From positions 1 through 64,000 of the forward strand of contig VFZL01000020.1 in assembly GCA_016871175.1 (NCBI GenBank): 64,000 nt of DNA, written 5' to 3'. This document shows, piece after piece, positions 1-64,000 of the stretch. Source of the stretch: Acidimicrobiia bacterium. GTDB taxonomy: Bacteria; Acidobacteriota; Vicinamibacteria; Vicinamibacterales; CAVVIG01. Made by a program: the position numbers and the translations under genes. Each line of letters opens with the position of its first letter. Position 1 is the first letter of the stretch. The notes beneath the pieces are model-generated. The model saw only the letters and a program-made list of their open reading frames with translations. It did no database searches and was not told where the DNA came from.

Positions 1-157
1 CGGTCAGCCCCTGCGTGAAGGCCGCCCGCACGGCGTCGTCGCCAGAGGTCGCCAGCAGCTCGTGCAGTCGGTCGACATCACGGATCCAGTGCTTGGGCCG
101 GCGATGCGTGAGCTCGGTGCAGTACTCTAACGCCGGATGCCGCAGCGCGAGATTGAG
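1..157 (-). pseudogene. IS21-family IstA-like transposase remnant (C-terminal part, runs off window)
   Basis: Read on the minus strand, bases 157 to 1 stay open and encode a peptide containing HPALEYCTELTHRRPKHWIR and then RDVDRLHELLATSGDDAVRA. This helical, Arg-rich pattern resembles the C-terminal region of IS21-type IstA transposases, but I cannot confirm the family without a search. The similarity stops near 157, where the tandem-repeat/M23 gene begins on the other strand, so both coding regions look cut at one junction. The gene continues beyond base 1 and has no visible stop here. Too short to be a complete transposase; treat it as a recombination or insertion scar. Confidence 0.45.
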
Positions 158-973
158 AATGGCCGGCTGTCCACCGTGTGGCGCCCAGGGACCGGCGCGC
201 AGTGGGTGCACTGGGGGTTGTCGGTCGGCGACTTCGTCGCACAGGATCGCACCTACTTCGCTCAGGGTCTGCGCATCTCGTCGCTGGTCCTCGAGGCCGG
301 CAGATACGCCGCCGTGTGGCGGCCGGGTGCCGGCGCCCAGTGGTGGCATTCGAAGCGCGGCGTCGTGGATTTCAAGGCCGAGGACTCGGCCTACTTCGCG
401 CGTGGGCTGCGCCTCGCGCGCTTCGAGCTGCAAGACGACCCGGTGGGCGCGTATCGGTATCCGTGGAAGGGTGGCGTCTCGTACAGCGTCGGTCAGGGCA
501 ACAACAGCGCCGGAGGGTCGCACAACGGATCGCAGGCCTGGGCGTTCGACTTCGGTCTGCCTGCAGGCACGGAGGTTCGTGCCGCGCGCGCCGGCAGGGT
601 CGAATGGCTGCAGGAAAACCTGACGGCCACGTTCAATCCGAATCAGGCGTCAGGCCCGGGCAACATGCCTTTCCCGGCCGGCAGCCTGCAGAACTGGGGC
701 AACGCCGTCCGGCTGCGTCATGCCGGCGGCTTCACGTCGTGGTACTTCCACCTGCAAGCCAACAGCGTGGGGGTCAACGTGGGCGATCAGGTAACGCAAG
801 GCCAGGTGATCGCGCGCTCGGGCAACACGGGACGCAGTTCCGGTGCACACCTGTATTTCCAGGTGCAAGCTGACTCGGCCGACTGGGGCCTGCGCGTGCC
901 ATGCACCTTTGGCAGCAACTGCGAACAGCCCGCTGGTGGCGCGACGGTCACGTCCGACAACGCGACGACTTGA
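137..973 (+). CDS. Tandem-repeat (BTRD1-like) plus M23 peptidase-like protein, 5'-truncated
   Basis: 278 residues. Residues about 8-92 hold two copies of a Trp/Gly-rich repeat (VWRPGTGAQW and VWRPGAGAQW, each followed by FxxxDxxYFAxGLR), like the bacterial tandem repeat domain found before secreted hydrolases. Residues about 120-255 match the LytM/M23 fold: HNGSQAWAFDFG, then WYFHL, then SGNTGRSSGAHLYFQV. In active M23 enzymes the last motif is HxH and its second His binds zinc; here it is Tyr at residue 240 (codon 854-856), so activity is doubtful. There is no signal peptide, and a stop at 128-130 in the same frame shows that the ATG at 137 is only the first start after a break. The gene probably lost its 5' end to the adjacent transposase remnant. 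A strong hairpin follows the stop. Confidence 0.7.
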   Translation: MPQREIENGRLSTVWRPGTGAQWVHWGLSVGDFVAQDRTYFAQGLRISSLVLEAGRYAAVWRPGAGAQWWHSKRGVVDFKAEDSAYFARGLRLARFELQDDPVGAYRYPWKGGVSYSVGQGNNSAGGSHNGSQAWAFDFGLPAGTEVRAARAGRVEWLQENLTATFNPNQASGPGNMPFPAGSLQNWGNAVRLRHAGGFTSWYFHLQANSVGVNVGDQVTQGQVIARSGNTGRSSGAHLYFQVQADSADWGLRVPCTFGSNCEQPAGGATVTSDNATT

Positions 974-978
974 AGACG

Positions 979-1005
979 GGGCGAGGGCACCGTCGGCCCT
1001 CGCCC
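979..1005. terminator. Bidirectional hairpin between convergent genes
   Basis: GGGCGAGGGC (979-988) and GCCCTCGCCC (996-1005) form a perfect 10-bp stem with a 7-nt loop. It lies between the stop of the M23-like gene and the stop of the convergent methyltransferase gene. There is no clear T tract, so it may act with Rho or simply protect 3' ends. Confidence 0.55.
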
Positions 1006-1020
1006 TGGCGCATCGAAAGT

Positions 1021-1839
1021 TCAGGGGCTCTCGATGCGCTGGCCGCTTAGCGGACCCTCAATCCGATCCCCTGTCACCGTGCCGCGAAGCGTGTCGCTGC
1101 CGACACTGATCTCCAGCTCGCGACCACGCAGACGACCCTTGATCGGAGTGGTTGTTCCGCCGGACGTGAGCGTGCCAGTCACCATCTGAAACCTCTGACT
1201 GAGCACCAGCTCGCCGCCCATCGCCTTCCAGCGGCCTTCAACCTGAGCTGGCACGTAGTACAGCAGCGCCGTGCACCAGCTCGTGCAACCCGTCGTCACG
1301 ACCTCCTGCGCGTCGGGCTCCCACTCCGGAATCGCCAGCGTGTTGAGCACCATCCGCGTGCCGGGCGCGAGCCTGAGAAACGTGTCTCGGAGGCGCTCCA
1401 GATTCGTCGGCAGCAGGAAGAGCGCCATCACCGTCGCCTTCGAGATGTCGGCGGTGTACATGTCCCCTTCGATGAACGTCGCTCGCTCACCGACGCCGGC
1501 CTCGCCGGCGAGTTGCCGCGACAGCCCGACCATGTCTGGGTCGAACTCGACGCCGATCGCGCGCGCACCTCGCTTGGCGGCCGCGATGATGTTCCGGCCA
1601 TCGCCAGAGCCCAGATCCATGACGATGTCATGCTTGGTGACCTGGGCCATGTCCAGCATCTTCTCGACAACCGACGGCGGCGTCGGCACCCAGACGACGT
1701 CCTTGCCACTCTGGCCGACGCGTGGTTCGAACGGTTTGGCGGCGGGCTGTGCCTGCTGCCCTCGGCCGTAGCCGGCCAGGATGACAATCAGCGCGATGGC
1801 GCTAGGAGCTGTGAACGCGAATCGAAGAGGTGCGCGCAT
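1021..1839 (-). CDS. Exported class I SAM methyltransferase-like protein with C-terminal beta domain
   Basis: 272 residues from the ATG at 1839; a GTG at 1857 is also possible. The N-terminus has basic residues, then a hydrophobic segment of about 20 residues, like a signal peptide or anchor. Residues about 45-190 form a Rossmann methyltransferase domain: WVPTP lead-in, motif I DLGSGDGR (about residue 75), motif II GVEFDPD, then EGDMY. The last 70 residues are a Gly/Thr-rich beta region ending in GPLSGQRIESP, not part of the usual methyltransferase fold. Family members commonly resemble DOT1-type or lysine methyltransferase folds, but the substrate is unknown. An apparent export signal is odd for a SAM-dependent enzyme. 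A second copy lies at 61738-62313. The gene is single and convergent with the M23-like gene. Confidence 0.8.
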   Translation of the reverse strand: MRAPLRFAFTAPSAIALIVILAGYGRGQQAQPAAKPFEPRVGQSGKDVVWVPTPPSVVEKMLDMAQVTKHDIVMDLGSGDGRNIIAAAKRGARAIGVEFDPDMVGLSRQLAGEAGVGERATFIEGDMYTADISKATVMALFLLPTNLERLRDTFLRLAPGTRMVLNTLAIPEWEPDAQEVVTTGCTSWCTALLYYVPAQVEGRWKAMGGELVLSQRFQMVTGTLTSGGTTTPIKGRLRGRELEISVGSDTLRGTVTGDRIEGPLSGQRIESP

Positions 1840-1864
1840 CCGGGGAGGATAGCGCACATCGGTA

Positions 1865-1920
1865 GGGTTCGAGGGCTCGAAGGTTCACCGGTTCTCATCG
1901 AACCCAAGAATCCTCGAGCG
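1865..1920. repeat. Degenerate GGTTCGA heptamer-type intergenic repeat
   Basis: A run of GGTTCGA-like units followed by their complement (GGTTCGAGGGCTCGAAGGTT, then ATCGAACCCAAGAATCC). It shares the 11-mer GAACCCAAGAA (1900-1910) with the intergenic repeat at 31441-31536 and uses the same unit. It lies between the methyltransferase gene and gspG. Confidence 0.5.
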
Positions 1921-1925
1921 AGCTA

Positions 1926-2357
1926 TCACCATTCGTTGTAGTTCGTGCCGTCGAGGGCGACGCCTTCGGCGCCACTCTTCACATCGTAGATGCCCGGTTC
2001 CGCCGTCACGTTGTTCGCGTCGGGCTCGGCCTGAACGGTTTGCCAGGTCGTCTCCGAATTCGTAAACGGATCCTTGGGCATCTGGCGCAGATAACCGTCG
2101 GTCACCAACGTCTCCAGCGTGCTCGGGTACTGGTTCTTGTCGGCGTAGTACTGGTCAATGGCGTCGCGGAGCCGGAAGAGGTCTTCCTTCAGCACGGCCT
2201 CCTTCGATCGGACGATGCTCTGCCGATACTGCACCAACCCCATCGTCGCGAGAATGACGATGAGAGACGCAACCACCATGAGCTCGATCAAGGTGAAGCC
2301 GCGTTGGTCGCCCCAAGGACGGCTGCTCGCCGGACGCCGCAGTGGTAGCCTCCCCAC
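1926..2357 (-). CDS. gspG: Type II secretion major pseudopilin GspG-like
   Basis: 143 residues from a GTG at 2357, two bases after the stop of the preceding pseudopilin gene; upstream in-frame starts would lie inside that gene. The prepilin signal is short and basic, with the processing site QRG/FTLIE at about residues 18-25 and the conserved Glu5 of the mature protein, then a hydrophobic helix ELMVVASLIVILATMG. The C-terminal part has the GspG-like pattern of an N-terminal helix (LKEDLFRLRDAIDQYYADKN), the YPSTLETLV segment and the DPF motif, ending ALDGTNYNEW. It would be a pilin-like subunit of the periplasmic pseudopilus, processed by a prepilin peptidase not present in this window. Last gene of the operon that starts at 11104. 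Confidence 0.88.
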   Translation of the reverse strand: MGRLPLRRPASSRPWGDQRGFTLIELMVVASLIVILATMGLVQYRQSIVRSKEAVLKEDLFRLRDAIDQYYADKNQYPSTLETLVTDGYLRQMPKDPFTNSETTWQTVQAEPDANNVTAEPGIYDVKSGAEGVALDGTNYNEW

Positions 2358-2359
2358 CG

Positions 2360-2869
2360 CTACCAGTCCCTGTACTTGGTGCCGTCGAGAGCCGTACCGC
2401 CGAACGTCGTGTAGACGTCGAAGACGTTCTGGCCCCCCCAGCGCGTCGCGTCCGGGGCATCCTGGTGGGATCGCAGTCCCCACTCGGTGGACCGCGTCAT
2501 CGGATCGACGGGGATGCGCCGCAAGAACTTCAGCTTTCGACCGGTCGCGTCGTTTGCCGCAGCCACGCCCTCAACCAGAGTCTGCAGCTGCGGTGGATAG
2601 CCCTCGCTCCCCGCCTTGATTTCCAGGGACCCGATTTGTCCGACGTCGGCGGCGTCCTTGTACCTGTCGATGGCCGTCCGCATCTCGCGCAACACGCGAC
2701 GCAACTCCGCCTCACGCTGCCGCGTCGCGCTCACTTTGGCGAGTGGCATGACGGCGGACGCCAGGATCAGGATGATCGACGACACCACGAGCAGCTCGAC
2801 GAACGTATAACCCGCGGCGTTCGTCGGTTGGGGCTCGTCCCGCCGCTTCGGCCTAGCTACCCACGACAT
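2360..2869 (-). CDS. Second GspG-like pseudopilin
   Basis: 169 residues from the ATG at 2869, about 27 bases past the stop of the cohesin module. The prepilin signal reads AAG/YTFVELLVVSSIILILA with Glu at mature position 5. The soluble part shares the GspG-like pattern: RRVLREMRTAIDRYKDA, a PPQLQTLV segment, IPVDPMT, and a C-terminal ALDGTKYRDW nearly identical to the ending of the downstream pseudopilin. The pair probably arose by duplication. Likely a pseudopilus or pilus subunit; whether it is the major or a minor subunit cannot be told from sequence alone. Its stop at 2360-2362 is separated from the next start by two bases, implying translational coupling. Confidence 0.85.
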   Translation of the reverse strand: MSWVARPKRRDEPQPTNAAGYTFVELLVVSSIILILASAVMPLAKVSATRQREAELRRVLREMRTAIDRYKDAADVGQIGSLEIKAGSEGYPPQLQTLVEGVAAANDATGRKLKFLRRIPVDPMTRSTEWGLRSHQDAPDATRWGGQNVFDVYTTFGGTALDGTKYRDW

Positions 2870-5498
2870 CAACACTTCGCTCTTCAACGACAGGCACTAC
2901 TTGATCGTCACGGTCGCGGGCCTGAACTGCAAGCCCATCGGCGTCCCGCCCGGCCCCGTGGCCGATCCACTGAGTGAGAGGTTCGTGATGCCTGGGGCCA
3001 CCGCGTCGAACAGAATCGCACCGAGGAGCCCCGTTCCAGACGCGCCGGTCGCATCCGCCGAGCGCGTGATCGTCATATCGACCCGCCCCGGGCTGACTTG
3101 TTGCGTAAACACCGCAGACACACCACCCGACCGCAGAAAGCCACCCTCCTGCACGGACCGCACGCGGAGGACTGCCGGATCGAAGATCACGGTGATGGTA
3201 ATCGTCGACAGCTGAGACACGTTCGAGATCGACACTGGGATGGTGTACGGTCCTCCCACCGACCTGCATCGGGAGCGCCGGTGGCGTCGCGGTCACCTGC
3301 GCCTGGCCGAGGCCCGATGTCGTGACGGGCTCCGCAGCGGGCGACGCACCGACGGGAGGCACGGCCGCCTGCGGACTTGGCTGCGCACTGAATCCCGGTC
3401 CGGTGCTCTGCGGCGATGGTCGCAGTGGCGGGGCCACCGGGGGCGCCGTCGGCTGAGGCGGCACCGGGGGCGGCGCGGCCCCGGAAGCCGGAACGACCAC
3501 GGCTCCGGGAACCGGCGTCGAACCCGGCGGTGGCGTAAGCGTGGTCCCCGGCGGCGGCTGCACCTGTCCGCTTGGCGAGGCACCTGGCGCGGCCGCCGGG
3601 GATCGCGGCGCCGATACGCCTCCTGGCGGCACCGCTGCGCCACCGGCTGCGACGTCCGCCGGCGGGCCGCCGAGCCCAAGGTTCTGCTGCGAGCCGATGT
3701 AGATCGGCCTGAGATCGCTTTCGGTGATCCCGGGCGTCCGCACGATGTGCGGCGTGGGCAACATGACGATGTCGGTCTGCGCGATCGTCTGATCGTTGTT
3801 CGAGAACAGTTGCCGGAGGACCGGTATTCGGATCGCGCCAGGCACGCCGTTGAGCGACTTCCGCTCGTCCTCACGCAGCAACCCGGCAAGCAGATTCGAT
3901 TCTCCGTCACGCAGTCGCAGTCGCGTGCCGACCTTGCGCGTCCCGAACGACGGGTAGATCGTGCCCGCCACATTGACGTCCGCGCCACGCGAGCTGCTCT
4001 CGATGTTGAGGTCGATGACCACATCCCCCTCGAGCGTCACGCGCGGGGTGATCTCGAGGTTGATCCCGACCGGCTTCAACTGAAACGAGTTGAGGGGATT
4101 CACACCGACGCCACCGGTCGCAATCGGTGTGTAACTCGTCGACACGATCGGAATCTCGTCGCCGAGGTTCATCGTGATCTTCTGGCCCTCGAGACCACGG
4201 ATTTGCGGCTTCGCGACGACTTTGGTGTTGGTATCGCTCTCGAGGAACCGCACGAAGGCGGCCGGGATCGCCAGATAGAAGTCGGACGTCGAAACCCCTC
4301 GCGAAATCGTGTTGAAGCTGAACGCGTTGGGCGACTGCACGCCACTTGGATTCGTCGAGCTGCCGCCCGCGGTCGCTTGGGTGTTGTTCCCGCCATTAGC
4401 TGGGGCGGTCGTCCCACCGCCCGGTGCGAACTCCGGCGACAGAATGCCGCCCAGCGCGTACTCGGTCAGGTTGAGTCCGTACTGCTTGACGCGCGCGCGG
4501 TCGACCTCGAGGATCTCGACGTCGAACACGATCTCGGCGCGCGGTTTGTCGTTCTGCGAGATGATCCGCTCGATGATGTCCACCACCGCGCTGGTGCCAC
4601 GGACCACGATGGTGTTGGCGGTCTTGTTGAATTGAATAACCGGCTGAATGGGGATGCCGGGCAGGCGGATGATCGAGCTGAGGAGCTGCGTGAGCTCGGT
4701 CACGTCGGCGTGCGAGATGTAGAACGTCCGCACCACCTGCTCGCCGTACTGGGTGTGCTTGGGCGGCGTGTCCGGGAACACGAGGATCGAACGCTCGCTG
4801 AGCACTTTGTACGACAACTGGTTGACCGTGAGGATCTGCTGCAGCGCCTGCTCGAGCGTCACGCCGTCCAGCTGGACGGTGGCCGGGCGATCCGTTACAT
4901 CGCGATCGTAGGTGACGTTGATCCCCGTGGCGCTGGAGATGAAGTTAAGAACGTCGCACAGGCTCGCGTTGTTGAACCGCAAGTTCAGCGGCTCGCGCGA
5001 CGCCGGATTGAGAATGGGCTCGGCGGACGCCGCCCGCGCACGCGCCCGCAACTGCTCGATGGCCGGGCGCGGCCGCGCGGCCTCAACACGCTCGCGAATA
5101 ATCTGATCCAGCGCGGACACCTTGGCCGCGGCCTGGCGGTTGTTCGGATCGAACTCGCTCGCCAAGCGATACTCGCCACGAGCCGCGTCGAGCTGGTCGT
5201 TCGCCTCGAGCTCCTTCGCGCGCTCGAAGTGATTGCGTGACGCCGCCAGCATCGCCCGCTCCAGCGCAATCTTGTAGCGCGCGCTGTTGGGGTCGGCCTG
5301 AACGGCAGTTCGATAGTACACGACCGCTTGATCGGGATCCCCCGCGCGCATGGCGACGTCCCCCTGGCGCATCGCGCGACCCGACGCGCAGCCGCTCAAG
5401 ACAAGGGTCGAGGCCACGAGAATCACGCTCGCGAGCCTCACGCGTCCGCGTTGATTCCGCCTCGTCACCGCGCCTCGCATCTCTGCATCACAGCCCAT
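2853..5498 (-). CDS. gspD: Secretin GspD/PilQ-like outer-membrane lipoprotein with TPR region (frameshifted C-terminus)
   Basis: The open frame is 881 codons, but the last 135 or so (3258 down to 2853) are out-of-frame translation; the true C-terminus is the cohesin module at 2897-3259. Order of parts: lipoprotein signal with lipobox LSGC (Cys about 37); TPR-like repeats about 40-130 (GDPDQAVVYYRTAVQADPNS); an STN-like N0 domain about 165-230 (INVTYDRDV); N1-type domains with TANTIVVRGTSAVVDIIERI; the secretin core about 300-590, with VVAKPQIRGLEGQKITMNLG and a C-terminal IRIPVLRQLFSNN; then a long Pro/Gly/Ala-rich linker. It would form the outer-membrane channel of the secretion or pilus machine. 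It starts one base after the pilP stop. Confidence 0.88.
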   Translation of the reverse strand: MGCDAEMRGAVTRRNQRGRVRLASVILVASTLVLSGCASGRAMRQGDVAMRAGDPDQAVVYYRTAVQADPNSARYKIALERAMLAASRNHFERAKELEANDQLDAARGEYRLASEFDPNNRQAAAKVSALDQIIRERVEAARPRPAIEQLRARARAASAEPILNPASREPLNLRFNNASLCDVLNFISSATGINVTYDRDVTDRPATVQLDGVTLEQALQQILTVNQLSYKVLSERSILVFPDTPPKHTQYGEQVVRTFYISHADVTELTQLLSSIIRLPGIPIQPVIQFNKTANTIVVRGTSAVVDIIERIISQNDKPRAEIVFDVEILEVDRARVKQYGLNLTEYALGGILSPEFAPGGGTTAPANGGNNTQATAGGSSTNPSGVQSPNAFSFNTISRGVSTSDFYLAIPAAFVRFLESDTNTKVVAKPQIRGLEGQKITMNLGDEIPIVSTSYTPIATGGVGVNPLNSFQLKPVGINLEITPRVTLEGDVVIDLNIESSSRGADVNVAGTIYPSFGTRKVGTRLRLRDGESNLLAGLLREDERKSLNGVPGAIRIPVLRQLFSNNDQTIAQTDIVMLPTPHIVRTPGITESDLRPIYIGSQQNLGLGGPPADVAAGGAAVPPGGVSAPRSPAAAPGASPSGQVQPPPGTTLTPPPGSTPVPGAVVVPASGAAPPPVPPQPTAPPVAPPLRPSPQSTGPGFSAQPSPQAAVPPVGASPAAEPVTTSGLGQAQVTATPPALPMQVGGRTVHHPSVDLERVSAVDDYHHRDLRSGSPPRAVRAGGWLSAVGWCVCGVYATSQPGAGRYDDHALGGCDRRVWNGAPRCDSVRRGGPRHHEPLTQWIGHGAGRDADGLAVQARDRDDQVVPVVEERSVDVVGS
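2897..3259 (-). CDS. Cohesin-type module of GspD, displaced by a frameshift
   Basis: About 120 codons open in the frame next to gspD, starting only at a GTG inside the gspD frame. The sequence reads GGPYTIPVSISNVSQLST, then ITVIFDPAVLRVRSV, and ends TGPGGTPMGLQFRPATVTIK. This is the beta-sandwich pattern of a cohesin-like domain. The gspD frame just before it reads PPALPMQVGG, which runs smoothly into GGPYTIPV if one base is removed near 3255-3261 (minus strand GGTGGGAGGACC). I infer one original protein: secretin plus proline-rich linker plus C-terminal cohesin module. As assembled, the module has no start site of its own with good spacing. Confidence 0.7.
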   Translation of the reverse strand: MGGPYTIPVSISNVSQLSTITITVIFDPAVLRVRSVQEGGFLRSGGVSAVFTQQVSPGRVDMTITRSADATGASGTGLLGAILFDAVAPGITNLSLSGSATGPGGTPMGLQFRPATVTIK

Positions 5499-6035
5499 TT
5501 AAGATCCCAAGCGGATCGTCTGCCTTCCCGTTCCGTTCACATACGCGAGCTCGACCGATTCGGTGCCGATGCGCAAAATGCGGTAGCGGCCCTCGATGAT
5601 GTCGCCTTCACGTCCGTGGTACACGCCGCGATCGTCGCGCAAGACCGCAAAGATCTGCGACTGCGCCGTGGCCTGCACGACGCCGATGAACTTCAGGGCG
5701 ATCGGCGGCACTGAAGGCACCGTCGGCCCCGGCTGGACGGCGGGTGTCGGCGGCGGCAGACCGGCCTCCCGAGGCCTCGAGTTGGCGGCGGCCCGCGTCC
5801 CGAACCGGAAGAGGTTGCGCTCGGCGCCGGCCGGTCGGACGCGCGCCTCATCGAGCGACTCGAGCCGGACGTCGGGCGCAGCCACCGTGTCCGGTCCTAA
5901 GTCCCCGCGTTGGACCCCGCCCGCGAAGCCCGGCTCCGCTCCGCCCCCGGACCCGCTGAATGTGCTGTACACCGCGGCGAGAAGCCCGACGACGAGCACC
6001 GCGAGCACGACCTGTTTCCCTCGGTCAGCGCTCAT
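5499..6035 (-). CDS. pilP: PilP/GspC-like inner-membrane linker protein
   Basis: 178 residues: one N-terminal membrane helix (KQVVLAVLVVGLLAAVYSTF), a flexible Pro/Gly/Ala region about 30-105, and a compact C-terminal beta domain about 110-178 (ALKFIGVVQ, AVLRDDRGVYHGREGDII, YRILRIGTESVEL). This is the usual plan of PilP and of the GspC homology region, which connect the inner-membrane platform to the secretin N0 domain. The start overlaps the end of pilO by 11 bases. The C-terminal residues RQTIRLGS run directly into the gspD start. Confidence 0.75.
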   Translation of the reverse strand: MSADRGKQVVLAVLVVGLLAAVYSTFSGSGGGAEPGFAGGVQRGDLGPDTVAAPDVRLESLDEARVRPAGAERNLFRFGTRAAANSRPREAGLPPPTPAVQPGPTVPSVPPIALKFIGVVQATAQSQIFAVLRDDRGVYHGREGDIIEGRYRILRIGTESVELAYVNGTGRQTIRLGS

Positions 6036-6600
6036 CCGTCCTCACGTTGAAGTACGTCGAGAGGTTCAGCCGCAAGGTCAATGCTGCGTTTTCGTTGGTC
6101 TCGCTCAACGTCACGTCGTCGACGATGACGAACTCGGGCGACCGTTCGAGCTCGTAGATGAACGTTCGGATGTCTTCGTACTCGCCTTGTAGCACCATCC
6201 GGATGCCTAGGCGCCCCAAGCGGGAGTCTTTTTCGGGATCCGGAGTCTCGAACCGCCGCGTCTCGTACCGGACGTTGGTCCGCTTCGCAAGCGCCGGCAA
6301 GCTCGAGTAGGTCATCCGGCGTGCCGCCGTGAGATCCGCGGGCAGCACCTTGCCGTAAAAGGCGTCGAGCTCTTGATCGGCGCGTGCTTTGCCATCAACC
6401 AACTGCGTAGCGAGCTCGTGCTCGCGCCGGGCCCCTTGGAGCGCGGCGGCGGCCGCCTCAGCTCGCCCCGCGGCGCCGGCTGACCGCGCCGCGAGCGGCT
6501 GCACGACAAACAGGTACGCGAGCACGTTCAGGGCGGCACCAACCCCAAGCGGAATGAGAATCGTCCGATACTCGCGGAGTGCACGCGACCACAGGGTCAT
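6025..6600 (-). CDS. pilO: Type IV pilus assembly protein PilO
   Basis: 191 residues: a basic N-terminus, one membrane helix (IPLGVGAALNVLAYLFVVQP), an Ala/Glu/Arg-rich coiled coil about 40-85, then a ferredoxin-like domain containing VRYETRRFETPD, LQGEYEDIRTFIYELERSPE and FVIVDDVTLSE. The GEYEDIRTFIYELE segment is characteristic of PilO. PilO pairs with PilN in the periplasm and aligns the platform with the secretin. It overlaps pilN by 4 bases and pilP by 11. Confidence 0.85.
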   Translation of the reverse strand: MTLWSRALREYRTILIPLGVGAALNVLAYLFVVQPLAARSAGAAGRAEAAAAALQGARREHELATQLVDGKARADQELDAFYGKVLPADLTAARRMTYSSLPALAKRTNVRYETRRFETPDPEKDSRLGRLGIRMVLQGEYEDIRTFIYELERSPEFVIVDDVTLSETNENAALTLRLNLSTYFNVRTDER

Positions 6601-7253
6601 CGCGGCCCCTCAAGCGGCGCCGACGAGGATGGCGCGGCCGTCGCTGGCGAGGGCGTCGTGGGGCTACCCGATCCCTCCTTCGTGGAGGCCGGCCGCCCGG
6701 CCTGCGGCTCGTAGAACGCCTCGAGCGACGCCTCGATCTGATCGGCGTCGTTCACAACCTCCTGGCGCGTGAGTAATCCGCGGAACGCTCCCGTTGTCTC
6801 CAGACTCTCCATGAACTGGTTCACGTCGTCGACCGCACGAGCGACCACGGTGATCGTCAGTTGAATGCGACCATCACGATCGACCAGCGGCCGCACCGAT
6901 GTGACACGGACGCCCGGCGGCAACGTCTCTTCGAACAGATTGAACAGTGCCGTCCAGGAGAAGACCCGGCGATCGATCAGGTCGTTCGCCAGTCGCGCCT
7001 CGGTGGACACCCGTGCCACCTGGCGGCTGTCGACGCTCCCGCGCAGCCGCGCCGCTTCGGCCCGGAGACTCGCCGCTTGCTCGGCGTCCTGGGTCGCTTG
7101 TCTCCCGAGGACCGAGTCGCTGCGCGTGTACTGCAGCACCCGTCCGACGTTGAACAGCGTCGCGCCCGCGACCAACAACGCCGCGACCGCCAGCCACAGC
7201 GCGACCGCGCGCGTGTCGTAGAAGGGACGCGTGGAGAGATTGGTGCGAATCAT
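6597..7253 (-). CDS. pilN: Type IV pilus assembly protein PilN
   Basis: 218 residues. The N-terminus MIRTNLSTRPFYDTRAV resembles the short PilN cytoplasmic tail that docks into PilM. It is followed by one membrane helix (ALWLAVAALLVAGATLFNVG), a coiled coil about 45-90 and a ferredoxin-like domain with PPGVRVTSVRPLVDRDGRIQ and NQFMESLETTGAF. The last 40 residues are Pro/Ser/Ala-rich and probably disordered. ATGA-type overlaps of 4 bases with pilM upstream and pilO downstream indicate tight coupling. Confidence 0.85.
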   Translation of the reverse strand: MIRTNLSTRPFYDTRAVALWLAVAALLVAGATLFNVGRVLQYTRSDSVLGRQATQDAEQAASLRAEAARLRGSVDSRQVARVSTEARLANDLIDRRVFSWTALFNLFEETLPPGVRVTSVRPLVDRDGRIQLTITVVARAVDDVNQFMESLETTGAFRGLLTRQEVVNDADQIEASLEAFYEPQAGRPASTKEGSGSPTTPSPATAAPSSSAPLEGPR

Positions 7254-8224
7254 GCTGCCACGCTCCGCGTGCGCAACACAGCGCCAACCACCGGCGTGAG
7301 TGCGTCCAGCAACGCGGGCGGCCCCCCGTTCCGGTCACTCAGCGTGACCGCCTGGCGTGGATCGACCGTTTCCACCTTCATCTCCAGCCGTTGCTCGAGG
7401 CTCTGGCGCAAACGATCCGCGCCATGGTCGTTTCGTCCGCCGGCGGCCGCGGTGGCGGCACGCAGCCACACGCCGGAGAATCCGGTTCCCTCGAGCCGAT
7501 CCTGGTAGTACATCGCCGTCTGGCGCACGAGGTCGGCCAGCAACCCCTCGGCGTCGGCGGGACGATTTCGAAAGCAGATTGGATCGGAGCCGCGCAGGAT
7601 CGCGATCGACGCAGAGTCGACCGCCACGTTCACCAGCAACCAGTCACCCGACGCGGCCGACCCGCTGGCCAGCACCGTGTTGACAACGTTGAACGTGGAG
7701 ATATCGACCAGACCGGCGTGCACGCCGAGCTCCTGGCACACGTCTTCGTACTCCTGGATCACGGTCCGCTTCGCCACCGACACAAGAAACTCTTGACCAT
7801 CCGGGTATCGCACCGTCGGCACGTGGCTCACCTGCGCGTCCTCGATCGGAAACGGCACAGCCTTCCGCACCTGCCAGCGGATCAGCTGATCGAGGTCGGT
7901 CGCGTTGGCCGGTGGCTTCTCGAATCGGACCAATGAGACCCGAGCGACCGTGTCGGGCACGATCAAGGCGACGCGGCGCGGACGCCCGACCTCGTCGAGC
8001 ACTCGACGCAACGCGTCGATCACGGCCGGCCGATCCTGGACGTTCGCGCCCGTCAAGGAGGCCACGAGCGCCCCATCGGGCAGACTCTGGAGGGCCGAGG
8101 CCCTGACCACAGCACGCGCGCCCAGGTCGAGGCTCGCCGCGCACACGTGATTGGTGGCCACCTCGACCGCAATCGTCGGGACGGAGGCGCTGCGCAGCGA
8201 GAGCCAGTCGGCTAGGGCGCTCAT
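7250..8224 (-). CDS. pilM: Type IV pilus assembly protein PilM (actin-like ATPase)
   Basis: 324 residues with an actin/FtsA-like plan. The N-terminal VPTIAVEVATNHVCAASLD is the phosphate-1 strand, RVALIVPDTVARVSLVRFEK is a typical PilM segment, and DLDQLIRWQVRKAVPFPIED is the PilM signature. A second domain has LLVNVAVDSASIAILRGSDP. It is a cytoplasmic ring component binding the PilN tail. Slightly short compared with about 350 residues in Proteobacteria. The start overlaps the gspE stop by 4 bases. Confidence 0.86.
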   Translation of the reverse strand: MSALADWLSLRSASVPTIAVEVATNHVCAASLDLGARAVVRASALQSLPDGALVASLTGANVQDRPAVIDALRRVLDEVGRPRRVALIVPDTVARVSLVRFEKPPANATDLDQLIRWQVRKAVPFPIEDAQVSHVPTVRYPDGQEFLVSVAKRTVIQEYEDVCQELGVHAGLVDISTFNVVNTVLASGSAASGDWLLVNVAVDSASIAILRGSDPICFRNRPADAEGLLADLVRQTAMYYQDRLEGTGFSGVWLRAATAAAGGRNDHGADRLRQSLEQRLEMKVETVDPRQAVTLSDRNGGPPALLDALTPVVGAVLRTRSVAA

Positions 8225-9864
8225 TCGACGAAGGTCACCTTGTTGATTTCACGCAGCGTCGTGATACCGGCGAACACGCGCTCGACCGCACACTCCCGCA
8301 GGAAACGCATGCCCTCGTCGCGCGCGGCCTTCTTGATTTCGGACGTCGGCCGCTTCTCGAGAATCATCTCCCGGATCCGGTCCGTCAGGTCGAGCAGCTC
8401 GCAAATGGCCATGCGGCCCTTGAAGCCGGTGCCGTTGCACTCGATGCAGCCGACGCCCTCGAAGAACGTCTGCGTCCCCTCGAGCGCCGCGTCGAGCCCT
8501 GCCTCCTCCAGCATCGCCCGAGACACGCGCACGGGCCGCTTACAGTGCGAGCAGATCACGCGCACGAGGCGCTGCGCGAGCACGCAGTTCAGCGCCGAGA
8601 CGAACTGATAGGCCTCCACGCCCATGTTCAGGAACCGTCCCAGCACGTCGAGCACGTTGTTCGCGTGCACGGTCGTGAACACCAGGTGGCCGGTCAGCGC
8701 GGAGTTGATGGCGATCTGCGCCGTTTCGTTGTCGCGGATCTCGCCGACCATGATCTTGTCGGGGTCGTGCCGGAGAATCGAACGGAGCCCGCGCGCGAAT
8801 GTCAGCCCCTTCTTCTCGTTGATCGGGATCTGTGTGATTCCCTTCAGCTGGTACTCGACCGGATCCTCAATCGTGACGATCTTGTCCTCGACCGACTTGA
8901 TCTCCGAGAGCGCCGCGTAGAGCGTCGTGGTCTTGCCGCTCCCCGTCGGACCGGTGACGAGCACCATCCCATACGGCTCGGCGATGTACTTACGGAACCG
9001 CCGCAACTCCGACTCGGGGAACCCGAGGATGTCCAGGCGCAACTCGGCGAACTGCTCGCTGATCGATCCCTTGTCGAGGATACGGATGACCGAGTCCTCG
9101 CCGTGCACGCTCGGCATGATCGACACGCGGAAGTCGATTGTCTTCCCGGGGAGGCGAAGCTTGAAGCGCCCGTCCTGCGGCACCCGCTTCTCGGCGATGT
9201 CGAGCTCCGCCATGACCTTGATGCGCGAGATGATCGGACCGTGGAACTGCTTCGCGATCGGGCGCATCGCCGGCTGCAGCACGCCGTCGATCCGGTACTT
9301 CACGTGGACCGCATCGTCCTGGGTCTCGATGTGGATGTCGCTGGCGCGTCGCTGGATGGCGGCGTAGATCGTCGAGTCGACGAGCTTGATGACCGGGCTG
9401 ATGTCACTCGTCAGCCGCTCGACCGAGAGCGTCTCTTCCCCGTGCTCGTCTTCCTTCAGGAGCTGGAACTGGAAGCTCTCGGTGGCCTCCTCGAGCATGC
9501 GCTGCGAGCTCTCGCTCTTCTTCAGGATGGATTCGATGGCCGATTTCGGACCAACGGTAACCGTGATCGGCGTCGCGAGAAGTACGCCGAGCTCGTCGAT
9601 CATCAGCAGATCGCGCGGATCCGACACGACAATGACGAGCGATTTGCCCTCTCGCCGATACGGCACGAACCCGTATCGCAACATGAGGTCTGCCGGGATC
9701 GATCGGAACAGTTCCTGATCGATGCGGAACGTGTCCATGTCGATGAACTGGAAGTGGTACCGCGCCGCGAGGTGACGGGCCTGCTCGAGCTCGGCGCGCC
9801 GTTCGTCGGCACCGAGCTCCACGCCCGTCGCGTGTATCTGTGTGGGGTTCACGTTGGTAGCCAT
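8221..9864 (-). CDS. gspE: Secretion/pilus assembly ATPase GspE/PilB
   Basis: 547 residues from the ATG at 9864; the frame is open further upstream but those codons read like non-coding sequence (Cys/Ser/Arg-rich). An N-terminal MshEN-like domain (about 20-150) carries HFQFIDMDTFRID and LMLRYGFVPYRREG. The RecA-like ATPase follows: Walker A GPTGSGKTTTLYAAL, Asp box VTIEDPVEYQ, Walker B IMVGEIRDNETAQIA, His box LTGHLVFTTVHANN. A zinc-binding tetracysteine (CSHCKRP then CIECNGTGFKGR) is intact, as in GspE/PilB and unlike PilT. It would power pseudopilus or pilus extension. It starts 31 bases after the gspF stop. Confidence 0.93.
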   Translation of the reverse strand: MATNVNPTQIHATGVELGADERRAELEQARHLAARYHFQFIDMDTFRIDQELFRSIPADLMLRYGFVPYRREGKSLVIVVSDPRDLLMIDELGVLLATPITVTVGPKSAIESILKKSESSQRMLEEATESFQFQLLKEDEHGEETLSVERLTSDISPVIKLVDSTIYAAIQRRASDIHIETQDDAVHVKYRIDGVLQPAMRPIAKQFHGPIISRIKVMAELDIAEKRVPQDGRFKLRLPGKTIDFRVSIMPSVHGEDSVIRILDKGSISEQFAELRLDILGFPESELRRFRKYIAEPYGMVLVTGPTGSGKTTTLYAALSEIKSVEDKIVTIEDPVEYQLKGITQIPINEKKGLTFARGLRSILRHDPDKIMVGEIRDNETAQIAINSALTGHLVFTTVHANNVLDVLGRFLNMGVEAYQFVSALNCVLAQRLVRVICSHCKRPVRVSRAMLEEAGLDAALEGTQTFFEGVGCIECNGTGFKGRMAICELLDLTDRIREMILEKRPTSEIKKAARDEGMRFLRECAVERVFAGITTLREINKVTFVE

Positions 9865-9895
9865 CGGAGACTGGCGATCCTTCCGACTTGCACCG

Positions 9896-11104
9896 TTACG
9901 ACAGCACTGCCGGGAGCTGGAAGAGCGGCAGATAGAGTGCCAAGAGCAGCGCCGCAATGACAATGCCCGTCAGCACGAGAAGCACCGGCTCGACGAGCGT
10001 CACGAACCGCTCCATCTTGGTTTCGATCTCTTCATCGAAAAAGTCCGCGACAGTGTTCAACATCTCCTGCAGCGCCCCGGTCGACTCCCCAACCTCGGCC
10101 ATCTTTACCGCGACTTCGGGGAACACGCGGCGCGCCTCGAGAGATGCCGAGAGCGAGGCACCTTCGCGGACTCGAGCGGCCACGATTTGCAGCTCTCGTG
10201 CCACGTGCTGATTGCCGATCGATTGCGTGGCGATGTCGAGCGCGTACACGAGTGGCAGACCGCCCCCGAGGAGCGTCGACAGCGTCCGCGCCATCTGTGA
10301 GGTCGCGAATTTCGTCGCAATGTCGCCGACCAGCGGCACGCGCAACAGCGCCCGGTCGAGCCGCGCCTTCTGTCCAGCCTGCCCCAGCCAAACATAGAAG
10401 GCCACTGCCGCCACCACCCCACCGACGAGCAGAAGGAAGAACTGCGCCCGCACCCTGTCCGAAACAGCCACGATCACCCGAGTAATCAACGGCAGATCCG
10501 CCCCGAACCCCTCATAGAAGTCTGAGAAGGCTGGGACCACGCGGAGCACGATGATGGCGACCACGGCCACCGCGAGCGCGATGAGCACAGCGGGATACAC
10601 CAATGCGGTGAGCGTCTTGCGTTTGACCGCTGCGATGACTTTTGAGTACTCCACAAAACGGCGCAACACGGTGTCGAGACTGCCGCTGCGCTCGCCAGCC
10701 AGGAGCGACGCCGTGTACACGCTGGGCAGCAACGTGCCGTGAGCGGCAAACGCGTCCGACAGCGCAGATCCGGAGCGCACACGCTCATGCACATCTTCGA
10801 GCACGGCCCTGAAGACTGGCGATGTCGCGCGCCGCCGGAGCAAGTCCAGCGACTGCACAAGCGGCATACCGGCTTTCAGCAATGTCGCCAGCTCCTGATT
10901 GAAGACCATGAATTCACGTGACGGCACGCCGTGACGCTGCGGAAGACCGAACGAGATTCCGCCGAGCGACCCCTTGGCCTGCAGTGACAACACGAACAGG
11001 CCCTTCTCCTCGAAGTCGTGGCGCAACCGCGCCTCACTCTCCGCGACGTACACACCCTGGGTGATTTCGCCCGACGCTGACGCTAAGCGACAGCGGAACT
11101 CCAC
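9896..11104 (-). CDS. gspF: Inner-membrane platform protein GspF/PilC
   Basis: 402 residues, the normal length for the family. Two T2SSF domains (about 65-190 and 270-395) each carry the family pattern: FNQELATLLKAGMPLVQSLD and FATSQMARTLSTLLGGGLPLV. Hydrophobic helices occur near 170-190 (ALVYPAVLIALAVAVVAIIV), 220-240 and at the C-terminus (VLLVLTGIVIAALLLALYLP). The N-terminal FRCRLASASGEITQG-like segment is typical. First gene of the operon; a TATAAT element lies about 90 bases upstream. Confidence 0.92.
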   Translation of the reverse strand: MEFRCRLASASGEITQGVYVAESEARLRHDFEEKGLFVLSLQAKGSLGGISFGLPQRHGVPSREFMVFNQELATLLKAGMPLVQSLDLLRRRATSPVFRAVLEDVHERVRSGSALSDAFAAHGTLLPSVYTASLLAGERSGSLDTVLRRFVEYSKVIAAVKRKTLTALVYPAVLIALAVAVVAIIVLRVVPAFSDFYEGFGADLPLITRVIVAVSDRVRAQFFLLLVGGVVAAVAFYVWLGQAGQKARLDRALLRVPLVGDIATKFATSQMARTLSTLLGGGLPLVYALDIATQSIGNQHVARELQIVAARVREGASLSASLEARRVFPEVAVKMAEVGESTGALQEMLNTVADFFDEEIETKMERFVTLVEPVLLVLTGIVIAALLLALYLPLFQLPAVLS

Positions 11105-11185
11105 GTCAGGCGCGCTCCGGGCGCCGCCCGTCGAGCCGGCCGCTGCCCGTTCGGCTGCAAGGGACTGTACGCGTGGACATTAGTG

Positions 11186-11205
11186 GTTCCGGGATTATAT
11201 CAACC
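11186..11205 (-). promoter_or_regulatory. Candidate -10 element within a small palindrome, gspF operon
   Basis: On the minus strand TATAAT (11194-11199) lies about 90 bases before the gspF start. It is enclosed by CCGGG (11201-11205) and CCCGG (11188-11192 region), an inverted repeat that could be an operator. No convincing -35 hexamer is visible at 16-18 bp, so the site may need an activator. A proposal only. Confidence 0.35.
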
Positions 11206-11310
11206 CGGATTTCCAATTTGGTCGTGGTACCCTACCCCGCAGAACAGGCGTCGAGCCTTGATTTTCCTGGGCCCTGACGCGAGGAACCCCGCCACGGAGG
11301 GTGACACCCT

Positions 11311-11469
11311 ATGGGTGAGAAAGAGTCCGAGCCGTTCCAGTTCACCTTCAATGGATCTCTGAAGGTCGCGTTTCAGGGATCGCGTGTGACGTCCGACGCG
11401 AGCTGGATCTTGGTCCGTGAGTTTAATATCGTAATGACCGGCCTGCGGCTTGAGGCGTTGCTCCGGTAG
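11311..11469 (+). pseudogene. IS1380-family transposase N-terminal remnant
   Basis: A 52-codon frame, MGEKESEPFQFTFNGSLKVA continuing FQGSRVTSDASWILVREF, then a stop at 11467-11469. The pattern (FxF...F.GSRVTSDGGLILVREL) matches my memory of the conserved start of IS1380-type transposases; here the GG is replaced by AS and the similarity ends right after VREF. The rest of the roughly 430-residue protein is absent. It lies in the 446-bp gap between gspF and the TonB receptor, so an old insertion or a MITE-like derivative sits between their promoters. Confidence 0.6.
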
Positions 11470-11550
11470 CTACTGCAGCGTCTACGTCCCAGCAAACGCT
11501 AGCTACATGGCGCCCCCTCTGGTCGGCCGGGCCTTGGGAGGAGTAGGGCG

Positions 11551-11976
11551 ATGGAAATCAAGAGACTCGTTGGGGTAACTCTGATTGTCTTAGTCGTGTG
11601 CTCGGCTGGTGCCGAGGGCCAGGAGACCGGGGGTGTCGTACAGGGCGCGGTCGTCGATTCGTCGGGTGGTGCGATTCCGGGTGCAGCGGTCCGCATAGAG
11701 GGCGGAGCGGTCAGCCAGTCCACCACCACTGATGGTCAGGGCCGCTATCGGTTTGCCGCCGTTCCCCCCCGGAGCGCACCGGGTGACTGTGGCGCTCAAC
11801 GGATTCCGGACCTTGGTGCTCGAGGATGTCAACGTGCTCATCGGGCGTGCCACGGCCGTGAACGTCACGCTGGCCCTGGGTGCCGTGACCGAGGCGATGA
11901 CGGTGACCGCCGTGACGCCACGCCTCGACACGACGCAGACGACCATCCAGACCAACCTCACGGCTGCGGCGCTTGA
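11551..11976 (+). CDS. N-terminal segment of the TonB-dependent receptor (signal and regulatory domain), before the frameshift
   Basis: A good Shine-Dalgarno (GGAGGAG, 11537-11543 region) precedes the ATG at 11551. The frame encodes a signal peptide (KRLVGVTLIVLVVCSAGAEG) and the first half of a carboxypeptidase-regulatory-like domain (GVVQGAVVDSSGGAIPGAAV, TTTDGQGRYRFAAVPP). After a run of seven C bases (11764-11770) the frame turns to nonsense and stops at 11976, while the correct continuation (GAHRVTVALNGFRTL) lies in the next frame. Removing one C restores a single protein of about 1054 residues. Confidence 0.75.
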   Translation: MEIKRLVGVTLIVLVVCSAGAEGQETGGVVQGAVVDSSGGAIPGAAVRIEGGAVSQSTTTDGQGRYRFAAVPPRSAPGDCGAQRIPDLGARGCQRAHRACHGRERHAGPGCRDRGDDGDRRDATPRHDADDHPDQPHGCGA

Positions 11977-14716
11977 GACGTTGCCCAAGGGCGTGAACAT
12001 GAGCAGCGTGTTCAAGCTTGCGCCAGCCGCACGCCCAGAGCCGCTGAGCGGCCAGTTCCAGATCGACGGTGCCTCGGGCTCCGAGAACTCCTTCCTGGTG
12101 GACGGCCTGGAGACCTCGAACTTCCGAACCGGTGTGCTCAACTTAAACAACAACCTGCCGTTCGAATTCGTGGAGGAGATGTCGATCAAGACGAGCGGCT
12201 TCAACGCCGAGTTCGGTGGGGCGACAGGCGGCGTGGTGAACGTCGTGACGAAGAGCGGCACCAACCAGTTTCGCGGCCTCTTCGGATCCACGTTCGAGCC
12301 GGGAGGCCTGCAGGGCAATCCGCGGAAGACTCTCAATGCGTTCCGCAGCGGCACGGGCGCGGCTTTCGTGCAGGTGAATGAATACCTCCAGCCGAAGAAG
12401 GACACCTTCACGAACTACTTCCCGGTGATGGGCCTCGGCGGCCCGGTGGTGGCGGATCGTGTATGGTTTTTCATGAGCTACACGCCGCAGGTCTTCCGCG
12501 AGACGCGCACGACCGAATACTTCACGTCGGATCCGCGCACACGTACGAAGACGACTGAGGCCACGTACTCACGCACGCGCCATGCGGAATACGTGCAGGC
12601 GCGCGTTGATAGCCAGCCGTCGAACACCCTGCGAGTATCCGGCGCCATGACGTTCAATCCGTATATCGAGAACGGGATCTTTCCGCACAACCAGATCTCC
12701 TTGGGCAACACGCCGCCTTCGGCCAACTTCGGCGGCTCCACCGGTGTCCTGTCCGGACCGACTCTGACGAGCCGGCAGGGCGGCAAGCAGGACGGCCTTA
12801 ATACCTGGGTGAATGCGAACTGGGTTCCCTCGACGTCGTTTCTGGGCAACCTCCGCGCTGCGCGCGGCTACCTCAACGAGCGGTTGAATTCGCGATCCAT
12901 CCCCGAGTTGACCCGTTTTGTGTGCACCGGCCTGGCCCCGCCCTCCTACGCAGGATGCGCGCTCGGCTTCAACAACCTGCCGTCCGGCAACACCCAGATT
13001 CGCGCTGAGAAGTCGACGCGCATGAGCGTGGAGGCCAGCGGAACCTGGCGGGTGAAGGAGTTCGGCGGCGATCACCAGATCAAAGGCGGATACCAGTTCT
13101 CCCGGCTCACGAACGACGTCAATCGTGGCTACGTGCCTCTCGGGTACGTTCAGCTGTACTACGGATACGAGATTAACGATCTCTCGGGTCGCGACGACCC
13201 GGTGAGCCCGACGGCCATCGGCGCCGGACAGTTGGTGCGTTTTGGCACGGTGGGGAAGGCCAGCAACACCACGCACGCCATCTTCCTGCAGGACCAGTGG
13301 CAGCCGGCGTCGAGGCTAACCATCAACGCTGGACTCCGAATGGAGAAGGAGGACCTGCCGTCGTTCAACGGCTTTGCCCCGCCTATCGCTTTCGGCTTCT
13401 TCGATAAGATGGTGCCCCGCTTGGGCGTGGCCTACGCGCTCACCGAGGACAACCGCACTAAGGTGTTTAGCAGCTTCAATCGCTTCCAGGACCGCCTGAA
13501 GTTCGAGCTTCCGAGGGGGTCGTTCGGCGGTGACTTCTACCGTCTCGATTTCTTCGAGATCCAGCCCAACACGCCGTACACCTACTATTCGCTGGAGCGC
13601 ATCCTCGGGAACAACCGGGACGTGCTCGGTGGCACGTGCCCCATCACTAACAGCTCGGGGCTCTCCCGCTGCCAGTACGACTACCGCATCGCCTCCAACA
13701 GTCCCAATGCGGACATCTACACGGGTGCGGTCGACCCGAATCTGAAGCCGTTCACGCAGACGGAGTGGTCCTTCGGCATGGAGCGGCAGTTGGGCGCCGA
13801 GATGCTCTTGTCGGCGAGATATACCCACAAGCAGGTCGATCACGCCATCGAGGATGCGGGCTTCCCCACGGCTGAAGGCTCAGAGGCCTACATCATCGGC
13901 AACCCCGGCGAGGGGCTGCACGCGACGACGGCCAGGGAGTTCGGCTATGCAAAGACCCTGAAGGCCGTTCGCGACTATGACGCGCTCGAGTTGCGCCTGG
14001 ACCGCCGCTCCGCCAAGGGCGTGGCCTGGAATGTCTCGTACACCCTGAGCCGGCTGTTCGGGAACTATTCCGGGCTGGCCAGCTCGGACGAAGTGACCGG
14101 CGGCCAGGGGCGCACCTCGCCGGGCGTGAACCGGTTCTTCGACCTGCCGCACATCGGCTTCACGGCGGCGGGGAACCCCGACAACGGACGGCTGGCCACG
14201 GATCGTCCGCATGTGCTCAATGCCTACGGTGCGTACGGTCATGAGTGGAGCGGGCGGCAGTCGACGACGGTGTCAGTCTTTTCGACCGTCCAGTCGGGAA
14301 CGCCGTTAACCAGTTTCTACACGCTGTATGCCCAGGCCATCCTGTTCGGACGCGGTGACCTCGGACGCACGCCCGTGTTCACGAACACGGACCTGCTGCT
14401 GGCGCATCGGCTCCAGCTTAAGAGCGCACGCACCCTGACATTCGAGCTGAACGTCCTGAACCTCTTCGACGAGGCGAACGTGCTCGGCCGGAACACGCTT
14501 CGCGCCGGAGTGAACCCGAGCATCGCGACGCTGGGTCTGCCCGTTTCGGGGGAGCCTGCCGCGCTGAACTACATCCTGACCAACGGGATCGTGAGCAACT
14601 GGGACGCCTACATCAACAGCACGGCCGCACCGCAGCGCAAGAACACTGCGTATGGCATGGACAATCTGTTCCAGGGACCACGGGCAGTACGGCTGGGGGT
14701 GCGGTTCAGCTTCTAA
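11732..14716 (+). CDS. TonB-dependent receptor, Oar-like (main part after frameshift)
   Basis: 994 codons are open, but codons before about 11771 are out of frame. True content: end of the regulatory domain (GAHRVTVALNGFRTLVLEDV), the plug domain (VFKLAPAARPEPLSGQFQID, NSFLVDGLETSNFRTG, EMSIKTSGFNAEFGGATGGV), and a long beta-barrel ending RAVRLGVRFSF with the terminal Phe needed for outer-membrane insertion. Oar-like receptors are abundant in Acidobacteriota and are thought to import oligosaccharides or peptides, or to bind surfaces; the substrate is unknown here. No TonB/ExbBD genes are nearby. A perfect-looking hairpin follows the stop. Confidence 0.85.
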   Translation: MVRAAIGLPPFPPGAHRVTVALNGFRTLVLEDVNVLIGRATAVNVTLALGAVTEAMTVTAVTPRLDTTQTTIQTNLTAAALETLPKGVNMSSVFKLAPAARPEPLSGQFQIDGASGSENSFLVDGLETSNFRTGVLNLNNNLPFEFVEEMSIKTSGFNAEFGGATGGVVNVVTKSGTNQFRGLFGSTFEPGGLQGNPRKTLNAFRSGTGAAFVQVNEYLQPKKDTFTNYFPVMGLGGPVVADRVWFFMSYTPQVFRETRTTEYFTSDPRTRTKTTEATYSRTRHAEYVQARVDSQPSNTLRVSGAMTFNPYIENGIFPHNQISLGNTPPSANFGGSTGVLSGPTLTSRQGGKQDGLNTWVNANWVPSTSFLGNLRAARGYLNERLNSRSIPELTRFVCTGLAPPSYAGCALGFNNLPSGNTQIRAEKSTRMSVEASGTWRVKEFGGDHQIKGGYQFSRLTNDVNRGYVPLGYVQLYYGYEINDLSGRDDPVSPTAIGAGQLVRFGTVGKASNTTHAIFLQDQWQPASRLTINAGLRMEKEDLPSFNGFAPPIAFGFFDKMVPRLGVAYALTEDNRTKVFSSFNRFQDRLKFELPRGSFGGDFYRLDFFEIQPNTPYTYYSLERILGNNRDVLGGTCPITNSSGLSRCQYDYRIASNSPNADIYTGAVDPNLKPFTQTEWSFGMERQLGAEMLLSARYTHKQVDHAIEDAGFPTAEGSEAYIIGNPGEGLHATTAREFGYAKTLKAVRDYDALELRLDRRSAKGVAWNVSYTLSRLFGNYSGLASSDEVTGGQGRTSPGVNRFFDLPHIGFTAAGNPDNGRLATDRPHVLNAYGAYGHEWSGRQSTTVSVFSTVQSGTPLTSFYTLYAQAILFGRGDLGRTPVFTNTDLLLAHRLQLKSARTLTFELNVLNLFDEANVLGRNTLRAGVNPSIATLGLPVSGEPAALNYILTNGIVSNWDAYINSTAAPQRKNTAYGMDNLFQGPRAVRLGVRFSF

Positions 14717-14735
14717 CCCGCCTTCACGTGTAAGT

Positions 14736-14765
14736 GGGACCCGGTGGGTGACCCCGCCGGGTCCC
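14736..14765 (+). terminator. Hairpin after the TonB receptor gene
   Basis: GGGACCCGGTGGG and CCCGCCGGGTCCC pair over 13 bp with one G-U wobble and a 4-nt loop, 20 bases after the receptor stop. No T tract follows, so it may be a Rho-assisted or transcript-stabilising structure. Confidence 0.5.
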
Positions 14766-14796
14766 GGTTCCGCTACCCTGAACGCGGTGACTCTGC

Positions 14797-15015
14797 ATGG
14801 ATAACGCCTCCGCCTCCCTCCTTGCATCGGCGAGACGTTCGAAGGGTCTGTCAGTCGAGTTTGCTGCGCGGAAGTTGCTGCTCTCGACGGCCCAGGTTCG
14901 CGCGCTCGGACAGGGTGATAGCCGGGCGTTCTACAACCAGTGGTTCTACCAGCAGGCCCTCCGCAACTACGCGCAGTACCTCGAGGTACCCGCGCGCCGG
15001 ACCTGCCTTCCCTGA
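14797..15015 (+). pseudogene. RodZ-like helix-turn-helix domain, N-terminal piece of a split gene
   Basis: 72 codons: LLASARRSKGLSVEFAARKL, then STAQVRALGQGDSRAFYNQW and FYQQALRNYAQYLEVP. This is the RodZ-type helix-turn-helix pattern (ear..kGlS.e.vA...l...qv.aLe.Gd...f....f....lr.YA). After LEVPA the frame becomes nonsense and stops, while the next frame reads PDLPSLSREELGGEAKRSAF, which looks like a genuine linker. The transmembrane and C-terminal parts are found at 15101-15514 in a third frame. Two shifts therefore separate the pieces. Confidence 0.55.
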
Positions 15016-15100
15016 GCCGGGAGGAGCTCGGCGGTGAAGCGAAGCGCAGCGCCTTCACGGGCGGGCGCGGCTTCCGGGTGCCACGGATGGCCTCGCCGCC

Positions 15101-15514
15101 ATGGCCGCCGTCGTCGTAATGGTCGCAATCGTGGTGGGAACCCGCGAGTACTCATCGAGGGAGCAGCCTCTCCGCCCTCCTCCGGTGCCTGATAGGCCTG
15201 CCACAGTGCGGCCAGCCACCTCCCCGGTTCCAGCGACTGCCGACGCGGCGGGGGTGCCTTCCCCGGCGCCGGTTCCAGGCCCTCGCGGCGACCAGTTGTA
15301 CGGGTGCGTGCTGGTGGAGGAGGACGCTTGGATCTTCGTCCGATATGCGGACCGGGTGCCGGCGGAGGATCGCGCCGTGCGTGGCGTCCTCTATCGCCTC
15401 ACCGCGGCGCCCGTCTACCTGGCCGTCGGAACGACCCGTGTGCAGTTGCGTCTTCGCGGCCGCCCGGTCGACGTGTCTCCGTGGTTCGTGAACGATTCCC
15501 TGCGAATGGGGTAG
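15101..15514 (+). pseudogene. Membrane helix and periplasmic C-terminal piece of the split RodZ-like gene
   Basis: 137 codons: a membrane helix (MAAVVVMVAIVVGT), a Pro/Ala/Val-rich linker about 25-65, then a beta-rich domain with YGCVLVEEDAWIFVRYADRV, YRLTAAPVYLAVGTTRVQLR and GRPVDVSPWFVNDSLRMG. The last part follows the DUF4115 plan (a value compared at G..v.v.irG..vdl...) found at the C-terminus of RodZ-like proteins. Together with 14797-15015 this is one broken gene. Alternatively the 137-codon frame may be translated alone as a small membrane protein. Confidence 0.5.
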
Positions 15515-15626
15515 CAGGCGCTGTCGCGGCTCGAGTTCACGCCACCGGCCGAGTCCTGCTGAGGGCGCTGCTGGTCAAGTTTTGCAAGTCGTCAGGACGG
15601 GTGAGAACTGGCCTCTGGGGAACCTA
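15515..15626. other. Gap with no gene seen
   Basis: 112 bases between the RodZ-like piece and the SnoaL-like gene. I see no coding pattern or strong hairpin. Confidence 0.5.
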
Positions 15627-15986
15627 CTAGCCGCAGCCGTTGGCGCAGACCCGCGCGCCGTTGATCCACTTCGCGTCCTTGTCGAACGGCGTGTTGCTCG
15701 GGATTGTGCTGTTGATCCGGTGCTTCATCTTCCAGCCCTTGGGCGTCTTCACCCACAGGTCGTTGGTCGCCCGGTGGCTGATGAGCGTCGGCGGATTGAC
15801 GGCCTGATTGAACAGCATGATGTACGCGGACACCCGCGCCGTGCCGTCGCCATTCGGACGGACGACCGGGTTGGTGACAATGTGGCGCGACGACGATGTG
15901 CAGGGCGCCTTCTTCGTGCCCATCTTGATGATCGCCTCGCGGCCGTCAAGCGGGCTCTTGAGACGCTCCGGCCCTGCCTGCATCAT
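15627..15986 (-). CDS. SnoaL-like (NTF2 fold) protein, possibly N-terminally short
   Basis: 119 codons. The central part AIIKMGTKKAPCTSSSRHIV, then VSAYIMLFNQA and SHRATNDLWVKTPKGWKMKH follows the SnoaL/DUF4440 layout: H at the start of a beta strand, then Y/W-rich strands ending in WK(I/M)xHR. Typical members have about 130-150 residues and start with a helix that is missing here; an in-frame stop lies just upstream of the two ATGs. No catalytic residues can be assigned, as the fold serves many functions. Lone gene in a decayed region. Confidence 0.55.
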   Translation of the reverse strand: MMQAGPERLKSPLDGREAIIKMGTKKAPCTSSSRHIVTNPVVRPNGDGTARVSAYIMLFNQAVNPPTLISHRATNDLWVKTPKGWKMKHRINSTIPSNTPFDKDAKWINGARVCANGCG

Positions 15987-16085
15987 GCCGGATCGTAGGC
16001 AGCATTAGCGGGGGTCTGGGTTAACCGAGCGACTCTTCTCTGCGTCTCATTCGCTTCATGAACTCGACCCTCGATGGCGACGGGC

Positions 16086-16823
16086 TCAGACTCTTAGTCT
16101 GCCGGCTGCTAGCTCAAGCCAGTCCGCATCGGTCATATCGATCGCGAGATAAAATGTCATCTTGCCGCTCTTGAGTTTTCTCTGATGAAGTCCAGCCTCC
16201 CGACAAATAACCCGACCAGAATCAAAAAACGATCTAATGCCGCCCCCCCAGCGCATGGCGTGAGCCTTCGCGAGGTAGCCGAGTACGTCACCCGTTGTCG
16301 TCGTGATGATGACGGCGGATGGGTCAATCGGATTATCAATGTCCGGCACCAAGAGCACATTAAGGCGTATGCGTTCGCCGTTCTCGCATCTCCCTTTTGA
16401 GGCGCGCTCAAGGTTTCGGATGTACCGCTCCTCGCCGATTGCGGCGATCCGCGAGTCCGCCCAATTCGGCTTTGATCTTGTGTACCTACGTCGCTCTCCG
16501 ATCAGGTCGCTCACGTTTTGTATGGCTCGGCACACATCAAGATTGTCGTACTCGGGCTGAGGCTCGGCGCCAGTGGACCCGATAGAGTGCTGAAAGCCCT
16601 TTGCCTCGACAAGATGCGGAAGGTTAAGCCAGACACCGATAATGTCATCGCCGCATAGCTTGCCGTCACAGCACAGCAACTCTCCTCTGTCGTCGAACTC
16701 TCGAGCCAGTAGCTGCAGCCGGTATGCGTCCTCTCTAGACAGGTGACCCACGATGTCGCCGTGCTCTGTCAACACAGCAATCGCGTTCTCGTCATACGGG
16801 TTCTCTGGTTGGCGCGCGAGCAA
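16086..16823 (-). CDS. HIRAN-domain protein, 5'-truncated next to tRNA-Lys
   Basis: 245 codons from a TTG. Two HIRAN-like units are visible: NPYDENAIAVLTEHGDIVGH followed by LSREDA near the start, and NPIDPSAVIITTTTGDVLGY followed by LAKAHA near 165-190. HIRAN domains recognise damaged DNA or stalled forks and often sit beside helicases or nucleases, but no such domain is present here. The frame stays open about 45 bases upstream of the TTG with no ATG or GTG start and hits a stop inside the flank of the tRNA, so the 5' end looks lost. GC is visibly lower (about 50%) than in neighbours and codons include many AT-ending ones. Likely the edge of a horizontally acquired segment integrated at the tRNA. 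Confidence 0.6.
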   Translation of the reverse strand: MLARQPENPYDENAIAVLTEHGDIVGHLSREDAYRLQLLAREFDDRGELLCCDGKLCGDDIIGVWLNLPHLVEAKGFQHSIGSTGAEPQPEYDNLDVCRAIQNVSDLIGERRRYTRSKPNWADSRIAAIGEERYIRNLERASKGRCENGERIRLNVLLVPDIDNPIDPSAVIITTTTGDVLGYLAKAHAMRWGGGIRSFFDSGRVICREAGLHQRKLKSGKMTFYLAIDMTDADWLELAAGRLRV

Positions 16824-16880
16824 AGACTTGGAGATCAGCGAATCGTTTACAGAAACAATCCGCGATTTTTCTAATTATTC

Positions 16881-16955
16881 TGGTGACCCGGGCGGGGATC
16901 GAACCCGCGACCCTCTGATTAAAAGTCAGATGCTCTACCACTGAGCTACCAGGTC
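16881..16955 (-). tRNA. tRNA-Lys (anticodon TTT)
   Basis: The minus strand folds as a full cloverleaf: acceptor GACCTGG with CCGGGTC, T8-A9, D arm GCTC...GAGC, anticodon stem TCTGA/TCAGA with loop CTTTTAA (anticodon TTT), T arm with GGTTCGATCC, discriminator A and an encoded CCA (16881-16883). Length is 75 nt with CCA. No nearby tRNA genes. Its 3' end faces the truncated HIRAN gene. Confidence 0.95.
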
Positions 16956-17136
16956 ACGTGGGCTGATGTCGCGCCGCGTCAGTGCGTTACGGTCGGCGCC
17001 TCCTTGGGTGGCTCCTGCGATTCTCAGGTGCCTGCAGGACGCGAGGACCGACGAATGCAACCAGGCGCGACGCGGAGGCGTGGCTGGAGGGCTGAACCGG
17101 GAGCCGGCCACGGGCGCCCGGTCAAGCCACGGGCCC

Positions 17137-17625
17137 CTACGGGGCGACGGTGACCTTGATGACCTCGCAGAGCCCTGCGATGGTCATGTGCCGGTCGTCG
17201 CCGGCCTGCACGGCGATGCGATGCGGTCCGGGCGCGAGCGACATCTCGATCACGTTCTTGCCGTCGCCGAAGTGAATCCAGGGATCAGCCTTCGGGATCA
17301 CCGTGCCCGGCGGCAGACAGTCGGTGTCTGTGCCCAGGTGGTAGTGGATGGTCTGCGGACGGACCTGCTCCGGCGTGAGCTCGCCCTTCGGCACGGCGGC
17401 CACGGTGAGGCCGCTGCTGCCGAACTCGACGCTGGACAAGGGCTTGATCGTGTCGCCGTTCTTCGGCGAGACGAAGAACACGCGCACCGCCGCGTCAGCC
17501 GGCGCCGCGGCCGGCACGCTCTCGGCAGGCGTCGTACTCGCGGGCGGCGCCTCGGTGCCGCCGCACGCCACGGTCATCGCGGCCAGCCCGAAGCCGGCTA
17601 CGGCCATTACGACTCGGTTGCTCAT
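17137..17625 (-). CDS. DUF4399-like lipoprotein
   Basis: 162 residues. A lipoprotein signal with lipobox MTVAC (Cys about 21) is followed by a Pro/Ala/Thr-rich linker and a DUF4399-type beta domain: VRVFFVSPKNGDTIKPLSSV, then YHLGTDTDC, PWIHFGDGKN and LAPGPHRIAVQAGDDRHMTI. The FVSPKNG.T and HF.DG....L.PG.H patterns are typical. The family function is unknown; such proteins are exported and often occur near copper or electron-transfer proteins. It is 150 bases downstream of the cupredoxin-like gene on the same strand, so both may be one transcript. Confidence 0.78.
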   Translation of the reverse strand: MSNRVVMAVAGFGLAAMTVACGGTEAPPASTTPAESVPAAAPADAAVRVFFVSPKNGDTIKPLSSVEFGSSGLTVAAVPKGELTPEQVRPQTIHYHLGTDTDCLPPGTVIPKADPWIHFGDGKNVIEMSLAPGPHRIAVQAGDDRHMTIAGLCEVIKVTVAP

Positions 17626-17778
17626 CTCAGCTCCCTCTCGAGAAACCCGAGCCGCTGGGCGTTCGCCGCCAGCCGCTGTCCGGGCGACTTGAACCGCGAG
17701 AATTATAGCTCACAGCGTCGACGAGCGGCTCGCCTGGCGACGTGGCGGCCGGACGCTGAGCGCGGGCGGGCCCCCGCC

Positions 17779-18576
17779 CTACGACGGCGTGTCCTTGAAC
17801 GCGGCCGTGACGGTCGCTGGCGTCTTGCCGTCCACCGTCGCCGACTGCGTCTGGGTACCGAGCGTCTCGTGCCACACCTCGACGGTGTAGGTGCCGGGAG
17901 GGAGGCCCTTGACCTCGAACCGGCCGTCGGCCCCCGTGACCGCGAAGAAGGGATGCGGGACCACATTGGCGTACGCGATCATCCAGCCGTGCACGTCGCA
18001 CTTCAGCGGCACGCCGATCTCGGGCTGCGTGAAGACGCGATCGACGGGCGGCACCTTGGGGGGCTGGCTGAAGTTGAACTCCCGGTTCGTCTCCGGCACG
18101 GCGTGGACGTTGTGCAGCGCCGCATCACTGTTGGTCACCTTGATCGTCTGGCCGACCTGCACGCCGAAGACGTGCGGTAGGTACTGGCAGCCCTTCTGGT
18201 CGAGCATGACGGGCGTGGCCGGCACCGCGTAGGTCCGGGCGCCGAGCCCCTCCTTCACCCAGACGAACGCGTTCTGCAGGCCGCCGTCGGCGCCCACGAC
18301 GAGGCGCTCCGACACAGCGCCGGGAAGCGGCGTACACTTCGAATCGGAGTCCATCGGCAGCGGGCGCGGTGGCGGCGGGGTGCCGGCAAACGTGATGACG
18401 CCGCTGACGACGCCGGGGCCGTCGGCCGTGTCGGTGGGCGCGGCCGTCGAGGTAGCCGGCGCCGACGTGGCCGTCGGCTCGTTGCCGCCGCCGCAGGCGG
18501 GCGTGAACATTTGGACTGCCAGCACGGCTGCGGCCGCCCGCTGCATTCGTGGCCTGCTCGACGTCTCTCTGAGCAT
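17779..18576 (-). CDS. Cupredoxin-like lipoprotein with C-terminal regulatory-like beta domain
   Basis: 265 residues from the ATG at 18576; ATGs a little downstream would also give the lipobox. Signal VLAVQMFTPAC (Cys about 28), then a Thr/Ala/Pro linker. Residues about 125-210 look like a blue-copper (plastocyanin-type) domain: VGQTIKVTNSDAALHNVHAV supplies the first His and PLKCDVHGWMIAY supplies Cys, His and Met, the usual type 1 copper ligand set. The C-terminal FFAVTGADGRFEVKGLPPGT then YTVEVWHETLG is a carboxypeptidase-regulatory-like fold. Likely a periplasmic or surface electron carrier. Partner unknown. Confidence 0.78.
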   Translation of the reverse strand: MLRETSSRPRMQRAAAAVLAVQMFTPACGGGNEPTATSAPATSTAAPTDTADGPGVVSGVITFAGTPPPPRPLPMDSDSKCTPLPGAVSERLVVGADGGLQNAFVWVKEGLGARTYAVPATPVMLDQKGCQYLPHVFGVQVGQTIKVTNSDAALHNVHAVPETNREFNFSQPPKVPPVDRVFTQPEIGVPLKCDVHGWMIAYANVVPHPFFAVTGADGRFEVKGLPPGTYTVEVWHETLGTQTQSATVDGKTPATVTAAFKDTPS

Positions 18577-18797
18577 GCGTCCATTCTAGCCGAGGCCCGC
18601 GGCTGGTCCCGTCGCCGCTCGCGTCGATCGTGTGAGTGAGACCATACGGTACTATGGGCCTTGCGCACACCAGGCAGAGCCGTTCATCCGCTCGATCTCG
18701 TGCGCGGGCTGACACTGTGGGCGTGAATCTGGAGGAAGCGGCACGAACTCGGGTGGCTGCAGGCTCCGACCGCGCGGCACCGAGAGGGAGGGCACCC
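18577..18797. other. Divergent intergenic region
   Basis: 221 bases between the divergent cupredoxin-like and SYLF genes, presumably holding both promoters. I could not find a convincing -35/-10 pair. A longer open frame extends upstream of the SYLF gene but lacks coding character. Confidence 0.4.
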
Positions 18798-19472
18798 ATG
18801 AAGCGCAGCGTACGTGTGTTGTTCGTGGTCCTGGCGGTGGCGGCGAGTCTCACGATGGCGAGGGCGCAACAGGCCGAGTTGGATCGAGTCGAAGAAGCGG
18901 CCAAGGTCCTCGATGAGATGCTCGCGGCGAAGGACAACGGGATCCCCAAGTCGATTCTCGACAAGGCTGCGGCCCTTGTCGTCATTCCCTCGACGGTCAA
19001 AGGGGCGTTCGTGGTCGGCGGCCAGCGTGGCAAGGGCGTCATCAGCGGCCGTTCGGGCAGCCGTTGGTCTCCTCCGGCGTTCATCACGCTGACGGGTGCC
19101 AGCTTCGGCTTTCAGATCGGCGGCCAGGCCACCGACGTCGTGCTCGTCGTGATGAACGAGCGAGGCCTGAACAACCTCATGCAGAACAGCTTCAAGATTG
19201 GCGGCGACGCATCGGTAGCGGCGGGCCCCGTCGGCCGAGAGGCAACCGCGGCCACTGACTACAAGTTTCAAGCCGAGATTCTCAGCTACTCGCGCTCGCG
19301 CGGTCTATTTGCCGGGATCAGCCTCGCAGGCTCCACCATTCGGGCGGATCGCGATGCGAATGAGAAGGTCTACGGCGTCGGCTACAACACCCGTCAGATC
19401 GTCGTCGAGCAGAAAGGCGGGTCGCCGTCGTCGGTGATGCCGTGGATGCGGGCGCTGCAAAAACTCTCGTGA
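18798..19472 (+). CDS. SYLF (Ysc84/DUF500) lipid-binding protein, exported
   Basis: 224 residues from the ATG at 18798, chosen because a GAGGGAGGG ribosome site precedes it and a signal peptide follows (VRVLFVVLAVAASLTMARAQ). The rest is a complete SYLF domain: KVLDEMLAAKDNGIPKSILD, AALVVIPSTVKGAFVVGGQR, GKGVISGR, WSPPAFITLTGASFGFQIGG, TDVVLVVMNERGLNNLM, and SYSRSRGLFAGISLAGSTIR. SYLF proteins bind phosphoinositides in eukaryotes; in bacteria they are exported and their role is not settled. Convergent with the nadR-like gene, 6 bases apart. Confidence 0.9.
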   Translation: MKRSVRVLFVVLAVAASLTMARAQQAELDRVEEAAKVLDEMLAAKDNGIPKSILDKAAALVVIPSTVKGAFVVGGQRGKGVISGRSGSRWSPPAFITLTGASFGFQIGGQATDVVLVVMNERGLNNLMQNSFKIGGDASVAAGPVGREATAATDYKFQAEILSYSRSRGLFAGISLAGSTIRADRDANEKVYGVGYNTRQIVVEQKGGSPSSVMPWMRALQKLS

Positions 19473-19478
19473 ACGCGC

Positions 19479-20081
19479 TCACCGAGGAAGACGAGGGCGC
19501 GTGACTGCGCGTCGATCCGGTTGCGTGACGAGCCCGGTGATGGCGGCGACAGCCCTCTTTTCGCGCGTTTCCCAGACACCAGCAATCGCCACGACGGTGG
19601 CCTTTAGCGTCGACAGCACAGCGGCGAACCGTGTGTGCAGCTCGCCGCGCGCGTGCGGGCGATCGCGCTGCAGGCCGTCCGGCACCCACGGCACGTCGGG
19701 CTCGCACAAGAGGTAGAGATCGCCTCGTCGTTCGGTCGCGGCACGCTCGATCCAGGGAGGCGCATGCCCATCGTAGTGACGCGCGTAGACAACCGTACTG
19801 ACGAGGTCGGTGTCTTTGATCAGCAGGGGTGCTGCGCGTTCTGCCGCTGATCGGTACGCGGCGTCCTCGATCGCCATCTGTCCACGAGCAATGGTCTCGA
19901 CATCGATGTGATCAAGGGTCGTCGTCCGCTGCGCCACGTACTCGCGCGCGAACTCGAGCGACAGTGGGGCCGAGAATCGGCTCGCGAGTCGCTCTGCCAG
20001 CGTCGATTTGCCGGTGGACTCCGGGCCGATCAGAACGACGACGCGAGGCCGGTGCTGCGCAGCCTCAACGTTCGATGCCAT
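19479..20081 (-). CDS. NadR-like nicotinamide riboside kinase (AAA_28)
   Basis: 200 residues from the ATG at 20081 (an ATG at 20090 is equally possible); a much longer frame upstream is pnuC in another frame. P-loop VVVLIGPESTGKSTLAERLA (about 13-32), then FAREYVAQR, IDVETIARGQMAIEDAA and LLIKDTDLVSTVVYARHYDG form the NadR kinase pattern; the C-terminal part has DLYLLCEPDVPWVPDGLQRD. The NMN adenylyltransferase and DNA-binding domains of full NadR are missing. It would phosphorylate nicotinamide riboside to NMN. It overlaps the 3' end of pnuC, the matching transporter, which strongly supports the assignment. Confidence 0.85.
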   Translation of the reverse strand: MASNVEAAQHRPRVVVLIGPESTGKSTLAERLASRFSAPLSLEFAREYVAQRTTTLDHIDVETIARGQMAIEDAAYRSAAERAAPLLIKDTDLVSTVVYARHYDGHAPPWIERAATERRGDLYLLCEPDVPWVPDGLQRDRPHARGELHTRFAAVLSTLKATVVAIAGVWETREKRAVAAITGLVTQPDRRAVTRPRLPR

Positions 20082-20617
20082 GTCATCCATCCCAGGACCG
20101 CGATGGCGGTGAAGACGAGATAGAGCCCGGCGGTCAGGTAGAGCGCGCGGAGGATGTAGAGGCCAACGTACACGAGATCGACCACAATCCAGAGCGGCCA
20201 GTTCTGGATCCACTTCCGTGCTTGCATCCACTGGCCGACGAGACTGAAGCTCGCCGTCGGCGCGTCGAGCCACGGGAGCGCGGCATCCGTGCGAGCGAGG
20301 ACCAGGTACACGACGCCAGAGCCGAGTACCCCAGCCCCGAGCGCGACCGTCAGGGCGGCCCAGGGCGCACGGGTCACGCAGACCCGCGTGCCTGCACTCG
20401 CCGTCGTGCCGCGCCACCAGACGCACCAGCCGTACGCACTCAGCACGACATAGCAGACGTGCAGTCCGCTATCCGCGTACAGCTTGGCTTGGAAGAACAC
20501 GACTACGTATAGGGCCGAGCTGACGATGCCGACCAGCCAACCCCAGATGCTCTCGCGCGCGATGAGCGCGATGGCGAGGGCGCCGGACGCGACGCCCAGC
20601 GCCTCGAGCCAGCTCAT
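20030..20617 (-). CDS. pnuC: Nicotinamide riboside transporter PnuC
   Basis: 195 residues from the ATG at 20617, whose first bases overlap the TGA of the PQQ dehydrogenase (ATGA). About seven membrane helices. Family hallmarks are present: WLEALGVASGALAIALIARE, WGWLVGIVSSALYVVVFFQA, KLYADSGLHVCYVVLSAYGW, a WxxW-type pair in WCVWW, and QNWPLWIVVDLVYVGLYILR. It facilitates uptake of nicotinamide riboside, trapped by the kinase encoded immediately downstream. Coupling to a quinoprotein dehydrogenase gene is unusual. Confidence 0.9.
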   Translation of the reverse strand: MSWLEALGVASGALAIALIARESIWGWLVGIVSSALYVVVFFQAKLYADSGLHVCYVVLSAYGWCVWWRGTTASAGTRVCVTRAPWAALTVALGAGVLGSGVVYLVLARTDAALPWLDAPTASFSLVGQWMQARKWIQNWPLWIVVDLVYVGLYILRALYLTAGLYLVFTAIAVLGWMTWHRTLRLRSTGLASSF

Positions 20618-22374
20618 TTCACCGCGAACACCCAGATCGTCCCACCCTCGGGGACCTCGGGGTACCTGCCGGGAAATGCCGCATTCAAGCGTGCCTGCAT
20701 GGCGCGTGCGTCGACAGCCCATCCCGACTGGACGGCGACATACTGCGTGCCGTCCAGCGAGAACGTCGAGGGCTGGCCGATGATGCCCGACGAGGTCGGG
20801 TACTCCCAGAGGAGCTTGCCGGACTTCGCGTCGAACGCGTGGAACCTGCGATCGTTCGTGCCGCCGCTAAACACCAGACCGCCAGCCGTGCTGAGCATCG
20901 GTCCCCAGTTTGGCGAGGCCGCGTAGTTGTGCGTCCACACACGCTTCCCTGTATCCACGTTCCAGGCTTGCACCTCACCGTAGTGGTCGGCACCCGCCAC
21001 CGGGGTGACGGTCGTCGTCGCGCCAGTGAAGGACGCGCCCGGTGTGTACTCTGACGCACGCCCTTCGATTGAGGCGCAGAAGTTCTCGTTCGCCGGGATG
21101 TAGATCATCCGCGTCAGCGGGTTGAACGCGATCGGCGGCCAGTTCTTGCCGCCCCAGATCGAGGGACAGAATTCGGCCTTCTTATTGGTCCCAGGCTTTC
21201 GATCTGGATCGACGTCGGGTCGTCCGGTCTTCGGATCGACGCTCCGGAACACGTTCTGCTTCACGTACGGCGTCGCGTCGACGAACCGCACCGGTCCTTG
21301 CGTCGTCCGCTCGAGGAACCAGATGTAGCCGTTGCGCGCGACGTTCACGAGCCCACGCACGGTGCGGCCACCTCGCTGAAAGTCGATCAGCACCGGTGGT
21401 GACACTTCGTCCCAGTCCCACGATTCGTTCGGGCTGTACTGGAAGTGTCCTTTGATCTGGCCCGTCTTCACGTCGATGGCGACCGTCGACGAGGTGTACA
21501 GGTTGTCGCCGGGACGCCGATCGCCCATCCACGGACCGCCGTTCCCGGTGCCCCAGTACGCGAGGTTCGATTCAGGGTCGTAGTTCGCCGTGACCCAGAT
21601 GGACGCACCGCCGGTCTTCCACTGCTCGCCTTTCGGCCACGTCTCACTGCCCGGCTCCCCGGGTGCCGGGACCGTGTAGGTCCTCCAGAGCGGCTTGCCG
21701 GTCTCGGCGTCGAACCCGGACACGAATCCGCGCACGCCGAGCTCGCCGCCGGAGGTTCCGACCATGACCACGCCGTTCGCCGCGAGCGGCGCCAGCGACA
21801 TGTAGTAGCCCTTCTTGTTGTCTTCGACCGTCGCGGACCACACCTCGCGTCCCGTCCTGGCGTCCAATGCGACGAGCACCGCCTCGGCTCGTGCGAAGAA
21901 GACCTTGTCCCCCCACAGCGCGACGCCGCGGCTCGTGGGGTGCAGCAGAATCGTGTTTTCGGGTGCCGGATTTCGGTAGCGCCACAGGACGGTTCCTGTC
22001 CTCGCGTCGGCGGCGATCACTTGGTTCTGGGGAGTCGCGACGAACATCACGCCGTCGTTGACGAGCGGCGGCGCTTCGTGCCCGAAGTTCACGCCGGTCG
22101 CCATCGACCACACGGGTTGTAGACGACCCACGTTCTCCGGCGTCAGCTGCGTCAAGGGGCTGAACCCCCAGCCGTCGTACGTCCGGCGGTTCATCAGCCA
22201 GTTGCTGTCCTCCGGTTTCAGCAAGCGATCGGACGTCACCGACTTGTAGTTCTGCAGGATGGGCGGCATCGGTGCCACCGGCTGCTGTGCGCTGAGGACG
22301 GCACCCAGGCTAGCCAGGCCAGACAGCGCGCAGGCTGCGGAAAGCGAGAGAAAGAGGCGTGTGCTGGAATTCAT
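20614..22374 (-). CDS. PQQ-dependent quinoprotein dehydrogenase (beta-propeller)
   Basis: 586 residues from the ATG at 22374, where a signal peptide begins (LFLSLSAACALSGLASLGAV). Repeated propeller strands carry the W-motifs of quinoproteins (ADARTGTVLWRYRNP, LDARTGREVWSATV, FDAETGKPLWRTY, VDTGKRVWTHNY, FDAKSGKLLWEYPT). WDWDEVSPPVLIDFQRGG, YWGTGNGGPW and NEFC-like segments match type I alcohol dehydrogenases. There is no C-terminal haem-binding CxxCH, so electrons must go to a separate cytochrome. Periplasmic oxidation of an alcohol or sugar is expected; the exact substrate is unknown. The frame extends upstream to 22629 but that part has no coding character. Followed by pnuC with overlap. 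Confidence 0.9.
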   Translation of the reverse strand: MNSSTRLFLSLSAACALSGLASLGAVLSAQQPVAPMPPILQNYKSVTSDRLLKPEDSNWLMNRRTYDGWGFSPLTQLTPENVGRLQPVWSMATGVNFGHEAPPLVNDGVMFVATPQNQVIAADARTGTVLWRYRNPAPENTILLHPTSRGVALWGDKVFFARAEAVLVALDARTGREVWSATVEDNKKGYYMSLAPLAANGVVMVGTSGGELGVRGFVSGFDAETGKPLWRTYTVPAPGEPGSETWPKGEQWKTGGASIWVTANYDPESNLAYWGTGNGGPWMGDRRPGDNLYTSSTVAIDVKTGQIKGHFQYSPNESWDWDEVSPPVLIDFQRGGRTVRGLVNVARNGYIWFLERTTQGPVRFVDATPYVKQNVFRSVDPKTGRPDVDPDRKPGTNKKAEFCPSIWGGKNWPPIAFNPLTRMIYIPANENFCASIEGRASEYTPGASFTGATTTVTPVAGADHYGEVQAWNVDTGKRVWTHNYAASPNWGPMLSTAGGLVFSGGTNDRRFHAFDAKSGKLLWEYPTSSGIIGQPSTFSLDGTQYVAVQSGWAVDARAMQARLNAAFPGRYPEVPEGGTIWVFAVK

Positions 22375-22653
22375 GCGGGCCTGATTGTACCGAGATAGCG
22401 CGGTTCCGAGTGTTGCGTTTTGAGTCCTGACTCCGCAATGTCGGAAGCTTGGCTTCCGACTGGCCGGAGGACATGACGGGCATCCGGTAGACGCCGCGTA
22501 TGCTGTGCGTGTTTCCACGGTCACCTGCAGGGTCTCCGAGGCGCGGGTTGTGCTGTCTGAGGTGGTGTTCGTCAGTTCGGTCGACGTCGGCAAGGCGCCA
22601 GCAGCCTGGTCGCGCTCACCCCTCCCCACCGCAGTCCCGCCAGGCTGTTGGTG
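22375..22653. other. Intergenic region with a strong hairpin
   Basis: 279 bases between the GMC oxidoreductase stop and the PQQ dehydrogenase start. It holds a perfect 9-bp hairpin GTCGGAAGC-TTG-GCTTCCGAC at 22440-22460. No gene is seen. The hairpin may end the upstream transcript or lie in the 5' leader of the dehydrogenase. Confidence 0.5.
22440..22460 (-). terminator. Perfect 9-bp hairpin
   Basis: GTCGGAAGC (22440-22448) pairs with GCTTCCGAC (22452-22460) around a 3-nt loop. No T tract on either side. On the minus strand it lies about 190 bases after the GMC gene and about 65 bases before the PQQ dehydrogenase start. Confidence 0.4.
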
Positions 22654-24360
22654 TTAGCGCGTGATCGCCTTCCACTGCTTGACGAGGTGGTCGGCGGTCC
22701 GCCACGCCAGCGCCTGAACGGTCAGTGTCGGATTGTGGGCCCCGCTCGTGCCCATGACGCTGGCACCCAGGACGCCGAGGTTCGGCACCTCGTGTGAGAA
22801 GCCGAACCGGTTGACAACGTTCGTCTCCGGATTGTCGCCCATACGGGTCCCGCCATACGCGTGTGTGCTCGGCAGCATCGTCCCACCGAGCGGAGCGCGG
22901 ACGACCTCGGTGGCGCCTGCGACGCGATACCACTGCTCCATCTTGTCTTGGGTGAAAGCCGCGATCCGCTCTTCGTTCGTTTTGTACTCGGCCGTGATCC
23001 TGATCACCGGGAAGCCCAGCGGATCTTTGACCTCCGCATCGAGATCGAGATAGTTCGTCTCGTACGGCAGCGTGGATTTCTGTATGTACGCCGTGTTCCA
23101 GCGATCGGCGTTCTGCTTGATGAACCCTTTCCACGCCGAGCCCCAACCCGGCACCCGACCAAACGTGTTCATGTTGGCGGCCGCGATCGGTCGACGGTCA
23201 GAATAAACCCAAAGATTGCCGCCCCCGATGAAGTCGAGGCTGCCGTGATCGAAATTGTCGTCGGCGAAGTCATCGATGGCGACGCCCTGTGCCGGGAGTC
23301 CGTACCATGCTTTCAAGTCGTACGGGAACAACGCGATGACACTCGCAAGGGTGTGATGGCTGGAATAGTGCTTCCCCACTTGCGCGTGATTGTTCGACAG
23401 ACCGTTTGGAAACGCGCGCGACTTCGAGAGGAGCAAGAGGCGCGTGTTCTCGTAGGTATAGCTCGCCAAGAGCACGGCCTTCGCCGGCTGGACGTACTCC
23501 TGACCATCGAGGAGGTACGTGACACCGGCGACGCGACCTTGGTTGTCGACGTCGATCGACGTCACGGTGGCGCGACTGACGATCTTCAAGCGCTTGGTCG
23601 CCTCCGCCCTCGGGATCGTGGTGACCGCCGTGGAGTTCTTGGCGTCCACGTGACAGCCGCCGCGGTTACAGTAGCCGTGGTACATGCAGGCCGACCGGTT
23701 CTGATACGGCCGCGTGTTGATCGCAGCCGGACCGGGGAACGGATGCCATCCAAGTCCCTTCGCGGCGTCGGCCATCTTCTCGAGCCAGCCGGTCCAACGA
23801 AGCGGTGGCATCGGGTACTCGCGCTGCCGCGTCGCCTCGAAGATGTTCCCTCGCGGGTCCTTTTTCTCTTTCACGTTTCCGGCCTGGCCAGAAACACCGA
23901 TCTCCCATTCCACCTTGTCGTAGTACGACTCGAGCTCGTCGTAGCCAACGGGCCAGTCCTCGACCGTTGATCCGGCGGGAATACGAGAGGCGCCGTATCG
24001 CTTCTTCGTGTCGCTGACGACACTGAAGTCCCACGGGTTGAGCCGCCAGCTCTGCGCCCAGTAGTGCAGCGTGGTTCCACCCACGCCGTTCATCATCGGA
24101 TGGCTTGCCATGCGCGTCGTCGGCGACTGGGCGTTGGGCCGCGCGGTCGGAATCTCCTGATTGGCCTTCTGAACCGCCATCGGCCAATCGCGGACGTTGT
24201 TGCGAATCTCGTCTGGCGCGAAGTCGCGCCGCGTGAGCGCGTCTCCTGCCTCGAGGCCGATGACGTCGAGGCCAGCTTGCGCGAGCGGCAGAACGGCCAC
24301 GCCACCGGCGGCGCCAAGCCCGACGACGACGACGTCCGTGCCCGGGAGACTAGTCGCCAT
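22654..24360 (-). CDS. GMC-type flavoprotein oxidoreductase (gluconate/sugar dehydrogenase large subunit type)
   Basis: 568 residues from the ATG at 24360, overlapping the previous gene by 11 bases. FAD-binding VVVVGLGAAGGVAVLPLAQA at the N-terminus; HPMMNGVGGTTLHYWAQSWR and PVGYDELESYYDKVEWEIGV in the middle; GMC C-terminal domain with HAYGGTRMGDNPETNVVNRF, then LGASVMGTSGAHNPTLTVQA carrying the likely catalytic His-Asn. Three Cys in SACMYHGYCNRGGCHVDA resemble the extra cysteines that hold an Fe-S cluster in FAD-glucose dehydrogenases; this is only a resemblance. No signal peptide; it is likely exported by hitchhiking on the Tat signal of the small subunit. Confidence 0.88.
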   Translation of the reverse strand: MATSLPGTDVVVVGLGAAGGVAVLPLAQAGLDVIGLEAGDALTRRDFAPDEIRNNVRDWPMAVQKANQEIPTARPNAQSPTTRMASHPMMNGVGGTTLHYWAQSWRLNPWDFSVVSDTKKRYGASRIPAGSTVEDWPVGYDELESYYDKVEWEIGVSGQAGNVKEKKDPRGNIFEATRQREYPMPPLRWTGWLEKMADAAKGLGWHPFPGPAAINTRPYQNRSACMYHGYCNRGGCHVDAKNSTAVTTIPRAEATKRLKIVSRATVTSIDVDNQGRVAGVTYLLDGQEYVQPAKAVLLASYTYENTRLLLLSKSRAFPNGLSNNHAQVGKHYSSHHTLASVIALFPYDLKAWYGLPAQGVAIDDFADDNFDHGSLDFIGGGNLWVYSDRRPIAAANMNTFGRVPGWGSAWKGFIKQNADRWNTAYIQKSTLPYETNYLDLDAEVKDPLGFPVIRITAEYKTNEERIAAFTQDKMEQWYRVAGATEVVRAPLGGTMLPSTHAYGGTRMGDNPETNVVNRFGFSHEVPNLGVLGASVMGTSGAHNPTLTVQALAWRTADHLVKQWKAITR

Positions 24361-25138
24361 GTGTGGTCGCCACTCCTTCGCGGCGTGTGTCCGAGGCATC
24401 GTTGTGCGGCCTATCGTCCGGGCCCGTGTGAGGCTCGTCCGCGCGCGCTGTCGCTTTGTTGAAGCCATCGAAGTCGTACGCGGACCGACGGTTCGGTTGG
24501 AGCTGGTTCCTCTCCAAGAGTTGCTGGTCTGCCGCCGACACCATCGCCCGCACGCCCGGGTACCCGAGCAGGCTCCACCCGACGAAGTTCGCGTTGCCGC
24601 CGTAGTACGGATCACCGAAGGTGCCCTGCCATGTATGAGCCTTGACCATGTTGAAGAACGCGGAGGAGCTGCCGATGAACCCCGAGCCGGTGGTCGCACC
24701 GCGCTCGACGTCCGTGAGCACCGCGTCTTGGTCCGGCGGAGACAGCTCGACGAAGAGCCTTCCCTTGGAGGTCCGGCAGTATCTATCGAGTGCGGCAAAC
24801 CCGGCACGATAGGCGCCGACCGAGCCCGCGAGGGCACCAGCCAACGCACGGTCGATGTAACGCGCCGCCCGCGCTTCCCGCGCGCCCGGACCATGGGCAT
24901 CTGAGGGAATCAGCCGCCCGACGATGGCTTCGAGGGTATCTGCCTCGTGTGCCGTGAGGCTCTCGTGCGCCTCACGCACCGACGAGCCGGCGCCCGTCGA
25001 GGCCCGAACCGACGGCTGGGCGGCTTCGGCTTCCACACCCGCACCGATCTCAGTGCCGCTGCTCGTGACGACCGCCGCGCCGACGGCACCCGCCGTCTTC
25101 AAGAGATCGCGACGGGAAAAGAAGCGTAGCTCTGACAT
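24350..25138 (-). CDS. Gluconate 2-dehydrogenase subunit 3 family protein, Tat-exported
   Basis: 262 residues from the ATG at 25138. A Tat signal is plain: FFSRRDLLKTAGAVGAAVVT. The mature part is the small-subunit fold: LTAHEADTLEAIVGRLIPSD, AARYIDRALAG, then AFFNMVKAHTWQGTFGDPYY and GGNANFVGWSLLGYPG. It acts as chaperone or escort for the GMC flavoprotein, whose gene overlaps its 3' end by 11 bases. Together they would form a periplasmic dehydrogenase. It is divergent from the aldehyde dehydrogenase gene, with 121 bases between starts for both promoters. Confidence 0.9.
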   Translation of the reverse strand: MSELRFFSRRDLLKTAGAVGAAVVTSSGTEIGAGVEAEAAQPSVRASTGAGSSVREAHESLTAHEADTLEAIVGRLIPSDAHGPGAREARAARYIDRALAGALAGSVGAYRAGFAALDRYCRTSKGRLFVELSPPDQDAVLTDVERGATTGSGFIGSSSAFFNMVKAHTWQGTFGDPYYGGNANFVGWSLLGYPGVRAMVSAADQQLLERNQLQPNRRSAYDFDGFNKATARADEPHTGPDDRPHNDASDTRREGVATTHGD

Positions 25139-25259
25139 GTCGGCCTCACTCGTGATGGACGGGGACAGTGTACGCGGAAACGCGAACGAAATGACCGGTG
25201 AGCGGCAGACCGTCGGCCGGCCGACGGGTCGTATTACGATCGGCTGTCGAGGACCTGTC

Positions 25260-26747
25260 ATGGCGACGCATACCGATGCCCGTAGTACAGAAGACACCAA
25301 GGCCCGGCTGGCCGACCCGTCCCTCCTGCGCGAGGCCTGTCGTATCGGTGACCGCTGGGTTTCCACGGACGGACCCTCGATCGCCGTGGACAACCCAGCA
25401 ACCGGTGAGGTGATCGGTCACGTGCCGAAGCTCGGGCGAACGGAGACCCGAGAGGCGATCACTGCGGCCCACGCGGCTTTTCCGCCGTGGCGCCGCCTGC
25501 TGGCGAAAGAGCGCGCCATTCTGCTGCGCCGCTGGTTCGACCTCATCATGACGAACCAGGAAGACTTGGCGCGGCTGATGACGCTCGAGCAGGGAAAGCC
25601 TCTGACCGAGTCGCGCGGTGAGGTCGCCTACGGTGCATCCTTCATCGAGTGGTTCGCCGAAGAAGGCAAGCGCGTCTACGGTGACACCATCCCGTCGCAC
25701 GCGCGCGACAAGCGCATCATCGTGATCAAGCAGCCCGTCGGCGTGGTGGGATGCATCACCCCGTGGAACTTCCCCATCGCCATGATCACGCGGAAGGTCG
25801 GACCGGCACTCGCCGCGGGCTGCACAGTCGTCGTCAAGCCGGCCTCGCAAACGCCGTTCAGTGCGTTGGCGCTGGCGGCGCTCGCTGAGCAAGCCGGTCT
25901 CCCTCCGGGCGTGCTGAACATCGTGACGGGGTCTGCCTCCGAGATCGGTGCAGAGCTGACCGAGAACCCGACCGTGCGTAAGCTTTCCTTCACCGGTTCC
26001 ACGGCCATCGGCAAGGTTCTGATGGCGCAGTGCGCCGGCACGGTGAAGAAGGTTTCACTGGAGCTCGGCGGCAATGCGCCCTTCATCGTGTTCGACGATG
26101 CGGACCTGGACGCGGCCGTCCAGGGTGCGATGGCCTCGAAGTATCGCAACACCGGGCAGACGTGCGTCTGCGCCAATCGCATCCTGGTCCAACGCAGGGT
26201 GTACGACACGTTCGCGAGGAAGCTGGTTGCGGCCGTCGATGCGCTCAGAGTTGGCGTCGGGCTCGAGGACGGCGTGACTCAGGGTCCGTTGATCGACGTT
26301 GAGGCGCTCGAGAAGGTGGAGACCCACGTTCAGGATGCCGTGGCGAAGGGCGCGAAGATCCTCCGAGGGGGCTCTCGTCTCGGCGGGGGCGGCCGCTTCT
26401 ACGCACCGACCGTCCTCACGCACGTGACGCCCCAGATGCTGATTGCGCGCGAGGAGACCTTCGGGCCGGTGGCACCGCTCTTTGCGTTCGACTCGGAGGG
26501 CGACGCGATTGCGCTGGCCAACGACACCGAGTTCGGGCTCGCCGCCTACTTCTACGGTCGCGACGTGAGCCGCATCTGGCGCGTGGCCGAAGCGCTCGAG
26601 TACGGCATGGTCGGCGTCAACACCGGGCTCATCTCCACCGAGGTCGCACCGTTTGGTGGCGTGAAGGAGTCCGGCATCGGCCGCGAGGGCTCCAAATACG
26701 GGATCGAGGAGTATCTCGAGGTGAAATACTTGTGTCTCGGGATTTGA
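25260..26747 (+). CDS. gabD: NAD(P)-dependent aldehyde dehydrogenase, succinate-semialdehyde dehydrogenase type
   Basis: 495 residues from the ATG at 25260; the frame is open further upstream across the divergent promoter but lacks coding character. Family hallmarks: WNFPIAMITRKVGPALAAGC, VVKPASQTPFSALALAALAE, the coenzyme loop FTGSTAIGKVL, catalytic Glu in LELGGNAPFIVFDDADLDAA, catalytic Cys in NTGQTCVCANRILV, and EETFGPVAPLF then PFGGVKESGIGREG. This set is closest to GabD/glutarate semialdehyde dehydrogenases. Its position opposite the periplasmic dehydrogenase genes suggests it may instead oxidise an aldehyde product in the cytoplasm. Confidence 0.88.
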   Translation: MATHTDARSTEDTKARLADPSLLREACRIGDRWVSTDGPSIAVDNPATGEVIGHVPKLGRTETREAITAAHAAFPPWRRLLAKERAILLRRWFDLIMTNQEDLARLMTLEQGKPLTESRGEVAYGASFIEWFAEEGKRVYGDTIPSHARDKRIIVIKQPVGVVGCITPWNFPIAMITRKVGPALAAGCTVVVKPASQTPFSALALAALAEQAGLPPGVLNIVTGSASEIGAELTENPTVRKLSFTGSTAIGKVLMAQCAGTVKKVSLELGGNAPFIVFDDADLDAAVQGAMASKYRNTGQTCVCANRILVQRRVYDTFARKLVAAVDALRVGVGLEDGVTQGPLIDVEALEKVETHVQDAVAKGAKILRGGSRLGGGGRFYAPTVLTHVTPQMLIAREETFGPVAPLFAFDSEGDAIALANDTEFGLAAYFYGRDVSRIWRVAEALEYGMVGVNTGLISTEVAPFGGVKESGIGREGSKYGIEEYLEVKYLCLGI

Positions 26748-26833
26748 GGCGGGCACTCCTGGTCAGGCTGGGAGGTCGGGTCGAGGACTGGTAGGCTTAC
26801 CAGGCCCACCCGGCCTTTGTTACAGTAACCGCC

Positions 26834-28441
26834 ATGTCTTCTGCACATCTCGTCCTGGCGACCTTCGCGGCGGCTTCGGTGGCGTTCGGCATGCACGTTC
26901 GGGCGCAGCCACAAGTTCAAGGCGGAGGCGCGGCATCAGCGACCGCGTGCTCCGTGCGTGCCGTCCAACAGAAAGCGCCCAGGGGGACAACGATCACGGA
27001 CGCCAGGGTGGTCGAGGCGAACGGTGCGCAGCGGCGCCACTGTCAGGTGGATGGACACGTCGCGGTGCCGGGCAACGAGATCAACTTCCGCGTCGGGTTG
27101 CCCGAAGACTGGAACGGCAAGTTTCTGTTCATCGGTGTCGGCGGATTGGCGGGTCAGCTCGGCAACCTGCGCCAGGGTCTGGAGCGCGGCTACGCGACGG
27201 CGACCACGGACACCGGTCACCTCGACAGCGACCCGACGTGGGGCGCGAACCGCGCGAAGGAAGTCGACTACGGCCACCGCGGCACGCACGTCACGACGGT
27301 GGCCGGCAAGGCGCTCACGGAGGCGTTTTACGAGAAGCCGCTTCACCGTGCGTACTTCAATGGCTGCTCGAACGGCGGTCGCCAGGCGCTGATGGAAGTG
27401 CAGCGATACCCGTCGGATTTCGACGGGATCATCGCGGGCGACCCAGCCACCGGCACGCCGATGCAGGTGGCTCGGGGACTGGTCTTCCAGAAGATGCTGG
27501 CTTCGACCGAAGCGTATCTGCCCCAGGCGAAGGTCGAGCTGCTGTCCAAGGCCACGCTCGACTCCTGTGATGCGAGCGACGGTTTGAAGGACGGTCTGGT
27601 CAGCGACCCGCGGACGTGCACGTTCAAGCCGGAGATGCTGAAGTGCCGGGGGGCGGACGCACCCAACTGCCTGAACGCGAAGCAGCTCGAGGTCGTGAAT
27701 CAGATCTATGACGGCGTGAGGCTCTCCAACGGAGACGCGTACGCATATGGCTTCCCGCTAGGGCACGAAGGTGGGGCGACAGGCTGGCAAGCGTGGATCA
27801 ACGGCAGCGTGCCGCCAACCAAGCAAGCCGACGGCACGCTCGCCTTCACCGAGAAGCTTCCGAGCGGCTATCGGCTCTCTGACTCGAACTTCCGATTCCT
27901 CACCACCGAGGAGGACGATCCCAGCTTCAGTTGGCGAACGCTCAACCTGGATCGTGACCTGCCGCGCCTCAAGCTGATGACGGACATCCTGAGCCCGCTC
28001 GATCCGGATCTGCGTCCGTTCAAAGCGAGGGGCGGCAAGCTGCTCATGTACCACGGCTGGGCGGATCCCGCCATCAGCGCGCTCGGAACGCTGGACTACT
28101 CGAACAAGGTTGGCAACGTGGTCGGCTCGCCGCAGGCGCTCGAGTCGTTCGTGAGTCTGTATCTCATCCCCGGCATGCACCACTGCTCCGGCGGTCCCGG
28201 CCCGAACGAATTCGACATGCTGACGGTATTGGAGCAGTGGTCGGAGAGAGGCCTCAAGCCCGGTCCGGTCATCGCGACGCACAGGACGGATGGCAAGGTC
28301 GATCGCACGCGACCGCTCTGTCCGCATCCGCAGATGGCCACGTATACGGGCAGCGGCAGCATCGACGACGCGGCGAACTTCCGGTGTCAGGTATCGCCCG
28401 CGCCGACCGCCGCCGGACCACCGAGAGCTCCCCTGCGATAG
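26834..28441 (+). CDS. Tannase/feruloyl esterase family hydrolase, secreted
   Basis: 535 residues. Signal peptide at residues 1-24 (LVLATFAAASVAFGMHVRAQ). The nucleophile motif GCSNGGRQ has Ser about 179 with the adjacent Cys178; the acid sits in YHGWADPAIS and the His in PGMHHCSGGPGPN, whose Cys would pair with Cys178. This CS-D-HC arrangement is the family signature. A lid domain (about 215-390) carries several paired Cys (SCDASDGLKDGLVSDPRTC). It would cleave gallate or ferulate esters of plant polymers outside the cytoplasm. It follows the aldehyde dehydrogenase by 86 bases on the same strand. Confidence 0.92.
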   Translation: MSSAHLVLATFAAASVAFGMHVRAQPQVQGGGAASATACSVRAVQQKAPRGTTITDARVVEANGAQRRHCQVDGHVAVPGNEINFRVGLPEDWNGKFLFIGVGGLAGQLGNLRQGLERGYATATTDTGHLDSDPTWGANRAKEVDYGHRGTHVTTVAGKALTEAFYEKPLHRAYFNGCSNGGRQALMEVQRYPSDFDGIIAGDPATGTPMQVARGLVFQKMLASTEAYLPQAKVELLSKATLDSCDASDGLKDGLVSDPRTCTFKPEMLKCRGADAPNCLNAKQLEVVNQIYDGVRLSNGDAYAYGFPLGHEGGATGWQAWINGSVPPTKQADGTLAFTEKLPSGYRLSDSNFRFLTTEEDDPSFSWRTLNLDRDLPRLKLMTDILSPLDPDLRPFKARGGKLLMYHGWADPAISALGTLDYSNKVGNVVGSPQALESFVSLYLIPGMHHCSGGPGPNEFDMLTVLEQWSERGLKPGPVIATHRTDGKVDRTRPLCPHPQMATYTGSGSIDDAANFRCQVSPAPTAAGPPRAPLR

Positions 28442-28479
28442 ATCACCCAGCAGGCTCACCCGGCCGACCAGGAGAAGAC

Positions 28480-29778
28480 TCAGCGTGCGCCGCGGGGCGG
28501 TTCGAAGAGCGAGAGCGGAATCGCTCTTCCAATCGCGAAGTAGCCCGCCGGGCTCGGGTGGATGCCGTCCCCGCAGTTGAAGGGCGGATGGATCAAGTCG
28601 GGTTGTGCGTGGTCACGCACCATCGCGTCGAAATCCAGAACCGCGTCAAATCCCGCCTTGGTGCGAATCCAGTCGTTGACCTCACGTCGGCGACGCGTCT
28701 TCTCCGAGTTCCACCCGGTATTCGTGCCGCTGGACTCGACGTTGTGCCGAGGAATCATGGTCACGCCGAACACGCGCGGACCAGCCGCTTTCACACGCTT
28801 CACAATCGTTGCAAGACCGTCCGTGACCTGGGACACCGACGCTTCGCGGCGTAGGTCGTTCGTCCCCATGAACACGATGACGTCAGTCACGCCGTGATGC
28901 GACAGCACGTCGCGGTCGAAGCGTTCGAGGCCCGGCAGGCTGTCGGGCGCGGGCTGAACGTTGCGCGTGACCGTGTTGCCGCCGATGCCTTCGTTGACGA
29001 TCGCCTTCAGCTTCGCGCGGCTCCCGGCCTGTGCGCGCGCAGCCTCCTGGTGGAGAACGAGACGCGTCGAGAGGACGTTGACCCAGCGATCGTTCGCGTC
29101 CAGCGTCGAGCACGTGCCGTCGGTGATGGAGTCGCCGAACGCCACGATAGCGCCGCCTGCCATCGCCGATTGGACTTCCACCGATTTCAGCCACCACGTG
29201 GCCGTGAAGGTTTCGGTGAACGGCGTGCGCGACCCGTCAGATGTTCTGTCGCCCGCGCCATTGGGCGTGCGGTACGACGTCACGACCGCGTTGGTGTGCT
29301 GACTCGGGTTGACCTCGCTGCCCGGGATGAACAGCGTGACGGCCAGATCCTGCTGCGCGAAGACCGGCATGGTCACGGGGTCGCTCCAGACCGCGCCCCC
29401 AGGCGGAATGGTCGCTTCGGCGCTCTTCTCGAACGTCAGCGGTTTCATCGAGCCTGACGCGACGAGTGGGCCCTGAATGCGCTGCGCAATTGTGGCGCGT
29501 CCGATTCGAAGGGGCGCCGTCCCGTAGCCGTTGTCCAAACGGACGCGGACGACCTCGCCAGGAATCGTGACGCGTGCGATGAGGCGCACGGTGGCGTTGG
29601 TGATGGCGGTCTCGCCAAGGGCCTGCTGCGCGGTGCCCCAGGCGGTGACCCATTCGTTCGCTGCTGGCGGACCGACCGTCCCTCGTTCGACCGACTGCGC
29701 CCCGGCGACCGCGATCGTGCCCGCTGCAGCCGCAAACGCGACCGCCCACGCGACGTGTGCTCTCGGGTTGTTGGTCAT
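28480..29778 (-). CDS. SGNH/GDSL-family hydrolase, secreted
   Basis: 432 residues from the ATG at 29778, with a signal peptide (VAWAVAFAAAAGTIAVAGAQ). An N-terminal beta domain (about 25-205) precedes the catalytic domain. All four blocks are present: block I VAFGDSITDGTCS, block II EGIGGNTV, block III VIVFMGTNDLRRE, block V DGIHPSPAGY. This two-domain form occurs in secreted esterases acting on plant or microbial glycans and lipids; the substrate is unknown. Convergent with the tannase-like gene, 38 bases apart. The acyl-CoA ligase lies just upstream on the same strand (gap 23 bases). Confidence 0.9.
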   Translation of the reverse strand: MTNNPRAHVAWAVAFAAAAGTIAVAGAQSVERGTVGPPAANEWVTAWGTAQQALGETAITNATVRLIARVTIPGEVVRVRLDNGYGTAPLRIGRATIAQRIQGPLVASGSMKPLTFEKSAEATIPPGGAVWSDPVTMPVFAQQDLAVTLFIPGSEVNPSQHTNAVVTSYRTPNGAGDRTSDGSRTPFTETFTATWWLKSVEVQSAMAGGAIVAFGDSITDGTCSTLDANDRWVNVLSTRLVLHQEAARAQAGSRAKLKAIVNEGIGGNTVTRNVQPAPDSLPGLERFDRDVLSHHGVTDVIVFMGTNDLRREASVSQVTDGLATIVKRVKAAGPRVFGVTMIPRHNVESSGTNTGWNSEKTRRRREVNDWIRTKAGFDAVLDFDAMVRDHAQPDLIHPPFNCGDGIHPSPAGYFAIGRAIPLSLFEPPRGAR

Positions 29779-29801
29779 GGTGGCACCTACCATACACGCC
29801 T

Positions 29802-31421
29802 TCAGCCCTCCTCGTACGCGCTCCGGAAGCGGTCGCGGAGCGCCGACTTGAGGAACTTACCCGCAGAGGTCTTCGGAATGGCGTCGACGAAAACGATGGA
29901 GTCTGGGAGCCACCACTTCGCAAAGTGCTGTGCGAGAAGCGCGCGGAGCTCGTCTGCCGTCGCCTGCTGGCCAGGCTTCAGGACCACGGCCGCCAGCGGG
30001 CGTTCGTCCCACTTCGGATGCGGCACCGCGATGACCGCGGCTTCTGCGACCGATGCGTGACCCATCAGCGCGTTCTCGAGGGCCACTGAGCTGATCCACT
30101 CACCGCCGGACTTCACGAGATCCTTTGAGCGATCCGCGAGCTCGACGCACCCGTCCGCCGCGATGCGTACGATATCGCCGGTCTTGAACCAGCCGTCCTC
30201 GCAGAAGCGGCTATCGGCCGACTCGCCGTGGTAGTAGCTGCGGGCGACCCACGGTCCACGCACCTCGAGCTCACCGAGCGTCTCGCCATCCCACGGCACG
30301 AGACCGCGGTCGCCGCGCGCACGAATCTCGACGAGTGGCACCGGTGTGCCTTGTTTGGCACGATAGCGGAATCGATCCTCCGGAGCCGCGTCGCGAAGCT
30401 CACGCGGGAGGTTGCAGACGGTGCCCACTGGTGTCATCTCCGTCATCCCCCAGGCGTGAAGCACGTGGATGCCGTGGCGTTCCTCAAGACCCCGAATCAT
30501 CGACAGCGGCGCTGCGCTGCCACCAACGACCAATGCGCGGAGCGCGCTCAGGTCGTAGCGCCCAGGATTGGCGTCGAGCTCCTGCAACAGCGCGAGCCAA
30601 ACCGTCGGCACACCGGCCGTGAACGTGACGCGTTCGCCCGCCAGCAGCTCGGCAACGCTTGTCGCGTCGAGGTGCGGACCCGGCAACACCTGATCGCACC
30701 CGAAGAAGGCACAGCTGTACGGGAGCCCCCACGCGTTGACATGGAACATCGGCACGATCGGCAGCACGATGTCGTCACGTCCAAGGCCGAGCGAGTCGCG
30801 CATGCCGAGCGCCAATGAATGCAGGGTCAGTGCGCGATGCGAGTACACGACCCCTTTGGGCCGCCCAGTGGTGCCGGAGGTGTAACACATCGCGGCGGCG
30901 TCGTTCTCGTCGAGGGCGACATCAATCGCCCGGTCCGGGTTGGCGGCACTGAGTAGCGTCTCGTAATCCATGCCGGTCGACGCCGCGCCGCTTCCCGAGG
31001 CCAGCACGATCACATGTGGGATCTCCACCTGTGCGCGGACCTGGTTCAGGAGGGGCAGAAGGCTCTCGTCGACGAGGATCGCACGGTCGCCAGCATCCTT
31101 GATGATGTAGGACAGGTCGTCGGGGTGGAGGCGCAGATTGAGGGTGTGCAGCACGGCTCCCATCGACGGGACCGCGAGGTACGCCTCCAGGTGTCGATGG
31201 TGCGTCCACGAGAGCGTCGCCACGCGGTCGCCGCGGGTGACGCCCAGATCGCGCAGCGCCACGGCAAGCCGCTGCGCACGGTCGATGACGTCCGCATAGG
31301 TCCGCCGATCGAGTGTGCGATCGGGGCGGTGTGACACGACACGCCGCTCGGGAAACAAGGTCGCGGCCCGTCGCACCATCGCTGGCACGGTGAGCGGGAA
31401 GTCCATCATCAAGCCATGCAT
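29802..31421 (-). CDS. Acyl-CoA synthetase (AMP-forming), fatty-acid CoA ligase type
   Basis: 539 residues from the ATG at 31421 (MHGLMMDFPLTVPAMVRRAA); the frame continues upstream into intergenic repeat sequence without coding character. Motifs: P-loop AAMCYTSGTTGRPKGVVYSH, LHAWGMTEMTPVGT, GWFKTGDIVRIAADGCVEL, DRSKDLVKSGGEWISSVALE and the C-terminal Lys in KTSAGKFLKSALRD. The MDFPLT start and GEWISS pattern are like medium/long-chain fatty-acid ligases (AlkK group). It activates a carboxylic acid to its CoA thioester. Divergent from the MoxR operon. Confidence 0.9.
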   Translation of the reverse strand: MHGLMMDFPLTVPAMVRRAATLFPERRVVSHRPDRTLDRRTYADVIDRAQRLAVALRDLGVTRGDRVATLSWTHHRHLEAYLAVPSMGAVLHTLNLRLHPDDLSYIIKDAGDRAILVDESLLPLLNQVRAQVEIPHVIVLASGSGAASTGMDYETLLSAANPDRAIDVALDENDAAAMCYTSGTTGRPKGVVYSHRALTLHSLALGMRDSLGLGRDDIVLPIVPMFHVNAWGLPYSCAFFGCDQVLPGPHLDATSVAELLAGERVTFTAGVPTVWLALLQELDANPGRYDLSALRALVVGGSAAPLSMIRGLEERHGIHVLHAWGMTEMTPVGTVCNLPRELRDAAPEDRFRYRAKQGTPVPLVEIRARGDRGLVPWDGETLGELEVRGPWVARSYYHGESADSRFCEDGWFKTGDIVRIAADGCVELADRSKDLVKSGGEWISSVALENALMGHASVAEAAVIAVPHPKWDERPLAAVVLKPGQQATADELRALLAQHFAKWWLPDSIVFVDAIPKTSAGKFLKSALRDRFRSAYEEG

Positions 31422-31440
31422 TGGCGGGAAAATAACACAA

Positions 31441-31536
31441 GGTTCGAGGTTCAGGGGTTCGGGGTTTGCATGAACCCAAGAACCGGTCGACTGCACCCAG
31501 GAACCCTTGAACCTCCGACCCTCGAACCTTCGAACC
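31441..31536. repeat. Heptamer-type degenerate repeat with inverted halves
   Basis: Left half: GGTTCGA, GGTTCAG, GGGTTCG, GGGTTTG in tandem (31441-31468). Right half: GGAACCC, TTGAACC, TCCGACC, CTCGAACC, TTCGAACC (31500-31536), the complement of the left. The middle holds GAACCCAAGAA (31472-31482), shared with 1900-1910. It fills much of the divergent gap between the CoA ligase and the MoxR operon and could form a cruciform or RNA hairpin. Confidence 0.65.
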
Positions 31537-31572
31537 GATGAATGCTGGACCGTGTAGTAGGATTACGCAGTA

Positions 31573-32613
31573 GTGACTCCCGAGCTCGCGGAAGCGATAG
31601 ATTTTCACAAAGCGATCATCGCCGAGGGTGGTAAGGCGCTCGTCGGGTACGACACAGCGAAGGCGCTGGCCAACGTCGTCCTGCTCTCGGAAATCCCCAC
31701 GACCTACGACAAGAACGAACAGCGCCAGGTCAACGCGGGCAACCTGCTGCTTCGCGGCGTGCCGGGCGTCGGCAAGACGTTCTTCGGGGTCATCTTGGCG
31801 GCCATCAGCGACGCCAAGTTTGCGCGTCTCCAGGGCCGGGCGGACCTGCAGCCGACCGAAGTGGTCGGGTTTCAGATGATCAATCCGTCAACGGGCGAGC
31901 TCATCACCGAATTCGGCCCGATGGCCTCGGCCGAAGTCATCCTGCTGGACGAAATCAACCGCATCCCCCTCAAATCTCAAAGCGCCTTCCTCGAAGGATT
32001 ACAGGACCGGACGGTCACCGTCGGCAAGCAGACCTACGAGCTGCCGCGTTTCAGCTTCGCCATCGCGACGATGAACCCCGTCGAACTCGGACAGGGGACC
32101 TTTCCGCTCTCGGAGGCGGCCACCGACCGCTTCGCGATCATGATCAATATCGGGTACCTGCCGCCTGCCGAGGAAGAGAGACTCGTCAACTTCGACTTCA
32201 AGCGCGTCCGTCTGAATCCGTTGATGACAAAAGAGCGGATCATCCAGCTCCGCTCCGCCATCAACGAGCAGGTGTTTCTCCACGAGCTCCTCGGCCGATA
32301 CGTCCAGCGGCTTGTCGCGGCGTCGCGTCCCTACAACCCGGACACTGACTGGTACACGCACTCGCCCTCCGAACTGGTCGAAAAAGGCGTTGACCTGGGC
32401 GCGTCGCCTCGCGCCATCATCTGCTGGGGACGGCTCGCCAAGGTCTGGGCGCTGCTTCAATGCGGCCGCACCGAGGTATATCCCGAAGATATCCAGGGGC
32501 TGGCGCGATACATCCTCGGCCATCGAATCTGGCTTGGGCCGCACGCCGCCAGTCATGGCCTCACCGTCGACGCCGTCATTCAGGACATCATCGACCGGGT
32601 TGCCATTCCATGA
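31573..32613 (+). CDS. MoxR-family AAA+ ATPase
   Basis: 346 residues from a GTG. Walker A LLLRGVPGVGKTFFGVILAA, Walker B EVILLDEINRIPLKSQSAFL, sensor 1 SFAIATMNPVELGQGTFPLS, and sensor 2 with the ATDRFA arginine region. The EFGPMASAEVILLDEINR and EGLQDRTVTVGKQTYELP segments are standard MoxR. These ATPases act as chaperones that work with VWA-domain proteins on envelope or cofactor-loading tasks. First gene of a six-gene operon with tight spacing (ATGA overlap with the next gene). Confidence 0.93.
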   Translation: MTPELAEAIDFHKAIIAEGGKALVGYDTAKALANVVLLSEIPTTYDKNEQRQVNAGNLLLRGVPGVGKTFFGVILAAISDAKFARLQGRADLQPTEVVGFQMINPSTGELITEFGPMASAEVILLDEINRIPLKSQSAFLEGLQDRTVTVGKQTYELPRFSFAIATMNPVELGQGTFPLSEAATDRFAIMINIGYLPPAEEERLVNFDFKRVRLNPLMTKERIIQLRSAINEQVFLHELLGRYVQRLVAASRPYNPDTDWYTHSPSELVEKGVDLGASPRAIICWGRLAKVWALLQCGRTEVYPEDIQGLARYILGHRIWLGPHAASHGLTVDAVIQDIIDRVAIP

Positions 32614-33536
32614 GACTTGGAGACGACGACGGCGCATCCCTCGTCAGTCTGGCGGACATCACCGAGATCGAACTGGTGATTCTCAAGCGGATGCGCGATG
32701 TGACTATGGGCGATCACCGCAGTCGCCAGCACGGTACCGGTTTCGACTTCGTCGGCTTGCGGGATTGGCAACCCGGAGATCGATTCTCCTCCATCGATTG
32801 GGGCCAATCCAGCCTCACCAACTTCGCACCGTTGGTTGTCCGCGACTTCGAACAGCCGAGCACGGCCACCGTCGTCACGGTCGCTGACGTGTCACTGTCC
32901 ACCCGGTGTGGCGTCAACGGCGTTCCGATCGCGGCTCCCGTCGCCCGCACGATCGCGACCATCGGCCTCTCCGCCGTGTTCTTTCAGGATCCCTTCGGCC
33001 TGATCACCTTCAACGCCGGATTCGAGCATCTGGGCGGCGTCCGTCCACAGACCGGGAAGGGGCACGTCGTGCACTGCCTGGATGCGTACCAGAGGGAGCG
33101 CCGACTCCAGGCGCTCCGTCGGACGGGCAGCATCAGCGCCACGCTCGCGGGTTACGTCAGGAATCCGTCGTTGATGGCGATTATCTCCGATTTTCTGTTC
33201 GAGAGACCGGAGCTGGTGCTGCGCGAACTCTCGCTCGTCCGCGCCACACACGATGTCTTCCTCGTCATGATCGACAGCGCGTTCGCCTTCGACGCACCGA
33301 GGATCGCGTCCGGGTGGATTGACACGCGGGACGTGGAGACGGGCGAGCTCCGAACCATTTCCCGTTACACGCTGAGGCAGCTCGCCGAGCGCGCCCAGGC
33401 GTGGCAGGCAGACGTCCGGCGCATCGCCAAGGATCACGATCTCGATGTGGTGATCGTCGGCCGAGACGAGGCACAGGCCGACGTGCACTTGAGCGAATTC
33501 GTGGCCGAACGGCGACTGCGGAAGACCTACAACTGA
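32610..33536 (+). CDS. DUF58 domain protein
   Basis: 308 residues from the ATG at 32610 overlapping the moxR stop. The DUF58 signature is present: GDHRSRQHGTGFDFVGLRDW, GDRFSSIDWGQSS and RDFEQPSTATVVTVADVSLS, which begins a VWA-like fold (DVSLST), then NPSLMAIISDFLFE and the C-terminal ARAQAWQADVRRIAKDH-type helix. DUF58 proteins accompany MoxR ATPases and VWA membrane proteins. No membrane segment; cytoplasmic. One base before the next open frame. Confidence 0.9.
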   Translation: MRLGDDDGASLVSLADITEIELVILKRMRDVTMGDHRSRQHGTGFDFVGLRDWQPGDRFSSIDWGQSSLTNFAPLVVRDFEQPSTATVVTVADVSLSTRCGVNGVPIAAPVARTIATIGLSAVFFQDPFGLITFNAGFEHLGGVRPQTGKGHVVHCLDAYQRERRLQALRRTGSISATLAGYVRNPSLMAIISDFLFERPELVLRELSLVRATHDVFLVMIDSAFAFDAPRIASGWIDTRDVETGELRTISRYTLRQLAERAQAWQADVRRIAKDHDLDVVIVGRDEAQADVHLSEFVAERRLRKTYN

Positions 33537-33560
33537 TTGTTTAGATGCGATGAGGGTTTC

Positions 33561-34847
33561 GTGAGACGACCGACGTTGCCTGCTCCGTTGACGCCGCTCA
33601 TAGCGGCCGCACTCTTGAGCCTTGCGAGCCCGACCGTCGCGACGGTCGGCGCCCAAGGCACGACCACCGCGCCTCCAGCCACCAGCGCTCAGGCGCCGCC
33701 CCCCAATCCGGGGGTCGAACCCACCGGCCTGGGTGGCCACGTCGAGAACGACCCGATCCGGTGCTGGACGCGCACGAGCGCCGGAGCGGTGCGGATCGGC
33801 GAGACCTTCACGGTCACGTTGACGTGCGCCGTCATCGAATCCGATCTCGTCCAGGTTGTGCCCGACGAATCCAAGCTGGGCGTGGCGGTCGTCCAGATGA
33901 CTCCGTTTGAAGTCGCCGGCGGGTTTCACCCGGCCGATATCAAGACGAACAGTCGTCGCTTCTTTCAGTACGACTACAACGTCCGCATGATCAATCCGGA
34001 CGCGATCGGCACCGACGTGCCGATTCCGCTCATGCAGGTGACCTATCGCGTCAACAGCCGTATCGCAGGCAACCAGCAGATGCAGGGCCGTGAGCTGACC
34101 TACGTACTCCCGCCGATGTGGGTGAAGGTTCTCTCGGTCGTACCGCAGGACGCCACCGACATTCGCGATACCGACGAGGCGTCCTTCTCGCGCGTCGAGC
34201 AGATTGCGTTCCGAGCCGGCGCGCTTCAGATTGTGGGGACGACGCTGGTCGTGCTCGGTGGGGTGATGACGCTGCTCGCTCTCATCAGCATTGCGCGGCG
34301 CGCGGCGAGACAGGCCAAAGGACCCCAAGAGCGTCTCCTGAGTCGGCCTGCTCTCATGCGTCTGGCTGTCCGAGAGCTGAGTGCTGCACAGCAGGAGGGG
34401 ATCGCGAGCGGGTGGACCGATGCCGCGCTGAGTCGAACTGCTGGCGCACTGCGATTGGCGGCGGCGGGTGCCACCGACCGGCCGATCAGCCAACAGGTCG
34501 TCGAGGCGGAGGTGACCGCCGGCGACGGGCGCTTCGTGATCTCGAGACTGGGCCGCGTCAAGCGGACTGCCGTGTCGGCCGCCGTGACCAGTGACGATAT
34601 CGATCGCGCGTTGCGTCGTATCCCGGAAGGGTCGTCGAAGCGTCAGTTCCTGGAGGAGCTCCAGCAGACGCTTCGCGCCCTCTCCGCGGCACAGTACAGC
34701 CGCCCGGGCGCGGACAGGAGCGGCGTCGACACCATCGTGAACAAGGCGCTGGAGCTGGCGCGTCAGGTACGGTCGCAGTTGTCGCGGCCGCGGGAGTGGT
34801 TGAGGCGTCTGACGGCGCGAGTCCCCCTGCTTCAAAGACACGCGTGA
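33561..34847 (+). CDS. Bat-type membrane protein with signal peptide and periplasmic beta domain
   Basis: About 428 residues from the GTG at 33561, preceded by GAGGG; the frame opens at 33537. Signal peptide (LTPLIAAALLSLASPTVATV), then Pro/Ala-rich linker, a periplasmic domain about 60-215 with GETFTVTLTCAVIESDLVQV, then one membrane helix (IVGTTLVVLGGVMTLLALIS) and a long helical, Arg-rich cytoplasmic tail to residue 428. The domain placement resembles BatD-like or oxygen-tolerance proteins but I could not recognise a named family. Overlaps the next gene by GTGA. Confidence 0.65.
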   Translation: MRRPTLPAPLTPLIAAALLSLASPTVATVGAQGTTTAPPATSAQAPPPNPGVEPTGLGGHVENDPIRCWTRTSAGAVRIGETFTVTLTCAVIESDLVQVVPDESKLGVAVVQMTPFEVAGGFHPADIKTNSRRFFQYDYNVRMINPDAIGTDVPIPLMQVTYRVNSRIAGNQQMQGRELTYVLPPMWVKVLSVVPQDATDIRDTDEASFSRVEQIAFRAGALQIVGTTLVVLGGVMTLLALISIARRAARQAKGPQERLLSRPALMRLAVRELSAAQQEGIASGWTDAALSRTAGALRLAAAGATDRPISQQVVEAEVTAGDGRFVISRLGRVKRTAVSAAVTSDDIDRALRRIPEGSSKRQFLEELQQTLRALSAAQYSRPGADRSGVDTIVNKALELARQVRSQLSRPREWLRRLTARVPLLQRHA

Positions 34848-35947
34848 TTGGTCTGAACCGCATTCGCACGCTGATCGACCAGGCCCTCGCGGAGTGGCAG
34901 AACCTGCGCGTGGACGAGCTGCAGTTCTGGCACCGCAGCGAGGCGCGGCTCATGCTGCTGGCGCTCTTGAGCCTCACGCTGATCTTACTGGTCGTCCGCT
35001 CGTTGACCCACGAATGGCGCGGCCGTCATGGGCTGGTGTTGCCGGCGCTGCTCGGATCGATCCCGCGAGCCCGCTTGTCGTTCCTGCGGCATACGCCGTG
35101 GGCGCTGTTCCTCGTGGGCCTCGGGTTCTTCGTGCTGTCACTGGCCGATCCGTACAGCGCCCTCATCAGCCGGCAGGAGTCATTCCCAGGCCGTCGCATC
35201 GGTCTGCTGATCGACGCGTCGATCAGCATGCGCACGCCGTTCACGGCGGCTACGCTGAACAAGCGCGCCGCCACCGATGCCGCATTTTTCACCACCGTCG
35301 CGGCTGCTGAACGATTCGTTCGGATGCGGATGCAGGACAAGCAGCGCGACCTGCTGGGTCTCGTCGAGTTCGGGAACCAAGCGTACGTGGTCACGCCGTT
35401 TACGAACGACTACGACAACATCCTGCTCAGCATCTCCCTCATTGGCGATCCCGTCGAGTTCTCGATGTTTCCCGACCAAGGGACGGTAACAGCCAAGGCG
35501 ATCGATCAGATCATCGGCCTCTACAAGGCGTTCAACTTCCTCGACGCGTCCGGAAACATCATGGTCATCTTCAGCGACGGCGAGGACACGCACAACCAGC
35601 TCGAGGACAAGAACCTCGACCAGGTCGTGCAGCTCGCGATCGATTCAAGGGTGCCTGTGTATTTCGTCCGGACGAACTACGACAAGGGCGAAGGGCAGAT
35701 CATCCCGGACGAAATGTGGATTCCCGCCATCGAGAAGACCGGGGGCAAGTTCTACGCAGCGAGCAGCGAGAAGGCGCTCCTGGCGGCGATTGAGGACATC
35801 GATCGCGTCGCGACCGGAACGATTCAGGTCAAGCAGTACACGAGCCAGCAACCGCGGTTCGCGATCTTCGCGTTCATCACGGTGATTGTGTGGTCACTGG
35901 CGATTGCGTTGAAGCTCACGGTGCCGCATTTTTCGAAACTAAGCTAA
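34844..35947 (+). CDS. VWA-domain membrane protein (BatA-like)
   Basis: 367 residues from the GTG at 34844, whose TG overlaps the previous TGA. Two membrane helices (LMLLALLSLTLILLVVRSL and WALFLVGLGFFVLSLADPYS) precede a von Willebrand A domain (about 120-315) with the MIDAS motif DASISM, the Thr loop near FTNDYDNILLS, and IMVIFSDGEDTHNQ supplying the acidic metal ligand. A C-terminal helix (FAIFAFITVIVWSLAIALKL) anchors it again. BatA-like proteins partner MoxR and DUF58 proteins. Immediately followed by the next gene. Confidence 0.88.
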   Translation: MIGLNRIRTLIDQALAEWQNLRVDELQFWHRSEARLMLLALLSLTLILLVVRSLTHEWRGRHGLVLPALLGSIPRARLSFLRHTPWALFLVGLGFFVLSLADPYSALISRQESFPGRRIGLLIDASISMRTPFTAATLNKRAATDAAFFTTVAAAERFVRMRMQDKQRDLLGLVEFGNQAYVVTPFTNDYDNILLSISLIGDPVEFSMFPDQGTVTAKAIDQIIGLYKAFNFLDASGNIMVIFSDGEDTHNQLEDKNLDQVVQLAIDSRVPVYFVRTNYDKGEGQIIPDEMWIPAIEKTGGKFYAASSEKALLAAIEDIDRVATGTIQVKQYTSQQPRFAIFAFITVIVWSLAIALKLTVPHFSKLS

Positions 35948-36667
35948 ATGCGCATGAAATCCGTCGTCGTCCAGTTTCTGATCGCAGCGGTACTCTTCGT
36001 GGCCGGGGCTGCCGCATGGAACGAATCGAAGACAGCCCAGAGGGTGGCCGATGCCTATCAGCGCTTCGCGACGCTGAAGTACGACGTCGACGATCGAATC
36101 GGCGAGACCGCCTCGCTGCTCGACCGCGTGCCCTTGCCAATCGAGACGCTGGGGTCCGAGGTTCGCCGACATCGGTCACGGGTGGCGTACTGGAGAAGTG
36201 AGTATCCCGCGTTGACGTCGCCACTCGAGGCGACGGACCAGCAGCTCGTCGCCGCCGACCCGACGCTCATGATGGTGCGCGCCAACGCGTCCTACCGAGC
36301 CAGCTTGTCTCGGCTCGGAGACGCCGCGATCCTCGAACGCCTGGATGGCATCATCAGTGCATACGCCGACGTGCTCCGTGCCGATCCGAGCCGAGCCGAC
36401 GCCTCGTACAACTACGAGTACGTCGTCCGCTTCCGCGATCGGTTGGCGAAGATGCGGCCGCGTGACCGGACGCCGAAGAACCTGTTCAAGTCGGAGGAAG
36501 TCATCGAGAGCGTCGACCTCCCGACGGGACCGACCATCTACGGCCACCCCGGCGGTCCGCCGCCAGAGATTCCGGGCAATCAGTTCAAGACGATCGCGCC
36601 CATGCCGTACGACGAGCGCGAGGAGACCGATCCCGGTCGCGGTGCCCAGCCGCGCCGTCGAGGATGA
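35948..36667 (+). CDS. Membrane-anchored helical protein of the Bat operon
   Basis: 239 residues from the ATG at 35948. One N-terminal membrane helix (SVVVQFLIAAVLFVAGAAAW) and a mostly alpha-helical outer part about 40-190 with a TPR-like segment ADVLRADPSRADASYNYEYV, then a Pro/Gly-rich tail with HPGGPPPEIPGNQFKTIAPM. This matches the TPR-type subunits (BatC/BatE analogues) found between VWA proteins in Bat operons, but I could not assign a named family. Overlaps the next gene by 4 bases. Confidence 0.6.
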   Translation: MRMKSVVVQFLIAAVLFVAGAAAWNESKTAQRVADAYQRFATLKYDVDDRIGETASLLDRVPLPIETLGSEVRRHRSRVAYWRSEYPALTSPLEATDQQLVAADPTLMMVRANASYRASLSRLGDAAILERLDGIISAYADVLRADPSRADASYNYEYVVRFRDRLAKMRPRDRTPKNLFKSEEVIESVDLPTGPTIYGHPGGPPPEIPGNQFKTIAPMPYDEREETDPGRGAQPRRRG

Positions 36668-37779
36668 ACGTGCTTCCGCGCATCGGTTTCACCGAGGTCA
36701 CGTTCGGCTCGCCAGAGTACCTCTGGCTGCTGGTGTTCCCCGGGTTGCTGCTGCTCCTGTGGGTCTGGCGCTTCATTCGTCGCCGAGCGGACGCTCGTCA
36801 CGTGATTCGCAATCGCCTGGTTCCTCGCCAGTCGCGGTTCGCATTTGCGGGTGAGCTGCCGTTCTGGCTCTGTCTCATCCTGTCCACGGTCCTCACCATC
36901 CTGGCACTCGCGCGGCCACACGGCCCGGCGATCGCGCTACGCCAGGGCGGCATGGATTTGGTGATCCTGCAAGACGGCTCGGCGTCGATGCGCGTGCAGG
37001 ACGTGCCTGGTGACCGTTGGCAGCGGTCTACGCGGTTTCTGCGCATGCTCGGCGATTCCATGAGCTGGCAGAACGACCGTATCGCCATGGCAGTCTTTGC
37101 GCGCATCGCGGCGCCCCAGATCAGGTTGACCAAGGATCCCAATACGTTCTTCTTCTTTCTGGACAACCTCGAGAAGAACTCGCCATTTCGTATCGAAGAC
37201 GACTCGACGTGGGACACCAACCTCGAGCTCGGGATTCACTGGGGGCTTCGCCTGATCGAAAAGGACGAAGAGCTGCACGGTCCCTCTTCGAATGCACAGC
37301 TCTTTGTGATGCTGTCCGACGGCGAGGCGTGGAGCGGTGAAGTCGAGAAGTCGCTGCAACGGGCGGTCGATGCCAACGTTCCGCTGTTCGTGGTCGGCGT
37401 CGGCACGCTCGGCGGTGGCCGGATGCCGAAGTGGGTACCGAAGACGCCAGACGAGGAAGCGGATCCGGAAACACCGCTGATGTCGCGGCTGGACCGCGAG
37501 GGGCTTCAGCGGATCGCCTCGGTCGGCGGGGGTCAGTACTTCGAGCTCGACCGGGACGGTGATCGCCAAATCGCCAACGCGATCATCGACGCGGCGAAGC
37601 GCAGGGCGCCGGCCATCGGCGTGACAGAACAAGCCGAAGAGCTGTACTGGCGATTCCTGGTCATTGGCGCACTGATTGCCGTTGCGGGCCTGCTCTTCTT
37701 GCGTGAACGCGCGGACTTGTGGATTCAGCTCATTGGCGGAACGGCGGTGCTCCTCACGCTGTCCACCATCATCGGCTGA
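36664..37779 (+). CDS. Second VWA-domain membrane protein (BatB-like)
   Basis: 371 residues. Layout typical of Bat proteins: two N-terminal membrane helices (EYLWLLVFPGLLLLLWVWRF and PFWLCLILSTVLTILALARP), VWA domain about 95-310 with MIDAS DGSASM, FVMLSDGEAWSGEVEKS and VPLFVVGVGTLGGGRMPKW, and a C-terminal helix pair (LVIGALIAVAGLLFL, LIGGTAVLLTLSTIIG). The last gene of the MoxR/Bat operon; a 21-base gap separates it from the ABC transporter genes, which may be co-transcribed. Confidence 0.88.
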   Translation: MNVLPRIGFTEVTFGSPEYLWLLVFPGLLLLLWVWRFIRRRADARHVIRNRLVPRQSRFAFAGELPFWLCLILSTVLTILALARPHGPAIALRQGGMDLVILQDGSASMRVQDVPGDRWQRSTRFLRMLGDSMSWQNDRIAMAVFARIAAPQIRLTKDPNTFFFFLDNLEKNSPFRIEDDSTWDTNLELGIHWGLRLIEKDEELHGPSSNAQLFVMLSDGEAWSGEVEKSLQRAVDANVPLFVVGVGTLGGGRMPKWVPKTPDEEADPETPLMSRLDREGLQRIASVGGGQYFELDRDGDRQIANAIIDAAKRRAPAIGVTEQAEELYWRFLVIGALIAVAGLLFLRERADLWIQLIGGTAVLLTLSTIIG

Positions 37780-37800
37780 CGTGTTCTCGGGGCCCGACGC

Positions 37801-38493
37801 GTGACGGCAGTGCCGGCCTCGCTCCTCGCGGTGGAACGGGTTTCGCGGCACTATGCCACGGGCGACGCGGTCGTGCCTGCGGTCTCGGACGTCACGCTCG
37901 TTCTCGCCCCCGGAGATTTCGTCGCGCTCATGGGGCCCTCCGGGTGCGGCAAGTCGACGCTCCTCCATCTGTGCGGCGCGATGGACCGTCCGACCAGCGG
38001 AACCGTTCGCCTGGAAGGAGCCGCGCTCAACGATCTCTCGGACGATGCACTGACACGCATCCGGCGTGAGCGCATCGGGTTCGTCTTTCAGTTCTTCAAT
38101 CTGCTGCCGACGCTGACCGTGCTCGAGAATGTTGCCCTGCCCCAGCTGCTTGCCGGACAGCGGCTTGGCGTCGCTGAGGGCGCCGCGAGAGTCCTCCTCA
38201 CGCGGGTCGGTCTCGAAGCGCGCCTGCGCCACTATCCACAGCAACTCTCGGGCGGCGAGATGCAGCGGGCCGCGTTGGCACGCGCCCTCGTCCACCGCCC
38301 GGCCCTCATCATCGCTGACGAGCCGACCGGCAACCTCGATTCGGAGAACGGCGCGGCCGTGCTGGAGCTCCTCATCGAGCTCAACCGCGAGACGGGCACG
38401 ACGATGCTGCTCGCGACGCACGCCGCCGAGATCGCTGGAGCGGCTGGGCGCGTGATTCGCATGCGTGACGGGCGCATCGAGAGCGAGACCTGA
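37801..38493 (+). CDS. ABC transporter ATPase, LolD/MacB (AttE) type
   Basis: 230 residues from a GTG. Walker [22 protein letters not shown]-loop [20 protein letters not shown], signature [20 protein letters not shown], Walker [21 protein letters not shown] and the switch His in [17 protein letters not shown]. The [11 protein letters not shown] spacer is typical of LolD/MacB-type mechanotransmission exporters. It pairs with the overlapping FtsX-type permease (1-base overlap). Confidence 0.94.
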
Positions 38494-41075
38494 TGCCAGC
38501 CTTTCGACTCTTCTCCTGGTTCATCCTGCGTTCGCTAAGGCAGGACCCCTTGCGCTCGATGACGACGGGAGTGGGCATCGCCCTCGGGGTGGCGGTCATC
38601 GTGGCGATTCAGCTGACGAATGCCAGCTCGGTGGCTGGATTTCGAACCGCCCTTGACACCATCTCGGGACGGACGTCGCTCGAGATCGTCGCCACTGGCC
38701 TCGGGATCGACGAGCGCCGCCTCGTTGAGCTCATGTGGCTGAGAGACTTCGGCGCCGTCTCGCCGGTCGTCGAGGGCGAGATGGCCGTGCGCGAAGCGAA
38801 CGGCCCGCGCAAGCGCCTGCGCGTACTGGGCATCGACATCCTCCGCGACCGGCCGTTTCGCGAGTATCAGCTCCTGGATTGGTCAGGCGCCTCGCCCGAG
38901 CCGCGGCCCCAGGAGTTCCTCGATCTGCTGGTCGACCCGGGCTCCGCCATTCTGGCGGCGAAGTTTGCCTCGCCCAGGGGACTCGCCGTCGGGTCGACAC
39001 TGGAGGTGCTCGTCGGTGATCGTCGCGCCGCGCTGAAGGTGCGTGGCTTGCTTCGAGACGAAGGACCGGCGCGTGTGCTCGACGGTCGCTTCGTGCTGAT
39101 GGACATCGCCGGGGCTCAGCAGCTCCTGGATCGCTACGGCCGGGTGGACCGAATCGATCTCCGCATTCCCCAAGGCGGCGACGTCTCCTCGGCGCAGGCT
39201 CGGATTGCTGCTCGTCTGCCGAGCGGACTCACAGTCCGCCGACCGGCACAGCGTGGCGAGCAGGTGGAACAGATGCTGGCAGCCTTTCATTTGAATCTGA
39301 CGGCGCTGTCCTATGTGGCGCTCCTGGTCGGCCTCTTCCTGGTCTACAACACGGTATCGGTCTCCGTCTTGTCGAGATGGTCGGAGATCGGCACCCTTCG
39401 CGCGATCGGCGTGTCAAAGGCCGGCGTACGTGGTCTTTTCCTCGGGGAGGCCGCGGTCTTGTCGCTGGTGGGTGCGACGGTTGGCCTGTTCCTCGGACGC
39501 CTGCTCGCCGACGCGACCGTGGCGCTGACGGCCACCGCCGTCTCCGCAATCTACATTGCGACAGCGGCCGCCCCGCCCGCCCTGCAGACGTGGCACGTGG
39601 CCCTGGCGTTCGGCTCGGCCGTGCCTCTCGCCCTGCTGGCAGCCCTCGTTCCCGCCCAGGAGGCTGCGACGATTCCTCCGGCCGTGGCGCTGCGCGGCGC
39701 CGACCAGGTCGACCGACACACCCGCGTCTCACGCCGCCACCTCTGGGTGCCAGGAGTCCTCCTGGGGGCGGCCATCTGGTTTGCGACCCGAGGCCCCGTC
39801 AATGGGCTCCCGCTCTTTGGTTACGCGTCCGCGCTCGCCACCGTGTTCGGTGTGTCGTTCCTGGTTCCGCTGATTCTGCTCGCGGCCGTGCGCGGGCTGG
39901 TATCGACGGCTCGTCGATGGCTGAAGGTGGAAGACTGGCTGGCCGTCACGAACCTGTCTGCCGCCGTGCCCCGCCTGTCGATCTCGGTGGCAGCCCTGGC
40001 GGTGAGCCTATCGATGATGGTCGCGATTGCCGTGATGGTCGGGAGCTTTCGTGAGACGGTCGCCTATTGGATCGGGCAAACGCTTCAGGCCGATCTCTTC
40101 GTGAGTCCGGGAACGGGGCGTTCGCCAGCCGCCGGTGAAATACTCTCCACGGAGCTTCCGGCGCTGATCGCCGGTTCGCCCGGTGTAACAGCTGTCGATC
40201 GGTATCGAGCGATTGACGTTCCCTACCGAGACACGGTGATCCGCGTCGGCAGCGGCGACTTCTCCGTCGTGCTGGGGCACGGGTCTCTGCTCTTCAAGGC
40301 ACCGGCCGACGCGCGCGAGCGCATGCGGGCCGCCATCGGTGAGAACGCGGTCGTCGTCTCTGAGGCGTTCTCGCTGAAACAACAGCATGGTATCGGTGAT
40401 GTCATCGAGCTGCCGACGGACCGGGGGCGTGAGCCCTTCACCATCGCCGCGATCTACTACGACTACTCGAGCGACCGCGGCGTCGTCATGTTAGACAGGA
40501 CCGTCTTCGAGCGTCACTTCGATGATCGCTCGACCAGTGGCATCACGGTGTACCTACAGGACGGAATCGATCCTGAGGAGGCTCGCGCGCGCCTGCTGAG
40601 GGAGATCGGCGACCGGCACGAGGTGTTCATCAACACCAATCGGTCGCTTCGGATCGAGGTCTTGCGGATCTTCGACAGCACCTTTGCAATCACCTATGCC
40701 CTCGAGCTCATCGCCATCATCGTCGCCATATCAGGCGTGTCCGGGACGTTACTCACGCTCGTCCTTGAACGAGAACGCGAGCTGATGATCCTGCGTCTCG
40801 TGGGGACCGAGCGGCGCCAGATTCGTCGGATGGTCGTGGGCGAAGCGATCATCATCGGTGCCATCAGTCACGGCCTGGGCCTGATCGTCGGCCTTGCGCT
40901 TTCGCTGCTGCTCATCTTCGTCGTCAACGTCCAAAGCTTCGGATGGACCATTCAGTTTCACTGGCCGATCGCCTTCATCATCCAGTCGACGCTGCTGATC
41001 CTGATAGCGACGGCGCTGGCCGGACTGTACCCGGCCTATCGTGCGAGTCGCCTGACGATGGTGCACGAGGAGTAG
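38493..41075 (+). CDS. FtsX-like ABC permease (AttF/G type), duplicated halves
   Basis: 860 residues, about twice a standard MacB-type permease core. Each half has an N-terminal helix plus periplasmic domain plus FtsX core: QDPLRSMTTGVGIALGVAVI, then LVGLFLVYNTVSVSVLSRWS and EIGTLRAIGVSKAGVRGLFL; second half LTLVLERERELMILRLVGTE, RRQIRRMVVGEAIIIGAISH and the ending AGLYPAYRASRLTMVHEE. Roughly ten membrane helices. In the AttEFGH group two permeases are separate; here a single double-length protein is used. The partner ATPase is upstream and the AttH-like protein downstream. Confidence 0.9.
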   Translation: MPAFRLFSWFILRSLRQDPLRSMTTGVGIALGVAVIVAIQLTNASSVAGFRTALDTISGRTSLEIVATGLGIDERRLVELMWLRDFGAVSPVVEGEMAVREANGPRKRLRVLGIDILRDRPFREYQLLDWSGASPEPRPQEFLDLLVDPGSAILAAKFASPRGLAVGSTLEVLVGDRRAALKVRGLLRDEGPARVLDGRFVLMDIAGAQQLLDRYGRVDRIDLRIPQGGDVSSAQARIAARLPSGLTVRRPAQRGEQVEQMLAAFHLNLTALSYVALLVGLFLVYNTVSVSVLSRWSEIGTLRAIGVSKAGVRGLFLGEAAVLSLVGATVGLFLGRLLADATVALTATAVSAIYIATAAAPPALQTWHVALAFGSAVPLALLAALVPAQEAATIPPAVALRGADQVDRHTRVSRRHLWVPGVLLGAAIWFATRGPVNGLPLFGYASALATVFGVSFLVPLILLAAVRGLVSTARRWLKVEDWLAVTNLSAAVPRLSISVAALAVSLSMMVAIAVMVGSFRETVAYWIGQTLQADLFVSPGTGRSPAAGEILSTELPALIAGSPGVTAVDRYRAIDVPYRDTVIRVGSGDFSVVLGHGSLLFKAPADARERMRAAIGENAVVVSEAFSLKQQHGIGDVIELPTDRGREPFTIAAIYYDYSSDRGVVMLDRTVFERHFDDRSTSGITVYLQDGIDPEEARARLLREIGDRHEVFINTNRSLRIEVLRIFDSTFAITYALELIAIIVAISGVSGTLLTLVLERERELMILRLVGTERRQIRRMVVGEAIIIGAISHGLGLIVGLALSLLLIFVVNVQSFGWTIQFHWPIAFIIQSTLLILIATALAGLYPAYRASRLTMVHEE

Positions 41076-41076
41076 G

Positions 41077-42219
41077 ATGAACGGCGTGGAGCACGGCTAC
41101 CCGTCGCTGCGGCAGGTCGCCGCGATCGTCGACACCGGCGATCCGGTGAGGCGGAATTACCGCATCACCGTTGGCTATTGGCAGATCGCGCGAGCGATGC
41201 GAGACCGGTTGCCGGGCGGGGCTACGTGGTGCGCGTTCGGCACGTGGGCATCACGTCAAGCGGGCACGTCGATTCGCAAGGAGGATCTCGAGCGCGCCGT
41301 CGCGAGAGGCGTGCAGGCAAGACTCGAGCACCGCCCGATTCTGCACGAGGCGCGCCGCGTCCTCAGGGGCACGTGGGGCGCTTCACACGATGAGAGCTAC
41401 CTGCTCAGGTTGGTCGGCAATCTGAGCCAGGGTCTGCCGGGGATCGACCGGACCGCGGCCGCCCTCGCGACCGGGAACGCGCTCATTTTTGGCGAGATCG
41501 GGCGTGAGTTCTCGCGCTATCTGATGGATGGGGCTTCGGCCTTCGGTGACGGTCTTCGGCCGGGCGCGTCACCCGAGGGGCAGGACCTCTTGAGATCGGC
41601 GTTCACGCACTACGCAGCCGCTGAGCAGACCGGGGAGGCTGGCGCGCGCGCCCAGCTGATTCTCTTGGGAAATGTGCAAGTGGCGCTCCACGAACAGACC
41701 GTCGCGCACCCCCTCATCCGTGAAGCGTTGGATAGCGCCCTGCTCGATGTCGCCGACACCAGGCGCCGGGTGGTTTCACGACTGGATGCACTGCTGGCGG
41801 GGGGCCCGGTCGGCGTCCTGCACACGGGTCTCGGCAAGCGCGTGTTCAACGGCTTGGCGGACGAGCTCTCAGAAGAGCTCCGTGCGGTAGCGCGAATGGT
41901 GATCACGGAGCGGCTGATGAGCATCGAGATGCCAAAGCGAGAGGTCCTTCGTCTCGGCGCGGACGTCCCTTCGGTCTTTCCCTCATCGTTGGCAACCGTC
42001 ACCAACGACGCACTGGCCGAGCAATTGGCTGCCCTCGATCCGACCCCGGACTCGACGGTGGGCAGCGGCACCGCCGACTGGTCGAGCCTGTCTGACCGCA
42101 TGCACTTCCTCGCGGACTTCTTCCGCCGCTATCAGGAAGACCCGTCCCTGTTCGCGCCGCCGTTCTCGGACGTGGACCTCCGCGCCATCGAGCAGAATGG
42201 ACTCCCGCGATCGTCATGA
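41077..42219 (+). CDS. Hypothetical protein in the ABC/AttH operon
   Basis: 380 residues, not recognised. It starts one base after the permease stop and overlaps the AttH-like gene by 4 bases, so it is translated as part of the exporter operon. The sequence is mostly alpha-helical and soluble. It starts YPSLRQVAAIVDTGDPVRRN and YWQIARAMRDRLPGGATWCA, then FGTWASRQAGTSIRKEDLER and later LTVTN-like turns such as SLATVTNDALAEQLAALDP. No membrane segment and no signal peptide are seen. The Cys/Trp-rich start and the conserved-looking helices suggest a real globular protein, possibly iron- or oxygen-related, but no motif proves this. Confidence 0.7.
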   Translation: MNGVEHGYPSLRQVAAIVDTGDPVRRNYRITVGYWQIARAMRDRLPGGATWCAFGTWASRQAGTSIRKEDLERAVARGVQARLEHRPILHEARRVLRGTWGASHDESYLLRLVGNLSQGLPGIDRTAAALATGNALIFGEIGREFSRYLMDGASAFGDGLRPGASPEGQDLLRSAFTHYAAAEQTGEAGARAQLILLGNVQVALHEQTVAHPLIREALDSALLDVADTRRRVVSRLDALLAGGPVGVLHTGLGKRVFNGLADELSEELRAVARMVITERLMSIEMPKREVLRLGADVPSVFPSSLATVTNDALAEQLAALDPTPDSTVGSGTADWSSLSDRMHFLADFFRRYQEDPSLFAPPFSDVDLRAIEQNGLPRSS

Positions 42220-43403
42220 GGAGACCGCTCCGCGCCCACTTTCGCTCGGCGTGCGGACTCGCAGCGGCCTTGGCGGTCGGCAGCCGACTGTGCGTCGTCC
42301 CTGGCCAAGCCTCGCAGAGCGGGACGACGACAGCCGGGACGGGCGCGTCAACCTGGAGACAGGCCGCGCCGGGCCGTCCAATTGTGTTGCCGGCCGACCA
42401 TGCGAGCCATCCTGAGTACAAGCTCGAATGGTGGTACTACACCGGCAATCTCGATGGTGCGGATGGCGCTCGCTACGGCTTCCAGATGACCTTCTTCCGA
42501 GTAGGCGTCGACCCGGCGCCCAAGAACCGCTCGCGCTGGGCCGTCCGAGATCTCATCATGACGCACGTGGCAATCACCGACGTGCGGGGCCGGCGTTACC
42601 TGTACGCCGAGCGCTTGAATCGTCCTGGACTCGGATGGGCAGGCGCCGATACCGAGCGCTACCGCGTGTGGAACGAAGAGTGGGAGGCTTCGCTGCAGGG
42701 TGCGACGCACCACCTGAAGGCGGCCGCTGTCTCGGTCGGCGACAGGCCGCTCTCCTTCAGCCTCGATCTGACACTCGCGGAAACCCAGCCTCCCGCCTTG
42801 CATGGAGACGCCGGCTACAGTCGAAAGGGCTCCGATCCCGGGAACGCCTCTCACTACTACTCGCTGACGCGTATGCCCACTCGCGGCTCGCTCACGATCG
42901 ACGGTCGCACGTTCGCGGTAACGGGCCTGAGCTGGATGGACCACGAGTTCGGCACCAGCTTTCTCGAGACCGGCCAGATCGGGTGGGACTGGTTCGCCAT
43001 CCAGCTCGCCGACGGTCGAAGCCTCATGCTCTATCGATTTCGCCGAAGCGACGGCACCAAAGATCCGCGGTCGAGCGGCACCGTGATCGACGCTGCCGGC
43101 CGCGCGACGCCCGTCGGATTCGAGGCCGTCACGTTGACGCCAGGCCGAGCGTGGATCTCGACGGCGAGTACGGCTCCCTATCCCGTCGCTTGGCGTGTCT
43201 CGCTGCCTCGAGAGCGGCTGGATCTGACCGTCGATGCCGTTCTCGACAATCAAGAGCTCAGGACTGCCGAATCCACGGGCGTTGCCTACTGGGAGGGCAC
43301 GGTCGACGTCCGCGGCACAGCCGACGGCCGCCCAATCACAGGCCGTGGCTACCTGGAGATGACAGGCTACTCAGGGCAGGCGATGGCGAATTACTTGCGG
43401 TGA
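42216..43403 (+). CDS. AttH/CrtC-like secreted lipocalin-type hydrolase (COG5621 group)
   Basis: 395 residues. N-terminal signal (ACGLAAALAVGSRLCVVPGQ) with no lipobox clearly seen. The body is a two-domain lipocalin-like fold: KLEWWYYTGNLDGADGARYG, FQMTFFRVGVDPAPKNRSRW, RDLIMTHVAITDVRGRRYLY, SRKGSDPGNASHYYSLTRMP, GLSWMDHEFGTSFLETGQIG and WDWFAIQLADGRSLMLYRFR. The WWYYTG, FR, HYY and MDHEFG motifs are typical of CrtC hydratases and AttH proteins. Its operon place behind an ATPase and FtsX-type permease matches the AttEFGH arrangement. Substrate unknown, probably a lipid or hydrophobic compound. Confidence 0.85.
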   Translation: MRRPLRAHFRSACGLAAALAVGSRLCVVPGQASQSGTTTAGTGASTWRQAAPGRPIVLPADHASHPEYKLEWWYYTGNLDGADGARYGFQMTFFRVGVDPAPKNRSRWAVRDLIMTHVAITDVRGRRYLYAERLNRPGLGWAGADTERYRVWNEEWEASLQGATHHLKAAAVSVGDRPLSFSLDLTLAETQPPALHGDAGYSRKGSDPGNASHYYSLTRMPTRGSLTIDGRTFAVTGLSWMDHEFGTSFLETGQIGWDWFAIQLADGRSLMLYRFRRSDGTKDPRSSGTVIDAAGRATPVGFEAVTLTPGRAWISTASTAPYPVAWRVSLPRERLDLTVDAVLDNQELRTAESTGVAYWEGTVDVRGTADGRPITGRGYLEMTGYSGQAMANYLR

Positions 43404-43482
43404 GGAGGCAGCGTCCTTGTGAGTTCCGCGCTCTGGATTCTGCGTCTGAGCGAGACGGCACTCTTCGGCCTGTCTCCAGGCA

Positions 43483-45036
43483 TCACTTCGCGAACCGTCG
43501 TGCGTCGATGCTGTACTTCTTGATCTTGTAGTTGAGCACGCGCTCGGTGGTGTCGAGGAGGCGTGCGGCCTTGGCGCGGTTCCCACGGGTGGTCTTCAAG
43601 GCGTCCTGGAGGAGGTCCTTCTCGAACGCGCCGACGGCGTCCGCCAGCGACATACGCGTGATGGTATTCGACGCTTCCGCGGTCTGAAGTGACGGCGGGA
43701 GATGATGGCCGTGGATCACCTGGCCATCGCACATGAGCACCGATCGTTCGAGTGTGTTCTCCAATTCACGCACGTTGCCGGGCCAGTGATAGGCCATCAG
43801 CATGTCGATCGCGGGCGTCGAGATCCGTTTGATGCTCTTTCGATGCTCTCGAGAAAACTTCTCCAGGAAGTGGTCGACGAGCAAGAGGAGATCCGCTTTC
43901 CGTTCGCGAAGCGGAGGGACAAAGATCGCGAAGACGTTCAGGCGATAGTACAGGTCCTCGCGGAACGTGCCGGCCGCTACCGCACGCTCCATGTCCTTGT
44001 TCGTGGCAGCGACCAGCCGCACGTTCACCTTGATGGTTTCCGTGCTCCCCAACCGCTCGAATTCTCGCTCCTGGAGCACTCGCAGGAGCTTCACTTGGGT
44101 CGTCAGATTGATGTCGCCGATTTCGTCGAGGAACAGCGTGCCGCCCTCTGCCAGCTCGAAGCGGCCCTTCTTGCGCTGCTCGGCGCCGGTGAACGCGCCC
44201 TTCTCGTACCCGAACAGCTCGGACTCGATCAGGCTGTCCGGCAGCGCCGCACAGCTCACTTTCACGAAGGGCTTGTTGGCTCGAGGTGAGTTGTAATGAA
44301 TGGCATGCGCCACGAGCTCTTTGCCGGTACCGGATTCGCCGCGAATGAGCACCGTCGTGTTGGCGCCAGCCACCTGGGCCATCTGCTCGTACATCTGGCG
44401 CACGGGCCCGCTCGTCCCGATGATGCTCGAGAAGTCGTAGCGTTCCTTGAGCTCTTGGCGGAGCTGCGTGTTCTCCTGCACGAGACGTCGCTTGTCGTCC
44501 TCGATGAGCCGCTGAATCTTGATGGCTTGTGCGACGCTTGACGCAACGATGTTGAGAAACTGGACGGTCCGATCGTAGTCGCGGTCGGCTCGGTACTTGA
44601 GATCGACACCGATCGCCCCCACGGCCCGGCGACTCAGGAGAATGGGGACGCAGACGAAGCTCAGCTCTTCTTTGGCCGCCTCGGATCGCTTCGAGGCTCG
44701 GTTCAGGAACGCCGGCTCCTTGCTGACTCGGGGGACGACCACCGGTCGGCCGCTTTCGACGACCCTCCCGATGATCCCCTCCCCGACGCGGTACTTGATG
44801 TGGTGGGACGGACCCTCGAGTCCGTCGGCGGCCTCGATCTGGATCTCACCGTTCTCGTGAAGCAACGTGATTAAGCCACGGATATACCCGTGGTGCTTCA
44901 TCAGAATCTCCAGCACGCGGTGGAGCGAGGACCGAAGATTCAACGTACCAGAAAGCGCCTGACTCACCTCGAGCAGCGTCGCAAGTCGACGCGACTCGCG
45001 CGCTTCGAGGGCGGCGGGGGTCGACGTCTTAGACAT
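43483..45036 (-). CDS. Sigma54-dependent transcriptional activator (GAF-AAA+-Fis)
   Basis: 517 residues. GAF domain about 20-170 ([40 protein letters not shown]). Central AAA+ about 205-430: Walker [21 protein letters not shown], the sigma54-contacting loop [20 protein letters not shown], Walker [21 protein letters not shown], and the R-finger region [20 protein letters not shown]. The Fis-type helix-turn-helix is at the C-terminus ([38 protein letters not shown]). This is the NifA/NorR-like layout. It overlaps ilvC by 8 bases and is the last gene of the ilv operon, so its level would follow valine attenuation. Its target genes are unknown. Confidence 0.92.
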
Positions 45037-46069
45037 TCTTGCCGCTGGTCACCGTGCCTTCGAGCTCAGCGACGTAGACCGGTTTGAGGAACGGCATCAG
45101 CGCCCGCAACTCGGCGCCCACGCGCTCGACCTGATGCGCCCGCTCTTCTTTGCGCTTCGCCTCGAACCAGGTCCGACCGGTCTCGTTCTCCTTGATCCAA
45201 CCCGCTGCATACTGGCCGGACCGGATCTCGTCGAGCATCTTCTTCATCTCCGCCTTGGTCTGGGCCGTGACGAGGCGTGGTCCGCCGGTGTAGTCGCCAT
45301 GCTCCGCCGTATCGCTGACCGAGTAGCGCATGTAGCTCAGGCCGCCCTGATAGATGAGGTCTACAATCAGCTTCAGCTCGTGCAGGCACTCGAAGTAGGC
45401 GACCTCTGGCTGATAGCCGGCCTCGACGAGCGTCTCGAACCCCGCCTTGACGAGCGCGCTGACCCCACCGCAGAGCACGGCCTGTTCCCCGAAGAGGTCC
45501 GTCTCGGTTTCCTCCGCGAATGTCGTTTCGATGACGCCAGCGCGGGTCACGCCAATGCCCTTGGCGTAGGACAGCGCCATCGCTTTGGCCTTCCCGGTGG
45601 CGTCCTGGTGCACAGCCACCAACGCAGGGGTGCCGGCGCCCTCGACGTACAACTCGCGGACGCGGTGCCCGGGCGCCTTGGGGGCGATCAGCGTGACGTC
45701 GACGGTGTTTGGGACGTCGACCGTTCCGAAGCGGATGTTGAAGCCGTGGGCGAACATCAGCATCTTGCCCGGCGTCATGTGCGGCCTGATCGAGTCGCGG
45801 TAGACCGTCGCCGCCGTCTGATCAGGCACGAGAACCATGACGACGTCCGCCCACTTGGCAACGTCGGCGACCTCGGCCACCTCGAGACCCGCAGCCTGCG
45901 CCTTGGCTACCGACCGGCTCGCTGCAGGCAGGCCGACCCGCACGCTCACGCCGCTGTCCTTCAGATTGAGCGCGTGCGCGTGTCCCTGCGATCCATACCC
46001 AATCACGCCGACCCGCCGGCCCTGAATCAGGCTCAGGTCCGCGTCCCTGTCGTAATACATCTTCGCCAT
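45029..46069 (-). CDS. ilvC: Ketol-acid reductoisomerase
   Basis: 346 residues, the class I (short) form. Rossmann NADPH site [20 protein letters not shown] near the N-terminus, the beta2-alphaB loop [16 protein letters not shown], then [20 protein letters not shown]-like substrate region and the Mg-binding acidic residues in [20 protein letters not shown] and [17 protein letters not shown]. Catalyses reduction and rearrangement of acetolactate in valine, isoleucine and leucine synthesis. It follows ilvN by 15 bases and overlaps the sigma54 regulator by 8. Confidence 0.95.
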
Positions 46070-46084
46070 GTGTGATCCTGTCTC

Positions 46085-46630
46085 CTACACCGACCCTGCG
46101 GCCGCGTCCTCGAGCGCACCGGTGCGCTTCTGACGGTCGGTCTTAGCCGGCGTCATCGAGCTGCCGCGCGCCATCACCACTCGCCCCGTCCGGACCATTT
46201 CGACAATCTTGTACGGTCGAAGCATCTCCACGAGGCTATCGATCTTCTCCTCGGTGCCGGTCGCCTCGATGACGAGCGTCTCGGGGCTGACGTCGACAAT
46301 ACGCGCCCGATAGACGTCGGCCAATTGCATCACCTGGGTGCGGCCGTCGCCAATGGCCGCGACCTTGATCATCGCAAGGTCACGGGAAATGGCCGGACGG
46401 CGGGTGATATTGTCCACTCGGCGAACGGGCATCAACTTGTACAGATTCGCTTCGACGAGCCGCGCCCCGCGCTCGTCCGTATCGACGACAATCGTCATGC
46501 GCGAGATGCCGTCCGTCTCCGTGTGTCCCACTGTCAGCGATTCGATATTGAATCCGCGTCGCCGGAAGAGCGACGCCACCCGGTTCAGCACGCCGGGCTT
46601 GTTGTCCACGTAAACAGCGTAGGTGTGCAT
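46085..46630 (-). CDS. ilvN: Acetolactate synthase small (regulatory) subunit
   Basis: 181 residues from the ATG at 46630, 4 bases after the ilvB stop. ACT domain: HTYAVYVDNKPGVLNRVASL, FRRRGFNIESLTVGHTETDG and ISRMTIVVDTDERGARLVEA, with the second domain ARIVDVSPETLVIEATGTEE. The NKPGVL valine-binding loop is intact, so feedback inhibition by valine is expected. Partner of the large subunit encoded just upstream. Confidence 0.93.
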   Translation of the reverse strand: MHTYAVYVDNKPGVLNRVASLFRRRGFNIESLTVGHTETDGISRMTIVVDTDERGARLVEANLYKLMPVRRVDNITRRPAISRDLAMIKVAAIGDGRTQVMQLADVYRARIVDVSPETLVIEATGTEEKIDSLVEMLRPYKIVEMVRTGRVVMARGSSMTPAKTDRQKRTGALEDAAAGSV

Positions 46631-46634
46631 GATG

Positions 46635-48338
46635 TCAGTCTGCGGCCGTTTCCGCAATGGGCGAGGGTCGCCGGATCATCTTGTGGAGGTCCGCACCCGC
46701 CGGCACCATCGGGTAGACCGAATCCTCCTGCTCGACACGGAAGTCGATGAGCGCGCCCCTTTGCTTCCGCGCCTTCTCGACGATACCCGCCAGCTCGCCG
46801 CGCGTGGTGACCGTTGCCGACCAGACGCCGTATGCGTCACCCAGCTTCTGGAAGTCGGGCGCAGAGATCGGCGTCGCGGCGTAACGCCGCTGATAGAAGA
46901 ACTCCTGCCACTGACGGACCATCCCAAGGTACCCGTTGTTGATGACGGCGATCTTCACGTCCAGTTCCTCCTGCACCAGCGTGGCGAGCTCGCAGAGCGT
47001 CATCTGGAATCCGCCATCGCCGACCACGACCCAGACCTCCGCGTCCGGCCGACCCATCTTGGCGCCGATGGCGGCCGGGAGCGCGAACCCCATCGTCCCA
47101 AGGCCGCCCGACGTGACGAGCGTTCGCGGCTGATCGTGCCGGTAGTATTGGGCCTCCCACATCTGATGCTGCCCCACATCGGTGACGACGATCGCCTTGC
47201 CTTCGGTGATGTGCCAGATGTCGTTGATCACGTGGGCAGCATACAGATGGCCGTCATCGGGGAGGTTCTGAATGTCGCGAACCGCAGAATCCCCCTTCAA
47301 CTCGTGGATGTGATCGAGCCACGCTTCTCGCTTCGGGTCGGTGAGCTGCGCGAGCCATGTCCGCACGACGTCCTTCACGTTTCCGGAGATCGCGGCGTCC
47401 ACCGTGACGTTCTTGTTGAACTCGGCCGGATCGATGTCGACATGAATCTTTTTCGCGTTGGGCGCGTAGGTCTTCAGATTGCCGGTGACACGGTCGTCGA
47501 AGCGCATGCCGAGGGCGATGAGCAAATCGGACTCCTGGATCGCGTGGTTGACCCAGGCTTCGCCGTGCATCCCCATCATGCCGAGGTTCAGCGGGTGCGT
47601 TGCGGGCACGCCGCCGATGCCGAGCAACGTCATCGCCACCGGGATGCGCGCCTTCTCCGCGAGCTCGAGAACCTCGCGCTCGGCGCCGCTCAGCATGACG
47701 CCTCGACCGGCGAGAATCACTGGCCGCTGCGCCGCGTTGATGAGGGGTACGGGATCCACGCCACTCGAATGTCCAGGGCGGGCCAACGCCGTCAGATCGG
47801 GCGCCGCAGCCTCCCAGTCGAAGGTGCAGGTCCCGAGCTGCGCGTCCTTCGTGATGTCGACGAGCACGGGGCCCGGACGCCCACTCGCTGCAATCGCGAA
47901 CGCCTCACGGATCGCGTGAGCAATCTCGTCCGCGTGCGTCACCAGGAAGTTGTGCTTGGTGATGGGGAGCGTGATCCCTGTGATGTCTGTCTCCTGAAAA
48001 GCGTCTGAGCCGATCAGCGCACTGCCGACCTGTCCGGTGATGCAGACGATTGGCGAGGAGTCCATCATCGCGGTGGCGATGCCGGTCACCATGTTGGTGG
48101 CGCCGGGACCGGACGTCGCGATGGCGACGCCCACCTTCCCCGTGGCTCGGGCGTACCCGTCCGCCATGTGCGTGGCGCCCTGCTCGTGGCGCACCAGCAC
48201 ATGGCGAATCGGGTAGTCGAGCATCGCGTCATACGACGGCAGGATGGCGCCGCCCGGATAGCCGAACACGACGGTCACGCCCTCGCGCACGAGCGACTCC
48301 CACAGAATCTGCGCTCCGGTCAACGTCTTCGCACTCAT
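46635..48338 (-). CDS. ilvB: Acetolactate synthase large (catalytic) subunit
   Basis: 567 residues, normal length. TPP enzyme layout: the catalytic Glu in VFGYPGGAILPSYDAML and RHEQGATHMADGYARATGKV; the FAD-binding middle domain (GVDPVPLINAAQRPVILAGR); the C-terminal TPP domain with GLGTMGFALPAAIGAKMGRP and the Mg/TPP motif VVGDGGFQMTLCELATLVQE then NNGYLGMVRQWQEFF. First committed step of branched-chain amino acid synthesis. The 87-base gap from pheA has no strong terminator, so both share the attenuated transcript. Confidence 0.95.
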   Translation of the reverse strand: MSAKTLTGAQILWESLVREGVTVVFGYPGGAILPSYDAMLDYPIRHVLVRHEQGATHMADGYARATGKVGVAIATSGPGATNMVTGIATAMMDSSPIVCITGQVGSALIGSDAFQETDITGITLPITKHNFLVTHADEIAHAIREAFAIAASGRPGPVLVDITKDAQLGTCTFDWEAAAPDLTALARPGHSSGVDPVPLINAAQRPVILAGRGVMLSGAEREVLELAEKARIPVAMTLLGIGGVPATHPLNLGMMGMHGEAWVNHAIQESDLLIALGMRFDDRVTGNLKTYAPNAKKIHVDIDPAEFNKNVTVDAAISGNVKDVVRTWLAQLTDPKREAWLDHIHELKGDSAVRDIQNLPDDGHLYAAHVINDIWHITEGKAIVVTDVGQHQMWEAQYYRHDQPRTLVTSGGLGTMGFALPAAIGAKMGRPDAEVWVVVGDGGFQMTLCELATLVQEELDVKIAVINNGYLGMVRQWQEFFYQRRYAATPISAPDFQKLGDAYGVWSATVTTRGELAGIVEKARKQRGALIDFRVEQEDSVYPMVPAGADLHKMIRRPSPIAETAAD

Positions 48339-48425
48339 AACACTCCTTGATGAGTCCAGGGGGGAAGCCCCGGTCCCCGCTGCGTTCCATTACGCGTCCC
48401 ACGGCCCGCCCCATTCCGCTCCCGC

Positions 48426-49244
48426 CTACGTCGGTTTGCAGCTCGCGTAGGACCCGAGCACTCGAAGCGTCGGCGCGATCTCGGCGAGGTGCGCCAGCGC
48501 CCGTTGACACGCCGGTTGCTCCGGCGACGCCTTGAGGTCCATGTAGAACAAGTACTCCCACTTCCGCGCCGGCATCGGCCGTGACTCGAGCTTCGTCAGG
48601 CCGATGCCGCGCAGCGCGAAGGCGCTGAGCGCCTTGAACAACGCGCCCGGCTCGTTGGGCAAGGTGAAGACAATCGAGGTCTTGTCATGTGGCGCGTCCG
48701 ACACTGCCTTCCTGCCAATGACCAGGAATCGCGTCGTGTTGTGCTCGTAGTCCTGAATGCCCGCCTTGAGCACGTCCAATCCAAACACCTCACCGGCCCG
48801 CCGGGACGCAATCGCCGCGGCATCGGTCATTCGATTCGTTGCGATCATCTTCGCGCTGCCCGCCGTGTCGTAGCTCGCGATCAGCTCGACGCCGATCAGC
48901 GTCTGCAAGAAGTGCTCGCACTGCGCCAACCCCTGGGGATGCGAGTAGATGCGCTTCACCTCGGGCAGGGTCGTTCCGGGGAGCGCCAACAGATGGTGCA
49001 CCACCGGAACCTCGAGCTCCGCGACGATGGGCAGATCGTTCTGCTGGAGCAGGTCGAAGTTACGATGGATACTCCCGCCGATCGAGTTCTCGATCGGCAA
49101 CACGCCGTAGTCCACGCGCCCTTCGTTGACAGCCGCGAACACGTCCTCGAACGCACGGCACGGCAGCAGGTCGGCCATCGCGTTCACTTGACGCGATGCG
49201 GCCTCACTGAATGCACCCGGCTCGCCTTGGTACGCAATCTTCAT
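48426..49244 (-). CDS. pheA: Prephenate dehydratase
   Basis: 272 residues, the monofunctional form without chorismate mutase. Catalytic domain: IAYQGEPGAFSEAASRQVNA, FEDVFAAVNEGRVDYGVLPI then ENSIGGSIHRNFDLL, and the catalytic Thr in HNTTRFLVIGR. The ACT domain contains LPNEPGALFKALSAFALRGI then ESRPMPARKWEYLFYMDLKA, with the phenylalanine-binding ESRP motif, so allosteric control is expected. It converts prephenate to phenylpyruvate. It is the first gene after a valine-rich leader and attenuator, an unusual place for an aromatic gene. Confidence 0.94.
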   Translation of the reverse strand: MKIAYQGEPGAFSEAASRQVNAMADLLPCRAFEDVFAAVNEGRVDYGVLPIENSIGGSIHRNFDLLQQNDLPIVAELEVPVVHHLLALPGTTLPEVKRIYSHPQGLAQCEHFLQTLIGVELIASYDTAGSAKMIATNRMTDAAAIASRRAGEVFGLDVLKAGIQDYEHNTTRFLVIGRKAVSDAPHDKTSIVFTLPNEPGALFKALSAFALRGIGLTKLESRPMPARKWEYLFYMDLKASPEQPACQRALAHLAEIAPTLRVLGSYASCKPT

Positions 49245-49395
49245 TGAAGAGGGAACTCGAGATCGAAGATTGAAGAAGATGGCAGGCCATACGGCTCGGG
49301 TTGACCCGAAGCCGCCGCCCTGTCTCGGCCACGACCATTCGAATCCGAGCGCGTGTCCAAGCAGCCATCACGATCTGAATCCGCCCGGCGGCCCC

Positions 49396-49423
49396 CAATC
49401 TGCAATCGTCAATCTCCAATCTT
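49396..49423. repeat. Four tandem CAATCNN heptamers in the pheA leader
   Basis: CAATCTG, CAATCGT, CAATCTC, CAATCTT run without gaps from 49396 to 49423, between the attenuator and the pheA start. A heptamer-period repeat of different sequence from the GGTTCGA family but the same unit length. Confidence 0.65.
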
Positions 49424-49431
49424 CAACAAAA

Positions 49432-49475
49432 AGGGCCATCACCCTTCACTGCTGGCCGTGTCGGATGATGGCCCT
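49432..49475 (-). terminator. Attenuator terminator hairpin of the pheA-ilvBNC operon
   Basis: On the minus strand AGGGCCATCA (49475-49466) pairs perfectly with TGATGGCCCT (49441-49432) over 10 bp, followed at once by TTTT GTT (49431-49426): a Rho-independent terminator. The 5' arm is also the partner of an upstream antiterminator segment (49516-49497), so the two structures exclude each other. Confidence 0.85.
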
Positions 49476-49546
49476 AGAACTTGTGCACTGTAGGCGAGGG
49501 CTGTCATCGTTATCCGGCCGGCTCTCCCCCAGCGGAAGAACCGACC
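49462..49546 (-). promoter_or_regulatory. Attenuation control region: pause hairpin and antiterminator
   Basis: Segment 1 (49546-49537, within the leader Val-Val-Gly-Ser codons) can pair over 10 bp with segment 2 (49525-49516) as a pause hairpin. Segment 2's downstream part (CGGAT 49516-49512, GATG 49508-49505, GCCCT 49501-49497) can instead pair with AGGGC-CATC-ATCCG (49475-49462), 14 bp with two 3-nt bulges, as an antiterminator that removes the terminator's 5' arm. Ribosome stalling on the valine codons would block segment 1 and favour the antiterminator. All pairings were read directly from the sequence. Confidence 0.8.
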
Positions 49547-49638
49547 ACCGGAACCACGACCTGGACGGCCCGCAGCTCGAGTCCATCGAGGACGTTCGGC
49601 GCAGGCGGCGAAATCCGAATCGGGCCGACGAACAGCAT
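49510..49638 (-). CDS. Valine-rich leader peptide (IlvL-like) of the pheA-ilvBNC attenuator
   Basis: 42 codons from the ATG at 49638 to TAA at 49512-49510. The peptide starts MLFVGPIRISPPAPNVLDGL and continues with ELRAVQVVVPVVGSS, giving six Val in eight residues (positions 25-32) next to the pause hairpin. Ile, Leu and more Val occur earlier. No Shine-Dalgarno is seen: the mapped promoter would start the transcript only about 1-3 bases before the ATG, so it may be leaderless. Function inferred: a translation sensor of charged tRNA-Val for the downstream operon, as in enterobacterial ilvL and ivbL. Confidence 0.75.
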   Translation of the reverse strand: MLFVGPIRISPPAPNVLDGLELRAVQVVVPVVGSSAGGEPAG

Positions 49639-49647
49639 GTGACAGTA

Positions 49648-49676
49648 ATTACATCGAGTTAGCCGCGATCTGTCAA
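49648..49676 (-). promoter_or_regulatory. Sigma70 promoter of the leader-pheA-ilvBNC operon
   Basis: On the minus strand a perfect -35 TTGACA (49676-49671) and a -10 TGTAAT (49653-49648, 5 of 6 matches) are separated by exactly 17 bp. Transcription would begin near 49641-49640, at the start of the leader peptide. A second TATAAT lies at 49713-49708 without a good -35. Confidence 0.8.
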
Positions 49677-49874
49677 ATCGAAACTGCTTCTCAGATCATT
49701 CATCCCAATTATACAAGATGAACCACCATAAGCGGTGCGAATGCATACCCTTTCAAGCCCGGGTGGGCCTGGTTCCCAAATGGCGGCGCGCGCAAGGGCA
49801 CCCGAGAGGGAGCACAGTGGGTCAGCGGGGACCCGCGCCGCGACTGAACCGGGTTCGCGGCGGAGCCCGATTCG
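49677..49874. other. Intergenic region upstream of the ilv promoter
   Basis: About 200 bases between the operon promoter and the 3' end of the alpha/beta hydrolase gene. It contains a second -10-like TATAAT (49708-49713, minus strand) but no gene. Confidence 0.5.
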
Positions 49875-51773
49875 TTAGCGCACCGCGGTGGTGCCCGTTG
49901 GCACGACCCTGGCGTGCACGTTTGCCCAGTGGTCCTGTGCTCGCTTCAGCACGTACGCGACATCGCCGTTCAGCAGGTAGCCGCCGGCCACGAGCTTGTC
50001 GGCTGTCGACGTGGCCGCCGCCATGTATGCGGACTCCGAGGCGTAGCGTTCCTCGATCGTTGCGCGGGGGTCGCCCGGCGACTTCGTTTTCGCCGTCTGC
50101 GCGAACGGCACCGCCGAGCCCATCAGCGACACGAGCAGATTCGTCCCGCCGATGCTCGGGCTCCTGAAGTTCCAGCCGGTGTAGGTCGCGACCGGCACCC
50201 CGATCTCGGCCGTTCGGACGCCGGCAAGCTCGTTGCCGTCCGCGTCTACCTGCGGCACGAGGAACGGAATCGGTCGATCATGGATGCGCTGTGCGGGCAC
50301 CGTCCTCGGGGATGCGACCCCAGGGATCGCCGGGAACTTCACCTGCCCGACCGGGACGAGCGTGCCATCCGACAGCCTCGGGTACTGGCTCGCTGGAGGC
50401 ATCTTCCCGCTGCGAACCCATCCGTCCATGGCCGTGACCAACGCGCGAAGCGTGTAGTTGTACTCGACCGGGTTCTCCGGCTGCTGTCCTTGCGTCATAC
50501 GCGAGGGAAAGCGCGAGGGTGAGTGTTGGGTGCCGGTCAGGAAGTACGCCCGCACGTTGTCAGGCAACGGGAGATCAGTTTCGCCGTCGGGCGACACGTG
50601 CACGAGCGCGGCGGACCGCCCTCCGCCCCAGTACTCCACGGCCGAGTTCGTATAGAACACCTTCGGTTGATGAGCCTTGGCTCGTTCGTTTTCCAGGAGT
50701 CCTTCGGTGCGGCCCGAGATCGGATCCGTCGTCGCGCGATCGGCGTACGGGAATCCCGTGGCCGCGAACATCGCGAGTGCATTCGGCGTCGCGCTCCGTT
50801 CGTTGATGCTCAGGCGTGCCGCACCCGCGATGTGCGCCATCACGCCGTCCAGCACGAGCCGATCCTTCTCGTCCGCGTTGAAGCCGTAGTAGAGATACGT
50901 CCGCAAGAAGCGACCGCTCTGCGACGAGCCCCACGCGTAGGTGTGCTTCACGCGCGGGCTCACATCGCCGGTTCCGCCGTGCTTCAACCACGCCGCGAAG
51001 TCACGGTAGGCGGCCAAGCCAACGCCGGCGATGGCGGGATCAGCCGTCCGGTACGCGAGCGTGTAGATCTTCCCCGGCTCGAAGCCGTTCTTCATGGTCA
51101 GCGTGTTGCCTTTGACTTCGTACGCCGCTCGCTCCACGGTCTGCATGGCGCCGTACTGCTCGGTTCGCACGGTGAGCTGCGTGTCGGGACCCGAAACATC
51201 ACTGGGCGGATACCCCGCGAAATCAGCGACGGTCATGCTGGGACCCCTGTCGTTCGGCGTCAGCTCGGCGCGGACGACAAGTGATGTGTTCCTCGCCGTG
51301 GGCGCGTTCATCGTCAGCAGGCCACCCTCGGGTCGGACATCGAACTGCCAGCCCACCCACGCAAGCGTGTAGCCCTGGTGGGTCAAGAAGCCGTCTCCGA
51401 GATCCGCGTCAGTGGACGGGTCCACGTTACCCGGACCGCGGCTGAAGGTGCCGATCAGCCCTTTCCGTCCGCGGTTGGACACCTCCAAGAGCGCCACACC
51501 GTTGGCGCGTGCCGCATCAACCGGGCGCAACAGGTAGAAGTCCGAGGAGAACTCCACCCTTCCCTGAGCGTTCACCAGCGCCTTGTCCAAGTCGACGATC
51601 ACACGATTACGCGCGTGTTTCGGGTCGAGGGCAAAGTGGACCGTGCCCGCGACTTTCTCGTAGCCGGACTCCCCGATCGCTGCCCGGCTCTTGACCTCGA
51701 CCTTCGTCACTTCGGCCCGGACGGTGGGCGCCAGGAGCGCCACGGCACACGCGGCTAGAAGAGCTTTTCTCAT
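49875..51773 (-). CDS. Exported alpha/beta hydrolase-domain protein (Abhydrolase_10 type)
   Basis: 632 residues from the ATG at 51773, with a signal peptide (KALLAACAVALLAPTVRAEV). The frame is open to 52232 but that part is antisense to a lipoprotein gene and not coding. The N-terminal beta region about 30-200 includes GRVEFSSDFYLLRPVDAARA; the middle has the nucleophile elbow TYAWGSSQSGRFLRTYLYYG; the acid and His candidates are in EYWGGGRSAALVH and LTGTQHSPSRFP. The C-terminal part includes AEIGVPVATYTGWNFRSPSI. The family is known only as an alpha/beta hydrolase domain; substrate unknown, perhaps an ester. Monocistronic. Confidence 0.8.
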   Translation of the reverse strand: MRKALLAACAVALLAPTVRAEVTKVEVKSRAAIGESGYEKVAGTVHFALDPKHARNRVIVDLDKALVNAQGRVEFSSDFYLLRPVDAARANGVALLEVSNRGRKGLIGTFSRGPGNVDPSTDADLGDGFLTHQGYTLAWVGWQFDVRPEGGLLTMNAPTARNTSLVVRAELTPNDRGPSMTVADFAGYPPSDVSGPDTQLTVRTEQYGAMQTVERAAYEVKGNTLTMKNGFEPGKIYTLAYRTADPAIAGVGLAAYRDFAAWLKHGGTGDVSPRVKHTYAWGSSQSGRFLRTYLYYGFNADEKDRLVLDGVMAHIAGAARLSINERSATPNALAMFAATGFPYADRATTDPISGRTEGLLENERAKAHQPKVFYTNSAVEYWGGGRSAALVHVSPDGETDLPLPDNVRAYFLTGTQHSPSRFPSRMTQGQQPENPVEYNYTLRALVTAMDGWVRSGKMPPASQYPRLSDGTLVPVGQVKFPAIPGVASPRTVPAQRIHDRPIPFLVPQVDADGNELAGVRTAEIGVPVATYTGWNFRSPSIGGTNLLVSLMGSAVPFAQTAKTKSPGDPRATIEERYASESAYMAAATSTADKLVAGGYLLNGDVAYVLKRAQDHWANVHARVVPTGTTAVR

Positions 51774-51824
51774 AGTCGGTGAGTATACGCCCGCTCGTGT
51801 CGGCTTGTGAGAGAATCGACGTTC

Positions 51825-52238
51825 ATGAAGGCCATGATTCGACCCTATGCGCTCTGCTGCGCCGCCGCGGTGCTGCTCGGTTGCGGCGGCATCAACAGCC
51901 CGTCGAACAACGTCAATGAAACCTTTAGCGGCACCGTCGCTCCAGAGACGGGCTCGACATCGCCGGTCATCACTCATCTCTTCACCGTGAACCGAACGGG
52001 AGAGATGTCGGCTCGCGTGACGTCCATCACGCCGAACAACGCCGCACTCATCGGCCTCGGGTTTGGCGAACAGATCTCTGGCGCTTGCCGTACATTCACG
52101 CTGAACAATCTCAGTGGCCTGAACCGGGACGTCATGGTGACACCCGTCCTGCAGCGCGGGAATTTCTGCCTCCAAGTCTTCAATGGCGGTGGCGTGAGCT
52201 CGCCTCAGAACTACACGGTGCAAGTGAATCACCCGTAA
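51825..52238 (+). CDS. Small lipoprotein of unknown function
   Basis: 137 residues from the ATG at 51825. Lipoprotein signal with lipobox AVLLGC (Cys about 22), then a beta-rich mature part: TFSGTVAPETGSTSPVITHL, FTVNRTGEMSARVTSITPNN, LGFGEQISGACRTFTLNNLS and FCLQVFNGGGVSSPQNYTVQ. Cys residues in GACRT and NFCLQV could form a disulfide. The pattern resembles bacterial pre-peptidase (PPC-like) beta domains. Starts 52 bases from the divergent hydrolase gene. Confidence 0.75.
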   Translation: MKAMIRPYALCCAAAVLLGCGGINSPSNNVNETFSGTVAPETGSTSPVITHLFTVNRTGEMSARVTSITPNNAALIGLGFGEQISGACRTFTLNNLSGLNRDVMVTPVLQRGNFCLQVFNGGGVSSPQNYTVQVNHP

Positions 52239-52290
52239 CGTTCAGACTCAGGATCACGTCTGGCCGGAGTGGCTCACACGACGGGCGGAG

Positions 52291-53205
52291 ATGGGAATCA
52301 TCGCGTCCGATCTCGAGCGTCAGATCGACGAGCTGTACCAACGACCACTCCGTGAGTTCACGACCGTTCGCAACGGATTGGCGAAAGCGCTGTCCGGCGG
52401 GGCGAAGGCTGACGCCGCGCGCGTGAAAACGCTCACCAAACCGACCGTCATCCCTTGGGCTGTCAATCAGGTGTATTGGCGCGCGCGATCGATCTGGGAC
52501 CGGCTCATGGCATCGGGCCAGGCGGTTCGCACACACCAGCTCACGGCGCTCGGCGGAGAAGCCGTCACGCCGGGTGCGCCAGGCAAGCCGAGTGGAGCTC
52601 GGAGGCGGGCAGGAAAGGCGGTCGAGGTTGGTGGGGCGGACCGAGCCGCAGAGGACCTCGCAGGCGCGCATCGACGGGCCTTGTCGGATGCGCTGCACCA
52701 GGCCGTCCGCGCAGCGGCGGACGCCGGCGCTCAACCCGCAGTCGATCAGCTCGCACGCATGCTCGAAGCCGTTTCGCTGGCGGCGTCCACGGCGGAGCCG
52801 CCTGGACGTTTCACGGAACCCGTCCAGCCAGCCGGCTTCGAAGCACTGCTGGGCGTCACGATCGCCCCGCCGAGTCAGACGCCCGGCGGCATCGCCACCC
52901 CGCTGCCGGACGCCCGGAGCCTCAGGACACCGACCCGTGCGACGACGACCGGCGCACGTGCACACGCACACGAAGCAGCCGCCGCTCGCCGCGCTGAGGC
53001 GACCGAGGCCCTCGCCAGCGCTCGCCGCCACGAAGCGGCCGCTCGAGAGACGGCGGCCGCCGCCGCCGCCCAGGCTGTGGACGACGCTGAGTTGCGTCTG
53101 ACACAAGCGAAGGCCGCCCTGGCCGACGCCCAGACCGCCGCGCGAACCGCCGTCGCCGCGGGCCAGGAGGCCGAACGGACGATCGCGGGGCTGAGAGAGA
53201 CGTGA
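52291..53205 (+). CDS. Alanine-rich coiled-coil protein, hypothetical
   Basis: 304 residues, not recognised. N-terminal third is a predicted soluble helical domain (SDLERQIDELYQRPLREFTT, VRNGLAKALSGGAKADAARV, WAVNQVYWRARSIWDRLMAS). The middle is a Pro/Thr-rich linker, and the last 90 residues are an Ala/Glu/Arg coiled coil (AEATEALASARRHEAAARET, RLTQAKAALADAQTAARTAV). No signal peptide. Codon use matches a real GC-rich gene. Function unknown. Confidence 0.65.
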   Translation: MGIIASDLERQIDELYQRPLREFTTVRNGLAKALSGGAKADAARVKTLTKPTVIPWAVNQVYWRARSIWDRLMASGQAVRTHQLTALGGEAVTPGAPGKPSGARRRAGKAVEVGGADRAAEDLAGAHRRALSDALHQAVRAAADAGAQPAVDQLARMLEAVSLAASTAEPPGRFTEPVQPAGFEALLGVTIAPPSQTPGGIATPLPDARSLRTPTRATTTGARAHAHEAAAARRAEATEALASARRHEAAARETAAAAAAQAVDDAELRLTQAKAALADAQTAARTAVAAGQEAERTIAGLRET

Positions 53206-53296
53206 CCTGGCGAGGCTGAGCCACGGCTCCAGGTTTTCACGTCGCTCAAAAGCGGCTGCCCGGCACATCGGTTCGTCCTCCGTGCCGTACCGCGCG

Positions 53297-53320
53297 CCCT
53301 CGAACCAGCGAACCTTCGAA
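53297..53320. repeat. Short copy of the GGTTCGA-type intergenic repeat
   Basis: CCCTCGAACC (53297-53306) followed by CGAACCTTCGAA (53309-53320), the same units as the right half of the repeat at 31519-31536. Confidence 0.45.
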
Positions 53321-53351
53321 TTCGGCGTGCGGCCGTGCTAACGTTCTCACT

Positions 53352-53825
53352 ATGTACGCGCTGTTCTTGATCCTCCACTCATGGCTGCGGTGGGGTGCGC
53401 TGCTCGCGGGCCTCCTCGCCGCGATCACGCTCATTACGTCGAAACCACCGCGACCCGGCGAGGCCAGCCCATCGGATCGGTGGAGCCTGTTCTTCCTCAT
53501 CGCGCTGGACCTCCAGCTCGTCATCGGTCTCGTGCTGTATTTCGTTGCGAGCCCCTACATGGCGTCGATTCGGGCGAATTTCGGCGAGTCCATGCGCATC
53601 GCCTCACTGCGCTTCTGGGCAGTCGAGCACGTCACGATCATGCTCGTGGCGGTCGTCGCTCTGCATCTGGCGCGCTTGCTCGCACGGAAGGCGGCGAATC
53701 CGGGCTCGCGCCGACGGCGGTTGCTCATCGGCGTGAGCATCGCGGTAGTGGCCATGCTGGGTGGCACGCCGTGGCCCGGAAGCCGCGTCAGCCGACCCTT
53801 GTTCCGAGTTGCCGTGCAACCGTGA
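53352..53825 (+). CDS. Small integral membrane protein, hypothetical
   Basis: 157 residues with four membrane helices: ALFLILHSWLRWGALLAGLL with LAAITLIT, LFFLIALDLQLVIGLVLYFV, VTIMLVAVVALHLARLLAR and LLIGVSIAVVAMLGGTPWPG. The start MYALFLILHSWLRW and the HxxLR-type helix with conserved His (LHSW, VEHVT, LHLAR) recall small cytochrome-b-like membrane proteins, but no haem pair is certain. It overlaps the MacA-like gene by 4 bases (GTGA), so it belongs to that operon. Confidence 0.75.
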   Translation: MYALFLILHSWLRWGALLAGLLAAITLITSKPPRPGEASPSDRWSLFFLIALDLQLVIGLVLYFVASPYMASIRANFGESMRIASLRFWAVEHVTIMLVAVVALHLARLLARKAANPGSRRRRLLIGVSIAVVAMLGGTPWPGSRVSRPLFRVAVQP

Positions 53826-55081
53826 AGCGGCGAGCGCTCCTTCTCGCCGCGGTCCTCGTGCTCCTTGGGGCTGTCGCCGCGGCTGTCGTGGTTCGCCGAG
53901 GACCTGACCGTCAGGCGGTGGACGTCAGCGTCGTCGCACGGAAGGCCCAGTTCCGTTCGACTGTGACGGCCTCGGGCGAGATCGTCGCGACGCGGTACGC
54001 CGACATCGGGTCCAGCGTGATGGGCAAGATCGTCTCGTTGCCGGTCTCCGAGGGTGACCGCGTGAAGGCCGGACAGATTCTCGCGCGGATTGATCCCGTG
54101 CAAGCCGAGAGCGACCTGGCTGGCGCCACAGAGCAAGTCCAGGCGCTGCAGGCGGATGCACAAGCCGCGGGCGAAGCCGTCAGGGCCGCGGAGGCCGAGG
54201 TGGCCGCGGCCGATGCGCGGTCGCGGGATGCCACGCAGAAGCTGTCTCGGGCTCGGCAGCTGGCGGTGGAGGGTCTGGCGCCCGCCTCTGACCTGGATGC
54301 GGCGTCTGCCGCCGCTGACTTGGCCACCGCTCAACTAAACGCCGCACGGGCCGCTGTCGACCGCGCGCGTCAGACGCTGGCGAGCGCCGCGCGACGCGCG
54401 GCGCAAGCGCGCGCCCAGCAAACCAGCGCGCGCGACATCTTCGCCAAGACCTCCATCGTCTCGCCGATCGACGGCGTCGTGACCCGCCTTCGCGTGCGTG
54501 AGGGAGAGATGGTGGTCATCGGCTTACAGAACCAACCCGGTACCACCCTGATGACGGTGTCCGACCTGGGGGCGATCGATGCCGAAGTCAAGGCGGCCGA
54601 GGCCGACGTCCTACGCCTGAAACGGGATCAGAAGGCAGAGGTCACCCTCGAGGCGCTCCCCGGACGGGTCTTCTCGGGTCGCGTGGTCGAGATCGGTGCG
54701 AGTGCGCTGCCGGTCACCGGCACCGGCGCGGCTGCGCGGGAGTTCAAGGTCGTGGTGCGCCTCGACGACCCCGACCCAGGATTGCGTCCTGGTCTCACGT
54801 GTGATGCCGAGGTCGTCACGGCAGAGCGGACCAATATCCTCACGGTGCCGCTGCAGAGCGTCGTGCTTCGAACCGATGCCCAGGGGACCGACCGTTCCGG
54901 TGTCTTCGTGCTCGACGGCGAATCGGCACGATTCACAGCGGTGACCACCGGCGCGATTGGAGGGTTGGAGATCGAAGTCGAAGGCGTCGCTGAAGGGACG
55001 CGCATCATCAGCGGTCCCTACCAGGTTCTGCGCGAGTTACAGGACGGCGCGCTGGTACGGGAGGCCCCGCGAGGCGCATGA
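53822..55081 (+). CDS. MacA/HlyD-type periplasmic adaptor of an efflux system
   Basis: 419 residues from the GTG at 53822 overlapping the previous stop. One N-terminal membrane helix (ALLLAAVLVLLGAVAAAVVV), barrel-sandwich half (VTASGEIVATRYADIGSSVM, GKIVSLPVSEGDRVKAGQIL), a long alpha hairpin about 95-215, the second lipoyl half (TSIVSPIDGVVTRLRVREGE) and beta-barrel (VEIGASALPVTGTGAAAREF, LRPGLTCDAEVVTAERTN). Adaptors of this type link an ABC exporter to the outer membrane. Overlaps the first permease gene by 4 bases (ATGA). Confidence 0.92.
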   Translation: MKRRALLLAAVLVLLGAVAAAVVVRRGPDRQAVDVSVVARKAQFRSTVTASGEIVATRYADIGSSVMGKIVSLPVSEGDRVKAGQILARIDPVQAESDLAGATEQVQALQADAQAAGEAVRAAEAEVAAADARSRDATQKLSRARQLAVEGLAPASDLDAASAAADLATAQLNAARAAVDRARQTLASAARRAAQARAQQTSARDIFAKTSIVSPIDGVVTRLRVREGEMVVIGLQNQPGTTLMTVSDLGAIDAEVKAAEADVLRLKRDQKAEVTLEALPGRVFSGRVVEIGASALPVTGTGAAAREFKVVVRLDDPDPGLRPGLTCDAEVVTAERTNILTVPLQSVVLRTDAQGTDRSGVFVLDGESARFTAVTTGAIGGLEIEVEGVAEGTRIISGPYQVLRELQDGALVREAPRGA

Positions 55082-56310
55082 CGCGCTGGCTGGCCGGTCT
55101 CTCGGAGGCGCTGGGCACGATCGCGCGGAATCCGCTGCGGTCGTCCTTGGCTGCGTTGGCGGTCGCCGCGGCGGTGGCCACCACCGCTATCGTTCAGACC
55201 GGCCTGAATGGTGTCGCGGCCGCGGCCCGCGACGCCAGCGCCCGTGCCTTCGGCACCGACACCTTCGTGCTCGCACGGGTTGCCGGCGGCACGCTCAGTC
55301 GGCGCGAATTCGCGCTGAAATCGCAACGCAACGCCAACATCACGCGGAGTGACGTCCGTTTTCTGGACCGCGTGGCCAGCGAACGCGTCCGATACGCCGC
55401 GACCGCGCAACGCGCGGCTGACGTCATCGCCGGCGGACGCAGATTCGAGAACGCGACCGTCAACGGCACACAAGCCTCGCTGGGCGACATTCGCAACATC
55501 GAGGTCGCCGCGGGTCGCTTCTTCACGACGGACGAGGAAGCGCGGGGTGCGCAAGTGATCGTGGCCGGCGTCTCGGTGGTCGAGGAGCTCTTCCCCGGTC
55601 TCGATCCGCTCGGCCAGGCGGTGCGGATGGGCGGCCGCGCCTTCCGGATCGTCGGCGTGCAAACGCGCCAGGGCACGGCGGGCGGCGTCTCGCTCGACCG
55701 CTACATTTGGATGCCGATCACCGCCTTCGAGCGCGCGTTCGGGGTACCAGCCTCGCTGCAAGTGTTCGCTCGTGGACCGGAGGGATCCGCGAGCGTCGTC
55801 GCCGCCGAGGACCATGCGATCACGTCGATGCGCGCGCGCCGCCACCTCTTGCCCGGCGCCGAGGACACGTTCGATCTCATCACACCGGAGGCCTCCCGCA
55901 GCTTCGTCACCGCGTTGACCGAACGGGTCGGCCTCGCGGGACCGCCGATTTCGATCATGGCCCTCATTGCGGCCATCGTCGTGGTCGCCAATACGACGCT
56001 CGTCTCGGTCACTCAGCGAACGCACGAGATTGGCATCCGACGGGCGCTTGGCGCCTCGAGTGGGACAATACTGATCGAAACACTCGCGGAATCCAGTGTG
56101 ATCGCACTCCTCGGTGGTGTCATCGGGATCGCCGTCAGCGCTGGCCTGTTGGGTCTGGCCTCTCGGGCCTTCGCGCTGTCGTTGGATCTCCAGCTGTCGA
56201 CGATCCTCGGTAGTCTGGCGGCGGCCGGCCTCAGCGGAGCGATGGCGGGTTGGTATCCGGCCCGCCGCGCCGTCTCCATCGACGTGGTGACCGCTCTGCG
56301 AGTTGAGTGA
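55078..56310 (+). CDS. MacB-type ABC permease, first of two
   Basis: 410 residues. N-terminal helix (NPLRSSLAALAVAAAVATTA), a periplasmic MacB-like domain about 45-260 (GVAAAARDASARAFGTDTFV, AAGRFFTTDEEARGAQVIVA), then an FtsX core of three helices ending GWYPARRAVSIDVVTALRVE. The VSVTQRTHEIGIRRALGASS segment is the family signature. No ATPase domain is fused or adjacent. Overlaps the next permease gene. Confidence 0.9.
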   Translation: MTRWLAGLSEALGTIARNPLRSSLAALAVAAAVATTAIVQTGLNGVAAAARDASARAFGTDTFVLARVAGGTLSRREFALKSQRNANITRSDVRFLDRVASERVRYAATAQRAADVIAGGRRFENATVNGTQASLGDIRNIEVAAGRFFTTDEEARGAQVIVAGVSVVEELFPGLDPLGQAVRMGGRAFRIVGVQTRQGTAGGVSLDRYIWMPITAFERAFGVPASLQVFARGPEGSASVVAAEDHAITSMRARRHLLPGAEDTFDLITPEASRSFVTALTERVGLAGPPISIMALIAAIVVVANTTLVSVTQRTHEIGIRRALGASSGTILIETLAESSVIALLGGVIGIAVSAGLLGLASRAFALSLDLQLSTILGSLAAAGLSGAMAGWYPARRAVSIDVVTALRVE

Positions 56311-57578
56311 TGGCGCCCCTCAGCGCAATCCGTCGTTCTCTCGCCGAGCCGGCGTGGCTCGCGCTGGTCGCCCTGCGGACCGAACGCACGCGATCGTTCC
56401 TCGCAATCGCCGGCATCGTCATCGGCATCGTGACCGTCGTGCTGGTGGCGTCCGTGCTGGCCAACGTACGGAACCAAGTGGCGCTGCTCTTTCGCGATCT
56501 CGGCACGGAGAACGTCTTCGCCTTCCACCTCACGGGAGACCCCTACGTTCAAGTGAGCGAACAGGAGGCGCGCCGCAAGCCGCTCAAGCTCGAGTGGACC
56601 GGGGACCTCATGCGGCTCAGCACGGCCATTCGAGACGTCGGGGCGCAGGTGATCGTGCCAACGACGCGCCCGGAAGAAGTGCTGGTGGCCCGGGCCGGTG
56701 GGAATGAGAACGACACCGTGCTCGTTGAGGGCGCGTCCCCCGAGCTTTTCGATATCATCGGCGCGGAGTTCGCACGCGGACGGCCGTTTACCGAGCTCGA
56801 GCAACGCCAAGGGGCGCAGGTGGCAGTGGTCGGCGCAAGCCTCGCCCGATCGCTCTACGGCGCCGCGTCCCCCCTCGGGCGGACGCTCACCCTCGCCGGC
56901 GACACCTACACCGTTGTGGGAGAGCTACAGAAGCGTCGCGGCGGGTTCTTTGGCGAGAATCGACAGGACAACGTCCTCAACCTTCCGACGACGACTGTGC
57001 GCAAGCGATTCGGTGAACCGGATCGCGTCGTGTTGTACATGCGCGCGAAGGCCGGTCGCCGTCCCGAGGCGCTTCGCGAGACCGAGGCGATTCTGCGGCA
57101 GCTTCGTCAGCTTCCGGTCACGGCCAACAACGACTTCACGCTGTCTACCGCGGATCAAATCATCGCGACGTTCGACGGCATCAGCGCACGCATTGGCCTG
57201 GTCGCTGTTGGCCTCGCGGGGGTGAGTCTGCTCATCGGGGCTATCGGGATCGCGAACGTCATGTTCGTCAGCGTGACGGAGCGCACGCGAGAGATTGGCC
57301 TCCGCCGCGCTCTCGGCGCGCGACGAAACCACGTGCTGCTGCAGTTTCTCCTCGAGGCGGCGTTTCTTTCCGCGATCGGTGGGATCGCTGGTGTCGCCGC
57401 CGCGCTCGGAGTCGGCCTCCTGCTCACGCTGGCGATCTCCGGCTTCTCCGCCGTGGCACCCGCGTGGGCCGTCGCCGCTGGCCTCATCACATCGGTCCTC
57501 GTCGGTCTCGCTGCGGGTTACTGGCCCGCGCAGCGAGCCGCCGAGCTGGATCCGGTCGAGGCCCTGCGCTACGAATGA
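56307..57578 (+). CDS. MacB-type ABC permease, second of two
   Basis: 423 residues from a GTG at 56307 or the ATG at 56310, overlapping the first permease stop. N-terminal helix (SFLAIAGIVIGIVTVVLVAS), periplasmic domain about 60-280, FtsX core with ANVMFVSVTERTREIGLRRA and the ending YWPAQRAAELDPVEALRYE. Sequence differs clearly from the first permease, so the pair would form a heterodimer. The operon has an adaptor and two permeases but no ATP-binding subunit, so an ATPase must come from elsewhere. Confidence 0.9.
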   Translation: MMAPLSAIRRSLAEPAWLALVALRTERTRSFLAIAGIVIGIVTVVLVASVLANVRNQVALLFRDLGTENVFAFHLTGDPYVQVSEQEARRKPLKLEWTGDLMRLSTAIRDVGAQVIVPTTRPEEVLVARAGGNENDTVLVEGASPELFDIIGAEFARGRPFTELEQRQGAQVAVVGASLARSLYGAASPLGRTLTLAGDTYTVVGELQKRRGGFFGENRQDNVLNLPTTTVRKRFGEPDRVVLYMRAKAGRRPEALRETEAILRQLRQLPVTANNDFTLSTADQIIATFDGISARIGLVAVGLAGVSLLIGAIGIANVMFVSVTERTREIGLRRALGARRNHVLLQFLLEAAFLSAIGGIAGVAAALGVGLLLTLAISGFSAVAPAWAVAAGLITSVLVGLAAGYWPAQRAAELDPVEALRYE

Positions 57579-57649
57579 TCCAGGCGGCATCGTCTGAGGT
57601 CTGGAGTCAGGAGATCCGACCGCAGAGCTGGCGCTATAATTGGTGACAC

Positions 57650-58087
57650 ATGCTCAGCTTCGATACGCCGGCGGTCCTGTGGGTCGCCGTGGCGATCGTC
57701 TCGGCCCTCATCGAAGTGTCAATCCCGCACTTCGGGGTTATCTTCGCGAGCCTGGGAGCTGTCGCCGCCGCGATCGTCGCCGCCTTGGGCCTCGGGACGG
57801 CGACTCAGCTCATCGTCTTCGTTTTCGTGCTCGTGGCCTCGCTGCTCGTCCTCCGCCCGCGCATTCTCGCGCGCCAGCAGCAGGGACCTGGAGTGCCCTC
57901 AAGGACCCAGCAATTGCTCGGGCGGGACGGCGTCGTCACTCACGACATCGATCAGGTTGTGGGCGCCGGGCGCGTCAACGTCGGCGGTGAGGATTGGGCC
58001 GCGCGGGCCAAGCTCCCCCTGCCCACGGGCACCCGCATTCGGGTCGTCGGCGCCGACGGGATCGTGTTGGAGGTCACGCCGGCGTGA
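57650..58087 (+). CDS. NfeD-like membrane protein (short form)
   Basis: 145 residues: three membrane helices (VLWVAVAIVSALIEVSIPHF, GVIFASLGAVAAAIVAALGL, QLIVFVFVLVASLLVLRPRI) and a C-terminal OB-fold domain (GRDGVVTHDIDQVVGAGRVN, VGGEDWAARAKLPLPTGTRI, VGADGIVLEVTPA). The short form lacks the ClpP-like protease domain of long NfeD and is typically found with a stomatin-like partner; here the stomatin gene follows and overlaps by GTGA, as expected. Confidence 0.92.
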   Translation: MLSFDTPAVLWVAVAIVSALIEVSIPHFGVIFASLGAVAAAIVAALGLGTATQLIVFVFVLVASLLVLRPRILARQQQGPGVPSRTQQLLGRDGVVTHDIDQVVGAGRVNVGGEDWAARAKLPLPTGTRIRVVGADGIVLEVTPA

Positions 58088-59049
58088 CGGAGCTCCTCCA
58101 ACTCTTAGGTCTGACGGACTTCTCAGGTATGACGATCATTCTCTCTCTCATCGCGCTGTTTGCACTGATCATCCTGTTCCAGGCGGTCAAGATCGTCCCG
58201 CAGAAACAGGTGAAGATCATCGAGCGCCTCGGCAAGTTCCATCGCACCGCCGAGGCCGGGCTCAACACGATCGTACCCTTTCTTGACTCCGTGCGCGACA
58301 CCATCGACCTGCGCGAGCAAATCACCAAGATCGAGCCTCAGGCGGTCATCACACGCGACAACGTGACGATGGAAGTGGACGCGGTAATCTACTTCGTGGT
58401 CGTGGATCCAGTCCGTGCGACGTATGAGGTGCAGAACCTCCGTTGGGGCATCGAGCAGCTCACTCTGTCGGCGCTGCGCAACGTGATCGGCGCGCTCGAC
58501 CTCGATCACACCCTCACGTCGCGCGATACCATCAACGCGCAGCTTCGCTCGGCCCTGGACGCCGCCACGCAGCTCTGGGGCGTCAAGATCATGCGGATCG
58601 AGCTCAAGAACATCACGCCTCCGGAAGAGATCCGGCTGACCATGGAAAAGCAGATGACCGCAGAGCGGACACGTCGTGCTGCGGTCACGACCGCCGAGGG
58701 CGAAAAAGCCTCGTCTATTCTTCGGGCCGAAGGCCAGAAGCAGTCGGCCATCGTCACGGCCGAAGGCGAGAAGCAGGCGGCCATTCTGGCCGCCGAGGGT
58801 CAGCAGGAAGCGCGGGCGCGAATTGCCCAGGGCGAAGCGGCCGCCATTCAGACCGTGGCGAATGCGATCGGTTCGGCCGGGAACCCCGCGCAGTACCTCA
58901 TCGCCCAACGTTATCTCGAGTCCATCGGTGCGATCGCCAACAATGCAGACAAGCTCGTCTTCCTGCCGTACGAGGCGACCGGCATCCTCTCGTCGCTGGG
59001 TGGCATTCGCGAGCTCCTCAACGTGCCCCCACCGGCGCCGCGAACCTAG
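58084..59049 (+). CDS. Stomatin/prohibitin-like (SPFH) membrane protein
   Basis: 321 residues from the GTG at 58084 overlapping the nfeD stop; an ATG 45 bases on is an alternative. One N-terminal membrane helix (SGMTIILSLIALFALIILFQ), the SPFH domain about 45-200 (IVPQKQVKIIERLGKFHRTA, GLNTIVPFLDSVRDTIDLRE, NVTMEVDAVIYFVVVDPVRA, WGVKIMRIELKNITPPEEIR), then an Ala/Glu-rich coiled coil (AEGEKASSILRAEGQKQSAI). Forms large membrane scaffolds involved in membrane quality control. NfeD is its constant partner. Confidence 0.95.
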   Translation: MTELLQLLGLTDFSGMTIILSLIALFALIILFQAVKIVPQKQVKIIERLGKFHRTAEAGLNTIVPFLDSVRDTIDLREQITKIEPQAVITRDNVTMEVDAVIYFVVVDPVRATYEVQNLRWGIEQLTLSALRNVIGALDLDHTLTSRDTINAQLRSALDAATQLWGVKIMRIELKNITPPEEIRLTMEKQMTAERTRRAAVTTAEGEKASSILRAEGQKQSAIVTAEGEKQAAILAAEGQQEARARIAQGEAAAIQTVANAIGSAGNPAQYLIAQRYLESIGAIANNADKLVFLPYEATGILSSLGGIRELLNVPPPAPRT

Positions 59050-59060
59050 CGAGGGTCCAT

Positions 59061-61679
59061 GTGGCGGCCTCGATCCTCTCGGGCCGGGTCCTGTTCAGCC
59101 ATATCGCTCTGACGGGCTGCTTCTGGCTCGCGACAGCCTGCGGTCCGCCGGCCGCTCCGATGCGTCCTCCTGATCCGGAGCCTGGCATCTCTCTCGCACT
59201 CGCCACTGAGCGCGCACGGAGGATCCGCGATCTTCGCTACGAGCTGAGCTTCGACATCCCACCTTCCGCTTCTGACCCCATCGCCGGTCGCGCTGCCATT
59301 CGGTTCTCGCTGGCTGACGCCAGCCAGCCGCTCGTGCTCGACTTCGCGCCCGGTGCCGACGCCATTCACTCGCTCACCGTCGACGGAGCGAAAGTGCCCT
59401 ATACCACGGCCGCCAATCACATCGTGATTGACGTCACACACCTCAAGGCTCAGGACACCGTCGTGGACATCACGTTCCGCGCCGGCGAGGAGGCACTCAA
59501 TCGCAACCCGGAGTTTCTGTACACGCTGTTCGTGCCGGCCCGTGCACACCTGACCTTCCCCTGCTTCGACCAACCCGACCTCAAAGCGCGTTATACGCTG
59601 CGGCTCGCGCTGCCTCCAGATTGGACCGCCGTGGCAAACGGTGCTGAATCGACGAGAACCGAGGCGCACGGGCGCGTGCTGGTCAGCTACTCCGAAACCG
59701 CACCGATCTCCACGTACCTGTTCGGGTTCGCTGCCGGCCAGTTTCAGACCGAGACGGCCGTCCGGCGGGGCCGGACGCTTCGGATGCTGCACCGCGAGAC
59801 CGATGCGGGGAAGGTTGCCCGCAACCGAGACGCCATCTTCGACCTTCACGATCGCGCGCTCGCCTGGCTCGAAGGCTACACGGCCATCCCGTACGCGTTC
59901 GGCAAGTTCGACTTCGTGATGATTCCGTCGTTCCAGTTCAGCGGCATGGAGCATCCGGGCGCGGTTCTGTACGACGCCTCGTCCATGCTTCTTGACCCAT
60001 CGGCGACCGAGAACCAGATGCTGAACCGAGCCAGCACGATCTCGCACGAGACCGCGCACATGTGGTTCGGCGATCTGGTGACGATGCGCTGGTTCGATGA
60101 CGTGTGGATCAAGGAAGTGTTCGCGAACTTCATGGCCGCGAAGATCGTGAACCCGTCCTTCCCCCACATCGATCACGACCTGCGGTTCCTCGTCGCGCAC
60201 TACCCCGCCGCCTACGGAGTCGACCGCACCGCTGGAACCCACCCCATCCGTCAATCCCTCGACAACCTGAGCCACGCGGGCAGCCAATACGGCGCGATCA
60301 TTTATCAGAAGGCGCCGATTGTCATGCGGCAACTCGAGCGCTTGCTTGGCGAAGCAACGATGCGAGACGGCCTCCGCGATTACCTGTCCCGATTTCGTTT
60401 CGGGAACGCGACATGGCTAGACCTCGTGCGGATCCTCGACGACCGCAGCGATCGCGACCTCGCGGCCTGGAGCCAGGTGTGGGTCGAGGATGCCGGTCGG
60501 CCGACCATCGCGACTGTTCTCGAACGCGATGCGGGCGGCTCAGTCACGGATCTGGCGCTCGTGCAGACCGACGGCCAACCGGGACGTCACTTGCAGTGGA
60601 TCGAGGCCCTGGAGGTCTTGGTCGGCGCGCGCAAGACCGTACGGTTGTTTCCGGTCGAGCTCAATGCCGCGCGCGTCAGCGTGCCCGACGCTCGAGGGAT
60701 GCGCGATGTTCAATTCGTACTGCCGACCGGCGGCGGTCTGGCCTACGGCAATATCGTCCTGGATGACGACAGTCGTCGGTACCTGCTGCACGGCGTTCAC
60801 GAGATCCGAGAGCCGCTCACACGAGGCGCCGTCTGGATCACGCTCTGGGAGGAACTGCTGGAGCGGCGGGTCACACCCGACGCGTTCATCGACGCCGTGC
60901 TCGGCATGCTCCCGCGAGAGGACGTGCAACAGAACACCCAGCTGATGGTGGGATACCTCCGGGATGCCTACTGGCGATTCCTCGAGCCTGGCGCTCGCCA
61001 GACACGTGCACCGGCAATCGAGCGGGCGATGCGGGACGGGCTCGCTCGAAGCACGACCGCCAGCGCGAAGAGCACCTACTTCGGCGGATTCCGGTCGATG
61101 GTGCAGACGACGGCGGGTGTCCAGTACCTGGAGCGCGTGTGGTCGCGCACAGAACGGATTCCGGGACTCCCTCTCGCCGAGCCAGATGAGGTCACCATGG
61201 CTCTCGACCTTGCCGTGCGCGGCGTGCCGAACGCGGCCGCCATCCTCGACGAACAGCTGAACCGGATAGCGAATCCGGATCGAAAAGCCCGCTTTGCGTT
61301 CGTGATGCCGGCGCTGTCAGCGTCGCCGGAGACGCGCCAGCAGTTCTTCGCCAGCCTCTCAGACGTGGCCAATCGACGCAGGGAACCATGGGTCATCGAG
61401 GCGCTGACCTACCTGCATCATCCGCTACGCGCCTCAGAGTCTGCCGCCTACGTGCAGCCGTCACTCGAACTGTTGCAGGACATCCAGCGAACCGGCGACA
61501 TCTTCTTCCCGCGCAACTGGATCGATGCCACGCTATCGGGCCATCAGTCTCGACAGGTCGGGCACCTCGTTCGTCAGTTTCTCGACAGTCGTCCCGACTA
61601 CCCCGTCCGGCTCCGTCGTATCATCTTGCAGTCTGCCGACGATCTCTTCCGTGCGATCGCGATGACGTCGCCGAACTGA
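59061..61679 (+). CDS. M1-family metallopeptidase, lipoprotein
   Basis: About 872 residues from the GTG at 59061 (GAGGG five bases upstream). Signal with lipobox LATAC in the first 30 residues, so the enzyme sits in the outer membrane or periplasm. Domains: beta N-domain (about 55-240), catalytic domain with the zinc motif HETAHMWFGDLVTMRWFDD, then VWIKEVFANF supplying the third ligand Glu (HExxH-18-E), and a long helical C-terminal domain. The exopeptidase motif is SGMEHPGAVLY in place of the usual GxMEN, so N-terminal amino group binding may differ. About twelve bases from the stomatin stop. Likely an aminopeptidase. Confidence 0.9.
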   Translation: MAASILSGRVLFSHIALTGCFWLATACGPPAAPMRPPDPEPGISLALATERARRIRDLRYELSFDIPPSASDPIAGRAAIRFSLADASQPLVLDFAPGADAIHSLTVDGAKVPYTTAANHIVIDVTHLKAQDTVVDITFRAGEEALNRNPEFLYTLFVPARAHLTFPCFDQPDLKARYTLRLALPPDWTAVANGAESTRTEAHGRVLVSYSETAPISTYLFGFAAGQFQTETAVRRGRTLRMLHRETDAGKVARNRDAIFDLHDRALAWLEGYTAIPYAFGKFDFVMIPSFQFSGMEHPGAVLYDASSMLLDPSATENQMLNRASTISHETAHMWFGDLVTMRWFDDVWIKEVFANFMAAKIVNPSFPHIDHDLRFLVAHYPAAYGVDRTAGTHPIRQSLDNLSHAGSQYGAIIYQKAPIVMRQLERLLGEATMRDGLRDYLSRFRFGNATWLDLVRILDDRSDRDLAAWSQVWVEDAGRPTIATVLERDAGGSVTDLALVQTDGQPGRHLQWIEALEVLVGARKTVRLFPVELNAARVSVPDARGMRDVQFVLPTGGGLAYGNIVLDDDSRRYLLHGVHEIREPLTRGAVWITLWEELLERRVTPDAFIDAVLGMLPREDVQQNTQLMVGYLRDAYWRFLEPGARQTRAPAIERAMRDGLARSTTASAKSTYFGGFRSMVQTTAGVQYLERVWSRTERIPGLPLAEPDEVTMALDLAVRGVPNAAAILDEQLNRIANPDRKARFAFVMPALSASPETRQQFFASLSDVANRRREPWVIEALTYLHHPLRASESAAYVQPSLELLQDIQRTGDIFFPRNWIDATLSGHQSRQVGHLVRQFLDSRPDYPVRLRRIILQSADDLFRAIAMTSPN

Positions 61680-61737
61680 CGCCGTGCTTGGACGTCACAC
61701 ACACTCAGAACTGCTGGTTTCTCTTGGGGGAAGACAC

Positions 61738-62313
61738 ATGCGCGGCTCGCGTCGTCGGGTTTCGGTTTCTCTGGCCGTGGCGGCCGTGAGCGTCGCGCTC
61801 GTTGGTCCGGTCGCTCGGACCTCTGTGTCCGCGAAGACCGCGCAGATCAAACCGCTCGATGTGATTTACGTCCCCACGCCGCACAACATCGTGGCCAAGA
61901 TGCTCACTATGGCCCAAGTGGGGCCGAGTGACGTTGTGTATGACCTCGGGTCAGGCGACGGCCGGATCGTGATCGCCGCGGTCAAGGAGTTCGGCGCCAG
62001 ACGCGCCGTCGGCTATGAGCTGGATCCGGTGAGGCTCAAGGAAGCCAACGAGAACGCCCGGGCGGCGAAGATCATCGACAAGGTGCAGTTCGTCTCAGGT
62101 GATCTCTTCGAGGCCGACCTCTCGGAGGCAACCGTCATCACCACCTATCTGCTCCCTGTGCTGAACGAGCGGCTGGTGCCGAAATTCCGCAAGCTGAAGG
62201 CAGGTACGCGCATCGTGACACACAACTACGACCTGACCGACGATTGGAAACCCGTGCAGCGCGAAGTGCTCGACGGGCACTCGGTGTACTTCTTCCGCGT
62301 ACCAGGGCGCTGA
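61738..62313 (+). CDS. Exported SAM methyltransferase-like protein, short paralogue
   Basis: 191 residues from the ATG at 61738 (GGGGGAAG before it). The signal-like start RRVSVSLAVAAVSVALVGPV is followed by the same arrangement as the gene at 1021: DVIYVPTPHNIVAKMLTMAQ, motif I DLGSGDGRIVIAAVKEFG, motif II GYELDPVRLKEA, then FVSGDLFEADLSEATVITTY and LLPVLNERLVPKFRKLKAGT. It lacks the beta C-terminal domain of that paralogue. Substrate unknown; lies 58 bases after the M1 peptidase. Confidence 0.82.
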   Translation: MRGSRRRVSVSLAVAAVSVALVGPVARTSVSAKTAQIKPLDVIYVPTPHNIVAKMLTMAQVGPSDVVYDLGSGDGRIVIAAVKEFGARRAVGYELDPVRLKEANENARAAKIIDKVQFVSGDLFEADLSEATVITTYLLPVLNERLVPKFRKLKAGTRIVTHNYDLTDDWKPVQREVLDGHSVYFFRVPGR

Positions 62314-62456
62314 TCGACATGGCGGGCACGCGGGACGTCTGGAGCGACTAACGCACGGCCATCACAGATGATCCGGCAGCGGCTGCCTCGGGTGGTCGAC
62401 TCTGGGAGCTGTGGCTCACATCCGCGTGCCATCGACCGCCTGGAGAACGGCTGGAC
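62314..62456. other. Convergent intergenic gap
   Basis: 143 bases between convergent stops. No gene or strong terminator is seen. Confidence 0.45.
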
Positions 62457-63170
62457 CTAGCGTGCTTGCCAGCGATCTGTCACCCAGCGCACCCCGCGTT
62501 GCAGTGAGGGCACGTAACCGCCCATGCTGAAGTGCGGAAGGTCGTCGAGCGGCTCGAACTTCACCGGCTTGCCCAGCTGCTCCAATGCCTTGGCGTTCTT
62601 CTCCGCCGGTGCGAATGGCACCACCGAGTCAGCTCGGCTGTGAATCACGTATGTCGGCATCGTGGCGAGCTTCTCGGTCGGCTCGCCGCCGATTGACGCG
62701 GCCATGGGGATCGCGGCCGTAAAGAAGTCCGGATGCCGCGACGCGAAGTACCACGTGCCACGCCCACCCATGCTGAACCCCACGACGAGCACACGCCGAC
62801 GGTCGATCTTGTGCTCTTGCATGACCGTTTCGAGGAGCTTCATGACGGCTTGGTCGGCGCCCTCCTCGGCCCACCGGGGGGTGGGACAGTCAGGCGCCAC
62901 GACGATCGCGTTGAGGCTGGCGATGCCCGGCTGCACGATCGTCCGAGCGAACCACGTCCCATAACCGGCGGTGCGCTGACCACCAGGGTGAAGTGCCAGG
63001 ACCAGCGGTCGCGGGGTGTCTTTCACTTCGTCGTTCCGCGGAATCGAGATCCCGTAGGTCATCAGCGTGCCGTCGGCCAGCGGTAACTCCGCCTCGCGAT
63101 AGCTCGCGGTCTGCGCGTGCGCGTTCAGAGACGAAAGCAGAGCGGTCATGCCAAGAAGAAACGCACGCAT
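62457..63170 (-). CDS. Exported alpha/beta hydrolase (esterase or depolymerase type)
   Basis: 237 residues. Signal peptide (FLLGMTALLSSLNAHA), then an alpha/beta hydrolase fold with LVLALHPGGQRTAGYGTWFA, nucleophile VLVVGFSMGGRGTWYFASRH (GxSxG), the acid in YVIHSRADSVVPFAPAEK and the His in DLPHFSMGGYVPSL. Small compared with most esterases; similar to PHB-depolymerase-like or acyl-peptide hydrolase domains. Convergent with the methyltransferase-like gene; 143 bases between stops. Confidence 0.85.
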   Translation of the reverse strand: MRAFLLGMTALLSSLNAHAQTASYREAELPLADGTLMTYGISIPRNDEVKDTPRPLVLALHPGGQRTAGYGTWFARTIVQPGIASLNAIVVAPDCPTPRWAEEGADQAVMKLLETVMQEHKIDRRRVLVVGFSMGGRGTWYFASRHPDFFTAAIPMAASIGGEPTEKLATMPTYVIHSRADSVVPFAPAEKNAKALEQLGKPVKFEPLDDLPHFSMGGYVPSLQRGVRWVTDRWQAR

Positions 63171-63269
63171 CGTGTGACCCCCTAAGACAGTATCCCTTGT
63201 GCGCCGGCGACTATCGGGACACGAGCCGCCAGCGACGGAGCCGGCGGTTTGGGGTAGAGCCCGATGACC

Positions 63270-64000
63270 CTAGAACCGCGAGCTCCGAATCCAGTGATCG
63301 GCCCTCGACCAGCTCTTCTCGAAGTCTCGATCGACCTCGACGTCGGTCTTCCCCTGTGCGGCGAGCGACTGTTTGAGGCCGTACAGCGACCAGCCATTGT
63401 GCGGATGGCGCTTCAGTGACTCGCGATACGTCGTTTCGGCATCCGCCGGTCGCTTGGCTTCCAGTTGCGCCGCGCCCAGCCAGTGCCGGACCGCGAATGG
63501 GAGCGCCTCCGGTTCGTCGTAGATCAAGGTATCTTGAATCTCGGCACCCTTCCGCAACACGGCGATCGCGCCGTCGAGATCGCCTTCGGTGCGCTTGATC
63601 TCCCCCTCGAGGATCGAGCCGACGATGCCGAGCAGGTTCTTGCCGGTGTTGACGCGAAAGCTGGACTTCGTGCTTTCAGCGACCTTCTGGACGCGTGCGA
63701 GGTACACCTTCGCGAAGTCCGGGTCCCCCTGTTTCAGGTGCGCGTAGCCCTGCGCGAAATCCCAGAAGCCGCCCGTCACCTCGTTCTTGGGCCGACTGGT
63801 GACCTGGAGGACCTCATCGAAGCGGCCGAATCGCAGAAGCGTCAGTACGTGATAGAAGCTCTCGCCCGTCAGCTTCGCGTAGTCTTTGCCAGCCTGAATG
63901 GCGACCGCGCCCTGCCCATCCATGGCGGCCGCGTACAGCAGCATGTGAAGGTTGTGCTCAGGGTAGATCGCAAAACCCTCGCCGACGGCGGCCTTCTGGT
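63270..64000 (-). CDS. TPR-repeat protein, partial (continues beyond the window)
   Basis: The open frame runs on the minus strand from 63270 to the window end, with internal Met at 63944; codons upstream (FAIYPEHNLHMLLYAAAM) show that the 5' end lies outside. Tetratricopeptide patterns recur: GQGAVAIQAGKDYAKLTGES, YAHLKQGDPDFAKVYLARVQ, EGDLDGAIAVLRKGAEIQDT and RPADAETTYRESLKRHPHNG. Likely a protein-interaction scaffold; about 243 residues are seen. Function cannot be told. Confidence 0.8.
   Translation of the reverse strand, partial: QKAAVGEGFAIYPEHNLHMLLYAAAMDGQGAVAIQAGKDYAKLTGESFYHVLTLLRFGRFDEVLQVTSRPKNEVTGGFWDFAQGYAHLKQGDPDFAKVYLARVQKVAESTKSSFRVNTGKNLLGIVGSILEGEIKRTEGDLDGAIAVLRKGAEIQDTLIYDEPEALPFAVRHWLGAAQLEAKRPADAETTYRESLKRHPHNGWSLYGLKQSLAAQGKTDVEVDRDFEKSWSRADHWIRSSRF

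Follow-up and report, generated by a model that had tools for sequence, protein, structure and literature searches.

A probable leader-peptide attenuator before pheA-ilvBNC shares its switching core with other amino-acid operons of the Acidobacteriota

Leader-peptide attenuators are usually treated as operon-specific elements whose sequences change fast. In enterobacteria, ivbL and ilvL each combine a short open reading frame (ORF) of branched-chain amino acid (BCAA) codons with a mutually exclusive antiterminator and terminator, and we know of no core shared by the enterobacterial attenuators of different operons. T-box RNAs, which bind tRNA directly, have a conserved core and a codon feature that is swapped. 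A further motif, ilvB-OMG, was reportedly first described in a 2017 paper. It consists of an upstream ORF (uORF) before ilvB in which BCAA and Thr codons abound, and the accessible text of its source counts 41 representatives in various phyla (PMC10272879). The accessible portions of four reports (PMC10272879, PMC1262725, PMC8632094, and PMC11109978) mention no core common to operons of different amino acids, and among the open-access matches listed, as far as their available text goes, we found no description of the Acidobacteriota core presented here.

The element lies in the window (the whole stretch of DNA that was analysed, 64,000 nucleotides of contig VFZL01000020.1), where direct reading of the minus strand finds, from 49676 to 49428, a promoter-like site followed by a frame of 42 codons, a 1:2 hairpin, and the antiterminator and terminator (Table 1). 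We interpret these parts, with high confidence, as a ribosome-mediated transcription attenuator in which the switching core is conserved and the sensor codons are exchangeable: its anatomy, its conservation, its covariation, and the in-frame match between codons and operon are observed, and from these we infer all of the ribosome, polymerase, and tRNA steps. The mechanism class itself is already known; what is new is one conserved core, common to operons of different amino acids in much of the phylum, with the leader's stop codon inside the antiterminator.

Table 1. Parts of the attenuator and genes of the operon behind it (positions in the window).
Feature	Position	Strand	Basis
-35 hexamer TTGACA	49676-49671	-	Direct reading; no variation in the ATT and GAC columns across 18 family leaders
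-10 hexamer TGTAAT, without A at position 2	49653-49648	-	T[GCT]TAAT in 18/18 family leaders
Leader peptide ORF, 42 codons + TAA	49638-49510	-	ATG similarly placed in 18 family leaders
Sensor codons VQVVVPVV, six Val in eight	49566-49543	-	Frame-specific Val enrichment in relatives
Pause/protector hairpin, 5' arm	49546-49537	-	Direct reading and fold
Pause/protector hairpin, 3' arm	49525-49516	-	Direct reading and fold
Antiterminator 5' arm, holds leader stop codon	49516-49497	-	Fold; covariation in relatives
Antiterminator 3' arm, overlapping terminator 5' arm	49475-49462	-	Fold; covariation in relatives
Terminator 5' arm AGGGCCATCATCC	49475-49463	-	Fold; covariation
Terminator 3' arm GGGTGATGGCCCT	49444-49432	-	Fold; covariation
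T tract TTTTT	49432-49428	-	Direct reading
pheA, prephenate dehydratase	49244-48426	-	PF00800 3.1e-63; ACT match weak, below cut-off
ilvB, acetolactate synthase large subunit	48338-46635	-	Pfam
ilvN, acetolactate synthase small subunit	46657-46085	-	PF10369 9.9e-30; true start may be internal
ilvC, ketol-acid reductoisomerase	46069-45029	-	PF07991, PF01450

Leader and switch occupy the gap that follows the stop of an alpha/beta-hydrolase gene at 49875 and ends at the start of pheA (49244); both genes are on the minus strand. The leader frame runs from an ATG at 49638 to a TAA at 49512-49510 and translates as MLFVGPIRISPPAPNVLDGLELRAVQVVVPVVGSSAGGEPAG; the preliminary description of this locus, made from the sequence alone, had counted 42 codons with six valines in a run of eight, which direct reading bears out. 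The pause hairpin that it proposed is likewise genuine: its arms pair over 10 bp, two of them G-U, and the local fold reaches a z of -4.94 against codon shuffles. Of the two further helices, the antiterminator pairs only with a bulge and an internal loop, and the terminator, with its T tract, extends over 13 bp including one G-U, and not over the 10 bp first reported. Between the terminator and pheA (49427-49245) motifs of the GATTG/CAATC type recur (GAAGATTGGAGATTGACGATTGCAGATTG and CTTCTTCAATCTTCGATC). At the far end of the operon, a regulator gene of the GAF-sigma54-activator-Fis type (43483-45036, minus strand) follows directly after ilvC, the two frames overlapping by 8 bases; it may belong to the pheA-ilvBNC operon. 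The ilvD gene of this genome sits elsewhere, and the core model has no match at that ilvD locus.

The two promoter hexamers, 17 nt apart, match 11 of the 12 consensus bases. The missing base is the A at position 2 of the -10 hexamer, which is absent from the window and from all 18 family leaders (TGTAAT, TCTAAT, or TTTAAT), so that the earlier label of a near-consensus sigma70 promoter overstates promoter strength. A promoter scan of the window did not list the site at 49676-49648 because it demands that A; a terminator scan, which has a short-loop limit, did not list the hairpin at 49475-49432. Since the leader ATG is only 9 nt past the -10 hexamer, the leader mRNA is expected to be leaderless or almost leaderless, a prediction from the spacing of these sites. 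For Corynebacterium glutamicum ilvBNC, the accessible text of one report places the transcription start a single nucleotide away from the start codon of the leader (PMC11857589). Upstream, a block around TTAT..ATC..GTAAA.ATTATCAATTTGACT is kept across the family; together with the odd -10 hexamer, it possibly points to another sigma factor or an operator.

In the mechanism that we propose, RNA polymerase would initiate a few bases upstream of the leader ATG, with a ribosome following. With enough charged tRNA-Val, the ribosome would reach the stop codon and cover the antiterminator 5' arm that holds it, leaving the 3' partner CAUCAUCC free for the terminator, and transcription would end at the T tract near 49428. 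With charged tRNA-Val scarce, the ribosome would halt on the valine run; the antiterminator arm would then be free to pair with the terminator 5' arm, and pheA-ilvBNC would be transcribed. In the window, the extra hairpin could sequester the antiterminator arm in upstream pairing as long as no ribosome occupies the leader. The codon run would thus set the amino acid that is sensed, the switching core being a module placed before many Acidobacteriota operons.

The 251-nt stretch that holds the element has a minimum free energy (MFE) of -111.5 and a z of -3.57, with one of 200 dinucleotide shuffles equally stable, and an RNA truncated ahead of its last arm adopts the antiterminator (MFE -27.2 kcal/mol). 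At full length, the stalled RNA takes the terminator fold, and kinetic control is therefore needed. Without a ribosome, the upstream pairing outweighs the antiterminator in the window (0.47 versus 0.11). Among 78 aligned class loci, the common antiterminator register has a pairing probability near zero in three: L006 and L007, which are the window and its genus mate, and L070, which aligns poorly. In the first two, the antiterminator forms in a shifted, imperfect register, which, as far as fold predictions go, is a weak point of the window element. The core model R2 scores 48.3 bits at the window's leader, against 13.3 bits at the next independent place in the window.

Conservation was assessed before pheA across the family: 24 of its 27 genomes have a PheA, and at 18 of these 24 loci a promoter, a leader, a stop codon within the antiterminator arm, and a terminator with a T tract precede pheA. 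The 18 leaders, sought in relatives as the preliminary description had proposed, have frames of 18 to 47 codons with 3 to 11 Val codons. Their ATG lies 38 to 43 nt after the -35 match and in frame with the core stop in all 18, a narrow range that is partly by design, as the ATG was sought only 37 to 44 nt after the match. Of the six other loci, L013 has only 22 nt of upstream contig sequence, in L010 the 397 nt between the contig end and pheA contain tandem repeats, and L029 encodes a PheA of 41% identity in another context. In the other three (L022, L025, and L027), pheA, apparently leaderless, comes straight after a promoter of this kind and no attenuator intervenes, and the core model R1 has no match in their genomes (G005, G006, and G010), an arrangement that would fit gain or clean loss of the switch. 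At the level of DNA, a search with the 265-bp leader sequence in 162 genomes of the order gave matches in nine; a lengthy leader match occurs only in the window's own and a same-genus genome, and the other matches cover short stretches.

The gene after pheA at the 18 loci is ilvD in 12 and ilvB in five (the window and its genus mate included), with a contig end in one. Among 100 further loci of the class, the core stands before ilvD 31 times and before pheA once (L240, from the order but not the family); pheA was therefore probably captured between the switch and an ilv operon. The element, which the preliminary description placed at pheA-ilvBNC, is not special to that operon, being one copy of a wide set.

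Pairing evidence comes from two alignments: A4, with the 78 class loci (L070 aligning poorly), and A5, with 23 loci from other classes (17 by computed kinship and six by record title). In A4, 97.2% of terminator cells are paired, and cells changed on both sides number 35, versus 2.2 in shuffled alignments (0/500), in six pairs versus 0.9 (0/500). For the antiterminator, 91.6% of cells are paired, with 30 cells changed on both sides versus 8.8 (0/500). Most of these 30 (22 cells) fall at columns 8-70 and 9-69, which lie inside the terminator loop; because they are unpaired in the terminator, their changes speak for the antiterminator alone, with the qualification that columns 8-70 are unpaired in 23 of 77 sequences and columns 9-69 in 13 of 77. 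Two stricter counts for the A4 antiterminator do not exceed shuffles: pairs with changes on both sides (4 versus 3.1, reached in 102/500 shuffles) and pair types (13 versus 11.7, 123/500). Versions slid out of register pair in 20 to 56% of cells for the antiterminator and 25 to 67% for the terminator. In A5, the terminator has 22 cells changed on both sides versus 8.0 (0/500) and six such pairs versus 3.3 (2/500), with pair types matched in 231/500 shuffles; the antiterminator covaries moderately, with 6 cells versus 2.7 (10/500), four pairs versus 1.9 (3/500), and pair types matched in 46/500. The terminator thus covaries strongly and the antiterminator less strongly: the covarying stems anticipated in the preliminary description are clear for the terminator, and hold for the antiterminator by cells and score but not by the class counts of pairs and pair types.

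Of 93 loci, 83 have a TGA as leader stop at offset 3, within the arm; the window alone has a TAA there, and in the remaining nine a different stop lies at up to offset 14. With upstream sequence masked, as by a stalled ribosome, and the RNA extending to just before the last arm, arm2 and arm3 are predicted to pair with a probability of 0.5 or more in 75 of the 78 loci, all but the three named above; in the state with a ribosome at the stop codon, the terminator remains (mean MFE -25.1). When the ribosome is left out, the upstream pairing is favored over the antiterminator in 19 of the 78 loci, including the window; for most relatives, the antiterminator and not the 1:2 pairing is predicted. 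By these folds, the 1:2 hairpin is present in the window and its genus mate but is not constant across the set.

The codon run follows the operon downstream: it is Val/Ile before ilvD, ilvB, and pheA; Thr/Met before hom-thrC; Thr/Ile before aspartokinase; Leu before leuA; Ile before ileS; and Cys before cysM-like and siroheme genes. The core model R1 spans the last four leader codons to the T tract; the codon run lies outside it, and the correspondence is therefore independent of how the loci were found. Codon statistics cover the last 25 codons less the last four in the 84 of 93 leaders with an assigned class and leave out 40 class loci fetched later. Three loci (L145, L153, and L154) are absent from the leader table since the core pattern is unmatched there, their places being re-read as L205, L206, and L202, and the frame chosen in L116, probably not a leader, is kept in the counts.

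Valine makes up 26.6% of codons in the 49 BCAA-operon leaders in frame, versus 3.0% and 3.9% in the other frames, the conservation of Val codons that the attenuator reading calls for. In the 23 leaders before hom or aspartokinase, Thr reaches 21.1% in frame versus 3.5 and 1.3%, and Met 9.7% versus 0.4 and 0.0% (Thr and Met together, 30.8, 3.9, and 1.3% in frames 0, +1, and +2); in the three leuA leaders, Leu reaches 36.5% versus 16.4 and 1.6%. At least three Val within six codons occur in 42 of 49 BCAA leaders and in none of the 23 hom/aspartokinase leaders, whereas at least three Thr/Met within six codons occur in 20 of the latter and six of the former. When labels were permuted between these two large groups, the observed difference was reached in 0 of 5000 permutations for each of V, T, and M, although the loci are not independent lineages and such counts describe the set rather than give strict probabilities. 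From the end of the cognate run to the stop there is a median of 8 codons (interquartile range 7-10, n = 77; 11 in the window, by eye), a distance that would suit a ribosome halted on the run with the antiterminator arm just uncovered; a ribosome covers up to 12 nt downstream, according to the available part of one source (PMC4833913).

Rarer operons extend the range of runs. The leaders of L193 (..TCTCPRRCVACCCRQDFVCG) and L194 (..ACACPCCCPACCRRQDVVYG) are Cys-rich with weak T tracts; the L194 gene has cysM as its best match (354 bits, below the 394 cut-off), and in L193 a cysteine synthase-like frame is present only in pieces, followed by a JAB-domain gene. The Cys form is also carried by two genomes that each consist of a single contig (G155 and G158). 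The leader before the siroheme genes of L217 ends in ICPICSCCCTTMMPGTSG, and the frame before ileS in L244 holds GIITPIGIPIGIIGAGI after a GTG.

Across the class, R1 matches 102 of 193 genomes at an E value of 0.01 or better, often at several loci, a count in which matches weaker than about 5e-8 are mostly unread and may include ordinary terminators. Besides the 18 pheA loci, we fetched 100 of the listed R1 matches; two places were read twice over the whole set (L142/L178 and L172/L208). The first identified gene is hom in 35, ilvD in 31, an aspartokinase-homoserine dehydrogenase in 7, ilvB in 4, and pheA in 1, amounting to 78 of the 100 loci. Others are a small ORF with a GYG[HFY]G[IV] motif (8), LysR regulators (5), ileS (2; L244 with 732 bits to the NCBIfam ileS model, cut-off 621, and L246 by eye), ilvA (1), a siroheme/uroporphyrinogen methylase pair (1; L217), HAD-biotin carboxylase (1), MFS (2), ABC (1), and GNAT (1). 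In other classes, the core occurs before ilvN-ilvB, ilvD, leuA, gltB, ilvB, and ilvA.

A phylum-wide search with R2 gave matches in 67 of 396 genomes, a figure that overstates the spread of the element because nine of the 20 matches fetched look like ordinary terminators after genes, without a leader (L187-L192 and L198-L200). The other 11 are attenuator-like, one of them (L203) having no leader frame by the rule used. The exact core pattern was found in 30 stretches of a GTDB-based genome collection, 27 with Acidobacteriota-type titles; the other three, titled Woeseiaceae or Acidimicrobiia, seemingly come from genomes of the window's order. A search of a plasmid collection gave no match to the element.

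The small ORFs with a GYG(H/F/Y)G(I/V) C terminus (about 45 to 102 aa; L079, L111, L114, L117, L120, L122, L123, and L234) stand behind the core and Leu/Ile-rich leaders, and in L079, L114, L117, and L120, ilvC is found downstream on the opposite strand. They gave no Pfam family (L117) and no relevant NCBIfam match (L117, L079, and L111), and of 20 stretches with the pattern of a small GYGHG protein in viral contigs, none was confirmed; the products could be peptide precursors or leucine-linked proteins. The core also precedes gltB (glutamate synthase) in L142 and L176, from other classes, with leaders that have no obvious matching codon run, and MFS and ABC transporter genes (L224, L227, and L235), with leaders that have no clear codon run.

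Whether this recurring core, GGAUGAUG...GGCCAUCAUCC...GGAUGAUGGCC with the stop in the antiterminator arm, is one ancestral module that was copied before many Acidobacteriota operons and re-specified by swaps of the codon run (Val/Ile, Leu, Ile, Thr, Met, and Cys) is, in our judgment, an evenly balanced question. Attenuation could be correct and the core nonetheless convergent among operons, e.g., by GAUGAU pairing with runs of AUC or GUC codons; AUC and GUC can indeed pair with GAU, and the last 16 codons are on average more structured than codon shuffles (mean z of -1.44, n = 93; below -2 in 24 of 93 and above 1 in 2 of 93). We consider convergence unlikely, as the same core accompanies Thr/Met, Leu, and Cys runs, and an unpaired TA.CC comes right after the core in 27 of 93 loci of several operon types, versus about 0.3% expected from base composition, although none of the 18 pheA leaders or the 5 aspartokinase leaders has this flank.

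A second alternative is that the leader acts mainly on translation, by reinitiation at or coupling onto pheA, and not on termination. The accessible text of one report does describe leader genes that boost expression by reinitiation at short distance (PMC4833913), but in the window, the pheA ATG comes 265 nt after the leader stop and a covarying terminator with a T tract intervenes, so this seems very improbable. A metabolite-binding riboswitch or T-box-like RNA that overlaps a frame by chance would also bring a conserved core, an intrinsic terminator, and amino-acid genes downstream, but it is scarcely tenable given the dependence on codons, whose identity tracks the pathway, and the absence of an Rfam match (release 15: no family at gathering score in 20 loci; at a permissive cut-off, only unrelated weak matches and no T-box in the window region and eight loci). 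Barely credible, too, is an ordinary intrinsic terminator of the upstream hydrolase gene beside a chance frame: that gene does end upstream on the same strand, and weak core-model matches elsewhere do include plain 3' terminators (the nine of 20 without a leader feature), but promoter-like site and frame stand between gene and hairpin, the conservation before pheA in 18 of 24 relatives and the joint changes of terminator-independent antiterminator pairs speak against such a terminator, and the frame controls, with codon content tracking the downstream gene in frame only, speak against a chance frame.

For a ribosome-mediated attenuator with a recurring core, several uses follow. One model finds copies across several amino-acid pathways; the leader hints at the amino acid to which an operon answers and can thereby aid the annotation of pathways and of genes of unknown function; and the set of cores allows one to ask how an attenuator changes specificity. 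If the single-module history is true, the element would be a translation-read counterpart of the T-box and possibly the phylum's main amino-acid feedback system.

Several described systems resemble parts of this element. Going by the accessible text of their sources, actinobacterial attenuators also have short ORFs of Ile, Val, and Leu codons and terminators before ilvB, but their codon runs overlap the candidate terminator (PMC1262725). The Corynebacterium ilvBNC attenuator, or ilvB-II motif, shares a BCAA-rich uORF with a terminator and an antiterminator (PMC10272879 and PMC11857589, in part); unlike the core described here, it is reported for ilvB and Corynebacterium, and the loci searched match no Rfam family, a collection that may lack ilvB-II. 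The ilvB-OMG motif, compared by its partial description only, is similar in its BCAA/Thr-rich uORF before ilvB (PMC10272879), and the Acidobacteriota core may overlap with it. The preliminary description had likened the window element to a full enterobacterial ilv attenuator with three mutually exclusive pairings, of which the antiterminator and terminator stand and the 1:2 hairpin proves inconstant (19 of 78 loci). The likeness to the enterobacterial ilvB and ilvGMEDA leaders (ivbL and ilvL) lies in the short ORF of BCAA codons, the exclusive antiterminator and terminator, and the BCAA operon downstream; the Acidobacteriota element differs in its stop codon inside the antiterminator arm, in its inconstant 1:2 hairpin, and in a core common to operons for different amino acids. 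In this last respect it recalls the T-box, by analogy only: both have a conserved switching core with a codon feature swapped between operons for different amino acids, but the T-box binds tRNA directly, whereas here the sensor would be a translated codon run.
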